Assembly (NCBI GenBank): GCA_019456305.1 | Contig: VRUD01000024.1 | Location: 1-43,852, forward strand | DNA: 43,852 nt | From: Cytophagales bacterium | GTDB taxonomy: Bacteria > Bacteroidota > Bacteroidia > Cytophagales > VRUD01 | Direction: 5' to 3' | Shown here: in pieces, positions 1 through 43,852 of the stretch | Layout of the letters: each line of letters begins with the position of its first letter | Numbering within the stretch: position 1 is the first letter of the stretch | Position numbers and translations under genes: made by a program | Notes under the pieces: generated by a model | Databases searched by the model: none | What the model was told of the DNA's origin: nothing | The model's input: the letters and a program-made list of their open reading frames with translations, nothing else

Positions 1-17
1 AATTGAAATTTTTAATA

Positions 18-1415
18 CTATTTTTTCTTTAATCCATTTAAAATTTCCTTCATCTCCATAATGTCCCTTTTCATTTCAACATTCTCCTGTTCCAGCATTT
101 CATTTTTCTCCTTCAATTGATTAATCTCTTCCTGCATTTTCACATCATTATTTTTTAAAGCAAATATATCATTCATCATTGCTTTAATCTCCTCTTTTAT
201 TTCAATCAGATAAAGAAATATCTCCTCTACTTTTTTTACAAGCGCTTTACTGATATCACCAAGATGAATTCCTTTTGAGACTACTTCCTCTGTAGTAGGT
301 ATTCCGTCCAAGCTATGATCTTTAAAGATGTCGGGTTTAACTTTTGATAATAGATCAGGCAATGGGTAACCTGGCGCTAACACATAATCATTCCAGCCGG
401 TTGTCATAACCACTACTTCATCAGAACAAACAATTTTACCACCATATACGTGCAGCAAAGCATCAGCAAAATCGTTTATCTTTTGTTTTGTACCAATGAT
501 TACTTTGCCATCGCCCAGTATTGCCATTCTTTGAACATCATTGAAAGTGCTTCCAGATGTTGTAAAACGAATAGCGCCATTATTAGGATTTCTAACAGTT
601 AAAATAAGATCCTCAGAAAAGCCATTAGCACGTATCACAGCATCACCCACAGTTGAAATATTTGACCAGAAGCCGTTTGTAGTTACTGATGCTAATTGCA
701 AGCTTTGGGCGCCATTTGATATGGCAATGGATGGATAGAGAGCATCATAAACACTAAACTTGGTAATTCCGTCATATGGAATTGTGCCTCCTATCATCAC
801 ATTACCGCCACCATTTGCCAAAACAACATCATTATTGGAATTATTATTCAGAAACAGCGTACCATTCGCATCTATTTCATTCCCATCAAGGAGCATCACT
901 TGTGTGCCTGAAACAATTTTAATAGTACCGATAAATCTGCTGTCACCAATTACTGCAAATCTAACACCTGTTGGAAAAGTATTTTCAGTCGTACCAATTC
1001 CAAGGTTGGTAGTTGCTTCATCACATAAATTAATATTATTACCATGTTGGCGCCCTTTAATTGCTAAACAAGGAGCAGTTAGTGCAGGTCCTCCGCCTCC
1101 AACACCAGCAGGCTTTCCGCCAGGCAATCTTCTCTCCGGTCCTCTATAAAATCTCCCCTGATCATCTGCAAAAACCATATAATATTTCGGAGGATTACCA
1201 TGTCCAACACCAGAGGTATCAGGAATAAGTAAAACATTTACCTGTAAAGCGCCTCCAAGCTCCAAAATCTCATTGGCGCTCATTTTGCTGCCGTTCGTTG
1301 AGGGATATTTTACAGGCCCTTGGGCAAACAGGTAAGATGACCATAATAATGTGCTGATAAATGTAATTACAATATTTTTTGCACAATTGCTGTTGAATGT
1401 CTTGAGTGTTTCCAT
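18..1415 (-). CDS. secreted tail-fibre-like protein with C-terminal coiled coil
   Basis: 465 residues. The N-terminus carries a hydrophobic stretch ending in LFAQ (about residues 15-32), a plausible type I signal peptide with cleavage after AQ. The middle is rich in Gly, Asn and Thr and reads like beta-rich repeats of phage tail-fibre or adhesin shafts. Near residues 330-400 comes a segment with W-x-D-Y-V, YPLP, an H-x-L-D-G-I-P-T stretch and a G-I-x-L pattern. That combination is common at the end of Bacteroidota tail-fibre-like secreted proteins. The last 70 residues are a charged coiled coil (heptads of I/L/M with E, K and N). The role is not known; a surface or secreted trimeric structural protein is inferred. 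It ends 18 bases from the window edge and stands alone. Confidence 0.7.
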   Translation of the reverse strand: METLKTFNSNCAKNIVITFISTLLWSSYLFAQGPVKYPSTNGSKMSANEILELGGALQVNVLLIPDTSGVGHGNPPKYYMVFADDQGRFYRGPERRLPGGKPAGVGGGGPALTAPCLAIKGRQHGNNINLCDEATTNLGIGTTENTFPTGVRFAVIGDSRFIGTIKIVSGTQVMLLDGNEIDANGTLFLNNNSNNDVVLANGGGNVMIGGTIPYDGITKFSVYDALYPSIAISNGAQSLQLASVTTNGFWSNISTVGDAVIRANGFSEDLILTVRNPNNGAIRFTTSGSTFNDVQRMAILGDGKVIIGTKQKINDFADALLHVYGGKIVCSDEVVVMTTGWNDYVLAPGYPLPDLLSKVKPDIFKDHSLDGIPTTEEVVSKGIHLGDISKALVKKVEEIFLYLIEIKEEIKAMMNDIFALKNNDVKMQEEINQLKEKNEMLEQENVEMKRDIMEMKEILNGLKKK

Positions 1416-1456
1416 AATAAGCTCTTTTTTGGTTAATAAAACGCTGCAAAGGTATT

Positions 1457-1702
1457 TTAAATAGTTTTTATTAGCAAATAAAAAATGTTTTTTTTCCTTT
1501 TTAAGTTGAAAATCTTTTTTAGGTATCGTTGTGTGGAGGGGGGCATTTTTGGGTCTTTTCTGAATTCACTTACAGTCATATTTGTAACCTTGCGAAATTG
1601 GTTGGATAAATGATGCACACTGCTGTAACCTAATTTCCATGCGATCTGCTTTAATGTAAGCTCTCCTTCAATTATAAATTGTATTATATTATTTTTACAC
1701 AA
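1457..1702 (-). pseudogene. AraC-type helix-turn-helix fragment
   Basis: 81 codons from a TTG start. The region around residues 14-46 matches the second half of an AraC-type DNA-binding domain: LTLKQIAWKLGYSS is the recognition-helix region and HLSNQFRKVTNMTVSEFR the helix after it. No ligand-binding or receiver domain and no first HTH motif lie upstream. In the same frame a TGA stop sits only two codons before the TTG, so the gene appears to have lost its 5' part. A very short stand-alone regulator is possible but less likely. The rest of the 1416-1841 gap is AT-rich and shows nothing else. Confidence 0.55.
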
Positions 1703-1841
1703 TATAAGTCATTTCAAGTTAAAAATCAAAAATTTACAACTTTAAAACACAATTTACAAAAAAATCCTCATAAATAGTTTTAAACACATTTCCTTATTTT
1801 TAGATTTGTAATTATTTTTTTAACAAGATCATTTTTTTACA

Positions 1842-3605
1842 ATGAACCTGCTTTCTGCGTATAACCGATCTTCCCTTCTACAAAAACTATCCTCCCATGA
1901 ATTTGACCTGCTTGTGATCGGAGGAGGGATTACAGGTGCAGGCATTGCTTTGGACGCAGCTTCCAGAGGGTTCAAAACCGCGCTTGTAGAGAAACAGGAT
2001 TTTGCAGCAGGTACCAGCAGCCGTTCCACCAAGCTTATCCATGGGGGCCTGAGATATCTAAGGCAAGGGGAAATAGCGCTTGTCAGGGAAGTAAGCAGGG
2101 AGAGAGCCATCGTATATCGCAATGCACCCCACCTGTTAGTTCCTGAAAAGATACTTTTACCATTGATAAAAAACGGAGACTATGGCAAATTTGAAACATC
2201 ATTGGGATTGTGGTTCTATGATATGGTTGCAGGCGTAAAAAAAGAAGAACGCAAAAAAATGCTTCCTATAGAACAAACATTAAAAAGTGAACCCCTGCTT
2301 AGAAAGGAGATTCTAGTGGGCGGTTGCTTATTCACTGAGTACCGTACAGATGACGCCCGGCTAACCATTGAAATAATTAAAACGGCAGTTAAATATGGCG
2401 CTGCCTGTATCAATTATTGCGAAGTTAAGGACTTTATTTATGAGAATGAAGTAGTATCGGGAGTTGAGTGTGATGATTTGCTTTCTGTAGATAAAAATAG
2501 TAGCCCGGCTCAAAATATTTTTATTATCAAGGCTAAACAAATAATAAATGCTGCAGGGCCCTGGGTTGATAAGATCCGGAATAATGATACAGCACACACG
2601 CTAACTCCCACGAGGTATTCAGAACAAGAAAAGCGATTGCATCTTACCAAGGGAGTACATCTTGTAGTTAACCATGAGAAGTTTCCAGTCAAACAAGCTA
2701 TTTATTTTCCTGCTCTTACAGTAGGTAAGGATTTTGCTAATACAAGAATGATATTTGCCATCCCGCGGGGCAAAGCTACCTATATCGGAACCACTGATAC
2801 TGATTATAATGGAAGCCTTGAAAATCCCGTTACAAACAAACAAGATGCTGATTACCTGCTTAATTCAGTCAATTATATGTTCCCGGCAGTTAAGCTTTCT
2901 CTTCCGGATGTTGTTTCAAGCTGGGCAGGCATCAGGCCCTTGATTCACCAGAAGGGGAAGACTCCATCAGAGATATCACGGAAAGATGAAATTTTTATCT
3001 CAAAAAGCGGCTTAATATCTATAGGAGGCGGCAAGCTTACCGGTTATAGAAAAATGGCTCAAAGGGTGGTAGATATTGTAAATAGAAACCTGCATAATTC
3101 TTTTGGTTTTCCTAAGGTAAAATGTAAGACAGAAAATATTATTATAAATGGCGGAGAAATAGAGGAAGTTACAAACTACATCCAACAAGTTTTCGAAAAA
3201 ATAAATACCTACGGTTTGGGGCATTATCAGGCAGAATACCTTGTACGAAATTATGGGTTGCAATGTGATTTTATCCTTGAAAAATTTCTGGAATTGTTCA
3301 ATAATCAATTATCAATAAACAATAATCAATTGATAGCCTCCCGACTAGATCGGGATTTCGCTGCCGCTCAACTTGCAAGAGCAGAATTATGGTTTACTGT
3401 CAATCATGAGTCAGTCTTCAGGCTGCAGGATTTTTTTATAAGGCGTACTGCTATGCTTTATTTTGACATTCAGTCAATGGAAAAACTTTTAGAGCCTCTT
3501 TTGGAGGATATGAAAAATTATTTTGGCTGGACTGAAAATGAATCTAAATCTGAAAATGTACAGATCAGAAAGATTATTCGCAATGCAATTGTTTTTCCTA
3601 ATTAG
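1842..3605 (+). CDS. glpD: FAD-dependent glycerol-3-phosphate dehydrogenase
   Basis: 587 residues. It oxidises sn-glycerol-3-phosphate to dihydroxyacetone phosphate at the inner membrane and passes electrons to quinone. The FAD-binding Rossmann motif GGGITGAG lies at residues 27-34, followed by the GlpD signature region around 50-75 (AAGTSSRSTKLIHGGLRYL). The substrate-domain motif ending GTTDTDY is near residue 315, and the GGGKLTGYRKMA motif is near 400. The C-terminal helical domain typical of the family follows. Between about residues 486 and 508 there is an Asn/Gln-rich stretch followed by a short palindrome-encoded segment (see the repeat at 3339), which looks like a tolerated in-frame insertion. 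The ATG at 1842 is the only start that keeps the FAD motif at its usual distance. The aminotransferase follows 117 bases downstream, separated by a hairpin. Confidence 0.93.
   Translation: MNLLSAYNRSSLLQKLSSHEFDLLVIGGGITGAGIALDAASRGFKTALVEKQDFAAGTSSRSTKLIHGGLRYLRQGEIALVREVSRERAIVYRNAPHLLVPEKILLPLIKNGDYGKFETSLGLWFYDMVAGVKKEERKKMLPIEQTLKSEPLLRKEILVGGCLFTEYRTDDARLTIEIIKTAVKYGAACINYCEVKDFIYENEVVSGVECDDLLSVDKNSSPAQNIFIIKAKQIINAAGPWVDKIRNNDTAHTLTPTRYSEQEKRLHLTKGVHLVVNHEKFPVKQAIYFPALTVGKDFANTRMIFAIPRGKATYIGTTDTDYNGSLENPVTNKQDADYLLNSVNYMFPAVKLSLPDVVSSWAGIRPLIHQKGKTPSEISRKDEIFISKSGLISIGGGKLTGYRKMAQRVVDIVNRNLHNSFGFPKVKCKTENIIINGGEIEEVTNYIQQVFEKINTYGLGHYQAEYLVRNYGLQCDFILEKFLELFNNQLSINNNQLIASRLDRDFAAAQLARAELWFTVNHESVFRLQDFFIRRTAMLYFDIQSMEKLLEPLLEDMKNYFGWTENESKSENVQIRKIIRNAIVFPN
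3339..3355. repeat. short palindrome inside glpD (tcccga-n5-tcggga)
   Basis: Arms TCCCGA and TCGGGA around a 5-base centre, inside the C-terminal part of glpD and just after an AT-rich stretch of repeated ATCAAT words (3305-3332). The same arms recur at 6790 and 7017 (tilS), 12040 and 21742 (intergenic). Confidence 0.75.
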
Positions 3606-3679
3606 AATTTATAATATTAATGAAACTAATAGAAAAAAATGTATACTAAGAAGCAGAATAAAAATATTCGTATCATTAG

Positions 3680-3697
3680 TCCCGCATATTTGCGGGA
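3680..3697. other. hairpin between glpD and the aminotransferase
   Basis: Perfect 7-bp stem TCCCGCA/TGCGGGA with a 4-base loop, 75 bases after the glpD stop. No clear T-run follows, so it is either a weak terminator or an mRNA-stability or repeat hairpin. Confidence 0.5.
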
Positions 3698-3722
3698 TTA
3701 GCATTATACTCAATTTGTAAAT

Positions 3723-4547
3723 ATGCCCAAATACTGTTTCTTCAATGGCAAAATAGTTTCGCCCAACAACCCTAAGATTGCCTTGAACGATCTGGGGGTG
3801 ATCCGGGGTTACGGCATCTTCGATTATCTGAGGACTTACAATGGAAAACCATTTTTGCTGGATAAATATATAGAGCGTTTCCAAAATTCAGCGAAGCAGA
3901 TGCAACTTCCATTGCCATATTCAGAACAGGAATTAGCTGGTATAGTTAACGAACTTTTAGAAAAAAATAAAATAGCTGCAGCTGGCATACGGTTAGTAAT
4001 TACGGGAGGTGTTTCAGAAGACAATTATAATATAGGCAAACCTGTATTTTATATTCTTATAGAAGATGTTCATACCTATCCTGACAAGTGGTATAAAGAA
4101 GGGATGAAATTAATGACACATGATCATTGCAGGGTTTTCCCGGAGATCAAGCTTACCAATTATATCACGGCAATCAGGCTGCAGCCAGTATTAAGGCAAA
4201 AAGAAATGCACGATATTCTTTATGTTTATGATAACAAGGTGCTGGAAACAACCAGAAGTAACTTTTTTATTTTTAAAAATGATACTTTGATCACTCCCAA
4301 AAATAATGTGCTTATTGGCAGGACAAGAAATTGTATTTTAGACCTTGCTAAAAATGATTTCAAAATAGAACAAAGAGATATTGAAAAAGTCGAATTATCC
4401 GAAGCCGATGAGGCATTCATCACAAGCAGTTCCCAAAAAGTGATGCCAGTGGTTAAGATTGATGATATTCTTGTGGGTAAAGGTAAGGTGGGGGCAAATA
4501 CGAGACGGGTTATGGAGTTGTTTGGACAATTTACATCAGGTTATTGA
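3723..4547 (+). CDS. class IV aminotransferase (branched-chain/D-amino-acid type)
   Basis: 274 residues, the usual length of the fold-type IV PLP family (branched-chain aminotransferase, D-amino-acid aminotransferase, aminodeoxychorismate lyase). The Schiff-base lysine is probably K143 in EIKLTNYI. The cofactor-binding glutamate is E175 in the VLETTRSNFF motif, which is typical of the family, and the phosphate-binding TSSSQKVMPV segment is near residue 238. The early region reads LGVIRGYGIFDYLRTY, as expected for the substrate-binding loop. Substrate specificity cannot be settled from sequence alone; the TTN after the lysine and the ETTRSN motif fit an IlvE-like or D-amino-acid enzyme. It converges on mdh. 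Confidence 0.85.
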   Translation: MPKYCFFNGKIVSPNNPKIALNDLGVIRGYGIFDYLRTYNGKPFLLDKYIERFQNSAKQMQLPLPYSEQELAGIVNELLEKNKIAAAGIRLVITGGVSEDNYNIGKPVFYILIEDVHTYPDKWYKEGMKLMTHDHCRVFPEIKLTNYITAIRLQPVLRQKEMHDILYVYDNKVLETTRSNFFIFKNDTLITPKNNVLIGRTRNCILDLAKNDFKIEQRDIEKVELSEADEAFITSSSQKVMPVVKIDDILVGKGKVGANTRRVMELFGQFTSGY

Positions 4548-4572
4548 TCTAACTTTTCACTTAAGCCCTGCT

Positions 4573-4595
4573 TGTTTTAATATTTTTTTAAAACA
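4573..4595. terminator. bidirectional terminator between the aminotransferase and mdh
   Basis: 8-bp stem TGTTTTAA/TTAAAACA with a 7-base T-rich loop, located exactly between two converging genes. T-rich on one side and A-rich on the other, it can serve both strands. Confidence 0.55.
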
Positions 4596-5534
4596 TTATG
4601 CTTCAATCGCCATTTTATCCAGCACCGCCATCACTTCTTTCACATGCTGCCTGGAGCTTTCAAGCATCGCTTTTTCTTCATTATTGAGCTTTAATTCAAT
4701 GAACTTTTCAATGCCTTTTTTACCCAATATCACCGGTACTCCTAAATAGCAATCATCTATGCCATATTCTCCATCTAATTTAACACATACCGGGAATATC
4801 CTTTTTTGGTCTCTTACTATTGCTTCTACCATTTGAGCTGCTGCGGCACCGGGAGCATACCAGGCTGATGTGCCTAATAATTTTACGATCTCGCCACCGC
4901 CCATTTTTGTTCTTTCAATAATGGCATCTAATTTATCTTTAGCGACCAGCTCAGTGACAGGGATGCCTGCAACGGTAGTATATCTTGGCAGCGGAACCAT
5001 CGTATCACCATGGCCGCCCATCAAAACTGCCTGAATATCTTTGGGTGAGCAATTAATTTCATCTGCTAAAAATGCCCTGTATCTTGCCGTATCCAATATA
5101 CCTGCCATACCAAAAACTTTCTCGCGGGGTTTTTTTGAGGTCAAATGTGTGCAGTAGGTCATCACGTCCAGCGGGTTTGATACTACCACAATGATCGAAT
5201 CAGGTGAATGCTTTATAACATTTTCGGTGACCTGCTTTACAATACCTGCATTGATAGAAATAAGGTCATCGCGCGACATACCCGGTTTTCTTGGCATACC
5301 CGATGTGATCACTACTACATCTGAACCTGCAGTTCTTGAATAGTCATTGGTAATTCCAATGGTGCGTGTGTCATACACATTGATCGGGGCTTTTTGCCAG
5401 ATGTCCAGGGCCTTGCCTTCAGCAAGCCCCTCTTTGATGTCGAGCAGCAATACCTGGTTGCCGATCTCACGGGATGCTAATACATCTGCACAGGTAGCGC
5501 CCACGTTACCTGCGCCTACTACGGTTACTTTCAT
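4596..5534 (-). CDS. mdh: malate dehydrogenase (LDH-like type)
   Basis: 312 residues. It interconverts malate and oxaloacetate with NAD in the TCA cycle. The dinucleotide-binding motif GAGNVG is at residues 7-12, with an acidic residue at the end of strand 2 (LLLDI), pointing to NAD. The mobile-loop segment GMPRKPGMSRDDL (around 80-92) supplies the substrate arginines; R rather than Q in this loop marks malate over lactate. The active-site histidine is in GGHGDTMVP (about 175). Length and motifs match the LDH-like malate dehydrogenases common in Bacteroidota. The 5' side is followed by a block of GC-rich repeats (5620-5761). Confidence 0.95.
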   Translation of the reverse strand: MKVTVVGAGNVGATCADVLASREIGNQVLLLDIKEGLAEGKALDIWQKAPINVYDTRTIGITNDYSRTAGSDVVVITSGMPRKPGMSRDDLISINAGIVKQVTENVIKHSPDSIIVVVSNPLDVMTYCTHLTSKKPREKVFGMAGILDTARYRAFLADEINCSPKDIQAVLMGGHGDTMVPLPRYTTVAGIPVTELVAKDKLDAIIERTKMGGGEIVKLLGTSAWYAPGAAAAQMVEAIVRDQKRIFPVCVKLDGEYGIDDCYLGVPVILGKKGIEKFIELKLNNEEKAMLESSRQHVKEVMAVLDKMAIEA

Positions 5535-5619
5535 TTTTAAATTACTATTTATAAGTGATGCAAGTATACGAATTCACACCGTGAAATACAATGAGAAATG
5601 CCTAAAATATCCAATCCCG

Positions 5620-5761
5620 ATACGCTCGTACCCTTGCTACCTGCCCGCCAAAGGCAAAGCCCAAGCAAGGCAGGCGGGGCAGGCATCTAACATCCAATAT
5701 CCATCTCCCACCTGCCCGCCCGCCTGTCTGGCGGACAGGCCAAAGGCCTAAGGCAGGCGGG
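5620..5761. repeat. GC-rich palindromic repeat cluster (CCTGCCCGCC family)
   Basis: Two nested units, each opening with CCTGCCCGCC and closing with GGCAGGCGGG. The second contains the hairpin GCCTGTCTGGCGGACAGGC. A shortened unit with the same words is at 35502-35560, and related GCCTGC/GCAGGC palindromes occur inside the AsmA-like gene (40239, 41011). The far end overlaps the stop of the cNMP-binding gene. Its GC content is far above the neighbouring sequence. Confidence 0.8.
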
Positions 5762-6286
5762 TCATCCATCTTCCATCTTATAAATCTTATTCACCTCAAA
5801 AAAACCATAAGATGATTTATAAGCCCTAAAAAGATTTGTATTGTATTGATGATATAATTCGGCTAATGAATTTAATACTTTGGCTTTTATAATAACGTTA
5901 TGGTCAAAGACCTCAAAAAAATTTGCTTGGGGAATTATATAAAGCTCGCAACTATCCGATTCAACAATGGCGTTATAGCTCCTTTTTGTGTTTTGCATAA
6001 GTGCACCTTCTCCAAAAGCCCCTGATCTTAACCTCGTTAAAATTTCAAACTTGTCTTTTATGTCCAGATTAAGAGATATTACACCGGATTTGATAAGGTA
6101 GAATGCCTGGGCCGGGTCACCTCTAAAAAATATTACTTCCTGGCATTTGAATCTTCTTAAGTGCAGGTGAGGTAAAAATGGCGCTAACTCATCATTTGAG
6201 AGCTTTTCGAATAGTTTGCTCCTTGTTAAAAATCTAAACAAGTTCATCTCTTTAACAGAATAAGACTTTCTAAATGGATTCTTCAT
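5762..6286 (-). CDS. cyclic-nucleotide-binding-domain protein
   Basis: 174 residues, essentially a single cNMP-binding (CAP/Crp-type) beta-roll: LFEKLSNDELAPFLPHLHLRRF opens it, VIFFRGDPAQAFYLIKSGVISL is the core with the family's G-D and G glycines, and LRSGAFGEGALMQNTKRSYNAIV is the phosphate-binding-cassette position. The cassette has GEGAL followed by KRS, close to the usual GE.AL....R.A pattern. No helix-turn-helix, kinase or channel domain follows, so this is a stand-alone sensor domain or the regulatory subunit of an unknown partner. The last codons and the stop lie at the edge of the repeat block 5620-5761. Confidence 0.8.
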   Translation of the reverse strand: MKNPFRKSYSVKEMNLFRFLTRSKLFEKLSNDELAPFLPHLHLRRFKCQEVIFFRGDPAQAFYLIKSGVISLNLDIKDKFEILTRLRSGAFGEGALMQNTKRSYNAIVESDSCELYIIPQANFFEVFDHNVIIKAKVLNSLAELYHQYNTNLFRAYKSSYGFFEVNKIYKMEDG

Positions 6287-6309
6287 TATTGAATTAATTA
6301 TAAATTTTC

Positions 6310-6347
6310 AACCACTAATTACACTAATTTCACGAATAATTGTGGTT
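6310..6347. repeat. inverted repeat AACCAC...GTGGTT
   Basis: Imperfect hairpin opening AACCACTAATT and closing AATTGTGGTT, located between tilS and the cNMP-binding gene. A longer and better version of the same sequence precedes bamD at 12171-12234. Confidence 0.65.
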
Positions 6348-6368
6348 ATTTTTTTGACTTTTGATTTT

Positions 6369-7970
6369 CTACTTTCTCTTTGCAATAATATACGCTTTTT
6401 TAGTCATCTCAGTAATCTTAAACCGTTCATCAATCCTATAGTTGATCACCCAGATAATTGGGCCGTCAGTTGATCCAGGTTCTGTCGGGGAAGTCAACAC
6501 CCAAACTTTATTTTTCAAGTTTAAGGGAATTTTCTCATCAATCAAAAAATCACTGAGTTTTTTTTTCTTTTTATTCATACCTAAGGGACAAAACCAGTCG
6601 CCTTCCTTCCATTTTCGAAGGACCAACGGGAATTTTAATTTGTCATAGTCAAGAGATGCAATATGTTTTGGCTCCCTGATCTTAAAGTTATTATCCCGGG
6701 TTTTCAGGACTGAAATTTGGTACTTAAGGCCACCATGTTGAAACGATCTTTGGGATTTTTTAACTATACTGAACCTTCGAGGTTCAGTATCCCGAGCGCT
6801 CGGGATAAAATTTTTTATAATGATCAGTTCCGTACGGTCTTTTACCAAAGTATGAGTAGGTGATTCAAATTTCCTTCCCGGTTCACTGTCCAGTGCATTA
6901 ATTATCTGTAAGGTTATCTCATAACCAAAATTATAGGGTTTTAATAATTCGGAAAGAATGATTGGCACAAGATTTTGATTTTGCAGAGACGTTGCATGTT
7001 GGAACGAAGTGGAAATCCCGACTTGTCGGGGCAACGTCTCTGTAAAATAGAAATTTGGTGAACTTTCTATTTTCTTTATTTTTTTAATATCTATATAATC
7101 CTCATTTGGATCATTTCTTAAAACTTCCTTTCTAACTTTGTCAATATACATCTTAAAAACATTTTCTACTGCGCTCACTTTCTCTACCGTAGCCTGTATG
7201 GTTGTTTCTAAGTTGGGATTGATCTTTTTGAGCAGCGGTATAACCTTGTTTCGGATAAGATTTCTTTGGTATTTGTTTGATTTGTTAGAGCTGTCTTCGC
7301 GCCATTTTAGCGTTTTTTTCTTAGCGTAAAGAAGTATTTCTTCTTTTTGAGCAAATAATATTGGCCTTATAATAGTTCCCGAAAAATACGAAGCAAGCTT
7401 ACTTTTAACTTGAATACCGTGCAAACCAGCTATACCTGTTCCTTTTGTAAGGTTAAGAAGCATCGTTTCAAGCACATCATTTTGATGGTGGGCTGTTAAA
7501 AGAATCGAATAGGTGAATGGGTGAATCGGTGAATCGGTGATCCGATAGCTATCGGATCGCTTAATTTTTCTTCTCTCCGTTTCTCCGATTCCCCGTTTCT
7601 CCGATTCAGGTGGGCTTGGGGTTAGGTGGGGGCTGATCTTCCCAAACCACTCATACCTCAGAATACGAGCAGCCATTTGCAGGGATATTTTTTCTTTCTT
7701 CGCATAATGCGCTGTATTGAAATGTTCAACATAAAAATCAACTTTATATTTTTGAGCTAAAGCCTTAACAAATGTTTCGTCACCATCAGATTCTTTGCCT
7801 CTTAATCTGAAATTACAATGAGCAATAGCAAAGTTGAATCCTGTCCTATGTAGCAAATCGCACAAAACCACCGAATCAACTCCCCCGCTCACGGCAGCGA
7901 GTAGCTTGTCTTTTTTTGTGAATAATTGGTTTTTAGAAATGAATTTTAGAAATTTGTCAAGCATACTCAA
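6369..7970 (-). CDS. tilS: tRNA(Ile)-lysidine synthase with repeat-encoded insertions
   Basis: 533 residues. TilS converts C34 of the CAU anticodon of tRNA-Ile2 to lysidine using ATP and lysine. The PP-loop SGGVDS is at residues 28-33, with AHCNFRLRGKESDGDE (about 50-65), the R-x-L-R-Y-E-W-F helix (104-111), TAHHQNDVLETMLLNLTKGTG and the later RNLIRNKVIPLL motif, all as in the family. The C-terminal TilS domain (SLDYDKLKFPLVLRKWKEGDWF...) is present. The protein is roughly 80 residues longer than usual. The excess coincides with three palindromic inserts: residues about 113-154 (Ser/Glu/Arg-rich), 310-329 and 389-401. All keep the frame, and no PP-loop motif is broken, so the enzyme is probably active. 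The gene is essential in most bacteria. Confidence 0.93.
   Translation of the reverse strand: MSMLDKFLKFISKNQLFTKKDKLLAAVSGGVDSVVLCDLLHRTGFNFAIAHCNFRLRGKESDGDETFVKALAQKYKVDFYVEHFNTAHYAKKEKISLQMAARILRYEWFGKISPHLTPSPPESEKRGIGETERRKIKRSDSYRITDSPIHPFTYSILLTAHHQNDVLETMLLNLTKGTGIAGLHGIQVKSKLASYFSGTIIRPILFAQKEEILLYAKKKTLKWREDSSNKSNKYQRNLIRNKVIPLLKKINPNLETTIQATVEKVSAVENVFKMYIDKVRKEVLRNDPNEDYIDIKKIKKIESSPNFYFTETLPRQVGISTSFQHATSLQNQNLVPIILSELLKPYNFGYEITLQIINALDSEPGRKFESPTHTLVKDRTELIIIKNFIPSARDTEPRRFSIVKKSQRSFQHGGLKYQISVLKTRDNNFKIREPKHIASLDYDKLKFPLVLRKWKEGDWFCPLGMNKKKKKLSDFLIDEKIPLNLKNKVWVLTSPTEPGSTDGPIIWVINYRIDERFKITEMTKKAYIIAKRK
6768..6807. repeat. double hairpin inside tilS
   Basis: Two adjoining palindromes: ACTGAACC-ttcga-GGTTCAGT (6768-6788) and the perfect 20-base palindrome TATCCCGAGCGCTCGGGATA (6788-6807). 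They encode residues of the type IPSARDTEPRRFSI in the linker before the C-terminal domain. Confidence 0.85.
6984..7042. repeat. nested palindromic element inside tilS
   Basis: Outer perfect 12-bp arms CAGAGACGTTGC (6984-6995) and GCAACGTCTCTG (7031-7042) enclose an inner hairpin CCCGACTTGTCGGG (7017-7030). The whole element is translated in tilS as a peptide of the type TETLPRQVGISTSFQHATSL. Confidence 0.85.
7511..7633 (-). repeat. in-frame dispersed element, copy 1 (in tilS)
   Basis: Read on the coding strand it gives a peptide PPESEKRGIGETERRKIKR followed by Ser/Asp/Thr/His-rich residues. It contains a tandem GAATCGGAGAAACGG word, a perfect 20-base palindrome GATCCGATAGCTATCGGATC (7539-7558) and a GAATCGGT tandem at its end. 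Homologous copies lie in the OstA-like gene (11172-11295) and the SAM hydroxide adenosyltransferase gene (33877-34022), in the same orientation and frame. Confidence 0.9.
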
Positions 7971-8125
7971 AGATAGGATTTTTATTATTAATATCAGGCA
8001 AAAATATTATGAAAACAAGAATATAGCGTAAATTTATTAAATGAAAAGTATTGTTTGATATATTAATAATTGTAAACTTGTATTTTAATGCAATATTAAC
8101 TAACCTTGTAATAAAGAGATATACA

Positions 8126-8338
8126 ATGAACATTGAAACAAAAAAATTAGAGATCATCAATTGGATCATACAATTAAAAGATTTTTCTATTGTTCAGGAA
8201 ATCTTAAAAGTGAAAGAAAAAAAATCTCAATCATCAAATGTAACAAAAAGAACGTTTGGGTGTGGTAAAGGTATTTTCACATATGTGTCTAAAGATTTTG
8301 ATGAGCCTCTAGATGATTTTAAAGACTATATGCCATGA
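8126..8338 (+). CDS. DUF2281-type antitoxin
   Basis: 70 residues from the ATG at 8126, chosen because the residues upstream of it look like untranslated AT-rich leader. The N-terminal half is a short helical segment (EIINWIIQLKDFSIVQEIL). The C-terminal half has the pattern FGCGKGIFTYVSKDFDEPLDDFKDYM, which matches the C-terminus of DUF2281/VapB-like antitoxins, the part that binds and blocks a PIN toxin. The stop overlaps the start of the next frame in ATGA (8335-8338), the usual coupling in such pairs. Its toxin is broken (next entry), so this is an orphan antitoxin. Confidence 0.7.
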   Translation: MNIETKKLEIINWIIQLKDFSIVQEILKVKEKKSQSSNVTKRTFGCGKGIFTYVSKDFDEPLDDFKDYMP

Positions 8339-8457
8339 TATACCTGATAGATACTCACCCACTTATCTGGTATATAGATAAGAATAAAAAACTTTCAAAA
8401 AAAGCAATTTCTACAGACAGAGCATTTCATAGTTATCCGATAAATATTTTTTATTAA
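8335..8457 (+). pseudogene. PIN-domain (VapC-like) toxin with internal deletion
   Basis: 40 residues. It starts like a PIN toxin: MIYLIDTHPLIWYIDRNKKL, with the first catalytic aspartate D6. It ends like one, with STDRAFHSYPINIFY corresponding to the last strand region that normally carries a catalytic aspartate (T-x-DR). About 80 residues that should lie between, including the other catalytic acids, are missing. The two ends are joined in frame, so a short peptide could still be made, but not an RNase. A deletion that neutralised the toxin and kept the antitoxin is inferred. Confidence 0.7.
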
Positions 8458-8488
8458 TACAAAAGAATAATTAAGGCATAGTTACAAT

Positions 8489-10156
8489 ATGTGTAATATT
8501 TTTACGGAAATTAAAACTGGCATAACGCCAATTATAAAAATGAGCATTACAACAAAACACCGTACCCGCAGCGCCCAAACTGGTGCCCTTGTTGCAGAGA
8601 GAGAGTCCTGTAATAAATTTATTTGGATATTTTTAAGTTTCTTTTTAATCAGCTATTCAGACACCTTTGCTGAGCAATCCCCATTAAATAAAAACGATTT
8701 AACGGGGCAGGCAAAAATAGACAGCCTCCTGATCGTTCTTAAAACTGCCAAAGATACAAACAGAGTACGCGTGCTTAATGCCTTATGCTGGGAATACAGA
8801 CCCATTGACCCTGATAAAGCCCTTTATTACGGAAAGCGAGGATTAGCCTTAGGGAAAAAATTAAGCTATAAATCCGGAATTGCAGGCAGCTTAAATAATC
8901 TTGGTAGCGTATATCTGTTTCAAGGCAGCTACGAAAAAGCAATAAAATATTTCCAACAAGCAGGAAAAATAAGTGGCAAACTGGGAAACAAACAACTTAT
9001 TGCAGCAAACTTAAACGATATCGGGGTTGCTTATATGTATCAGGGCAACTACGTAAAATCCCTTAATTTTTTCATCAAATCCCTTAACATTCGAGAAGAA
9101 TTAGGAAATACGCAGAAAGTTGCGGCAAGCTTAGGCAATGTTGGCATTGTTTATTTTTACCTGGGCAACTACGAAAAAGCAATAGAATATTACCTGCAAT
9201 GTTTAGATACAGCCAGAGAATTGGGTGACAAACAATTAATTTGCGGAACGTTGAATAATATCGGTGCAGCTTACCAGTCGATAGCTAAATACGAAAAAGC
9301 CATAGACTATTACCGGCAATCATTAAAATTAGCGGAAGAGTTAGGGAACAAACAATTAATTGCAGCAAATCTGGGAAATATGGGGTATGTTTATGAAAAA
9401 CAGGAAAATTATCAAAAAGCAATTAAATCCCGGCAAAAAGCTTTGAAAGTAGAAGGAAAGCTCGGAGAAAAACACGTAATTGCAAACAATTTGTATAATT
9501 TGGGTAGAGTTTATAACGCATTGGGCAATTTTGAAAAGGCTTTATATTACAGCAAAAAAAGTCTATCTATTGCAAAAGAAATAGGTTCAAAAAATCTTAT
9601 TAAAGGTAATTACTGGCAGCTCTCAGAAACCTATGCTACCGAAAATAATTACAAAAAAGCCTACCAATACCACCTACTCTATTCCCAAATGAAAGACTCC
9701 CTTTTCAACGCAGAAAAATCAGAAGCCATAGGCAAAACAGTGGGCCGCTATGAGGCGGAAAAAGAGCAAAGAGAGCGTGAGCTGAAGGAAAAGGCAGAGG
9801 CAGCAGCAGCAGCAAAGGTACAGGCACACCTGAACGTGATATATTATTCGGCCATCGCGGCTTTTTTGGTCCTATTATTCTTCATAATACTCTTTTCCGG
9901 GAGGTTTGCCATCCCTATAGTTATGGCTAAAAGCGTGGTTTTTGTAGGAGTTATTTTGTTGTTTGAGTTTATATTAGTACTGATCGAACCTATGGTAGAA
10001 TATTATACAAGCGGAAACCCGGCTCTAATGGTTGTTATCAACAGCAGCCTGGCTTTGTTGATATTGCCTCTACACAATTTTTTGGTGAACAAGCTCGTTC
10101 AGCGGGTAACTAAGATGAAAGTGGCGAGGAGGAAAATCATGAGAAAATCCAAATAA
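8489..10156 (+). CDS. TPR-repeat protein with C-terminal membrane domain
   Basis: About 555 residues. A possible signal or membrane segment lies near residues 48-62 (FIWIFLSFFLISY), so the true start may be the later ATG at 8540. From about residue 130 to 400 there are seven near-regular 40-residue TPR units, each built on (N)LNNLG-x-VY-x-x-x-G-x-YEKAI-x-Y. The 120-base period is visible in the DNA. A Glu/Lys/Ala-rich helix (about 410-445) leads to a C-terminal block of three hydrophobic segments (about 450-535) and a Lys/Arg-rich tail. Related proteins often end in a histidine kinase, cyclase or LytTR domain. This one ends in an unrecognised membrane domain instead, resembling the membrane part without an output domain. 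Function unknown. Confidence 0.75.
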   Translation: MCNIFTEIKTGITPIIKMSITTKHRTRSAQTGALVAERESCNKFIWIFLSFFLISYSDTFAEQSPLNKNDLTGQAKIDSLLIVLKTAKDTNRVRVLNALCWEYRPIDPDKALYYGKRGLALGKKLSYKSGIAGSLNNLGSVYLFQGSYEKAIKYFQQAGKISGKLGNKQLIAANLNDIGVAYMYQGNYVKSLNFFIKSLNIREELGNTQKVAASLGNVGIVYFYLGNYEKAIEYYLQCLDTARELGDKQLICGTLNNIGAAYQSIAKYEKAIDYYRQSLKLAEELGNKQLIAANLGNMGYVYEKQENYQKAIKSRQKALKVEGKLGEKHVIANNLYNLGRVYNALGNFEKALYYSKKSLSIAKEIGSKNLIKGNYWQLSETYATENNYKKAYQYHLLYSQMKDSLFNAEKSEAIGKTVGRYEAEKEQRERELKEKAEAAAAAKVQAHLNVIYYSAIAAFLVLLFFIILFSGRFAIPIVMAKSVVFVGVILLFEFILVLIEPMVEYYTSGNPALMVVINSSLALLILPLHNFLVNKLVQRVTKMKVARRKIMRKSK

Positions 10157-10213
10157 CAATTAAAAAATCATAATCACGTGATAAAAAAATCCTGAAAAGT
10201 ATAAATAGAAAAG

Positions 10214-10294
10214 AGTCGGCAATCTACAGTCCCCAGTCGGCAAAAAACAATTGCCGACTGCCGGCTGCCGACTGGAGACTGCCGACTGCCGACT
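10214..10294. repeat. GTCGGCA palindromic repeat, copy A
   Basis: Tandem GTCGGCA/TGCCGAC words with a 10-bp hairpin CAGTCGGCAA/TTGCCGACTG (10234-10260). Bases 10214-10260 are an exact 47-base reverse complement of 39717-39763. It fills the space between the TPR gene and the OstA-like gene. Confidence 0.9.
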
Positions 10295-10309
10295 TATTTT
10301 ATTTGCAAT

Positions 10310-11992
10310 ATGAATATCAACAAAAATCAGCTTTCTACAATACTTTGTGTTTTAGTATTATTTAACGAGGTGTTTGCCCAAAAATCCGAACAAATAGAAT
10401 TGATACAGGCAGATGTGCTTGAAGGCGGGATACATAATGGCGAAGAGGTCAGAAAATTGATTGGTAAAGTGGTATTTAAACATGATGAAACATTCATGTA
10501 TTGCGATTCATCCTACCAGTATGCAGACAGGAATGCACTGGAAGCTTTTGGCCATGTGAAGATCCAACAAGGAGACACGTTAACCCTTACCGGTGACACG
10601 CTGTTTTATAATGGCGATAACAAAATGGCAAAAGTGCGGGGAAATGTTGTTCTCAAAGACAAAGAGATGACCCTGACAACAAAATTTCTTGACTATGATA
10701 TGAAGAATAAATTGGCCTGGTATTACAGTGGTGGTGATATCATAGACGATGAAAATCATCTTTTCAGTGAGCTGGGATTTTATAATACCATGAGCAAAAT
10801 GCTTTCTTTCAAAACCAATGTCTCATTGATCAATCCTGACTATGAACTCAAATCAGACACATTGCTTTACAATACTATAACCAAAATCGCATACTTTAAA
10901 GGGCCAACAGATATTATCACTGGCAGTGGCACGCTATATGCCGAGGACGGTGAATATTATACCCTTGAAAAGCAATCTGTTTTCAGAGGAAAAGCCAGGA
11001 TAGAAACAGAGGAATATATCCTGGAGGGGGATAGCCTGTATTATGACGAAATAAATGACATTGGCATAGCTAAATACAACGTTAAATTAGTCTCAAAAGA
11101 AGATAATATTATTATTGAAGGGGATATAGGAAAATATTGGGGCAAAATTGGTTTATCAAAAGTATATGGCCTGCCCAAGCCCACCAGCGCCCCTGAAAAG
11201 GAGAAACAGGGAATCAGAGAAACGGAGAAAAGGAAAACCAAGCAATTCACCGATTCGGTAAGGAGTGGCGGTGGGGATTTAGGGGGGGCTGGTGAGGTGC
11301 TTGGCTATGCACTTATGAAGTATTTGATGGTAGACCCTGATGGAAACCCCGCCACAGGCGGGGCAGGCACAGCAAGTGATACAATGTATCTGAAAGCTGA
11401 TACACTCATTTCGATAGACGATACTATTTTAGAAAATAGATACTTGCTGGCTTATAATCATGTCCTGTTATTTAGTTCTGACCTTCAGGGAAAATGCGAT
11501 TCTGCTGTATATGTTTTTTCCGATTCAACTATATTTTTCTATAATGATCCGGTTATATGGAATGAAAATAGCCAGATCACCGCTGACAGTATCAATGTAC
11601 AGTTGGCAAATAACCAGATCGACAAAATGAATATGCGTATCAACTCTTTTATAATTTCCCAGGACAGCTTGCTTGAATTCAACCAGGTAAAAGGCAAAAA
11701 CATGACCGCATGGTTTAAGGATGATCTCATTAATAAAGTCTATGTGGATGGTAATGGTCAAAGCATCTATTTTGTGCTGGAAGAAGATACGAGTCTTGTA
11801 GGGATGAACAAGGTGTTATGCAGCAACATGATCATCATGTTTGAAGAAAATAAGGTTAAAGATATTTCGTTTTTAAATAATCCGGAAGCAAAATTTATAC
11901 CTCCTCATGAAATTGAAGAGCCGGAGAAAAAGCTTAAGGGTTTTCGCTGGAGGATAGAAGACAGGCCCAGGTTAGTGGATTTAGTACCTTGA
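10310..11992 (+). CDS. OstA-like (LptA/LptD N-terminal type) protein
   Basis: 560 residues with a signal peptide ending VFAQ (about residue 24). The mature part is built from OstA beta-jellyroll repeats: alternating hydrophobic strands with the recurring patterns G-x-V-x-x-x, L-x-G-D-x-L-x-Y and D-x-A-x-Y. Proteins of this type carry lipopolysaccharide across the periplasm; the Bacteroidota form is longer than E. coli LptA. Residues about 288-329 are a non-family stretch rich in Lys, Glu, Gly and Arg encoded by the dispersed element at 11172-11295. A second short insert (Gly/Pro/Ala-rich) comes from the palindrome at 11347. Both keep the frame. bamD follows, also an envelope gene. Confidence 0.85.
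   Translation: MNINKNQLSTILCVLVLFNEVFAQKSEQIELIQADVLEGGIHNGEEVRKLIGKVVFKHDETFMYCDSSYQYADRNALEAFGHVKIQQGDTLTLTGDTLFYNGDNKMAKVRGNVVLKDKEMTLTTKFLDYDMKNKLAWYYSGGDIIDDENHLFSELGFYNTMSKMLSFKTNVSLINPDYELKSDTLLYNTITKIAYFKGPTDIITGSGTLYAEDGEYYTLEKQSVFRGKARIETEEYILEGDSLYYDEINDIGIAKYNVKLVSKEDNIIIEGDIGKYWGKIGLSKVYGLPKPTSAPEKEKQGIRETEKRKTKQFTDSVRSGGGDLGGAGEVLGYALMKYLMVDPDGNPATGGAGTASDTMYLKADTLISIDDTILENRYLLAYNHVLLFSSDLQGKCDSAVYVFSDSTIFFYNDPVIWNENSQITADSINVQLANNQIDKMNMRINSFIISQDSLLEFNQVKGKNMTAWFKDDLINKVYVDGNGQSIYFVLEEDTSLVGMNKVLCSNMIIMFEENKVKDISFLNNPEAKFIPPHEIEEPEKKLKGFRWRIEDRPRLVDLVP
11172..11295 (+). repeat. in-frame dispersed element, copy 2 (in the OstA-like gene)
   Basis: Encodes APEKEKQGIRETEKRKTKQ, then FTDSVRSGGGDLGGAG. 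It aligns without gaps to copy 1 (7511-7633) across the first 19 residues, and the FTDSVR end aligns to copy 3 (33877-34022). It differs from them by scattered substitutions, so it is an older or separately acquired copy. Confidence 0.85.
11347..11363. repeat. CCCCGCC hairpin inside the OstA-like gene
   Basis: Perfect 7-bp stem CCCCGCC/GGCGGGG with loop ACA, followed by GGGCAGGC. It resembles the ends of the 5620-5761 repeats. It is translated in frame. Confidence 0.6.
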
Positions 11993-12039
11993 AATTTTGA
12001 GATATGAGACGAGCATTTTTCATATTCATATCTATTAAG

Positions 12040-12055
12040 TCCCGAGTACTCGGGA
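12040..12055. repeat. perfect palindrome TCCCGAGTACTCGGGA
   Basis: 16-base perfect palindrome in the gap between the OstA-like gene and bamD. The same sequence, one base changed at the end, is at 21742-21757. Confidence 0.75.
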
Positions 12056-12094
12056 TTCGCAAAAGTTCGCTATTTCGCTGATTTTCTGAATTTA

Positions 12095-12126
12095 TTTGCA
12101 TAAAACATTATTTTTACCTACCTTTG
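12095..12126 (+). promoter_or_regulatory. Bacteroidota-type promoter for the bamD operon
   Basis: TTTG at 12095-12098 and TACCTTTG at 12119-12126 with a 20-base spacer. This matches the known Bacteroidota sigma-A consensus TTTG-N19-21-TAnnTTTG. It lies about 137 bases before the bamD ATG, leaving a leader that contains the hairpin 12171-12234. Confidence 0.65.
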
Positions 12127-12170
12127 CAACTCATTTGGATAAAAAGGAATATCCAGGGGGGAGACTACAT

Positions 12171-12234
12171 AAACCACTAATTACACTAAATTAGTGAAAT
12201 TCTTAATTAGTGTAATTCGTGTAATTAGTGGTTT
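12171..12234. repeat. inverted repeat AAACCACTAATTAC in the bamD leader
   Basis: Perfect 14-bp arms AAACCACTAATTAC (12171-12184) and GTAATTAGTGGTTT (12221-12234), with further TTAGTG/CACTAA words between. Same family as 6310-6347. It would form a strong hairpin in the bamD transcript. Confidence 0.8.
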
Positions 12235-12262
12235 CAAACACAAAAACCTCGTTAGCTATATC

Positions 12263-13105
12263 ATGAGCCATATAAAACGACATTTAATAATAAGTAAATT
12301 ATCTAACGGGGCAAACATATTTTTCCTGTCATTTTTATGCTTGATATTTTTTTCCTGCAGCGAGTTCCAGAAGATACAAAAAAGTGATCAGCTAAGTGTA
12401 AGGTATGATGCAGCGATAAAATATTTCGAAGATGGGGATTATACTAAAGCAGGGATACTTTTGGAAGAATTAATTCCGATAATACGGGGGAAAAAGGAAG
12501 CCGAAAAAACCCAATTTTATTACGCTTACTGCCATTATCATCAACGTCAGCTTGTTTTAGCTGCCTATTATTTTAAAAACTTTTATCAAACCTATCCAAG
12601 GAGCGAATATGTGGAGGAAAGTATGTATATGCATACACTGTCTCTTTACGAGAGCTCGCCTAAATACAATTTAGACCAGACTGATACATATAAAGCCCTT
12701 GAAGTGATCCAGTTGTTTGTAAATAAATATCCAAATAGCAAGCATGTAGATGAATGTAATGACTTCGTAGATAAGTTAAGAGTTAAGCTTGAAAGTAAAG
12801 CTTATGAACTGGCAAAGTTATATTATAACCTGAGGTATTATAAATCTGCTGTGATAGCATTTTCAAATTTTAATAAAGATTTTCCCAATTCAAACTATAA
12901 TGAAGAGCTGGCTTACCTGAAGATTGATGCCCAATATAATTTAGCCAGGATCAGTGTTGAAAAAAAGAAAAAGGAGCGGCTATATAAAACGATCCAATAT
13001 TACGAAAATTTTATAGACCTTTATGTTGATAGCAGGTATGTAAAATCAGCAGAGAATATATATGATTCCTGTGTTCATCTGATTGGTAATATCAAAAATA
13101 CTTAA
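12263..13105 (+). CDS. bamD: outer-membrane assembly lipoprotein BamD
   Basis: 280 residues from the ATG at 12263. The longer frame from 12194 begins inside a repeat hairpin and was not used. A hydrophobic segment ends in the lipobox FFSC-S, so the mature protein is a lipoprotein with Cys near residue 32. The rest is TPR-like: DAAIKYFEDGDYTKAGILLEELIP, then the FYYAYCHYHQRQLVLAAYYFKNFYQTYP unit and further pairs of helices, as in BamD/YfiO. BamD is the essential partner of BamA in folding outer-membrane proteins. The gene is followed after 15 bases by rpoZ, an arrangement conserved in Bacteroidota. Confidence 0.9.
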   Translation: MSHIKRHLIISKLSNGANIFFLSFLCLIFFSCSEFQKIQKSDQLSVRYDAAIKYFEDGDYTKAGILLEELIPIIRGKKEAEKTQFYYAYCHYHQRQLVLAAYYFKNFYQTYPRSEYVEESMYMHTLSLYESSPKYNLDQTDTYKALEVIQLFVNKYPNSKHVDECNDFVDKLRVKLESKAYELAKLYYNLRYYKSAVIAFSNFNKDFPNSNYNEELAYLKIDAQYNLARISVEKKKKERLYKTIQYYENFIDLYVDSRYVKSAENIYDSCVHLIGNIKNT

Positions 13106-13120
13106 ATAACTAAATTAATT

Positions 13121-13516
13121 ATGGCAAAAACATCAAAAGCAATAATAATTACAAGAGATATTGACCAGATTGCCGAGCCAACTGGTAATGTTTATGATTC
13201 TATTAATATTATTTCAAAAAGGGCAGGCCAGATATCGTCAAAGGTTAAAGAAGAGCTGCATGCAAAGTTAGCTGAATTTGCTTCTACTGTAGATAATCTT
13301 GAAGAGATCTTTGAAAACAGGGAGCAGATAGAAATTTCGAAATTCTATGAGCGGATACCTAAGCCTGCAACTGTAGCGGTGGAAGAATTCCTGGAAAATA
13401 AGATCATGCATAGAAAACCCGGTGAGGACACAGATGAGGATAAAAACAAAGAGGATAAGGAAATAAAAGAAAATAAAGACACTGGGGAGAAAGGAAATAA
13501 GGAATTAAAGAAATAG
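13121..13516 (+). CDS. rpoZ: RNA polymerase omega subunit (Rpb6-like)
   Basis: 131 residues. The segment TGNVYDSINIISKRAGQIS is the omega/Rpb6 signature region of Bacteroidota, followed by a conserved helical part ending in ISKFYERIPKPATVAVEEFL. The tail (from about residue 95) is Lys/Glu/Asp-rich and looks disordered, longer than usual. Its position between bamD and coaBC is the conserved Bacteroidota order and supports the call. Confidence 0.88.
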   Translation: MAKTSKAIIITRDIDQIAEPTGNVYDSINIISKRAGQISSKVKEELHAKLAEFASTVDNLEEIFENREQIEISKFYERIPKPATVAVEEFLENKIMHRKPGEDTDEDKNKEDKEIKENKDTGEKGNKELKK

Positions 13517-13597
13517 GTTTATAGTAGGCAGTTAATAAAACTATAAGGCTCTTTTCTAAATATTGGATGATAGATTATCGGTTTTCGGTTCAGTAAA

Positions 13598-13845
13598 TTC
13601 AATAAGTTGGCAAAATGCAGTTGGCAGTTGGCAAATCTTCCCCCGCCTTTGGCGAGGGAGTTTTTTGCCAACTGCCTATTGCCAACTGCCAACTTGAAAA
13701 GGCCAACTGCCAACTGTTTTTATAATTACTATCAACCAATATTTAGAATAGAGCCAACTATAATTATGGCAGGCAGTTTTCGGGATTTAGCGGTCTAATT
13801 GCCAACTGCCTTTTGCTCCCGCCTGAGGCGGGACCAACTTTTTCA
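13598..13845. repeat. GTTGGCA repeat cluster between rpoZ and coaBC
   Basis: Repeated TGGCAGTTGGCA words and their complements TGCCAACTGCCAA, with the GC-rich hairpins CCCGCCTTTGGCGAGGG and CCCGCCTGAGGCGGG embedded. The last copy runs up to four bases before the coaBC start. The 332-base gap 13517-13848 holds nothing else that can be supported; reading frames here are made of repeat sequence. Confidence 0.85.
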
Positions 13846-13848
13846 GAA

Positions 13849-15054
13849 ATGGTATTCTGTAATAAAAAGATCATTGTAGGTGTATGCGGGAGCATTGCTG
13901 CTTACAAAACTGCCTGGTTGATAAGGCTTTTAATAAAAGCAGGGGCAGAGGTTCAGGTAATAATGACACGGGCTGCCTCTAAATTTGTTACACCGCTTAC
14001 GTTATCTACCCTCTCAAAAAAACCCGTATTAACAGACTTCATAAAAAGTAAAACCGGTTTATGGAATGATCATGTAGCGCTGGGTCTGTGGGCTGATGCC
14101 TTTATTGTTGCCCCTGCCAGCGCCAATACCTTGGCGAAATTGGCCGGTGGTATTTGTGATAATCTGCTCAACGCAGTTTATTTATCCGCCAGGTGCCCTG
14201 TGTTTTTTGCTCCTGCAATGGACCTGGATATGTACCAACATCCTTCAACTCAAAATAATCTAAAAAAGCTCACTGCATTTCGCAATCATATCATTGATCC
14301 TGATTTTGGAGAATTGGCAAGCGGATTGACCGGAATTGGTAGAATGGCCGAACCTGAAAATATTTTTTCTTTTGTTGAACAATATTTGAATACTTCGAAA
14401 GATCTAAAAGGCAAAAAAGTATTGATAACAGCAGGTCCTACCCAGGAGGCGATTGACCCCGTAAGGTACTTAAGTAATCATTCAAGCGGTAAAATGGGAT
14501 TTGCAATAGCTGAAAATATGGCTGATAAGGGTGCCAGCGTCATGTTGATAAGTGGACCTACACAACTGAACGCTAAAAATAAAAATATAAAGCTGACAAA
14601 AGTTACATCTGCTGATGAAATGTATGAAAAAGCGCTGAACGTTTTCCCTAAAATTGATATTGCCGTGCTTGCAGCTGCAGTAGCAGATTATGCTCCGGTA
14701 AACAGGGCTGAAAATAAAATCAGGAAAAATAATCAAGAGATCACAGTAAAAATGCACAAAACAATGGACACTGCTGCAACGTTGGGAAAAAATAAAAAGT
14801 CAAATCAAATCATTGTAGGTTTTGCCCTGGAGACTGAAAATGAACTGGAGCATGCTCAACAAAAGCTAAAAAAGAAAAACTTTGATCTCATTGTGTTAAA
14901 TTCCCTGAACGATAAGGGTGCCGGCTTCGGACATGATACCAACAAAATAACAATCATCCACAAAAATAATAAAACCCGCGAATTTGAGTTAAAATCTAAA
15001 GAAGAAGTTGCTGAGGATATTGTAGGGGAAATTGTTAAATTGTTGAATTGTTAA
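13849..15054 (+). CDS. coaBC: bifunctional phosphopantothenoylcysteine decarboxylase / phosphopantothenate-cysteine ligase
   Basis: 401 residues from the ATG at 13849; the upstream in-frame ATG at 13813 lies in a repeat and adds residues foreign to the family. CoaBC performs two steps of coenzyme A synthesis. N-terminal flavoprotein (CoaC) domain: VGVCGSIAAYKTAWLIR (8-24), the histidine in WNDHVALG (about 75), PASANTLAKLAGGICDNLL, and the substrate clamp PAMDLDMY. C-terminal CoaB domain begins near KGKKVLITAGPTQEAIDPVRYLSN, followed by SSGKMGFAIAE and AAAVADYAP, all diagnostic. Confidence 0.95.
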   Translation: MVFCNKKIIVGVCGSIAAYKTAWLIRLLIKAGAEVQVIMTRAASKFVTPLTLSTLSKKPVLTDFIKSKTGLWNDHVALGLWADAFIVAPASANTLAKLAGGICDNLLNAVYLSARCPVFFAPAMDLDMYQHPSTQNNLKKLTAFRNHIIDPDFGELASGLTGIGRMAEPENIFSFVEQYLNTSKDLKGKKVLITAGPTQEAIDPVRYLSNHSSGKMGFAIAENMADKGASVMLISGPTQLNAKNKNIKLTKVTSADEMYEKALNVFPKIDIAVLAAAVADYAPVNRAENKIRKNNQEITVKMHKTMDTAATLGKNKKSNQIIVGFALETENELEHAQQKLKKKNFDLIVLNSLNDKGAGFGHDTNKITIIHKNNKTREFELKSKEEVAEDIVGEIVKLLNC

Positions 15055-15072
15055 TATAAATAAAATAGAAAA

Positions 15073-15258
15073 ATGCAATCTTTAAAACCACAATGGCAGT
15101 CTTTAGAATCACAATGGATATCTGAAAATCCCAAAGAGATAAATAAATATTTAGGACAGTGGATAGCTGTTTTTAAAGACAGAGGTATTATAGCAAGTGG
15201 AGATACTTTAAAAGAAGTTTATAAAGAATTGGAAATAAAGGAAATCTCAAATGCATAG
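15073..15258 (+). CDS. small DUF5678-like protein
   Basis: 61 residues. The pattern E-I-N-K-Y-L-G-Q-W-I-A-V-F-K-D-R-G-I-I-A-S-G-D-T-L-K-E-V resembles the DUF5678 fold (Y.G.W.A..dg.iva.G.....v). Such small proteins often sit next to a retropepsin-like partner, but none is here. It starts 18 bases after coaBC and is inserted in the otherwise conserved coaBC-DUF4835 order. Function unknown. Confidence 0.55.
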   Translation: MQSLKPQWQSLESQWISENPKEINKYLGQWIAVFKDRGIIASGDTLKEVYKELEIKEISNA

Positions 15259-15306
15259 GGCATAGCGCCCAATACTTTGCTACATCGGTTATATGCATTA
15301 TTAATC

Positions 15307-16251
15307 ATGAAACTAACTAAATTGTTCTTAATTGATTGCCTGCTGCCTACTGCTACTGCCAACTTTTTCATTATTGCCTACTGTCTACTGCCTTCTGCCA
15401 ACTGTTTTCCCCAGGAATTAAATTGCAACATTATTCTCAACACCGAGAATATTCAAACTACCGAAAAAGAGATCTTTCAGGATATGCAGGCGGCTTTTTG
15501 GGAATTCATGAATAATCGCAGATGGACAAACGATATATTCAGGCCTGAAGAAAGGATTAACTGCAATCTTTTCTTTACTTTTACCGATATGCCTTCCATC
15601 AGCAGCTTTAAAGCTACGGTACAGATCCAGTCTACAAGGCCGGTTTATGGAACCGGTTATGAATCAATACTGCTTAACTTCGTGGATAAACAATGGAGTT
15701 TTAATTATACAGAATCCCAACCCCTGGAATTTAATGAAAACAATTTTACTGACAACATCACATCTTTATTAGCCTATTATGCATACATCATCATTGGCCT
15801 GGATTATGATTCTTTTTCAAAGCTTGGAGGTTCTGATTATTATGAAAAAGCGCTCAATATTGTCAATAATGCCCAGCAATCTTCTGCAGTTGGCTGGAGA
15901 GCATTTGACGGAAACAAAAACCGCTATTGGCTTAATGAAAATCTGATGAACCAGCAAATGCAGCCTTTCAGGGAAGGCTTATACCTTTATCACAGGCTGG
16001 CTTTTGACAATATGGCCAAGAACCCTGAACAAAGCAGAGCACATATAATCTCCGTATTGAATAAAATAAAAAAAGTAGAAAATATAAAACCCGGATCTTT
16101 TTTAGTCCGCACTTTCTTCGATGCAAAAGCTGATGAAATAGTCAATGTCTTTACAGAAGCCAGTCTTCAGCAAAAACAACAAGCTTTCAATCTGTTAAGG
16201 GAGCTGGATCCTACCAATGTGGAGAAATATGAGCAGATCATGAGGAATTAG
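15307..16251 (+). CDS. DUF4835 family secreted protein
   Basis: 314 residues from the ATG at 15307, chosen because it gives a Lys-led hydrophobic N-terminus. The mature region starts near ELNCNIILN and contains FQDMQAAFWEFMNNRRWTND, FRPEERINCNLFFTF, STRPVYGTGYESILLNFVD and the closing LRELDPTNVEKYEQIM, all typical of this Bacteroidota-specific family that sits between coaBC and recN. Its function is unknown; secretion to the periplasm or outer membrane is inferred. The signal peptide (about residues 5-38) is unusual: it is translated from TGCCTACTG-type repeat sequence (15331-15412). Confidence 0.85.
   Translation: MKLTKLFLIDCLLPTATANFFIIAYCLLPSANCFPQELNCNIILNTENIQTTEKEIFQDMQAAFWEFMNNRRWTNDIFRPEERINCNLFFTFTDMPSISSFKATVQIQSTRPVYGTGYESILLNFVDKQWSFNYTESQPLEFNENNFTDNITSLLAYYAYIIIGLDYDSFSKLGGSDYYEKALNIVNNAQQSSAVGWRAFDGNKNRYWLNENLMNQQMQPFREGLYLYHRLAFDNMAKNPEQSRAHIISVLNKIKKVENIKPGSFLVRTFFDAKADEIVNVFTEASLQQKQQAFNLLRELDPTNVEKYEQIMRN
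15331..15412. repeat. repeat sequence forming the DUF4835 signal peptide
   Basis: Five copies of TGCC(T/A)ACTG-like words (TGCCTGCTGCC, TGCTACTGCCAACT, TGCCTACTGTCTACTGCC, TGCCAACTG). Same family as the intergenic clusters at 13598-13845 and 43066-43122. Here it is coding and gives Cys/Leu/Pro/Ala-rich hydrophobic residues (CLLPTATANFFIIAYCLLPS). Confidence 0.75.
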
Positions 16252-16327
16252 TTATCAGTTGACAATAGACAAGTTGTAATTTTCCGTGTTAAATAAATCA
16301 ATAGTGTAATAAAAGATGCTCAAAAAA

Positions 16328-16529
16328 TAGAACGCTGATGACGCTGATTGAGCGGATTATAACGGATAAAATGGAATTAATCCATAAAGATATTACTGAT
16401 AAAATTTTGAAAGCAACAAACATAGAAGTAGGATTACTTCTTAATTTTGGCAAAAAACCACAATTCGTAAGAAAAATATTCACAAATTAATCCGCGAAAA
16501 TCAGCTAAATCAGTGTCATCAGCGTTCTA
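16328..16529. mobile_element. inverted-repeat-bounded GxxExxY remnant
   Basis: The left end TAGAACGCTGATGACGCTGAT (16328-16348) and the right end (16509-16529) are 21-base inverted repeats with one mismatch. They continue inwards as GCGGATT-like words on both sides. The enclosed 160 bases contain only the shrunken GxxExxY frame. This gives the whole unit the look of a small mobile or mobilisable cassette that has lost its core. Confidence 0.6.
16371..16490 (+). pseudogene. GxxExxY-family gene with internal deletion
   Basis: 39 residues. The start MELIHKDITDKILKA matches the N-terminus of GxxExxY proteins, and the end VGLLLNFGKKPQFVRKIF matches their C-terminus (VGLLINFG...K..R). The central 80 or so residues, including the GxxExxY motif itself, are gone and the ends are fused in frame. 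It lies between the inverted repeats at 16328 and 16529. Confidence 0.75.
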
Positions 16530-16549
16530 TACTAAAATTACCAACATCG

Positions 16550-18202
16550 ATGCTCAAACACCTCACAATAAAAAACTACGCATTAATAAAGCACCTCGAA
16601 ATGCAGCCCTCCTCTGAATTTAATATCATCACCGGAGAAACCGGAGCCGGGAAGTCAATCATGCTGGGCGCTATAGGGCTGCTGCTGGGCAACAGGGCTG
16701 ATACAAAAACGCTTTACGACAAATCCCAAAAATGTGTTATAGAAGGAAATTTTGATGTGACGGGCTACCCTGTTAAAGAAATATTTGAAGAGGAAGAGCT
16801 TGATTATGAAAATGAAACCATTATCAGGCGTGAAATAAATCAAAACGGCAAATCAAGGGCTTTTATCAATGATACACCCGTAATGCTGGAAACCCTGAAA
16901 AAAGTAGGCGACCAGCTCATTGATATCCATTCCCAGCACGAAACCATCTTGCTGGGCTCATCCAACTTCCAGTTAAAGGTGGTTGACTCGGTTGCCGGCA
17001 ACCAGGAATTATTAAATGATTATAAGGAAATTTTTACTCAACACAAAACCCTGGAAACGGCATATAACGAACTTGTCAACAATGCGACCAATGCAAAAAA
17101 AGAGCTGGATTACCATTCATTCCTGCTCAATGAGCTTAATGAAGCGCACCTGGAGCCTGGTGAGCAGGAAACACTGCAGGAAGAGCTTAAGCTTCTTGAA
17201 AATGCGGAGGAAATTAAATCAAAACTTAACCTGCTGCTTGATCAGCTTTCAAATTCTGAGCAAGCGGTAACCGATACGCTCCATCATGCCGTAAATGAAT
17301 TGGAAAAGCTTTGCTCATTTTCAGATAAATATGAAAACCTTAAAAAAAGAGCAGAAAGTTGTTTTATTGAGCTCAAAGATATTGTGGATGAAATAGAAAA
17401 ACAGGATTCCAACATTGATTTTGATCAGGGTAAAACTGAGCAGGTACAGGAACGGCTTTCCCTCATATACAATTTACAACAAAAGCACCAGGTTAATTCA
17501 GTTAAAGACCTGTTGAATATTCAAATGGAGACGGAACTAAGGGTAAATAAAACGCTCAATCTCGATCAGGAGATTGCCACGCTTAAAGATAAGTTAGAGC
17601 ATGCACAGAGCCAGTTAAAGAAAGCATCCAAACAGCTCACTGAAAGGAGAGCCGCTGTAATTCCAAAAATAGAGGAGAAGCTTACAAAATTGCTCACCGA
17701 CCTCGGCATGCCAGATGCCACCATCAAAATTGAACACAACATCGCTGATCCCGGCATTAACGGGGCAGATAATATTACATTTCTTTTCAGCGCCAGCAAG
17801 GGAATTGAGCCAAAGGAGCTTAAAAAGGTAGCCTCTGGCGGTGAATTCTCACGGCTTCTGTTGTGCACAAAATATCTTATCGCAGATAAAACAGCGTTAC
17901 CTACCATCATTTTTGATGAAATAGATTCGGGTATTTCAGGGGAGATCGCCATAAAAGTCGGCAATATGATGCAAGGTATGTCGCAAAACCACCAGTTGTT
18001 CACCATCAGTCATTTACCACAGATCGCTGCCCGGGGCACTGCTCATTATTTTGTTTATAAAGACAATACAAATGAAAAAGCAGTGAGCAGGATCAAAAAA
18101 CTTACGAATGATGAAAGAATTGCTGAAATTGCGGAGATGATAGGAGGGGAGAAACCATCTTCTGCGGTGTTGCAAAATGCCAGGGAGATGCTTGCTGTTT
18201 GA
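16550..18202 (+). CDS. recN: DNA repair protein RecN
   Basis: 550 residues, the usual RecN length. RecN is an SMC-like ATPase that helps double-strand-break repair. The Walker A motif GETGAGKS is at residues 29-36. A long coiled-coil centre runs from about 150 to 370. The ABC signature VASGGEFSRLLL is near 427, Walker B TIIFDEIDSGISG near 450, and the H-loop ITISHLPQIAA follows. The ATG at 16550 gives the family N-terminus MLKHLTIKNYALI. It closes the bamD-rpoZ-coaBC-DUF4835-recN block; the GxxExxY remnant separates it from DUF4835. Confidence 0.95.
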   Translation: MLKHLTIKNYALIKHLEMQPSSEFNIITGETGAGKSIMLGAIGLLLGNRADTKTLYDKSQKCVIEGNFDVTGYPVKEIFEEEELDYENETIIRREINQNGKSRAFINDTPVMLETLKKVGDQLIDIHSQHETILLGSSNFQLKVVDSVAGNQELLNDYKEIFTQHKTLETAYNELVNNATNAKKELDYHSFLLNELNEAHLEPGEQETLQEELKLLENAEEIKSKLNLLLDQLSNSEQAVTDTLHHAVNELEKLCSFSDKYENLKKRAESCFIELKDIVDEIEKQDSNIDFDQGKTEQVQERLSLIYNLQQKHQVNSVKDLLNIQMETELRVNKTLNLDQEIATLKDKLEHAQSQLKKASKQLTERRAAVIPKIEEKLTKLLTDLGMPDATIKIEHNIADPGINGADNITFLFSASKGIEPKELKKVASGGEFSRLLLCTKYLIADKTALPTIIFDEIDSGISGEIAIKVGNMMQGMSQNHQLFTISHLPQIAARGTAHYFVYKDNTNEKAVSRIKKLTNDERIAEIAEMIGGEKPSSAVLQNAREMLAV

Positions 18203-18310
18203 TTTTTAAAAAAAATTACTAACACCGGAATAAAAACTGATGCCGTTAAAAAATTAACCTGGCAGGACGTGTTTGAAAAAGAATATCAATTACCTCTCAA
18301 AGAAGATTAA
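18203..18310 (+). other. short coding-like fragment after recN
   Basis: The reading frame continues directly after the recN TGA for 35 codons without a start codon. It reads like protein (IKTDAVKKLTWQDVFEKEYQ). It is either the tail of a lost gene or chance. I do not recognise it. Confidence 0.3.
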
Positions 18311-18317
18311 ATCCCAA

Positions 18318-18422
18318 TTATTTTTCTATTTTCATAGCAGGATCAATTTTGTTGCTTTTAATGAACCCCTTAACAATTGATAACCCTATGTTACCGCATC
18401 CTATAATAGCTATTTTATTCCA
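18318..18422 (-). pseudogene. fragment of pyrroline-5-carboxylate reductase (proC-like)
   Basis: About 34 codons reading NKIAIIGCGNIGLSIVKGF, which is the Rossmann-fold opening of ProC with its G-x-G-x-x-G motif, ending at a TAA shortly afterwards. There is no start codon, the frame is closed by a TAG upstream, and its 5' end overlaps the 3' end of the neighbouring gene. It is a remnant of a deleted proC. Confidence 0.55.
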
Positions 18423-18996
18423 ATCCTATCACTTTAAGTGTCACAAAGCCAATTAATATTCCATTGTCAATTTTCTTTAAGTCAATTAGGAAACAATCAT
18501 CACGTTCCTCAGTTAAACTCACCAGATAATCTTTAGCATACTGCTTAAAGTAAAATTCTTGCTGTTCAGGGTTCGCCCCTTTAACTATGGTATGAATATG
18601 CCTGGTGTCAGGATGTGTCACATAATCACCAGGTAAAATTGTCTTGACGGTAAATAGTCCTTCTTTATCTGTCAATACAATTCCGTTTAAACGAGCAGAT
18701 GTTATATCATCTTCTATTTGACGATGGTATTCACCAGTATTATCTGTATGGTATAGATAGATGTTTTGATCAGGGATCGGATTCCCATTTTCTTTTTTCA
18801 CCAATCTTCCACATATTATTAATGGAGTCCCTGTCTCTTGGTCATTGGTAATTTTAACTATATGTAAAGAGTCCAAGTTGAGATATTCCTCCATTAAGTG
18901 AAGTTCTGTGTCCGTTAATTCTATGATTGTTCTATCTTGCGCTGAACAATGTATCACAGAGAAAATGACTAATATTATAAGCGATTTTTTTTTCAT
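18415..18996 (-). CDS. secreted intradiol-dioxygenase-like protein
   Basis: 193 residues with a signal peptide ending CSAQ (about residue 20). The segment TPLIICGRLVKKENGNPIPDQNIYLYHTDNTGEYH is the start of the intradiol-dioxygenase beta-sandwich. It is followed by GIVLTDKEGLFTVKTILPGDY and the R-H-I-H motif, which corresponds to iron ligands of protocatechuate 3,4-dioxygenase. The tyrosine ligand at YHTDNTGEY fits too. Secreted members of this fold are common in Bacteroidota and their substrate is usually unknown. The last codons overlap the proC fragment. Confidence 0.75.
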   Translation of the reverse strand: MKKKSLIILVIFSVIHCSAQDRTIIELTDTELHLMEEYLNLDSLHIVKITNDQETGTPLIICGRLVKKENGNPIPDQNIYLYHTDNTGEYHRQIEDDITSARLNGIVLTDKEGLFTVKTILPGDYVTHPDTRHIHTIVKGANPEQQEFYFKQYAKDYLVSLTEERDDCFLIDLKKIDNGILIGFVTLKVIGLE

Positions 18997-19067
18997 CTTA
19001 TTATGAATTTAAAAATATTACTATTAAGCAAGTTATACAGAGTGAAGAACAGTTTATGAAGACGCAA

Positions 19068-19150
19068 AGCGCATAGCGCATAGCGCATGGCATCTCCCGC
19101 CATGCGCCATGCGCTGTGCGCTATGCGCTTTGTGCTACGCGCCATGCGCT
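19068..19150. repeat. GCGCATAGCGCAT repeat overlapping the NfeD gene end
   Basis: Tandem GCGCATA words on the left and their complement TATGCGC on the right form a hairpin around ATCTCCCGCC. The right part (19135-19150) provides the last codons and the stop of the NfeD gene. A short relative (GCATAGGGCATAGCGCC) is at about 15253-15269. Confidence 0.75.
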
Positions 19151-20469
19151 TTCACCGTCAGCGAAGTGCCGCTTTCTCCAATCACGACCACCTCTGTATT
19201 TTTATCTATAAACTCCCCCCTGCTATTTGCATCAAATAAGCTGCCTTCTATCATTACTTTACCGCTTGGCCGCAATACAGTATAGGTAGTTCCTTTGCTG
19301 CCGGTCATTGGTTGCGTGGTAAATTTAGATGTGAATCCTTTTTTTGACTCAAGTTTTTTCAGCAAAGCGATTTTTTGAAACATTTTGCTGTTGAAAAATT
19401 TTACGCCTCCAACCGTTATCACCAGGATACCACCGGTTAACCCGATAAATAAAGTAAGAGCCGCATTGTAAATTTCATCAGTATTTACATAAGAAAAGTC
19501 AAACAGGTCGTTACTGATCATAACCAAAATCAAGGAAAAAAAGGTGAGTATGATCCCGGAGATCCCTGCAATGCCAAACCCGGGTATCACAAGCACTTCC
19601 AAACCAATAAGTACCAATCCTGCAAAAAACATGGCTATTTCCCAATGCGCTGCCAGTCCGTTCAAATAGTAGGGAGAAAAATAGAGGGTAGCGGCTATGA
19701 TAGATGCTATAAGCGGGAAACCGACACCGGGCGTTTGCAGCTCAAAATATATGCCCATTATTATGACCATCATCAGGATACCGCTTACAACCGGATTTAA
19801 AAAAAATGCAATGACTTTTTCAGCGCTGCCGAGCTTAAAATGTATTAATTCATAATTTTCTATTTTGCATTTTGCCAGGATGTCTTCAATTGAATTGACT
19901 TCTCCTTCACAGAACCCGTTTTTTATTGCTTCTGATGTAGTAAAAGTGACTACCTGCCCTACCTGAGAGACACTATCAACCCCTAATTTTTCCTCTACCA
20001 TTGCCTCTGCAATTTTTGGGTCCCTGCCTTTTGCTTCGGCAGTTGAACGCATCATTGACCGCATATATGATTGGTATTTATCAGGCGCAGCTTTACCATC
20101 TTCCGTTACTACCGTTGCAGCGCCAATATTGGCGCCCGATACCATGTAAATACTATCGCAGGCAATAGAGATCAATGCTCCTGCCGAGGCGGCATTATTA
20201 TTGATAAAAACATAAACAGGTATAGCTGAATTTAATATCCTGGTTCTGATAGTATCAGCATCAACCACGATACCCCCATAAGTATTCATATCAATGACGA
20301 TATAGTCTGCATCTATGCTTTTTGCTTCTTCAAAAGCCAGCTTAATATACCTGCTCATTCGCGGGTCTATCTGCGCTTTGATCTCTATTACCAAAACTTT
20401 GACGCGGCTGTCAATGGCTGAAAAGCTACTGAACAGCAAAATGGTAAAAAGTATTATCGTCCTGAACAT
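19135..20469 (-). CDS. NfeD/ClpP-class membrane-bound serine protease
   Basis: 444 residues. A signal/anchor segment is at residues 1-18. The ClpP-like domain follows: YIVIDMNTYGGIVVDAD holds the oxyanion glycines, and NNNAASAGALISIACD carries the nucleophile S95. The general base is probably K131 in DKYQSYMRSMM. Then come four hydrophobic segments (about 225-345) and a C-terminal NfeD OB-fold (from about 385; GTTYTVLRPSGKVMIEGSLFDANSRGEFIDKNTEVVVI). Such proteases cleave stomatin-type proteins; no stomatin gene adjoins here. The last four codons come from the repeat at 19068-19150. Confidence 0.88.
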   Translation of the reverse strand: MFRTIILFTILLFSSFSAIDSRVKVLVIEIKAQIDPRMSRYIKLAFEEAKSIDADYIVIDMNTYGGIVVDADTIRTRILNSAIPVYVFINNNAASAGALISIACDSIYMVSGANIGAATVVTEDGKAAPDKYQSYMRSMMRSTAEAKGRDPKIAEAMVEEKLGVDSVSQVGQVVTFTTSEAIKNGFCEGEVNSIEDILAKCKIENYELIHFKLGSAEKVIAFFLNPVVSGILMMVIIMGIYFELQTPGVGFPLIASIIAATLYFSPYYLNGLAAHWEIAMFFAGLVLIGLEVLVIPGFGIAGISGIILTFFSLILVMISNDLFDFSYVNTDEIYNAALTLFIGLTGGILVITVGGVKFFNSKMFQKIALLKKLESKKGFTSKFTTQPMTGSKGTTYTVLRPSGKVMIEGSLFDANSRGEFIDKNTEVVVIGESGTSLTVKAHGA

Positions 20470-20498
20470 GATCTTTTTAGTTTTTAGTTACCCCGCGC

Positions 20499-20684
20499 AC
20501 CCCGCATATAAATTTTATGTGCGGGGTTATGGTTAATTAGTGTCTGTCTCTAAAGTCACTTTTTCATAAGAATAGCACCCTGATTTATCAGGGTGAAAAA
20601 ACGAGAAGTACCATTTTTCAGTCCGTTTTAACGGACTTTAATCACTTTGAATATCCAATTATTGAAGTCCGTTAAAACGGACTT
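20499..20684. repeat. group of four hairpins between the NfeD gene and the LysM gene
   Basis: ACCCCGCATATA/TATGTGCGGGGT (20499-20527, one wobble), CACCCTGA/TCAGGGTG (20576-20595, followed by A-rich sequence), AGTCCGTTTTAACGGACT (20620-20637) and AAGTCCGTTAAAACGGACTT (20665-20684). The last two are the same palindrome twice. The first recurs with a longer loop inside the gene at 31157 (see 32667-32761). The 341-base gap 20470-20810 holds no other gene; a TAATTTTG at 20729-20736 may be the promoter element of the LysM gene. Confidence 0.75.
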
Positions 20685-20810
20685 AGAGTTTATTTTTTTG
20701 ATTATTAATACTTTTCATAAAAATAGTTTAATTTTGCCTAAAATTAAATAATTTAATTGATAAAAGAAAATTATAATATTAACAAACAAAACGGATACTC
20801 ATTAAACGCT

Positions 20811-21725
20811 ATGTGCAGAACTAAATTCTTGTTATTATTTTTCCTGTTTTCTATAACCTGTTTACAATTGACCATAGCCGATTGTAAATTGTTAAGTGTT
20901 CCCACCGAATACCCGGGTAGGGCAACTGATTCAATAGGTGTAGTGAAAAAAAATGGTAAGGTTTATATTCTTCATAAAGTAGAGCCAAAGGAAACACTTT
21001 ATGGGCTTAGCAAAAGATATGGCATTCCAGTAGAAGAAATAAAGGAGGCAAATCCTGAAATAGAACAGGGTTTGAAAATTGCCCAGGTGATCCGGGTACC
21101 TCTTATTAAAAATACCGAAAGTATTAATAAAAGTACAACTGCTTCAATATCCAAAGGTAAGAAAATACATGTAGTGAAGCAATCTCAAACTTTATTTAGT
21201 ATTTCCAAAATGTATGGGATTACGGTAGATGATATAAAAAAATGGAATGATTTACCCGGTAATGACATTAAGATCGGCCAGCCATTGGTTGTTGGGAAAA
21301 GTTTGAAGAACAAAACACTGACCAATAATGAAAAAGTATCTTCCGAAGGCAATAAGAAAGATGATCAATCGGAGATAGTACAAAAAACACATTCCAATAC
21401 CGGTATATCTGAAAAGGAGAGTAACGTAGTTTATACCAAAACGGGCGGCTATAAAAAAGTGATAGAAAAAGGGCTTGCAGAAATGATCAGTGACAAAGAT
21501 TTTGATAACACCAAATATTTAGCGCTTCACCGAATAGCGCCAGTTGGCACGATCATGCATGTAAAGAATGCGAAAAACGGTGTAAGCGTGTTTGTCAGGA
21601 TCATCGGTACACTCTCAGATAACCAAACCAATGAAAATGTGGTCTTAAAGATCTCAAAAAAGGCCTTTGATCGCCTTTTTGCCGAAGATAAAAAGTTTGC
21701 AGTGGTGATTTCGTATATTCCGTAA
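20811..21725 (+). CDS. LysM-repeat protein with C-terminal double-psi-barrel-like domain
   Basis: 304 residues from the ATG at 20811, chosen because it starts a typical signal peptide (RTKFLLLFFLFSITCLQL); an upstream TTG at 20757 is less likely. There are two LysM domains: ILHKVEPKETLYGLSKRYGIP..IKEANP (about 47-90) and HVVKQSQTLFSISKMYGITVDDIKKWN (about 120-165). They bind peptidoglycan. A low-complexity linker leads to a C-terminal domain (about 220-304) with ALHRIAPVGTIMHVKNAKNGVSVFVRIIG, which resembles the RlpA-like double-psi beta-barrel. A cell-wall-binding or remodelling role is inferred. It probably acts in the periplasm. Confidence 0.82.
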   Translation: MCRTKFLLLFFLFSITCLQLTIADCKLLSVPTEYPGRATDSIGVVKKNGKVYILHKVEPKETLYGLSKRYGIPVEEIKEANPEIEQGLKIAQVIRVPLIKNTESINKSTTASISKGKKIHVVKQSQTLFSISKMYGITVDDIKKWNDLPGNDIKIGQPLVVGKSLKNKTLTNNEKVSSEGNKKDDQSEIVQKTHSNTGISEKESNVVYTKTGGYKKVIEKGLAEMISDKDFDNTKYLALHRIAPVGTIMHVKNAKNGVSVFVRIIGTLSDNQTNENVVLKISKKAFDRLFAEDKKFAVVISYIP

Positions 21726-21741
21726 ATTAGTTTAATGCCAA

Positions 21742-21757
21742 TCCCGAGTACTCGGGG
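21742..21757. repeat. palindrome TCCCGAGTACTCGGGG
   Basis: Near-copy of the 16-base palindrome at 12040, placed 16 bases after the LysM gene stop. Confidence 0.7.
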
Positions 21758-21862
21758 TGCGGGGTTGCAATGGAAATCCCATTTCAAAAAGTAACCGGTA
21801 TTAACCGCTATTAACCTTTATTAACCGATATTAACTGAATTATTGTTTAAATACTCTTTATT

Positions 21863-22369
21863 ATGAAACTTAGTACTACAGCTACCCTGATATGGTTGTT
21901 CATCTCTACAGGGCAGGCTTTTGCCCATAAGCAAGGTTTAAAAGATTCTACTGTCAGTGAGAACCGCAGCTACAACTTTTATGTTAACAGGCAAATAAAT
22001 TATAATGAGGCAAGCCTTACAGTAGATATTGCAAAGGGCAGTAAAATTGTTTTTGAATATGTATATGATAGTGGAGGTGATGCGCGTGTTGACGCAAACT
22101 ATAGGGAAAAAATTGTATTTGAAATTGATTCTGGTGACGGGCTCTTCCAAATTACTGATTCTTCTATAGTACAGTTTAATGTTTACTACGGACAACTTTG
22201 CATGTGCGTTGACAGAGGTTATCAACAGGTGAAAAAAGGATCTGTGCAAGGCATGATATTAGAAAATGGGAATTGGTATCTTGAAGTTGACCTGGTTGCT
22301 ATCGGGAGAAATTCTAAAAAAGAATATCAACATAGTTTCGAGGCAGAGTTTATAAGATCATCAAAATAA
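21863..22369 (+). CDS. small secreted protein of unknown function
   Basis: 168 residues with a signal peptide ending AFAHK (about residue 22). The mature part is rich in beta-strand-like alternation (IVFEYVYDSGGDARVDANYREKIVFEID) and contains one close Cys pair (LCMCVD) near residue 113. No known family is recognised. It ends four bases before the desaturase start. Its last 80 bases are duplicated at 23477-23559, after the desaturase gene. Confidence 0.65.
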   Translation: MKLSTTATLIWLFISTGQAFAHKQGLKDSTVSENRSYNFYVNRQINYNEASLTVDIAKGSKIVFEYVYDSGGDARVDANYREKIVFEIDSGDGLFQITDSSIVQFNVYYGQLCMCVDRGYQQVKKGSVQGMILENGNWYLEVDLVAIGRNSKKEYQHSFEAEFIRSSK

Positions 22370-22371
22370 TA
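22289..22371 (+). repeat. 83-bp direct repeat, copy 1
   Basis: The 3' end of the small secreted-protein gene, from GACCTGGTTGCTATCGGG to the run AAAATAATA. Copy 2 at 23477-23559 differs at two positions, both A to G. The pair brackets the desaturase gene. Confidence 0.92.
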
Positions 22372-22373
22372 AT

Positions 22374-23471
22374 ATGAGACCTAAAACAGTAAAGTTTTCT
22401 AAAGCTGCAAACTCTGATTTTAACAGAACGTTAAGACAAAGAGTTAACGAATATTTCATAGCTAATAATATTTCTAAATATGCAGATTCAGGAATGGTTT
22501 GGAAAACAATTTTTATGACCGCATTATATTTCATTCCCTATGCTTTTATAATTTCAGGCATTTTCATCAATACCTGGATTATTTTCAGCTTGTGGATCAT
22601 TATGGGAATTGGAATAGCAGGTATCGGTTTATCTGTTACTCACGATGCAATTCATGGGGCATATTCACCCCAAAAGAAGGTAAATATGTTCCTTGGTTAT
22701 TTATTGAATATCATTGGTGGAAGTGCAGCAAATTGGGAAATTCAGCATAATGTGCTTCATCATCGTTTCACCAATATAGACGGTTTTGATGAGGATATAA
22801 CACCCGTAAAGGTATTGCGTTTCTCTCCTCATCAAAAGCGATATTTTATTCATAGAATACAACATATTTATGTATGGTTTTTTTATGGTTTAATAACGTT
22901 GTCCTGGGTTTTAATGAAAGATTATGACCGGATATTCAAATATGAAAAAATGGGCATGTTTAAGGAGCAAAATAAAACTTTAAATGGATTATTAATTGAA
23001 ATCGCCATAACTAAGCTGTTTTACTACTTCTATATGATTGTGATACCAATGTTGGTATCACCTGTACCCTGGTGGCAAACTTTAGCCTTTTTCTTTTGTA
23101 TGCATTTTGTAGCCGGATTGATGTTAGGATGTGTATTTCAGCCTGCACATGTGATGCAAACATCTGAATATCCTGTGCCGGACCTGGGTGGAAATGTGAA
23201 AAATGATTGGTCAATACATCAAATACTTACAACGGCCAATTATTCCCCTTCCAGTAAATTATTATATTGGTTTGTCGGAGGACTAAATTATCAAATAGAA
23301 CACCATTTATTTCCAAATATTTGTCATATTCATTACAAAAAGCTATCAACAATTGTTAGAGAAACAGCACTGGAATATGGATTGCCTTATCATAGCCAAC
23401 CAAGTTTTACCTGGGCACTTTGGTACCATGCTAAAATGCTCAGGTATCTGGGCACAAATGATAAGTTTTGA
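22374..23471 (+). CDS. membrane fatty-acid desaturase
   Basis: 365 residues. The three histidine boxes of membrane di-iron desaturases are present: HDAIHG (90-95), HNVLHH (125-130) and QIEHHLFP (about 308-315). The QxxHH form of the third box is typical of front-end and acyl-lipid desaturases of the DesA3/delta-6 type. Hydrophobic segments lie at about 45-85, 105-120 and 215-260. It probably introduces a double bond into membrane acyl chains. The gene is bracketed by the 83-bp repeats, and a piece of its 5' end is found again at 30193-30231, on the far side of the R-M island. Confidence 0.88.
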   Translation: MRPKTVKFSKAANSDFNRTLRQRVNEYFIANNISKYADSGMVWKTIFMTALYFIPYAFIISGIFINTWIIFSLWIIMGIGIAGIGLSVTHDAIHGAYSPQKKVNMFLGYLLNIIGGSAANWEIQHNVLHHRFTNIDGFDEDITPVKVLRFSPHQKRYFIHRIQHIYVWFFYGLITLSWVLMKDYDRIFKYEKMGMFKEQNKTLNGLLIEIAITKLFYYFYMIVIPMLVSPVPWWQTLAFFFCMHFVAGLMLGCVFQPAHVMQTSEYPVPDLGGNVKNDWSIHQILTTANYSPSSKLLYWFVGGLNYQIEHHLFPNICHIHYKKLSTIVRETALEYGLPYHSQPSFTWALWYHAKMLRYLGTNDKF

Positions 23472-23476
23472 AAAAA

Positions 23477-23559
23477 GACCTGGTTGCTATCGGGAGAAAT
23501 TCTAAAAAGGAATATCAACGTAGTTTCGAGGCAGAGTTTATAAGATCATCAAAATAATA
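23477..23559 (+). repeat. 83-bp direct repeat, copy 2 (left edge of the defence island)
   Basis: Near-exact copy of 22289-22371. After AAAATAATA the sequence departs from copy 1 and the inserted island begins. The 514-base gap 23472-23985 also holds the hairpin at 23567, an attC-like structure and the R-M promoter, but no supported gene. Confidence 0.92.
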
Positions 23560-23566
23560 TACCATT

Positions 23567-23610
23567 TTATGGTTGTAATCCACCCAAAAATGACTGTATT
23601 ACAACCATAA
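23567..23610. other. hairpin at the left edge of the defence island
   Basis: Perfect 13-bp arms TTATGGTTGTAAT (23567-23579) and ATTACAACCATAA (23598-23610), within a further ATACC/GGTAT outer match. It lies 8 bases after the island junction and could be an element end or a terminator. Confidence 0.5.
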
Positions 23611-23795
23611 CGTGGTATCCATAAACAAGTTACCTACAATAGCCCGCCTAAAAACTGACATGTTTAAAAATAGGGTGAATCATTAACAGTTGGACACAAA
23701 AGTTGTTAATAGAAACGTCAACAGTTCTTTGACAAGTACGTGGATTGAAAAAAAATTAAAAAAGCCCGCCCTCAGAGATTTTTATTTAATCTTCT

Positions 23796-23905
23796 GCCAA
23801 CACTCAGCAAGCACATTCAAATTTTGCTTTGAGAGTATTTATTTTTCAAGGTAAAGCAAAATTTGAAAGAGCTTGTTTTTGCAAACGCACAAAAAAATGT
23901 TGAAA
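23796..23905. other. attC-like structure 0 (weak)
   Basis: Long imperfect hairpin: CAAGC (23808-23812) and TTCAAATTTTGCTTT (23816-23830) pair with AAAGCAAAATTTGAA (23853-23867) and GCTTG (23871-23875). It is preceded by GCCAAC and followed by GTTGAAA (23899-23905). The GTTGAAA box would pair at 6 of 7 positions with GTTCAAC at 28145-28151, which is expected if both belong to one integron cassette. Confidence 0.4.
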
Positions 23906-23922
23906 ACTTTTTAAAATAATCC

Positions 23923-23953
23923 ATTGACATTTTACAAATCTGTAGTATTTTTG
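23923..23953 (+). promoter_or_regulatory. promoter of the R-M operon
   Basis: ATTG (23923-23926), a 19-base spacer and TATTTTTG (23946-23953). This differs from the Bacteroidota consensus only in the first base of the -33 element. It lies 33 bases before the regulator ATG. Confidence 0.5.
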
Positions 23954-23967
23954 ACAAAATTTGACAA
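23950..23967 (+). promoter_or_regulatory. candidate operator for the R-M controller
   Basis: Direct repeat TTTGACAA at 23950-23957 and 23960-23967, one helical turn apart, overlapping the end of the promoter. XRE-type R-M controllers bind such paired sites to regulate their own operon. A further TTTGACAA is at about 23724-23731. Confidence 0.4.
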
Positions 23968-23985
23968 GTCATTATCAAGCAAGAC

Positions 23986-24321
23986 ATGGTAACTATAAAT
24001 TCAATAACGGAAATAGGTCAATATCTCAGAAACAGAAGAACAAAAAAAGGCCTAAGATTATTTGATGTGGCAAAGGGAACTGATATTGACACTACAATGT
24101 TGAGTAAGATAGAAAGAGGCGAACGTCTTCCGACATTTGAACAAGTTAAACGAATTGCTGATTTTTTTGGAATTTCTGAGAAAACCCTCAGAATTCAAGT
24201 GACAGCGAAAAAAATAATCAAAGAATATGGGCTTAATGAAACAACCCTAAACGCTGTTAAACTTGTTAAGGAACAAGTTATTCCTTATCTAAAAAAAAAG
24301 AAAAATGAAAAAACTGGTTAA
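23986..24321 (+). CDS. XRE-family regulator of the R-M system
   Basis: 111 residues. A helix-turn-helix of the XRE/Cro type covers about residues 9-64: IGQYLRNRRTKKGLRLFDVAKGTDIDTTMLSKIERGERLPTF, with the recognition helix at TMLSKIERGE. The C-terminal 45 residues are helical and Lys-rich, longer than the classic C-proteins of R-M systems. It overlaps the methyltransferase start by 17 bases, so the two are translationally coupled. Control of methylase or endonuclease timing is inferred from context and from the TTTGACAA repeats in front. Confidence 0.8.
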   Translation: MVTINSITEIGQYLRNRRTKKGLRLFDVAKGTDIDTTMLSKIERGERLPTFEQVKRIADFFGISEKTLRIQVTAKKIIKEYGLNETTLNAVKLVKEQVIPYLKKKKNEKTG

Positions 24322-25141
24322 AGACAACATAGAATTATGTTTGCAAGAGGCTTTGGAGGGAATGTCAAAATATCCTGATAATTCCTTTGACATGGCTATT
24401 TGCGACCCTCCTTATGGTGCATCAACAAGGGCATCTTGGAAGTACGACAGAGAGAAAAAACTCAATGGGTTTGGCGGGAACTGGAATCTCGCTAATCACG
24501 ATTGGGATTTGCTGACAGGTAACGAAATTTTCGCATTCGCTTATCAATGGCTTTCAGAACTCAAACGACTTGTTAAACCGACCGGTTCGATATGGATTCA
24601 CTCCACTTACCATAATTCCGGTTTCGTTAATGTAATTTGCCAATTGCTTGAATTAGAAATAATCAATGAGGTTGTATGGTACAAGCGAAACGCTTTCCCA
24701 AATCTTGCTAGAAGACGACTAACCGCAAGCCATGAAACAATCCTTTGGGTACACACCGGAGGCAATAAACGTCAATATACTTTTAATTATGAAGATGTAA
24801 AACAGGTACGTTTCAAGGGAGACAACCTAAAGGAACCCGGAAAGCAACTCAGAACAGTTTGGGACATCCCGAATAACAAAAACAAGAATGAAATAGCTTT
24901 CGGCAATCATCCCACACAGAAACCATTAAGATTATCAGACCGATTACTAATGATTTCAGGAACCAAAGGCGGTAAACTTCTCGTGCCTTTTGCAGGTTCA
25001 GGAACAGAACTGATTGCAGGGCTGAAATACGGTATGGAAGTCGTTGGCTTTGAAACAAATCAGGAATATATTGACCTTGCTGAAAAACGATTGAACGAAT
25101 ATCTGGAAGTCACGAAAAGCCAATTAGTATTAGAATGTTGA
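24305..25141 (+). CDS. DNA adenine-N6 methyltransferase (beta class)
   Basis: 278 residues. The catalytic motif IV DPPY is at residues 34-37 and comes before the AdoMet-binding motif I PFAGSGTE (228-235); HPTQKPL precedes motif I (202-208). This order is that of beta-class (permuted) methyltransferases, and DPPY fits N6-adenine. The target-recognition part lies between (about 40-195), including VVWYKRNAFPNLARRRLTASHETILWV. It overlaps the regulator by 17 bases and the second methyltransferase by 7 bases (25135-25141), forming a tight operon. Two methyltransferases in one system usually mean an asymmetric site with one enzyme per strand. Confidence 0.9.
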   Translation: MKKLVKDNIELCLQEALEGMSKYPDNSFDMAICDPPYGASTRASWKYDREKKLNGFGGNWNLANHDWDLLTGNEIFAFAYQWLSELKRLVKPTGSIWIHSTYHNSGFVNVICQLLELEIINEVVWYKRNAFPNLARRRLTASHETILWVHTGGNKRQYTFNYEDVKQVRFKGDNLKEPGKQLRTVWDIPNNKNKNEIAFGNHPTQKPLRLSDRLLMISGTKGGKLLVPFAGSGTELIAGLKYGMEVVGFETNQEYIDLAEKRLNEYLEVTKSQLVLEC

Positions 25142-26022
25142 AACCAAATTCCAAAGTCGAGGCGGTAATAAAATGGTCAGGCAGCAAGCGACAAGTCGCC
25201 CCCCAAATAGGCCGTTTAATCCCTAAAGTCACCAAAAGGTACTTTGAACCGTTTATCGGAAGTGGTGCTATGCTGCCATTCCGCAAAGCACAGGTAGGCA
25301 TTGCTGGGGATATCATTACCGAACTCGTTGACCTTTGGAATACTATAAAAAACGAACCTGAAAAAACTGCCATAGAATATCTACAGCGTTGGAGCAGATT
25401 GCAAGCAGAAGGTTATCAGGTTTACTATGAAGTGAGGGACTCTTTCAATGCGATGAGAAATCCTCACGATTTTCTTTTTCTTACGAGAACCTGCGTCAAT
25501 GGCCTTATTAGGTTCAATTCAAATGGCGACTTCAATAATTCATTTCATTTAAGCAGACCCGGTATAAATCCGGAAAAACTGAAAGAGATAATATTTAAAT
25601 GGCATTATTTCATCCAAGACGTTACTTTTCAAAACACCGATTACCGAACCACCCTTGACAGTGTGGAAAAGGATGATTTCATTTTTCTTGACCCTCCCTA
25701 TGGTGGAACCAAAGGCCGATACACGAAAGACGAATTTTGTCTTGATTCCTTTTTCAATGAATTGCAACGGCTCAATTCGCTTGGGGCTAACTGGATTCTC
25801 ACATTTGACGGAGTTGCCGGAGAAAGAGAATATGATTACAAGTTACCGGAGGAACTTTACGAAAACAAAGTGTTAATTAAGACAGGCAACTCACCGTTTA
25901 CTAAAATGATGAAAACAAACATAGATGCGGTGTACGAATCAGTGTATCTTAACTTCAATCCCCCCACTAAACTGCTCGGCAATTTTCATCAAGAGGTTAG
26001 CAAAGAACCCACAATGTTTTGA
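25135..26022 (+). CDS. DNA adenine-N6 methyltransferase (D12/Dam class)
   Basis: 295 residues. D12-class motifs in alpha order: motif X KWSGSKR (13-19), motif I FEPFIGSGAM (37-46) and motif IV DPPY (186-189), followed by Y-G-G. The region between, with FLFLTRTCVNGLIRFNSNGDFNNSF, is the class-typical segment holding the recognition domain. The class differs from its neighbour (beta), so the two arose independently and were brought together. Its 3' end overlaps the 3' end of the endonuclease gene on the other strand by 84 bases. Confidence 0.92.
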   Translation: MLKPNSKVEAVIKWSGSKRQVAPQIGRLIPKVTKRYFEPFIGSGAMLPFRKAQVGIAGDIITELVDLWNTIKNEPEKTAIEYLQRWSRLQAEGYQVYYEVRDSFNAMRNPHDFLFLTRTCVNGLIRFNSNGDFNNSFHLSRPGINPEKLKEIIFKWHYFIQDVTFQNTDYRTTLDSVEKDDFIFLDPPYGGTKGRYTKDEFCLDSFFNELQRLNSLGANWILTFDGVAGEREYDYKLPEELYENKVLIKTGNSPFTKMMKTNIDAVYESVYLNFNPPTKLLGNFHQEVSKEPTMF

Positions 26023-27915
26023 AGTTTTCAGGTGAAGTATTGACACTTCCTTTTCACCTTTGAACTCCAGAGCAATTGCAATGTCCAATTTTCCTTTTTT
26101 CATTGCGGCCACTAACTGGCTATCATCACCGTAGCAAAACGCACCAGCAGAAAACGATTGGAACTTCTTTACTGGTGCTGCACTATCAGTATAAGCCCTC
26201 CATTCCCCATTTAATGACCTGTAGGCATTTGGCTGGCTGCACAGAATATCCTTTAAAAACATATTTAGACGAGTGCCTACATCTTTTTCCAAATCCCTTG
26301 ATACGTTCTTTGATTCCATCGCGATATAAATCTCATCGCCATCGTAAAGCTGTATGGCACAATCAGGACGTTTCCTGTTAGAACCGGAAACTCTGGGCAA
26401 AGAAGTCCACTTATATTCCTGCTTCTTAACCTTATCGAAAACCAGTATACCACTCCAATCGCCACCAGGAGGATTGCACATTGCCTCATATATCCCATGC
26501 TTTTCTTGATGTGAAAAGAGAACATGCAACACAGTATCAACATCATATTCCGAAAAGTGATTGGGGACATTATTGGAAATCGGAATTGAAATTTTCTTGG
26601 TTCTCTTTTTAAATGCTCTTTCCTCGATATGATAGAGAGGCCCATGCTTGGAAGTAGTACTGTCCGCAAAGACCATGTTGCTCAAATTCAATATCGCCTC
26701 CCACAAACCGTTGGTTTCTGCTAATCTCGCAGGGTTTGTCTTGAAAGTATCCCAAGTGCTTTTTATCGCAGGGCCGGAAACAATCGTCAGAATTTTGATG
26801 TCATTACCGAAAACCATTCGCGCCAATGGCACCAATCCCCGGTCAGGTCGCGAATCATCCCCTCTTGGCTTGAAACCCGTAATCCAAACCACAACCAACG
26901 GTTCTTTAAGCACTTTCAATTCGTTAATGAAATCACCCACATCTTTACCATAGATGGTCTTAAATATCTTCACAAATTCACGTAATTCATCTTTAGATAT
27001 TAGGCATATCGGAATCTCCTTAGCGCCAATCGAAATGCAATCAATCTTTTTGATTTTTCCTGACAGCTTGTCAAAATTCCGTGTAACATTAACCTTCCCC
27101 GACCGCTTGCGCTTCCATTTCTGCACCACATCGTCAGTTGCAAGCCATTCCGCTCTGTCTTTGCCAGTCACAGCATCAAGGAACTCATCCCATTGTTTCC
27201 CTTTAAGTGTATCAATTCGCTTCCGTTCTTTTGCAAGTATTCTTACCAACGAAAGCCCTTTTTTCTTCAATGCCTCAAATGCATCGGAATGATTGTTTCC
27301 ATCAATGATTGCTTTCAGCAATACCAAGCTATCTTCAAGGCCAAAGACCAGCTGGAATTTATTTCGTAAATCTTCTGTAATAGCTGGATGCGCTTCATAA
27401 ACCGGAAGGCATACCACATCGAGAGATACACTTGCAGACAAGTAAGAAAACGGAACAATCGGATTTGGGAACCTTGGTGCTTTTACAACCCTATTCTCGT
27501 CCAGTTCTACACCTCCAACCTCTGCATAGTAGAAATACGGGATTCCCAATTCCGCACAAGTAACTGCTCTACCACTTCTTTGCCAGGCATTGTTACCAGC
27601 AGGAAGTGCGTTACAATATTCAATAGCGAGAACAATTTCCTCATTTCCGTCTACTTCTTTTGTAATGTAGGCATCGGTGGCTTCCCGGATTGGCGCTTTT
27701 TCCAAAGTTAGTGCACTTTGGATACTTGTTCCCCATCTCCCATGTCCCGAATAAAGCGTTGCATCAAACTTAGCATTGCCGCTTACATTAACCCGAAACT
27801 GAGGACAATACAAATTATCCGAAATCCTCTCCACAGTAGCACCATACGCTCTTACAATAAGTTCTAAAGTGCGTTCGCACTCAATGATATTGTCACCGTG
27901 AATTCTGAGTTTCAT
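25939..27915 (-). CDS. large type II restriction endonuclease
   Basis: 658 residues from the ATG at 27915; an upstream in-frame ATG at 27966 adds 17 Cys/Phe-rich residues that do not look native. Near the C-terminus a PD-(D/E)xK site is visible: RPDC at about 516-519 and MESKN at 533-537, with strand-like residues between. A second candidate nuclease region lies near the N-terminus: FDATLYSG (about 50-57), then LAIEYCNALPAGNNAWQRSGRA (about 96-117). A middle segment reads GFKPRGDDSRPDRGLVPLARM (about 347-367). It converges with two methyltransferases, so it is the endonuclease of the system. One polypeptide with two cutting centres, as in some type IIS enzymes, is an inference. I cannot name its recognition site. 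Confidence 0.75.
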   Translation of the reverse strand: MKLRIHGDNIIECERTLELIVRAYGATVERISDNLYCPQFRVNVSGNAKFDATLYSGHGRWGTSIQSALTLEKAPIREATDAYITKEVDGNEEIVLAIEYCNALPAGNNAWQRSGRAVTCAELGIPYFYYAEVGGVELDENRVVKAPRFPNPIVPFSYLSASVSLDVVCLPVYEAHPAITEDLRNKFQLVFGLEDSLVLLKAIIDGNNHSDAFEALKKKGLSLVRILAKERKRIDTLKGKQWDEFLDAVTGKDRAEWLATDDVVQKWKRKRSGKVNVTRNFDKLSGKIKKIDCISIGAKEIPICLISKDELREFVKIFKTIYGKDVGDFINELKVLKEPLVVVWITGFKPRGDDSRPDRGLVPLARMVFGNDIKILTIVSGPAIKSTWDTFKTNPARLAETNGLWEAILNLSNMVFADSTTSKHGPLYHIEERAFKKRTKKISIPISNNVPNHFSEYDVDTVLHVLFSHQEKHGIYEAMCNPPGGDWSGILVFDKVKKQEYKWTSLPRVSGSNRKRPDCAIQLYDGDEIYIAMESKNVSRDLEKDVGTRLNMFLKDILCSQPNAYRSLNGEWRAYTDSAAPVKKFQSFSAGAFCYGDDSQLVAAMKKGKLDIAIALEFKGEKEVSILHLKTSKHCGFFANLLMKIAEQFSGGIEVKIH

Positions 27916-28144
27916 TGATTTTCTACCGAATAAACACCTAAAAAAGCACCCGGCAAAAGTAGTCATTATATTAGGGAATTAATCATCCCTGTTTTGCCTA
28001 TATGCTGCGCTTTTGCACGGAAAATCGTTGCATCACTGTTTATTCAATGATTTATCCTTATTTTCTGCTGATTTTTACTTACCGCTTCTCAATTCTTAAA
28101 CATTGCTTTCCCATAAGCATAAGCGTTGGTGCTCAGGCGGTTCC

Positions 28145-28238
28145 GTTCAACTCAATTTTATCCGCAATTTATGCTTACTTTGCCACTCTGAATTATATTT
28201 TTTTGCGTAAATTGCGGATAAAATCCTAAATGTTAGGG
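28145..28238. other. attC-like site 1
   Basis: GTTCAAC (28145-28151, a perfect RYYYAAC box), then arms ATTTTATCCGCAATTTA (28155-28171) and TAAATTGCGGATAAAAT (28208-28224), a perfect 17-bp stem, then GTTAGGG (28232-28238; GTTRRRY with the last base wrong). Overall plan, length (94 bases) and boxes fit an integron attC site. The 314-base gap 27916-28229 between the endonuclease gene and this cassette holds only this site and AT-rich sequence. Confidence 0.55.
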
Positions 28239-28256
28239 GCAATAATAAAAAGACAG

Positions 28257-29213
28257 ATGACAACAATGACGACAAAAAAGAAATCGACAAAAATACCACC
28301 TAAGACAGAGGCGGAAGTAATGTTTAAATCGAACTTACAATGTTGTGTTTGCCAAAAAAAAGGCGACCATATTCACCATTTGGACAGTGTTAGAACTAAC
28401 AACGACTTTGACAACCTTGCTTTACTATGCTTTAAACATCATAATTTTGCGACAATTAAAGGAAGCTTGAGTAAAAAACTTTCTCGACAAGCAATAATCA
28501 AATTTAGAGAACATCATTATCAAGTCATCGAAAACGAAAGACAAAAAACGCTTGGGGCACTTAATAATCCAATCATAGAATTGAACGAAGAAGCCCTTTT
28601 GACAGCATCAAAAAATGCAATAATCATAATAGAAATTGAAAAAATAAAAGAAGAATACTTCAGTGCAAATTGGGACAAAAGAGAAAAAATAATAGGACAA
28701 CTGAATAAATTTTCCAACCATTCTAATTTCCGGATAGCATTTGAGGTTTTTGAATTTCTCTCAGAAGCCGCAGGTCAGACAAGAGGGGGAATGACATATA
28801 ATATGGCAACTTCCATTTTTGGTACTGCCCTTGACTTCTCTCCTTCATTACACGATGAAGAAAAAAGAGAACAAGCAATCCAAATTGCAAAACAATGTAT
28901 TCATATCGGAGACAACATTGCTTATGACGCTTTTATTCATTTACGGAATTTGGCAGTAGCAATGTGGGGGTTGACTATAATCAAATTTATTTATCGTAAA
29001 GCAAAGGAAAATAATATTCAAGAATTGAAGGACGAAATTAATCGTACCTACAAAGAATTAGAAGCAACACTTCGCAGACCTGAAAGAACTGATTTAGAAA
29101 ATGCACAGGAAATGCTTAAAGTGTTTAAGGACGACCTAGACGAATGGAGTTTGAGTTTTCCTCCTCTACCAAATCGTCTAATGAAAATTATTGACACAGA
29201 CAATAAAAAATAG
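28257..29213 (+). CDS. HNH-motif protein (candidate nuclease of a defence pair)
   Basis: 318 residues from the ATG at 28257; the ATG at 28230 is part of the attC-like box and was rejected. The N-terminus has an HNH/zinc module: CCVCQ (about 29-33), DHIHHLD (about 37-43), the N-x-x-x-LALLC stretch and CFKHHN (about 59-64). That is, two CxxC/CxxH zinc pairs around an H-H centre, typical of HNH nucleases. The remaining 240 residues are helical with no recognised domain, apart from repeated acidic and basic helices that resemble TPR or HEAT arrays. It is followed after 5 bases by an unknown gene, so the two are probably one unit. Confidence 0.7.
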   Translation: MTTMTTKKKSTKIPPKTEAEVMFKSNLQCCVCQKKGDHIHHLDSVRTNNDFDNLALLCFKHHNFATIKGSLSKKLSRQAIIKFREHHYQVIENERQKTLGALNNPIIELNEEALLTASKNAIIIIEIEKIKEEYFSANWDKREKIIGQLNKFSNHSNFRIAFEVFEFLSEAAGQTRGGMTYNMATSIFGTALDFSPSLHDEEKREQAIQIAKQCIHIGDNIAYDAFIHLRNLAVAMWGLTIIKFIYRKAKENNIQELKDEINRTYKELEATLRRPERTDLENAQEMLKVFKDDLDEWSLSFPPLPNRLMKIIDTDNKK

Positions 29214-29218
29214 AAACT

Positions 29219-30007
29219 ATGACAAAATTTACAATCGGAGCATACGAATTAGAACAAGCAACCGCGACTAACTTTGCCGACATTATCTCAATCATTAAAG
29301 GTCGCTCAATCGTTTCTGGTGCGGACTGGGAACAAGGCGACAGATTTGAATTAGGGCTTAGCGGAAATTTAATGCTTCGCTTTTTTCGGACTGACACGAA
29401 TATGACTGTGAATTTGATTAGCACAAGAAACAAAGATGAAAATCCCACACTTGTAATTGATATGGGAGATATGGGACAGAGAGTTCCAATTTCCGTAATT
29501 GAAACCAAACTGAATGGTTTAAGGACACTTTATGCAATCTACTTTCTCATACACAACGACAGAGCACAAGAATTACAATCATATTTAATTCAGCATCCAC
29601 AAGGAGACATTGAGAAAGCACTTTTAAAAGAAGATGAGCAACTTTACATTGAAAGCATTTCGTACGGTTCGTGGATTTTGACAGTTTGGGGAAAAACAAA
29701 AAAAGCATACAAAGCAATTGTATCAACTGCTGGACTTGTATTTGTGCGTGGACGAGAAGCATTTTTGAGCAAACTTGAGGCGGACTCTCGATTAAAAAAT
29801 GCAGAAGCTGATTTAAAAACGGTTGAAGTTAAAGACAAACAATTTGAACTACATAAAAAACAGTTTGACTATTTACTTGAAGCAAGTGAAAAAATGGACA
29901 TTCCAGAAGTAAAAAAACAATTAAAACGCAGAATGATTCAAGCGACAAAAAATTTTACTCTCGGGGACAAGAGCGACAGCGATTCATTCAGACAACTTGA
30001 AGAATAA
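29219..30007 (+). CDS. unknown partner protein of the HNH gene
   Basis: 262 residues, not recognised. The N-terminal half (1-130) is mixed alpha/beta. Residues about 141-180 (LYIESISYGSWILTVWGKTKKAYKAI...) include a short hydrophobic stretch that might touch a membrane. Residues about 180-235 form a charged coiled coil (LSKLEADSRLKNAEADLKTVE...). The tail is acidic. It is linked to the HNH gene by a 5-base gap, and both lie within one cassette-like unit (28233-30140). A role in phage defence or DNA handling is inferred only from position. Confidence 0.6.
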   Translation: MTKFTIGAYELEQATATNFADIISIIKGRSIVSGADWEQGDRFELGLSGNLMLRFFRTDTNMTVNLISTRNKDENPTLVIDMGDMGQRVPISVIETKLNGLRTLYAIYFLIHNDRAQELQSYLIQHPQGDIEKALLKEDEQLYIESISYGSWILTVWGKTKKAYKAIVSTAGLVFVRGREAFLSKLEADSRLKNAEADLKTVEVKDKQFELHKKQFDYLLEASEKMDIPEVKKQLKRRMIQATKNFTLGDKSDSDSFRQLEE

Positions 30008-30015
30008 ATTACTGC

Positions 30016-30146
30016 CCCTAACAGCGCATATATTTCATCGCGGTTGACGAGAATATTCATACCTTAGCGTTTTCAATAATCGGTTGGTTTCTGAGACGGT
30101 GACGTAGTTCTCAAACCGCAACGAAACATATGCGCGGCCGTTCAAT
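30016..30146. other. attC-like site 2
   Basis: CCCTAAC (30016-30022), stem GCGCATATATTTC (30024-30036) against GAAACATATGCGC (30123-30135, one mismatch), further CGCGGTT/AACCGC and GAGAA/TTCTC pairing inwards, then GTTCAAT (30140-30146). CCCTAAC is the exact complement of the GTTAGGG that opens the cassette at 28232. The match extends to 11 bases (TGTTAGGGGCA at 28231-28241 and TGCCCCTAACA at 30013-30023), as expected for the two ends of one integron cassette. Confidence 0.6.
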
Positions 30147-30192
30147 GTTTTATTTAAACCAGGGATTTGGTCCATTTTTTGACATAATCCCC

Positions 30193-30231
30193 AATAATAA
30201 TATGAGACCTAAAATGGTAAAATTCTCTAAA
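30193..30231 (+). repeat. 5' fragment of a second desaturase copy (right edge of the island)
   Basis: 39 bases matching 22365-22403: AATAATAATATGAGACCTAAAA and on through the tenth codon, with four substitutions. The frame then ends within a few codons. It marks the right junction of the island. AATAATA at this edge and at the left edge (23553-23559) could be a short target duplication. Confidence 0.85.
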
Positions 30232-30284
30232 TTTTTTCCAAGGCTTCGTTTGTAAAAAAATTTAGACCTTCCGTTCATTTATTC

Positions 30285-31160
30285 ATGCACACAAATTGGA
30301 GAATCCTTAAAGAATTTTTAGATCAAAAAGCAGCGTTATATAACAGACCCGATTTTATCCCAAACGACCCCATCTCAATTCCCCATCAATTCACAAAAAA
30401 GCATGATATTGAGATCATGGGATTTTGGGCTGCCATCCTTGCCTGGGGGCAGCGTAAAACCATCATTAATAAATGTAATGAATTGATTAAATTAATGGAT
30501 GGCGCTCCTTACGACTTCATTATGAATCATAAAGAGAGCGATCTGAAACCATTTTTGAACTTTAAGCACAGAACATTTAATGCGACCGATACGCTCTATT
30601 TTATTGCTTTTTTCAAAGATTATTATTCTAAAAATGAATCGCTTGAAGACGCCTTTACGTGTGAGATGGCACCCCTAACGGGTGACCACCCGAAAGGGTG
30701 GTATGATGCCACCCCTAACGGGCGACCACCCGAAAGGGTGGCAAGATGGGAGATGGAAAAAGCATTAATCAACTTTCACAACCTGTTTTTTAGCCTTGAT
30801 GACTACCCTCACAGAACGAAAAAGCATATTCCAACTCCGGCAAAAAAATCTGCTTGTAAACGGTTGAATATGTTTTTGAGGTGGATGGTTAGAAAAGACG
30901 ATAAGGGCGTAGATTTTGGTATTTGGCAGATGAAACCTTCACAATTAGTTTGCCCTTGTGACGTGCATGTGGATAAGACAGCCCGCAAATTGGGTTTAAT
31001 TACCCGTAAGCAAACCGATTGGCTCACTGCTTTAGAGCTAACGGAAAATTTAAAGCAATTTGATCCTGACGATCCCGTGAAATATGATTTTGCATTGTTT
31101 GGAGTGGGAAAGTTTGAGATGGCGGAATTCGAATTGGGGATTGCGGATTTTAGATGTTAA
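30285..31160 (+). CDS. TIGR02757 family protein (DUF2400)
   Basis: 291 residues. N-terminal PDFIPNDPISIPHQFTKKHDIEIMGFWAAILAWGQRKTIINKCNEL, the middle FKHRTFNATDTLYFIAFF and C-terminal KRLNMFLRWMVRKDDKGVDFGIW, then LVCPCDVHVDKTARKLGL, are diagnostic of this uncharacterised family widespread in Bacteroidota. Function is unknown; the fold resembles helix-hairpin-helix DNA glycosylases, which is inference. Between about residues 127 and 154 there are two tandem 40-bp hairpin repeats (30665-30744) read in two different frames. The last dozen residues (EFELGIADFRC) also look repeat-derived. The stop overlaps the next gene's stop by four bases, tail to tail. Confidence 0.88.
   Translation: MHTNWRILKEFLDQKAALYNRPDFIPNDPISIPHQFTKKHDIEIMGFWAAILAWGQRKTIINKCNELIKLMDGAPYDFIMNHKESDLKPFLNFKHRTFNATDTLYFIAFFKDYYSKNESLEDAFTCEMAPLTGDHPKGWYDATPNGRPPERVARWEMEKALINFHNLFFSLDDYPHRTKKHIPTPAKKSACKRLNMFLRWMVRKDDKGVDFGIWQMKPSQLVCPCDVHVDKTARKLGLITRKQTDWLTALELTENLKQFDPDDPVKYDFALFGVGKFEMAEFELGIADFRC
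30665..30744 (+). repeat. two tandem 40-bp hairpin repeats inside the TIGR02757 gene
   Basis: Units 30665-30704 and 30705-30744, each GATG(G/C)CACCCCTAACGGG followed by the hairpin CCACCC-gaaa-GGGTGG. They differ at few positions. Because 40 is not a multiple of three, unit 1 and unit 2 are translated in different frames, giving unrelated peptides. A partial third GATGG follows and restores the frame. Confidence 0.9.
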
Positions 31161-32914
31161 TTTAATTCAAATCTGCTTATCAAACTCCTCCTCCCCATCA
31201 CCCCCTTTTTTCCTACTATTATCAAATTCTGCTGATCAGGCCAAAAGCTATATGCTCTGACAAGCGTTAGTTTAAATTCATTTGGAAGGGACATGTGTTT
31301 GATCTTTTCACCTGTATGCTTATCAAATTCAACAAGCTCTATTTTATTCAAACCTGATAAAGTTATATCGGATGAAGCATAGAGAAAACTTAACTTATCT
31401 TTGAAGTTTTCAGCTACAAAAGAAACGGAATTAAGCCCATCATAAGCTGCATTTACCTGGGATTTTAGATGAAAATTTTCCCATTTAAGCTGTCCGGTTG
31501 AGTCAAAAGAAAATATCAAAATTCCTTCCGTTTTTATCAGGGCGCTTCTTTCATACCAGTTTGAAATGTTCTTTAAACTTTTTATGTACAGGTACCCATA
31601 AAGAGACATATACCTGTTTTCCAGTACAAATAATGCTCCTCCATTTTGATTTATCCTGAAGCCGGCAATTTCATAATTCATCCAGCTTTCCGGGCCATAT
31701 AAAGATGTTTCCTGCTGTCTGGCGCTATCAATTCGTTTTACTAAATCTTGAGATATTTCATAAAAATTAATTTCTTCCACCTCTGAGGTTTCAAAATTAA
31801 ACCTGGAATACATGACTCCAATGAGCTGATTATCAAGTAAGTTCAAATTAGCTACATAGACGATCTTATCATCAACGATTAATAATTTAAAATCTTCACG
31901 GCTATTATTGGTTCGTTCAATTTCAAGCAGGTTACTTTCTTTTGTTGTCAGATCATACTGTATCACAATTATCCTGCCCGTTGCATCTGCATTAAGAATA
32001 TAAATGTCTCCAGGGTTGTTCAAAAAAATGCCATAGTTTGCATAATTATCTAATGGAATAACGGCTTCATTAATTTTCTCAAAGCGATTATCAAAAATTT
32101 TCACGTTTGCATAGAGGCGTTCCTTGCTATAATCATAACGCCAGGCAATAAACTTTTTTTTATCCGGGGAAAAGCCGGTATAGTATTCATATTGTAATGG
32201 CGTGATAAAGTTTTTTCTTATTCCGGAATTAATAAGGTCCTGGAACGTTTCTTTTACGCTACCCTTGCTATATGCATTCTGCCATTTTTCCACAGCAACA
32301 GAGTCCAGCTCCTTATACCATATTTTTTTGCCTTTCTTAAGGTCAAATCCATAGACAAACAGCTTACTGAAGTACTGATCATGATTGTGAACAACGGAGA
32401 GCAGTACAATTTCCCCGTTATGATAGATCAGATCTTTATGATCTTCATATTTTTCAACTGTAAGCCTGGTTTTCCATTTGGGTACTAAATTAAGATCATA
32501 ACGTTCCAGTAAGTATAGAGATTTTCTCCCGGTAAGGTTTCCTTTTGTTTTAGAGAGGGTGATAAAATCTGTATCAGAGATCTTAATAAGCTCAATACGT
32601 CCGTCCGGCTCTCTATATGGGCAGCTTAATGAGAATAGTTGTTGGGATACGAGAGTTTGGGCAAAGCCCCCCTTAGTCTCCCCGAACCCCGCACATAAAA
32701 TTAATAGTAAAAACAAACAAATAAATCTCTTTGAAAAATTTATGTGCGGGGCGAAGGGGGGAAATAGGAAAATGCAAAGTGAAATTTTACTCCATGAGAT
32801 ATTACAACTAAAAAAATATATTTGAATAAATTTTGTGAAACCACCTTCTTTTCTTAGATTCAAGTAACAAATGCAACTGAATTGAGATGATTGAAGGAAT
32901 ATTTGCCAAAACAT
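31157..32914 (-). CDS. secreted protein of unknown function, repeat-encoded signal region
   Basis: Up to 585 residues. The mature part has many strand-like stretches spaced like a beta-propeller (LYLLERYDLNLVPKWKTRL, IVLLSVVHNHDQYFSKLFVYGF, IYILNADATGRIIVIQYDL, ILIFSFDSTGQLKWENFHL), but no family is recognised. A signal-peptide-like stretch FICLFLLLILCAGFGETKGGFAQ lies at about residues 63-85, with cleavage after AQ. No ATG lies close before it; the ATG at 32914 is far upstream and the intervening residues look non-coding, so the true start is uncertain (perhaps a non-ATG codon near 32730). The signal region is encoded by an inverted repeat (32667-32761). Confidence 0.65.
   Translation of the reverse strand: MFWQIFLQSSQFSCICYLNLRKEGGFTKFIQIYFFSCNISWSKISLCIFLFPPFAPHINFSKRFICLFLLLILCAGFGETKGGFAQTLVSQQLFSLSCPYREPDGRIELIKISDTDFITLSKTKGNLTGRKSLYLLERYDLNLVPKWKTRLTVEKYEDHKDLIYHNGEIVLLSVVHNHDQYFSKLFVYGFDLKKGKKIWYKELDSVAVEKWQNAYSKGSVKETFQDLINSGIRKNFITPLQYEYYTGFSPDKKKFIAWRYDYSKERLYANVKIFDNRFEKINEAVIPLDNYANYGIFLNNPGDIYILNADATGRIIVIQYDLTTKESNLLEIERTNNSREDFKLLIVDDKIVYVANLNLLDNQLIGVMYSRFNFETSEVEEINFYEISQDLVKRIDSARQQETSLYGPESWMNYEIAGFRINQNGGALFVLENRYMSLYGYLYIKSLKNISNWYERSALIKTEGILIFSFDSTGQLKWENFHLKSQVNAAYDGLNSVSFVAENFKDKLSFLYASSDITLSGLNKIELVEFDKHTGEKIKHMSLPNEFKLTLVRAYSFWPDQQNLIIVGKKGVMGRRSLISRFELN
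32667..32761. repeat. composite inverted repeat forming a signal-peptide region
   Basis: Outer arms CCCCCCTT (32667-32674) and AAGGGGGG (32754-32761); inner arms CCCCGCACATAAA (32687-32699) and TTTATGTGCGGGG (32739-32751), 13 bp perfect. The inner arms match the hairpin at 20499-20527. The AT-rich loop supplies the hydrophobic core of the predicted signal peptide. Confidence 0.8.
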
Positions 32915-32992
32915 CTTAGTTAATGGTTATTGGTTTTTAGTTTTAGTTTTTCAAATTTGCATTTATTACTTGAATCCACTTTTTTATTCATG

Positions 32993-33076
32993 TGCCCGGA
33001 GCGGGAGTCGAACCCGCACGGAGTTGCCTCCACTGGTTTTTGAGACCAGCGCGTCTACCAATTCCGCCATCCGGGC
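32993..33076 (-). tRNA. tRNA-Leu (anticodon CAA)
   Basis: Read on the minus strand it starts GCCCGGATGGCGGAATTGG. The acceptor stem is GCCCGGA/TCCGGGC with discriminator A. A class II variable arm (TGGAGGCAACTCCG) and T-loop GGTTCGACTCC are present. The anticodon stem CTGGT/ACCAG encloses CTCAAAA, giving anticodon CAA, which reads UUG. CCA is not encoded. Confidence 0.96.
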
Positions 33077-33145
33077 ATTTTTATTTGGTGATTTAGTTGA
33101 TTTCCCATTTGTTGATTTTAGACTTGCAAATTAATTTAAAACGAA

Positions 33146-33436
33146 TTAAAAATCGGTTTTACGCAGCGAAAAGGCAACCGATTTTTCGGAGAATAATTTT
33201 TTAGTATTTTTCCAGACTTCTTTAAAAAGTTCAGAGTTTCTGTATTCATTAAGGCATTTCTCATTTTCCCATAAGCTGTAAGTTACAAAAATATTATCCT
33301 GATGATAATCTTTCATAAGCTCTAAATGAGTACAGCCCTTGAAATTCCTGATCTTGCTCTTAGAATCCTTAAATATCTTCAAAAACTTCTCTACATTTTC
33401 TTCTTTAAAAGTCATTCTGACGATTCTTACAAGCAT
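33146..33436 (-). CDS. YgiN-like antibiotic-biosynthesis-monooxygenase-domain protein
   Basis: 96 residues forming one ABM (dimeric ferredoxin-like) domain: MLVRIVRMTFKEENVEKFLKIF, then FKGCTHLELMKD, IFVTYSLWENEKCLNEYRNSELFKEVW. The W-E-N-E-x-x-L-x-x-Y-x-x-S-x-x-F pattern is typical. Members include quinol monooxygenases and enzymes acting without cofactors; the substrate here is unknown. It lies 5 bases after the SAM hydroxide adenosyltransferase gene, a pairing often seen in Bacteroidota, so the two are probably co-transcribed. Confidence 0.85.
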   Translation of the reverse strand: MLVRIVRMTFKEENVEKFLKIFKDSKSKIRNFKGCTHLELMKDYHQDNIFVTYSLWENEKCLNEYRNSELFKEVWKNTKKLFSEKSVAFSLRKTDF

Positions 33437-33441
33437 GATAT

Positions 33442-34359
33442 TTACTTAGTATAAAATGTTACAGTTACTACAGAATCATACGTCAGGTATAGCGCTTCCG
33501 AGGCGTTCCATTTGTTAAAAGCTATTTCGAGCAAAGCATTGCTGTTAAACAGACATACACATTCGCCCCCTTCTACCTGATTATATACTTTTGAAATATT
33601 TTCAATAATTTCACTTCCAAAAGCTATCTTATATTTTCTTCCTTTTTTACACCTTTCAAAGGTGTTTACGTCAATATTGGTTACCAGGTTTCCATAGCTG
33701 TCTATATGTATCACCTGTCCTGATAGTTGGTCTTTTGTAACCTTCAATTGCCGGTTAAGCATTTGTTTCATGCTTTTAATTTTCTGTCCCAGATCCCGGA
33801 TATTGCCCTCATTGGCTAAAATGATGGCAGCGGGTGCAAAAATGTCTTTTTCAGGAAAAGCAGTTGATGCAGCCAGCCCTAAATCCCTCTCGCCACTATT
33901 TCTTACCGAATCGGTGAGTCGGTGAATCGGTGAATCGGTGAATCGCTTCGTTTTACTGCTCTCCGTTTCTCCGGTTCCCCGTTTCTCCGATTCAGGGGGG
34001 CTTGGAGTTATAAGGGGGCTGCTGGATAATTCTACTATTATATCAGGTTTTTTATCACTTATCAAAGAAAATAATCCATTGTCGGCTCCTATAAAATAAT
34101 GATTTTCTAACTTTATAGAAATAAATTTGTCTTCTCTTTGGTCAAGAGAATTGATTGATACAATATGGATCGTATTTTCAGGGAATTCCCTAAAGACAGC
34201 ATGAAGGATATAGGCTCCATATGCTATATTCCACGCCTCAACCGAATGACTAATATCTACGATTGAAGCGTTGGGAATTGAGCTGTAGATCTTTGCTTTT
34301 ACCGCAGCAATGTAGTGATCCTTATCTCCAAAATCCGATAGAAAAGTGATCAATGGCAT
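33442..34359 (-). CDS. SAM hydroxide adenosyltransferase (DUF62) with in-frame element
   Basis: 305 residues. Enzymes of this chlorinase/fluorinase-related family split S-adenosylmethionine with water into adenosine and methionine. N-terminal domain: ITFLSDFGDKDHYIAAVKAKI, VDISHSVEAWNIAYGAYIL, HYFIGADNGLFSLI. C-terminal domain: FAPAAIILA, HIDSYGNLVTNI, then a beta-barrel. Between them (about residues 113-161) sits a 45-50-residue stretch rich in Ser, Glu, Lys, Arg and Thr, encoded by the dispersed element 33877-34022. Without it the protein would have the normal length of about 260. The insertion falls in the linker between the two domains, so activity may be kept. It is divergent from phoH. 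Confidence 0.9.
   Translation of the reverse strand: MPLITFLSDFGDKDHYIAAVKAKIYSSIPNASIVDISHSVEAWNIAYGAYILHAVFREFPENTIHIVSINSLDQREDKFISIKLENHYFIGADNGLFSLISDKKPDIIVELSSSPLITPSPPESEKRGTGETESSKTKRFTDSPIHRLTDSVRNSGERDLGLAASTAFPEKDIFAPAAIILANEGNIRDLGQKIKSMKQMLNRQLKVTKDQLSGQVIHIDSYGNLVTNIDVNTFERCKKGRKYKIAFGSEIIENISKVYNQVEGGECVCLFNSNALLEIAFNKWNASEALYLTYDSVVTVTFYTK
33877..34022 (-). repeat. in-frame dispersed element, copy 3 (in the SAM adenosyltransferase gene)
   Basis: Encodes PPESEKRGTGETESSKTKR, then FTDSPIHRLTDSVRNSG and GERDLGL. It is nearly identical to copy 1 (tilS) over the first part, and its end aligns to copy 2 (FTDSVR..GG.DLG). It contains a GAATCGGT tandem (33909-33944). Confidence 0.9.
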
Positions 34360-34420
34360 TTTTGATAATTTGATAATTCGCTAATTTAAATTAAAAACTG
34401 AAACTAATTTGTAAATTTAT

Positions 34421-34428
34421 TATCTTTG
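34421..34428 (+). promoter_or_regulatory. candidate -7 element of phoH
   Basis: TATCTTTG matches the Bacteroidota -7 consensus TAnnTTTG, 116 bases before the phoH start in the intergenic space between diverging genes. No good TTTG is found at the -33 distance, so the call is weak. Confidence 0.35.
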
Positions 34429-34543
34429 TCATAATATTGCACTAACAAATGCCTAAAAGAGCTAAAATTAAAAAATGCCTGAAATTAAGGCGTAAAAATT
34501 GATACAGAACTAAAATTTTAGGTATTTTAAAATTTACAAAATA

Positions 34544-35491
34544 TTGGTAGAAAAAATTATCACACTTGACAATGTATCTCTGGTGGATTTTCTCGGTATA
34601 GAAAATCATAATATCAAACAGATAGCGGCTTCGTTCCCACAAAGTAAAATTGTTTCCAGAGGTAATGAAATAAAAATAAAGGGAAGCCCGCCTGAAATAA
34701 TCAGGATCAACGATATATTGAATGGGCTTATTGCCCATTATCAAAAGTATGGAAAAATAACCCCGGAAAATATAAAAACTTATCTTGACAAGACTTCCCA
34801 GGACTTAAGCAGCGCCCCTGAAGAGGAAATTATAATTTATGGAAATAAAGGCATAGCCATTAAGCCAAGAACAGGAAACCAGGCAAAGCTTGTTAAAAGC
34901 GTTCAAAAAAATGATCTTGTATTTGTAATTGGACCGGCAGGTACGGGGAAGACCTATATTTCAGTAGCCCTGGCTGCAGGAGCTTTAAAAAACAAGGAAG
35001 TAAAAAGAATAATCATTACAAGGCCGGCAGTTGAAGCCGGTGAGAATTTAGGATTTTTACCGGGAGATATGAAGGAAAAGGTTGATCCCTTTTTAAGGCC
35101 TGTCTATGATGCATTAAACGATATGGTTCCTCCTGAAAAGCTGAAGTATTACCAGGAAAACCACATCATTGAAATTGCCCCCCTGGCATATATGCGGGGC
35201 AGAACATTGAGCAATGCCTTTATCTTGCTCGATGAAGCACAAAACACCACTACCATGCAAATAAAGATGTTCATGACCAGGATGGGCGCTAACTCAAAAA
35301 TGATCATCACAGGAGACCCTACCCAGATCGACCTGCCAAAAGATCAAAAATCAGGTTTGATAGAGGCTATGGCTATTTTGAAAAATATAAAAGATATAAG
35401 TTACGTAAAATTGGACTCCAGCGATGTGATCAGGCATAGGTTGGTGAAAGATATTGTAGATGCCTATGGAAAATGGACTCCTAAAAAGTAA
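34544..35491 (+). CDS. phoH: PhoH-family ATPase
   Basis: 315 residues starting at TTG (34544); no in-frame ATG gives the full KH-like N-terminus. Residues about 1-75 are the N-terminal domain (IAASFPQSKIVSRGNEIKIKG). The P-loop GPAGTGKT is at 130-137, then ITRPAVEAGENLGFLPGDMKEKVDPFLRP, Walker B FILLDEAQNTT (about 226-236) and the sensor motif MIITGDPTQIDLP. These define PhoH/PhoL, an RNA-linked ATPase of the phosphate-starvation and rRNA-processing group. It ends just before a GC-rich repeat (35502). Confidence 0.93.
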   Translation: MVEKIITLDNVSLVDFLGIENHNIKQIAASFPQSKIVSRGNEIKIKGSPPEIIRINDILNGLIAHYQKYGKITPENIKTYLDKTSQDLSSAPEEEIIIYGNKGIAIKPRTGNQAKLVKSVQKNDLVFVIGPAGTGKTYISVALAAGALKNKEVKRIIITRPAVEAGENLGFLPGDMKEKVDPFLRPVYDALNDMVPPEKLKYYQENHIIEIAPLAYMRGRTLSNAFILLDEAQNTTTMQIKMFMTRMGANSKMIITGDPTQIDLPKDQKSGLIEAMAILKNIKDISYVKLDSSDVIRHRLVKDIVDAYGKWTPKK

Positions 35492-35501
35492 AATCACCAA
35501 A

Positions 35502-35560
35502 CCTGCCCGCCTGTCTGGCGGACAGGCCATTCACAAAGCCAATACAAGGCAGGCGGGGCA
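35502..35560. repeat. CCTGCCCGCC repeat after phoH
   Basis: Opens CCTGCCCGCC, contains the hairpin GCCTGTCTGGCGGACAGGC (35509-35527) and closes GGCAGGCGGGGCA. The hairpin is identical to that at about 5722-5741. Confidence 0.85.
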
Positions 35561-35638
35561 CTCAATTCCTAAATCACCAAAATTAGTACAAGGAATACGT
35601 ACTATCACTTATTTCCCTAAAACATATTTTAGAGCGGT

Positions 35639-35890
35639 ATGAAATTAGAGCAGTTAATAGAATCCATTGAGCTTACACAAAACTCCTTACAGCAAAAGGC
35701 ATTAAGCGCGGTAAATCAGTTGGCTACCATCCGTAATTGGCTGATTGGCTACTACATTGTTGAATTTGAGCAAAAGGGTGAAGAAAGGGCTAAGTATGGG
35801 GATAAGCTACTAAAAACACTCTCAAAAGAATTGAAAAATCAGCAAGTAGTTGTAAATATTGAAGATACCATATGGAATAAATCAAATTAG
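35639..35890 (+). pseudogene. YhcG/DUF1016 N-terminal fragment, copy 1
   Basis: 83 codons. The first 65 residues (MKLEQLIESIELTQNSLQQK... IRNWLIGYYIVEFEQKGEERAKYG) are the start of the DUF1016 N-terminal domain of YhcG-type PDDEXK nucleases. After KTLSKEL the family sequence stops and unrelated residues lead to a TAG. The break coincides with the start of the BsaWI-like R-M unit. The first about 200 bases are repeated at 38419-38614. Confidence 0.85.
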
Positions 35891-35948
35891 CTGGAAATTC
35901 TATTACCTTTACAAAGTAAAATTTAGGAATTCTATTTTAAACAGAAAT

Positions 35949-37205
35949 ATGCCAATTTCAGCAGAGAGAGAAGTTTTTCAAATAAAAGAGATTGAACCTG
36001 TCAAGCCATCTGATTTGTTAGAAGCCAATTTATATGATGAAGATTTATCTTTCAATGGTTTTGACACTCAACACTCGATGCACGCTATCCATCCCTATAT
36101 AGCTGCAATGAATCCCCCTCTTGCCAGAAAGCTGATACAAACTTATGTGCCAGAACCGGAAAGCGTACTTGATCCGTATTGTGGGGGAGGTGGAGTGCTT
36201 CTTGAAAGCACATTGCTTGGCCGGGAGAATGCTGGAGGTGATATAAATCCGCTAGGCGTATTAATTAGTAAAGCGAAAACAACATATATCTCTCCAAGAA
36301 TAATAGAGATGGCATATAAAAATATCCTTTCACTAAGTCAGAAATTAACGAATCAATTCAGTATCCACTTTGATCGCCAATTAAATTACTGGTTCAAGGA
36401 ATATACAATCCCCCAAATAGATTCATTAGCAAAAGCAACAAACAAGGTTACGAATGATGATCTTAAACTTAAAAATTTATTTCATGTTATCCTTTCTGCA
36501 TCGATCAGAGATGTTATGCTCACATATAGAGGTGAAGTGCGGCTGAGGAGATTACAAGGTGATGATCTTGAAAAATTTAACCCGGACATTTATAAAGCAT
36601 TTGCTAAAAGATATACTATCGCTGTTGAAAGAATTGATACTCTCCCTCCTGGTTGTGAATCGAATATTGAAATAAGGGATATAAAGAATCTGTCATTTGA
36701 TTCAGAGCAGTTTCATTCTATTATCTGTTCTCCTCCATATGCAGATGATAAAAATGGTGTGGGGTACTTTCAGTTTTCAAAAAATATGCTGGCTTGGTTG
36801 GGTTTTGCCCCTGATGATATTAAAAAACATAAAGATCTGTTTTTAGGGGCAGAGAAGAATAATAAAATTTCACCTGAATCAGAATCATTAGCAATATCCT
36901 TGGAGAATATCAATAACAGAAACACGAAACATTATAAAGAAGCTGTTGCTTTTTATCATGATTATGATCTAGGGCTAAAAGAAATGGTACGAGTAACTAA
37001 AAAATGGATAATAATAGTAATCGGAAACCGGGTACTGTCAAGAACTCAATTTAATAATGCTCAAATTACAGTGGATTTGCTTAATAATCATGGGGTTGAG
37101 CTTAAGCACCATTATACAAGAGAACTAAGAAAAAAGAGAATGATGAATCTCGGTAATGACGGTGGTGGTATATCCAAGGAACATATTCTTGTCTTTAAAA
37201 AATAA
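35949..37205 (+). CDS. DNA methyltransferase of the BsaWI-like R-M system
   Basis: 418 residues from the ATG at 35949; the frame is open further upstream, but those residues are unlike the family. AdoMet-binding motif I VLDPYCGGGGVLLES is at 73-87, with the acidic GGDINPLG (96-103) after it, and motif IV SPPY at 261-264. Motif I before IV gives the non-permuted order. SPPY is usual for N4-cytosine but also occurs in some N6-adenine enzymes, so the methylated base is not settled. The region 110-255 holds the target-recognition segment. It converges on the endonuclease gene, 29 bases apart at the 3' ends. Confidence 0.88.
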   Translation: MPISAEREVFQIKEIEPVKPSDLLEANLYDEDLSFNGFDTQHSMHAIHPYIAAMNPPLARKLIQTYVPEPESVLDPYCGGGGVLLESTLLGRENAGGDINPLGVLISKAKTTYISPRIIEMAYKNILSLSQKLTNQFSIHFDRQLNYWFKEYTIPQIDSLAKATNKVTNDDLKLKNLFHVILSASIRDVMLTYRGEVRLRRLQGDDLEKFNPDIYKAFAKRYTIAVERIDTLPPGCESNIEIRDIKNLSFDSEQFHSIICSPPYADDKNGVGYFQFSKNMLAWLGFAPDDIKKHKDLFLGAEKNNKISPESESLAISLENINNRNTKHYKEAVAFYHDYDLGLKEMVRVTKKWIIIVIGNRVLSRTQFNNAQITVDLLNNHGVELKHHYTRELRKKRMMNLGNDGGGISKEHILVFKK

Positions 37206-37234
37206 AGACAATATTGCATTTAATACTTATGCAC

Positions 37235-38098
37235 CTATACACATAATTCATGCTTCTTAACATTCCAAAAACTTAAAGTGTCTCTTACAAATTTATCTGG
37301 CTGATCTTCAGAAAAAGATAATGTATTTATTCTAAACCCTGATCGGGTTATTTCAGGGCTAGGCGGTGTGCGTAAATTATAGGAATAGCAGTTAGTAAAA
37401 TCCCCATCCACTTCAAAATAATCTCTCTTTGGTTGAACGGATATATTTAGTTTATCAGGGACACGACCCCCAAGTTCACCATAGTTTATAGCATCTCCAT
37501 GCGGAGGAGGAAAGGATTTGGAATCAAGCGTAATACAGGTAGAGAGAAATCCTTTATTCATAATAATTTTACTGGCAGGGGCATCATCTTTTATTCTTTC
37601 TGCGATACTTGTTTTTGCATGAATCACTCCGAGAATCTTCCAATTTTTATTTCCGGTACCACAATCACCTTCAATTGCAATATCCATTTTTGAAGGGGCA
37701 ATTTTACCCTGTAAACCCATTTGGAATAAGGCATTGGAAGCAGATAATTTGGTTAACACAACTAATCTTACTCCATATTCAATAAAGTGGGGATTGTAAA
37801 GAGCAATAAACGCTTCTTCGAATGCCTGTCCGCTTGCCCTTTTCCAGCTTTGTTCATTTCTGCCGCAATCAAGATAAATTCTATAAATAATATGTTGCCA
37901 TATATCACTTGGATTAGCTAATGGACAGATTTGTACTGCGTAAATAAATGATTTTGCTATAGCTTTATATGCTTGTTCTTCTTCCAGAAGTTGAGTGAGT
38001 TTTTTTCTAATGGATTCATATTCCGGAGATGAAATATTATCAATTTCAACCTCAACGCTCTGCTTACGATCATAACTATAAACTTTAATTATAGCCAT
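37235..38098 (-). CDS. BsaWI-like type II restriction endonuclease
   Basis: 287 residues. The arrangement SWKRASGQAFEEAF (84-97, with E94/E95), SKMDIAI (136-142, D139) and GVIHAKTSIAERIKDDAPASK (157-177) resembles the BsaWI family. In that family the metal-binding acid is followed by an H-x-K motif and a downstream glutamate (E167). These are CCGG-family PD-(D/E)xK enzymes. If the assignment is right, recognition of a WCCGGW-like site is likely, but it cannot be proven from sequence alone. It is partner of the methyltransferase at 35949. The start ATG lies one base after the stop of the fragment at 38100. Confidence 0.65.
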   Translation of the reverse strand: MAIIKVYSYDRKQSVEVEIDNISSPEYESIRKKLTQLLEEEQAYKAIAKSFIYAVQICPLANPSDIWQHIIYRIYLDCGRNEQSWKRASGQAFEEAFIALYNPHFIEYGVRLVVLTKLSASNALFQMGLQGKIAPSKMDIAIEGDCGTGNKNWKILGVIHAKTSIAERIKDDAPASKIIMNKGFLSTCITLDSKSFPPPHGDAINYGELGGRVPDKLNISVQPKRDYFEVDGDFTNCYSYNLRTPPSPEITRSGFRINTLSFSEDQPDKFVRDTLSFWNVKKHELCV

Positions 38099-38099
38099 A

Positions 38100-38273
38100 T
38101 TATATTTTCAGGATTAATTTGCACAAACATAAAAAGAAAATAGTTAAAACTTCCTTTCTATAAGCCCTACTCAAGCTGGAGTCCTTAATTTCTTTAATTA
38201 AATTTTCCTGTGCATCGCTGAAGCTGCTGATATTGATATAATGCCCTGAGCCGGTAGTGGCGATATCCTTCAT
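38100..38273 (-). pseudogene. fragment of a VWA-like protein
   Basis: 57 codons from an internal ATG: MKDIATTGSGHYINISSFSD followed by AQENLIKEIKDSSLSRAYRK. This resembles the last strand-helix part of a von Willebrand A domain. The frame is open for only a dozen codons upstream before a TGA. A remnant is inferred; the stop lies one base before the endonuclease ATG. Confidence 0.4.
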
Positions 38274-38302
38274 TTGCAAAGCACTTTTTTTGCCGTTTTT
38301 TC

Positions 38303-38408
38303 ACCCACAACCGATAACATTACCTGCCCTACTCCCATTTCTTTGAATCAAAAACTCAAAGAAATAATACAACAGGGCGAAGGCATTGAAATAGTTAATA
38401 TTGATTAA
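38303..38408 (+). other. unidentified C-terminal gene fragment
   Basis: An open stretch without start codon, reading PTTDNITCPTPISLNQKLKE, then IIQQGEGIEIVNID and TAA. It looks like the tail of a lost protein. Together with the VWA-like fragment it fills the 320-base gap between the endonuclease gene and the second YhcG copy. Confidence 0.35.
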
Positions 38409-38418
38409 TTTAGCGACC

Positions 38419-38994
38419 ATGAAATTTGAGCAGTTAATAGAATCCATTGAGCTTACACAAAACTCCTTACAGCAAAAAGCATTAAGTACGGTAAATCAGT
38501 TGGCTACCATCCGTAATTGGCTTATTGGTTACTACATTGTTGAATTTGAGCAAAAGGGTGAAGAAAGAGCTAAATATGGCAATAAGCTGTTACAAACCTT
38601 ATCAAATGAGTTGCACAAAAAGAAATTGAAAGGTTTTTCTGTTACTAATCTTAGATTGTTCAGACAGTTTTACTCCGTATATCCGCAAATTCATCAGGCA
38701 CTGCCTGATGTTTTGAGTTTGGAAATTCATCAGCCACTGGCTGACCAATTGAAAATCGGGAATATTCAGCCAATGGCTGAACAATTAGAATTACAGATTA
38801 GTCAGCCACCGGCTGACCAATCTGATAAAACTGTTCAGGTATCGGGAGGAAAGCTATTGCAGCACTTTTCTTTCAGGCATTTTACGAAACGTCAGCAACG
38901 CTACATTTTTGTTATATTTTACAATGCAAACAATTTTCCAATTATTTTCCACATTTTTGAGAAAGAAAATGATTATAAATGTTTCCCTTTGTGA
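38419..38994 (+). pseudogene. YhcG/DUF1016 N-terminal fragment, copy 2
   Basis: 191 codons. The first about 100 residues are a full DUF1016 N-terminal domain (ELHKKKLKGFSVTNLRLFRQFYSVYP continues where copy 1 breaks). Then come 12-residue repeats (38692-38816), the start of the next conserved block (SGGKLLQHFSFRHF) and unrelated residues to the stop. The PDDEXK nuclease domain is absent, so no active nuclease is expected. The 5' end matches copy 1 at about nine of ten positions. Confidence 0.8.
38692..38816 (+). repeat. 36-bp tandem repeat with palindromic core in the YhcG fragment
   Basis: Four palindromes (CATCAGGCACTGCCTGATG, CAGCCACTGGCTG, TCAGCCAATGGCTGA, TCAGCCACCGGCTGA) centred at 38701, 38737, 38773 and 38809, exactly 36 bases apart. 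They encode repeats of the type IHQPLADQLKIG. Confidence 0.9.
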
Positions 38995-39024
38995 AACCTT
39001 TTACTTATCTTTGCGTTTCAATAG

Positions 39025-39099
39025 TGGATAGGAACTCACACAGCATATACAAAGCTGTGTAATGAAGGGAAGCAATATATTGTGAATGTATATACTTAA
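39025..39099 (+). pseudogene. C-terminal remnant of HigB toxin
   Basis: 24 codons reading WIGTHSIYKLCNEGKQYIVN and VYT, then TAA. They match the closing part of HigB (…GTH..YDKLC…YTV). The frame is closed by TAG just before the tryptophan, so the whole N-terminal RNase part is lost. HigA starts 11 bases later, the normal higBA order. Confidence 0.8.
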
Positions 39100-39110
39100 A
39101 GATTGCAAAA

Positions 39111-39560
39111 ATGGAAACATTAATGTACTCCATCATCAAAACCGATAGGCAATACAATGAGTATTGCAACGTTCTTGAAGAACTTTTAGCTCAGGATAAA
39201 AAAGCTGTGTCTGATGAAATTGAACTGCTTACCCTCTTGATTGAAAAATGGGATACGGAGCATAATTCATTTGATGATCTTAACCCTGTTGAGTTAATTA
39301 AAGCTTTGATGGAAGAAAACAACCTGAAACCCAAAGACCTTATTGAAATCTTAGATTTGTCTAAAGGAACGGTTTCCAAAATATTGAACTATCATAAGGG
39401 GCTTTCTAAAGAAACCATTCGTAAGCTATCCGCTTATTTCAAGGTTTCTCAAGAGGCTTTTAACCGTTCTTATAAATTGGTAAATGAGGTGAACAGGTAT
39501 TTTCGTAATGCAAGCCCGATGAACACAGAAAAAGAAACAGAAAACGCTGTTGTTGTTTAA
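39111..39560 (+). CDS. higA: HigA-type antitoxin (XRE), now orphan
   Basis: 149 residues. The N-terminal helical part (YSIIKTDRQYNEYCNVLEELL) and a C-terminal XRE helix-turn-helix (LIKALMEENNLKPKDLIEILDLSKGTVSKILNYHKGLSKETIRKLSAYF, about 63-112) fit the HigA family of Bacteroidota. It normally neutralises HigB and represses the operon. With HigB reduced to a stub it can only act as a regulator, or in trans on other HigB proteins. The tail (Thr/Glu-rich) is extended. A TATCTTTG at 39006-39013 could be the original promoter element. Confidence 0.85.
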   Translation: METLMYSIIKTDRQYNEYCNVLEELLAQDKKAVSDEIELLTLLIEKWDTEHNSFDDLNPVELIKALMEENNLKPKDLIEILDLSKGTVSKILNYHKGLSKETIRKLSAYFKVSQEAFNRSYKLVNEVNRYFRNASPMNTEKETENAVVV

Positions 39561-39681
39561 TTTTGCTCTCGAACTGTTAAATTAGAAGGTTAAGTTTTTT
39601 CATCAATTAGGCAGGGTGAATTAATTCAAATAAACAGAAAGCCCTGTGTGCTATTGAGAAACCTACGGAATCCCACAATAA

Positions 39682-39763
39682 TAGTCGGCAGTTAGCAGTC
39701 GGCAATCGGCAGTCAGCAGTCGGCAATTGTTTTTTGCCGACTGGGGACTGTAGATTGCCGACT
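39682..39763. repeat. GTCGGCA palindromic repeat, copy B
   Basis: Inverted relative of 10214-10294. Bases 39717-39763 are the exact reverse complement of 10214-10260 (47 of 47). Located between higA and tRNA-Val; the gap 39561-39770 shows nothing else. Confidence 0.92.
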
Positions 39764-39770
39764 TTCTTTG

Positions 39771-39845
39771 TGGGCGGTATAGGATTCGAACCTATGACCC
39801 CCTGGGTGTAAACCAGATGCTCTGAACCAGCTGAGCTAACCGCCC
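39771..39845 (-). tRNA. tRNA-Val (anticodon TAC)
   Basis: Minus strand starts GGGCGGTTAGCTCAGCTGG. Acceptor stem GGGCGGT/ACCGCCC with discriminator A. Anticodon stem CTGG/CCAG around TTTACAC gives anticodon TAC (reads GUA). The T-loop GGTTCGAATCC is present. CCA is not encoded. Confidence 0.96.
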
Positions 39846-39985
39846 GGATTGATTTTTTTAAGCCAAATCTTACCTCTGCAAAGTTAATCCTATTTAACCA
39901 GATTACAAAAACCTCCCGTAAAAAAAACAATAATAAATAATCATTTCCTCACTTTATTCGTTTAAGTTGAGATACTTGAGATACT

Positions 39986-42601
39986 ATGAAATTTAAACGA
40001 ATAATAAAGTACCTGCTGGCTATCATTACAATAACACTTACCCTGCTTATTAGTGGTGGCGTCCTGGTGACCTGGCTATACCAGGATAAGATCATTAACC
40101 TTTGTGTAGCCGAAATCAATAAACATCTCAAAACTAAAATATTTGCTGATAAAATTTCTTTGTCGGTCTTTGATAAATTTCCCAATGTATCAATATCATT
40201 TAACCGGATCGTGATAGAAGGCAGTAACATGGAAGATGCCCGCCTGCCGAAGCTCCAGCGCAGGCAGGGAAAATGTCTTGTTAAAGCAAAAGATATATTT
40301 TGCACATTTAATATCAAGGATCTGATCTCAGGAAATTATGTCATTGATGAGATCTGGTTAGAAGATGCTAAAATATTCCTTCGTATTGATGAAGATGGAA
40401 ATAATAACTTCACAATATTTGAACCCGGTATTACCGGCGCCTCAGAAAATAAACTATTCTCTTTTGACCTGCAAAAAATTTATTTCAAAAATGTGTTGTT
40501 TCTTTTTGATAACCAGCAATCCAAACAAGCTGTTCACTTTCTTTCTACCGGCACTAATGCGGGATTGCGTTATGAAGGGGACCTGCTGAACATAAGCTTA
40601 AATGGCAATCTGTTTTTATATAAAATTCAATTAAATAAAAGCACCTGGTTTAGCAAAAAGAATATTTCTTTAGAATGTGATCTTATTTACAATAAGAAAA
40701 ACGAAATTCTAAAGATCAATCCTTCAGTTCTGCAGGTAGAGAATTCTGAATTTGGTATTAAGGGAAAGTGGGTCGGGGGACGGGGGACGAAGGATAAACA
40801 GAAAATAGATTACATCAATCTATCCATAGATGGGAAAAAGACTACTGCTCAAACAATACTTTCTTTACTTCCAGGCGATTTGTATGAAAAATTCAGTGTT
40901 TATAAAAGTAAAGGAAGTGTATATTTTTCGGGAAAGATCATTGGTAACATCTCTGAAACCGCCACTCCTGCAATAGATATATTATTCGGATTTAATAACG
41001 CTTCCTTCTACCTGCCTCTCAAAGCTACAGTGGGGCAGGCAGGCATGCCGGATTCCAAACATTCAATTAAAAAAGTTAACTTAGCAGGAAAATTTTCAAA
41101 TGGAAAAAAGCATAACCAATCATCTTCTTCATTAACGCTATCAGGCATTAAAGCGGAATTGGACGGAAAGCCGCTTAAAGGCAGCTTTTTAATAAAAAAT
41201 TTTGATTCACCCTATATTTCGTTCAACATTGATGCGAATATAGATATTGCCACTTTACTTGCATATTATCCAAATGACAGGATTGACCAGGCTGATGGAA
41301 CTTTAAAGATCAATATGGACCTCTCCGGAGGTCTTGAGCAGCTAAAACAGATCAATCTTTCAAAAAACTTTAATACGTCAGGTGAGTTTTCGTTACGTAA
41401 CTTTGATTTAACGCTAAAAAACATTTCGTTAAACTTTAAAAACTTCAATGGCAATTTTTTGTTCAACAAAAATGATATTGCAGCAACCAATTTCAGCGGA
41501 AAAATTGGCAGCAGCGATTTTCTGATCAATGGCTTTTTCAAAAACTTGCTACCCTACCTGTTATTTGAAGATCAAACTTTATTTATGGAAGCTGATCTGC
41601 GCTCTGATCTGCTTGACCTTGATGAATTATTGGCCACAGATTATACAGATTTTTTAAATGAAAGGAACGGGGCACAACGGACGAGTGGAGAAGGTAGGGA
41701 GTATAGGTTGTCTGTTTCTCCGGATCTGTCTTTTGCATTAGGGTGCAATATTGGTTCAGTAAAATTCAGGAGGTTCAGGGGAAAAAACATTACAGGTAAG
41801 CTAATCGTAGTAGATCAGGTAGTTAGCTCTGATAACATTTCGTTCAACGTTGGCGGAGGGAAACTAAATATTTCGGGCATGATCAACGCAAAAGGGCGAA
41901 ACGAAATTGCTGTTACAACTAAAGCCGGATTTGAGAAGATACATATAGACAGCATCTTCTATATTTTTGAAAACTTTAACCAGGATTTTATCACGGATAA
42001 ACATCTCAAAGGCCAAATATCTGCCCGGGCAATTGTCAATATGTTTTTTGACAGCAACCTAAAAGTAAATTATGATAAATTAATTGCAGATATAGATGCA
42101 TCAATTGCTAATGGCCAGTTAGTCAACTTTGAACCGATGCGGAAACTATCAAAATTTTTAGATGAGAAACGCCTCGCTGATCTTAAATTCTCAGAATTGA
42201 GAAACAGCATCCATATTGAAGACAGAACCATTTTTTTCCCTGAAATGGAGATCAGGTCAAATGTCAGCGCCATTTCAGTAATGGGCGCTCACGGTTTCGA
42301 TCAAAGCATAGATTACAAATTAAAGATACCGTTAAAAAACTATAAGATAAAAGACAAAGTGTTTGGTGCGATTGAAGAAGATGAACAAGGTGTTGCAACT
42401 CTATATCTTACCATAAAAGGCACTACTGATGACTATAAAATAACCTATGATAAAGAAAGGGTAAAAGTTAGGATCAGGCGCAGCTGGCAAAATGAAAAAG
42501 AAGAATTCACCGATCTTTTTAAAAGAAAACCCATAGAGGCTGTGGTTCCCGATACGGTGACTATATTAGATGAAGAGGAATATTTTGATTTTGAGGAATG
42601 A
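39986..42601 (+). CDS. AsmA-like protein
   Basis: 871 residues. One N-terminal transmembrane segment (about residues 8-30: YLLAIITITLTLLISGGVLVTWL) is followed by AEINKHLKTKIFADKISLSVFDKFPNVSISFNRIVIEGS, the AsmA N-terminal domain. The long beta-rich body has repeated D-L-x-G-x-L and N-I-x-G-x-I-x-x strands. The C-terminal AsmA-like domain (about 690-830) has ADIDASIANGQLVNFEPMRKLSKFLD. Such proteins form bridge-like or TAM-linked structures between the membranes. Two short palindrome-encoded inserts occur (40239, 41011), and a third GC-rich stretch near 41668-41690 looks similar. The stop abuts the dtd stop with no gap. Confidence 0.88.
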   Translation: MKFKRIIKYLLAIITITLTLLISGGVLVTWLYQDKIINLCVAEINKHLKTKIFADKISLSVFDKFPNVSISFNRIVIEGSNMEDARLPKLQRRQGKCLVKAKDIFCTFNIKDLISGNYVIDEIWLEDAKIFLRIDEDGNNNFTIFEPGITGASENKLFSFDLQKIYFKNVLFLFDNQQSKQAVHFLSTGTNAGLRYEGDLLNISLNGNLFLYKIQLNKSTWFSKKNISLECDLIYNKKNEILKINPSVLQVENSEFGIKGKWVGGRGTKDKQKIDYINLSIDGKKTTAQTILSLLPGDLYEKFSVYKSKGSVYFSGKIIGNISETATPAIDILFGFNNASFYLPLKATVGQAGMPDSKHSIKKVNLAGKFSNGKKHNQSSSSLTLSGIKAELDGKPLKGSFLIKNFDSPYISFNIDANIDIATLLAYYPNDRIDQADGTLKINMDLSGGLEQLKQINLSKNFNTSGEFSLRNFDLTLKNISLNFKNFNGNFLFNKNDIAATNFSGKIGSSDFLINGFFKNLLPYLLFEDQTLFMEADLRSDLLDLDELLATDYTDFLNERNGAQRTSGEGREYRLSVSPDLSFALGCNIGSVKFRRFRGKNITGKLIVVDQVVSSDNISFNVGGGKLNISGMINAKGRNEIAVTTKAGFEKIHIDSIFYIFENFNQDFITDKHLKGQISARAIVNMFFDSNLKVNYDKLIADIDASIANGQLVNFEPMRKLSKFLDEKRLADLKFSELRNSIHIEDRTIFFPEMEIRSNVSAISVMGAHGFDQSIDYKLKIPLKNYKIKDKVFGAIEEDEQGVATLYLTIKGTTDDYKITYDKERVKVRIRRSWQNEKEEFTDLFKRKPIEAVVPDTVTILDEEEYFDFEE
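40239..40269. repeat. GCCTGC palindromic insert in the AsmA-like gene
   Basis: GCCTGC (40242-40247) pairs with GCAGGC (40260-40265), followed by GCAGGG. Coding in frame (residues of the type ARLPKLQRRQGK). The arms are shared with the 5620-5761 family. Confidence 0.6.
41011..41050. repeat. CCTGCC palindromic insert in the AsmA-like gene
   Basis: CCTGCC (41011-41016) pairs with GGCAGG (41034-41039), then GCAGGCATGCC. Coding in frame (LPLKATVGQAGMPDS). Same words as 40239-40269. Confidence 0.6.
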
Positions 42602-43054
42602 TTATTTTTTGTTATTCGAATCAATAATGATCGTCACCGGCCCGTCATTAACAAGTGCAACTTCCATATAGGCTCCAAATTCTCCTGTTTCTATCTTTTT
42701 CCCTAACCCGGTTTCTAACTTTTGTACAAACTTTTCATATAAGGGGATTGCGATTTCAGGGGGTGCAGCATTTATGAAAGACGGCCTGTTTCCTTTTTTT
42801 GTGCTTGCATGCAGGGTAAATTGGCTTATCAATAAAATATTTCCTCCAATATCCTTAAGGGCAAGATTCACCTTCCCCTGCCCGTCATCAAAGACACGCA
42901 AATTGATGATCTTTTTACTCAACCATTCAATATCCTGTTCATTATCATCATGGGTTATGCCAAGCAATATCAAAAAACCTGCATTGATCTTTGCTTTAGT
43001 TTTTCCCTCAATTTTAACAGATGCTTGGGAAACCCTTTGTATTACTATGCGCAC
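42602..43054 (-). CDS. dtd: D-aminoacyl-tRNA deacylase
   Basis: 150 residues, full family length. It removes D-amino acids from mischarged tRNA. MRIVIQRVSQASV opens the protein. The conserved SQFTLHAST is at 77-85, NRPSF at 89-93, GAYMEV at 127-132 and the cross-subunit Gly-cisPro in NDGPVT at 136-141. The stop codon directly abuts that of the AsmA-like gene on the other strand, so no terminator space exists. Upstream is a short repeat cluster and dnaN, with which it may be co-transcribed. Confidence 0.95.
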   Translation of the reverse strand: MRIVIQRVSQASVKIEGKTKAKINAGFLILLGITHDDNEQDIEWLSKKIINLRVFDDGQGKVNLALKDIGGNILLISQFTLHASTKKGNRPSFINAAPPEIAIPLYEKFVQKLETGLGKKIETGEFGAYMEVALVNDGPVTIIIDSNNKK

Positions 43055-43065
43055 TTTACAAACAA

Positions 43066-43122
43066 GCAGCAGTAGGCAGTGGCAGTTGGCAGTCCTGCCT
43101 CCTGCTGCTGCCGCTGCCTACT
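43066..43122. repeat. CAGTAGGCAGTGGCAG repeat between dtd and dnaN
   Basis: GCAGCAGTAGGCAGTGGCAG on the left pairs with CTGCTGCCGCTGCCTAC on the right, an imperfect hairpin. Same word family as 13598-13845 and 15331-15412. Confidence 0.75.
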
Positions 43123-43124
43123 TT

Positions 43125-43852
43125 TTATGCAGTAGTGGCTTGCTGATGGAGCATTACAGGCATCACCAGCATCAGCACATCTTCATTTTTATCCTTTTCT
43201 TCTGGAAAGATCAGCCCGGCTTTATTAGCCTCTGACATTTCTATTTTTATCATTTCCGAATCAAGGTTACTAAGCATTTCTATAAGGAACCTGGCATTAA
43301 ACCCGATCTCAATATCCTCACCTTCAAACTCACATGAGAGCCTTTCATTGGCCTCGTTAGAAAAATCAAGATCTTCAGCAGATATCTGAATCTCACTGCC
43401 GGCAATTTTGAATTTGACCTGGTAGGTTGCCTTATTTGAATAAATAGCAATCCTTTTTAATGAATTTAACAGTTCGGTACGGTTAATAATTAGTTTATTA
43501 GAATTATCGGTGGGGATGACATTTTCGTAATCAGGAAATCGTTCATCAAGAAGCCTGCATACCATTTTTACCCGGTCAAAGCTGAAAAACGCATTGGTAC
43601 TGTCAAACTCAAATTTAACTTCAGTAGTTTCAGATGGCAGTGAGTTTTTAATAAGCGCCAGCGCTTTGTGAGGAATTAAAATTTCAGCATCGTTTTTTGC
43701 AGTAATATCTGATCTTCTATATCTTGCCATCCTGTGACTATCAGTTGCAACAAAAGTAATATTTTTATTGCTTAGCTGCACAAGTATTCCTGACATAGCA
43801 AGCCGCATTTCATCATTGCTGGCGGCTATAATAGTAGTTGATATAGCTTTGG
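43125..43852 (-). CDS. dnaN: DNA polymerase III beta subunit (sliding clamp), C-terminal part
   Basis: The frame is open to the window edge, so the gene is cut at its 5' side; about 242 codons are visible. Recognisable are MRLAMSGILVQLSNKNITFVATDSHRMARYR, the domain-2 end with LIPHKALALIKNSL, VKMVCRLLDERFPDYENVIP, RTELLNSLKRIAIYSNKATYQVKF, and the domain-3 features IGFNARFLIEMLSNLDSEMIKIEMSEANKAGLIFP. These are the second and third clamp domains of DnaN. The usual C-terminal VMPVML is present, but is followed by HQQATTA, an extra tail produced by the adjoining repeat. No DnaA-box cluster is seen in the short part available. Confidence 0.93.
   Translation of the reverse strand, partial: KAISTTIIAASNDEMRLAMSGILVQLSNKNITFVATDSHRMARYRRSDITAKNDAEILIPHKALALIKNSLPSETTEVKFEFDSTNAFFSFDRVKMVCRLLDERFPDYENVIPTDNSNKLIINRTELLNSLKRIAIYSNKATYQVKFKIAGSEIQISAEDLDFSNEANERLSCEFEGEDIEIGFNARFLIEMLSNLDSEMIKIEMSEANKAGLIFPEEKDKNEDVLMLVMPVMLHQQATTA

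What the first reader, a model, noticed from the sequence alone, without database searches (positions are those of the whole stretch)
23899..30146. R-M system and HNH pair look like two integron cassettes without an integrase
Three long imperfect hairpins (23796-23905, 28145-28238, 30016-30146) carry RYYYAAC-like and GTTRRRY-like boxes. The decisive sign is box matching across each unit, as integron cassettes require. GTTAGGG at 28232 is the exact complement of CCCTAAC at 30016 (11 bases overall), and GTTGAAA at 23899 matches GTTCAAC at 28145 at 6 of 7 bases. Unit 1 (about 4.3 kb) would hold the R-M system, unit 2 (about 1.9 kb) the HNH pair. Such arrays without an integrase are known as CALINs, and R-M systems are known as cassette contents.
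Basis: partly seen in the sequence, partly recalled or inferred. Interest (0 to 1): 0.8.

Follow-up and report, generated by a model that had tools for sequence, protein, structure and literature searches.

The report
Bacteroidota integron-like gene cassette
The HNH gene pair in this window sits in a mobile gene cassette of a widespread integron-like system in Bacteroidota bacteria, whose enzyme lacks the part thought to define integron integrases; the system stores phage-defence and immunity genes, and appears to be hardly described.

Summary
Unit 2 (28232-30139) is a real integron-type cassette: its ends, GTTAGGGGCAATAAT and ATTACTGCCCCTAAC, are complementary, and it closes with a 128-bp folded site (30012-30139) found about 20 times in the genome stretches read and in 73 of 395 Bacteroidota genomes searched. 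Hairpins 1 and 2 do not match this site. Hairpin 1 is a leader element inside cassettes; the R-M unit begins at an attI-like junction at 23629, not 23899; its own end site is missing or unrecognised.

In relatives these sites form one-stranded arrays beside a tyrosine recombinase (17 of 28 genomes within 25 kb; 0.6 expected). Neighbouring sites obey a strict rule: 9 bp of start/end complementarity, a fixed mismatch at position 11, then 3 bp (40 of 47 pairs). One genome has five identical 124-bp cassettes inserted at G|TT before five different cassettes. The recombinases are XerA-like and lack the ~42-residue IntI insertion. The gut rAID array examined obeys the same rule. This genome holds only C-terminal fragments of that recombinase, one 1.2 kb beyond the window. 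Recombination is inferred; none was tested. Priority was checked only in an open-access library.

The parts
28232..30139 (+). Gene cassette (unit 2): begins G|TTAGGGGCAATAAT, ends ATTACTGCCCCTAAC plus folded site; about 1.9 kb
   Evidence: ends complementary with the 9 + mismatch-at-11 + 3 signature; end site 95 bits
30012..30139 (+). attC-like recombination site of the Bacteroidota type (R'' box GCCCCTAAC 30014-30022)
   Evidence: dispersed family in own genome whose similarity stops at the boxes; 26 pairs, 12 with compensatory changes; R2 95.2 bits
30140..30148 (+). R' box GTTCAATGT = right junction; runs into a gene leader that recurs uninterrupted elsewhere in the genome
   Evidence: copy at C3:39659 begins GTTCAATGTTTTATTTAAAC
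28257..29213 (+). cassette gene 1: HNH-type protein, 318 aa from this ATG (ORF list gives 28230, a start that would straddle the junction)
   Evidence: weak PADLOC matches to HNH endonuclease models, E about 0.002; no Pfam hit
29219..30007 (+). cassette gene 2: 262-aa protein of unknown function
   Evidence: no family hit
23559..23629 (+). hairpin plus attI-like junction TATCCATAAACAA|GTT
   Evidence: second copy at C68 is followed by a different start, GTTATAAACAATAG; resembles attI-like junctions next to intact integrases and in C9
23629..28231 (+). R-M unit: starts GTTACCTACAATAGCCC; its 3' end site is missing or unrecognised
   Evidence: the start is shared with the complete R-M cassette at C9:8271-4721; no matching R'' in the window
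23808..23875 (+). hairpin 1: cassette-internal leader element before the control-protein gene, not an attC site
   Evidence: copies in C9, C21 and C23 in the leader before defence or HTH genes, in C9 and C21 about 200 bp after the cassette start; no R2 hit
23986..24321 (+). HTH control protein of the R-M system
   Evidence: Pfam HTH_3, PADLOC HTH_VI
24305..25141 (+). N6/N4 DNA methyltransferase
   Evidence: Pfam PF01555
25135..26022 (+). D12-class N6-adenine DNA methyltransferase
   Evidence: Pfam PF02086
25939..27966 (-). type II restriction endonuclease
   Evidence: PADLOC PDLC03434 REase_II, E 1e-117
28149..28231 (+). hairpin 2 (AAC-TCA-20-bp stem-CCTAAAT-GTT): attC-like geometry but no homologue and no model hit; role undetermined

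Best explanation
The HNH pair is a gene cassette of a Bacteroidota integron-like system. Shown by sequence: arrays of about 60-160 bp folded sites lie on one strand beside a XerA-like tyrosine recombinase. Each cassette starts G|TT (A|TT in the rAID array examined), and its first 9 bases are complementary to the box just before its own folded site. Position 11 is always mismatched. Stem mismatches are mostly A.C on the top strand, which are G.T wobbles on the bottom strand. Inferred: the recombinase binds the folded bottom strand of the site, cuts at G|TT and inserts circular cassettes at attI (next to its own gene), after other sites, or at secondary GTT targets. The window's genome keeps cassettes, attI-like junctions and integrase C-termini but no intact integrase of this type, so its cassettes are probably stranded. 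Unit 1, the R-M system, entered the same locus at an attI-like junction at 23629 and now has no recognisable end site.
For: Site family with covariation and boundaries at the boxes; R2 95 bits at 30012-30139. 73 of 395 Bacteroidota genomes have R1 hits. Sites lie within 25 kb of the integrase in 17 of 28 genomes, 0.6 expected, P about 2e-22. Sites share the integrase's strand in nearly all named co-directional loci, and none of 36 non-Bacteroidota loci with related integrases has a site. Adjacent boxes: 40 of 47 pairs match at 5 or more of 6 variable bases (2.5 expected; 0 of 20,000 permutations); position 11 matches in 0 of 40, positions 12-14 in 80-93%; same signature in an independent set. 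Five identical 124-bp cassettes sit at five different junctions in G096, one of them attI. attI-like motif 54-160 bp from the integrase in most arrays. C24 and C42 share integrase fragment and attI, then diverge exactly at GTTAT. Bottom strand more stable in 94 of 129 sites; 207 vs 36 mismatches favour it. In own stretches 7 of 17 rule pairs end exactly at a site.
Against: No recombination assay. In the window's own genome only 12 of 20 sites are more stable on the bottom strand (p 0.48). The site model was started from this genome's own repeats, although R2 was trained on other genomes. HNH-gene relatives in other genomes had no site nearby, so the same cassette was not seen elsewhere. The R-M/HNH locus has only one confirmed site.
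Confidence: 0.88

Rival explanations
1. Classical IntI integron remnant (CALIN), from an IntI carrier, with three ordinary attC sites.
For: Same cassette logic: boxes, G|TT, bottom-strand bias. IntI1 groups with one array integrase in the tree. Bacteroidetes In0 and one complete integron are reported (PMC9024848).
Against: All array integrases measured have 64-69 residues between the KGxKDR and HxLRH motifs, against 106 in IntI1; TIGR02249 scores of 192-212 lie below the 265 cut-off. Class 1 attC sites do not match R2, and the class 1 cassettes inspected lack the fixed mismatch at 11. Two of the three hairpins are not sites.
Confidence: 0.06
2. Dispersed hairpin repeats (MITE- or REP-like elements) spread by a transposase, with no cassettes.
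For: The genome is full of palindromic repeats, and hairpin 3 is a dispersed family.
Against: Cassette start/end complementarity, single strandedness, co-localisation with the integrase and exact G|TT junctions with different genes are not expected of MITEs.
Confidence: 0.03
3. The window's cassettes are moved by the chromosomal XerC/XerD proteins (IMEX-like use of dif), not by a dedicated integrase.
For: XerC- and XerD-like genes are the only intact tyrosine recombinases found in this genome.
Against: Arrays in relatives sit by a distinct integrase that separates from this genome's Xer proteins with full support. The sites are folded, cassette-specific hairpins rather than 28-bp dif sites.
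Confidence: 0.05

Closest known systems
Integrons with IntI integrase and attC sites (class 1; Vibrio sedentary integrons)
   Same: cassette arrays on one strand, folded sites with GTT/AAC boxes, start/end complementarity, attI beside the integrase, inferred bottom-strand use, gene-less and single-gene cassettes
   Different: the integrase lacks the ~42-residue IntI insertion described as essential for integron function (PMC8138268, citing MacDonald 2006); fixed mismatch at box position 11; strand bias through A.C/G.T pairs; array lies 5' of the integrase in some genomes and 3' in others; the sites do not resemble class 1 attC sites
CALIN (clusters of attC sites lacking an integrase)
   Same: cassettes without an intact integrase in this genome
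   Different: only one confirmed site at the R-M/HNH locus (two, 1 kb apart, at C24:48014-49257), and the sites are not of the IntI type
rAID, recombinase-associated acquired interbacterial defence arrays of gut Bacteroidales (PMC12247911; Ross 2019 not held)
   Same: tyrosine recombinase plus co-oriented short cassettes; all 7 units of a Parabacteroides distasonis array obey the same end-complementarity rule
   Different: A|TT instead of G|TT junctions, ~60-nt sites, immunity genes as content; no R2 hit
VchIntIA/IntI4 (PDB 2A3V), XerA (PDB 5HXY) and XerH folds
   Same: the array integrase model matches XerA (Z 24), XerH and IntI4 (Z about 21.5)
   Different: phmmer aligns IntI4 in two blocks: 65 IntI residues against 22 here between them
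Cassette insertion at secondary chromosomal sites (attG), as described for classical integrons (own knowledge; reports not read)
   Same: single cassettes scattered over many contigs, one joined to a gene leader at GTT
   Different: different integrase and site type; target rule not measured here

Membership tests
IntI integron / CALIN | folded sites with R''/R' boxes (AAC ... GTT) | tested here: met
   site 30012-30139 and about 19 more in the genome stretches read; not met by hairpin 1; hairpin 2 undetermined
IntI integron / CALIN | start of a cassette complementary to the box before its own site | tested here: met
   unit 2 in the window; 40 of 47 adjacent pairs in named genomes
IntI integron / CALIN | integrase with the IntI-specific insertion | tested here: not met
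   none in the own genome; array integrases in relatives lack it
IntI integron / CALIN | integrase, attI and array side by side | tested here: met
   relatives and plasmids; own genome only fragments
IntI integron / CALIN | hit to the standard attC models (IntegronFinder, HattCI) | not testable with these tools
   programs not available
IntI integron / CALIN | recombination of the folded bottom strand | tested here: inconclusive
   energy and mismatch bias only; no assay
CALIN | at least two sites close together without an integrase | tested here: not met
   only one confirmed site at the R-M/HNH locus; two sites 1 kb apart at C24:48014-49257
rAID | tyrosine recombinase, array of short co-oriented genes, conserved intergenic motif | tested here: not met
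   the window locus has no recombinase and carries R-M and HNH genes; conversely the rAID array L306 obeys the cassette rule
XerA-like tyrosine recombinases (NF040815) | array integrases score at the curated cut-off of 220 bits | tested here: inconclusive
   seven array integrases score 198-225

The most novel reading that the evidence does not exclude
Bacteroidota carry their own integron-like system: a XerA-type integrase without the IntI insertion, folded sites whose strand is chosen by A.C/G.T pairs and a fixed box mismatch, present on chromosomes and plasmids. Gut rAID arrays are a specialised branch of it, and it stores phage-defence modules such as R-M systems. This would mean that the insertion thought essential for integron recombination is not needed for it.
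Probability: 0.8. Interest if true: 0.87.

Novelty: new variant of a known kind. Interest (0 to 1): 0.8.

Why it matters
Integrons were thought to be nearly absent from Bacteroidetes: a large survey reports only In0 elements and one complete integron there (PMC9024848). Here about a fifth of the 395 sampled genomes carry the sites. If real, it gives a mechanism for the unexplained assembly of rAID immunity arrays (PMC12247911 calls their biogenesis an open question), shows that defence systems travel as cassettes in a phylum rich in gut and environmental bacteria, and makes a long-held view testable: that IntI needs its extra insertion to act on folded single-stranded sites.

Tried and rejected
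GTTGAAA at 23899 as the start of unit 1: fails the 9-bp rule. Hairpins 1 and 2 as sites: no hit with filters off. A match to hairpin 2's box elsewhere in 22-28.1 kb: none convincing. HNH-pair relatives in other genomes: only weak homologues, none with a site; the first genome-contig scan for gene 2 found nothing. Rfam: no family at the hairpins. Closing box for the R-M unit (start GTTACCTACAATAG): not found to 34 kb. tet(X3)-tnpF plasmid pHH1107: no cassette signature around tet(X3). Long start/end complementarity as a unique mark: rejected, because class 1 cassettes also show more than 7 bp; only the fixed mismatch differs. Monophyly of array integrases: not supported. The structural list is a re-ranking and was not used to exclude any family.
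Full report
OBSERVATION. The three hairpins are present. The match at the two ends of unit 2 is exact over 11 bases and 94% complementary over 16 (TGTTAGGGGCAATAAT at 28231-28246, ATTACTGCCCCTAACA at 30008-30023). The match claimed for unit 1 is weak: against the 9-bp box rule found below, GTTGAAAAC vs GTTGAACGG agrees at 6 bases. Hairpins as such are cheap in this genome, 123 of them in about 0.44 Mb.

THE REAL SITE. Hairpin 3 belongs to a family dispersed over the genome (C65, C22, C17, C6, C1, C21, C92, C4 and others). Similarity between copies stops at the AAC box on the left and just before GTT on the right, while flanks differ. Ten copies share one stem of 26 pairs, 12 of them with compensatory changes. 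A covariance model (R1) finds the sites in 73 of 395 Bacteroidota genomes. A second model (R2), trained on 52 sites from other genomes, scores the window site at 95.2 bits and gives no hit to hairpins 1 or 2 even with filters off. In about 0.65 Mb of the same genome it finds about 19 more sites.

THE RECOMBINASE. Integron-integrase and phage-integrase searches of the own genome give two intact proteins, XerC-like (C41) and XerD (C15), and four C-terminal fragments (C6, C9, C24:45083, C42). The C6 fragment finds relatives in 66 of 198 genomes. In genomes with both, sites lie within 25 kb of such an integrase in 17 of 28, where 0.6 is expected (P about 2e-22 under a uniform model). Examples: G104 has nine sites on one strand over 19 kb, ending 0.5 kb from a divergent 280-aa integrase; Algibacter onchidii has ten, Flavobacterium enshiense about twelve and Arundinibacter roseus six, on the integrase's strand downstream of it. 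None of 36 non-Bacteroidota loci with related integrases has a site. Plasmids carry arrays too: Chryseobacterium sp. SNU WT5, Rufibacter tibetensis (shorter sites) and Flagellimonas marinaquae.

CASSETTE RULE. For neighbouring sites, the sequence after one site (cassette start) was compared with the reverse complement of the box before the next (cassette end). In the named genomes 40 of 47 pairs agree at 5 or 6 of the 6 variable bases, 2.5 expected, 0 of 20,000 permutations as good. Among those 40, positions 1-9 agree in 95-100%, position 11 in 0%, positions 12-14 in 80-93%. An independent set gives the same profile. The window cassette fits: GTTAGGGGC, then A/A, then A/G, then TAA/TAA. In other stretches of the own genome 7 of 17 rule pairs end exactly at a site, including the PIN-domain cassette on the window's contig (C24:48141-49130) and a 3.4-kb cassette in C9 with a complete PstI-type R-M system. 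Class 1 integron cassettes also have long end complementarity but, in the few inspected, no fixed mismatch at 11, and their attC sites do not match R2.

MOBILITY. In G096 a gene-less 124-bp cassette occurs five times, all identical, each between a different site (once attI) and a different cassette, always joined at G|TT. In the own genome, C24 and C42 carry the same integrase C-terminus and attI-like sequence, then diverge exactly at GTTAT into different cassettes. First cassettes start 54-160 bp from the integrase in most arrays, after a motif resembling GNATATAACGA|GTT. The junctions at C9:8271 and window 23629 resemble it.

STRAND. Of 130 sites, the bottom strand folds more stably in 94 (p 2e-7). 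Mismatches in the outer stem favour the bottom strand 207 to 36, mostly A.C on top, which are G.T wobbles below. In the own genome alone the energy bias is not significant (12 of 20).

MEMBERSHIP. The array integrases are XerA/IntI-like, but the stretch between KGxKDR and HxLRH is 64-69 residues against 106 in IntI1. PDB 2A3V aligns only in two blocks, TIGR02249 scores stay below the cut-off, and the AlphaFold2 model (pLDDT 80) has no helix there. A survey of tyrosine recombinases describes that insertion as essential for integron function though not fully conserved in the integron-like subgroup (PMC8138268). The tree does not make array integrases one clade, and the place of IntI1 is unsure because of its long branch. 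So it works like an integron, but it is not filed as an IntI integron.

rAID. A Parabacteroides distasonis array next to such an integrase, with SMI1/KNR4 and Tdi1-type immunity genes, obeys the rule in all seven units (8 of 8 at positions 2-9), with A|TT junctions and ~60-nt sites. rAID is described by its tyrosine recombinase, co-oriented short genes and conserved intergenic motifs, with its biogenesis unresolved (PMC12247911). The founding paper was not in the library; whether it already drew the integron parallel could not be checked.

THE WINDOW LOCUS. From left to right: a hairpin plus attI-like junction (23559-23629; second copy at C68 before a different start); an R-M unit starting GTTACCTACAATAGCCC; hairpin 1, a leader element found at a similar place in other cassettes; control protein, two methyltransferases and a convergent endonuclease; hairpin 2, unexplained; the HNH cassette; its site; then a gene leader that recurs uninterrupted elsewhere. 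The R-M unit probably lost its end site.

LIMITS. No experiment. The own genome is a draft in 159 contigs and was read only in part. The literature library is open access only; searches found no description of this system.

Noticed in passing
L045:1140-5405 (same contig, about 1.2-5.4 kb right of the window): Integrase C-terminal fragment, attI-like junction, a cassette with an AbiU2-type HEPN gene plus a 607-aa gene, and a PIN-domain cassette, closed by two attC-like sites.
   Followed up: yes
L054:4721-8597: Complete cassette with a BsuBI/PstI-type R-M system behind an integrase fragment and attI-like junction.
   Followed up: yes
L047:12858-15349: Rule-conforming cassette holding a Dam-type methyltransferase and a DGQHR (DndB-like) gene by eye; possible modification/defence cassette.
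   Followed up: partly
L303:6037-8058: TnpF/XerD-like integrase beside tet(X3) on pHH1107 groups with the Arundinibacter array integrase, which hints that this resistance region descends from a Bacteroidota cassette platform; no cassette signature was found around tet(X3).
   Followed up: partly
L305:9887-10725: On the Flagellimonas marinaquae plasmid two attC-like sites flank a dihydrofolate-reductase-family gene next to erm(F) and the integrase.
   Followed up: partly
window 30140-30202: Leader GTTCAATGTTTTATTTAAACCAGGGATTTGGTCC...TGACATAATCCCC recurs before at least seven other genes of this genome; possibly a shared regulatory leader.
   Followed up: partly
window 13605-13801, 10214-10294, 39697-39763: Dense short repeats (GTTGGCA/TGCCAAC and AGTCGGCA types) that also occur in many other contigs; a different dispersed repeat family.
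   Followed up: no
attC-like loops, e.g. window 30043-30070: Many loops hold TAnnTTTG-like sequences resembling a Bacteroidota -7 promoter element; sites may also drive the next cassette. Untested.
   Followed up: no
L206 (four copies of GTTGTGGCGAATTGCCTTCG...): A second short cassette-like element repeated at four junctions of one array.
   Followed up: partly
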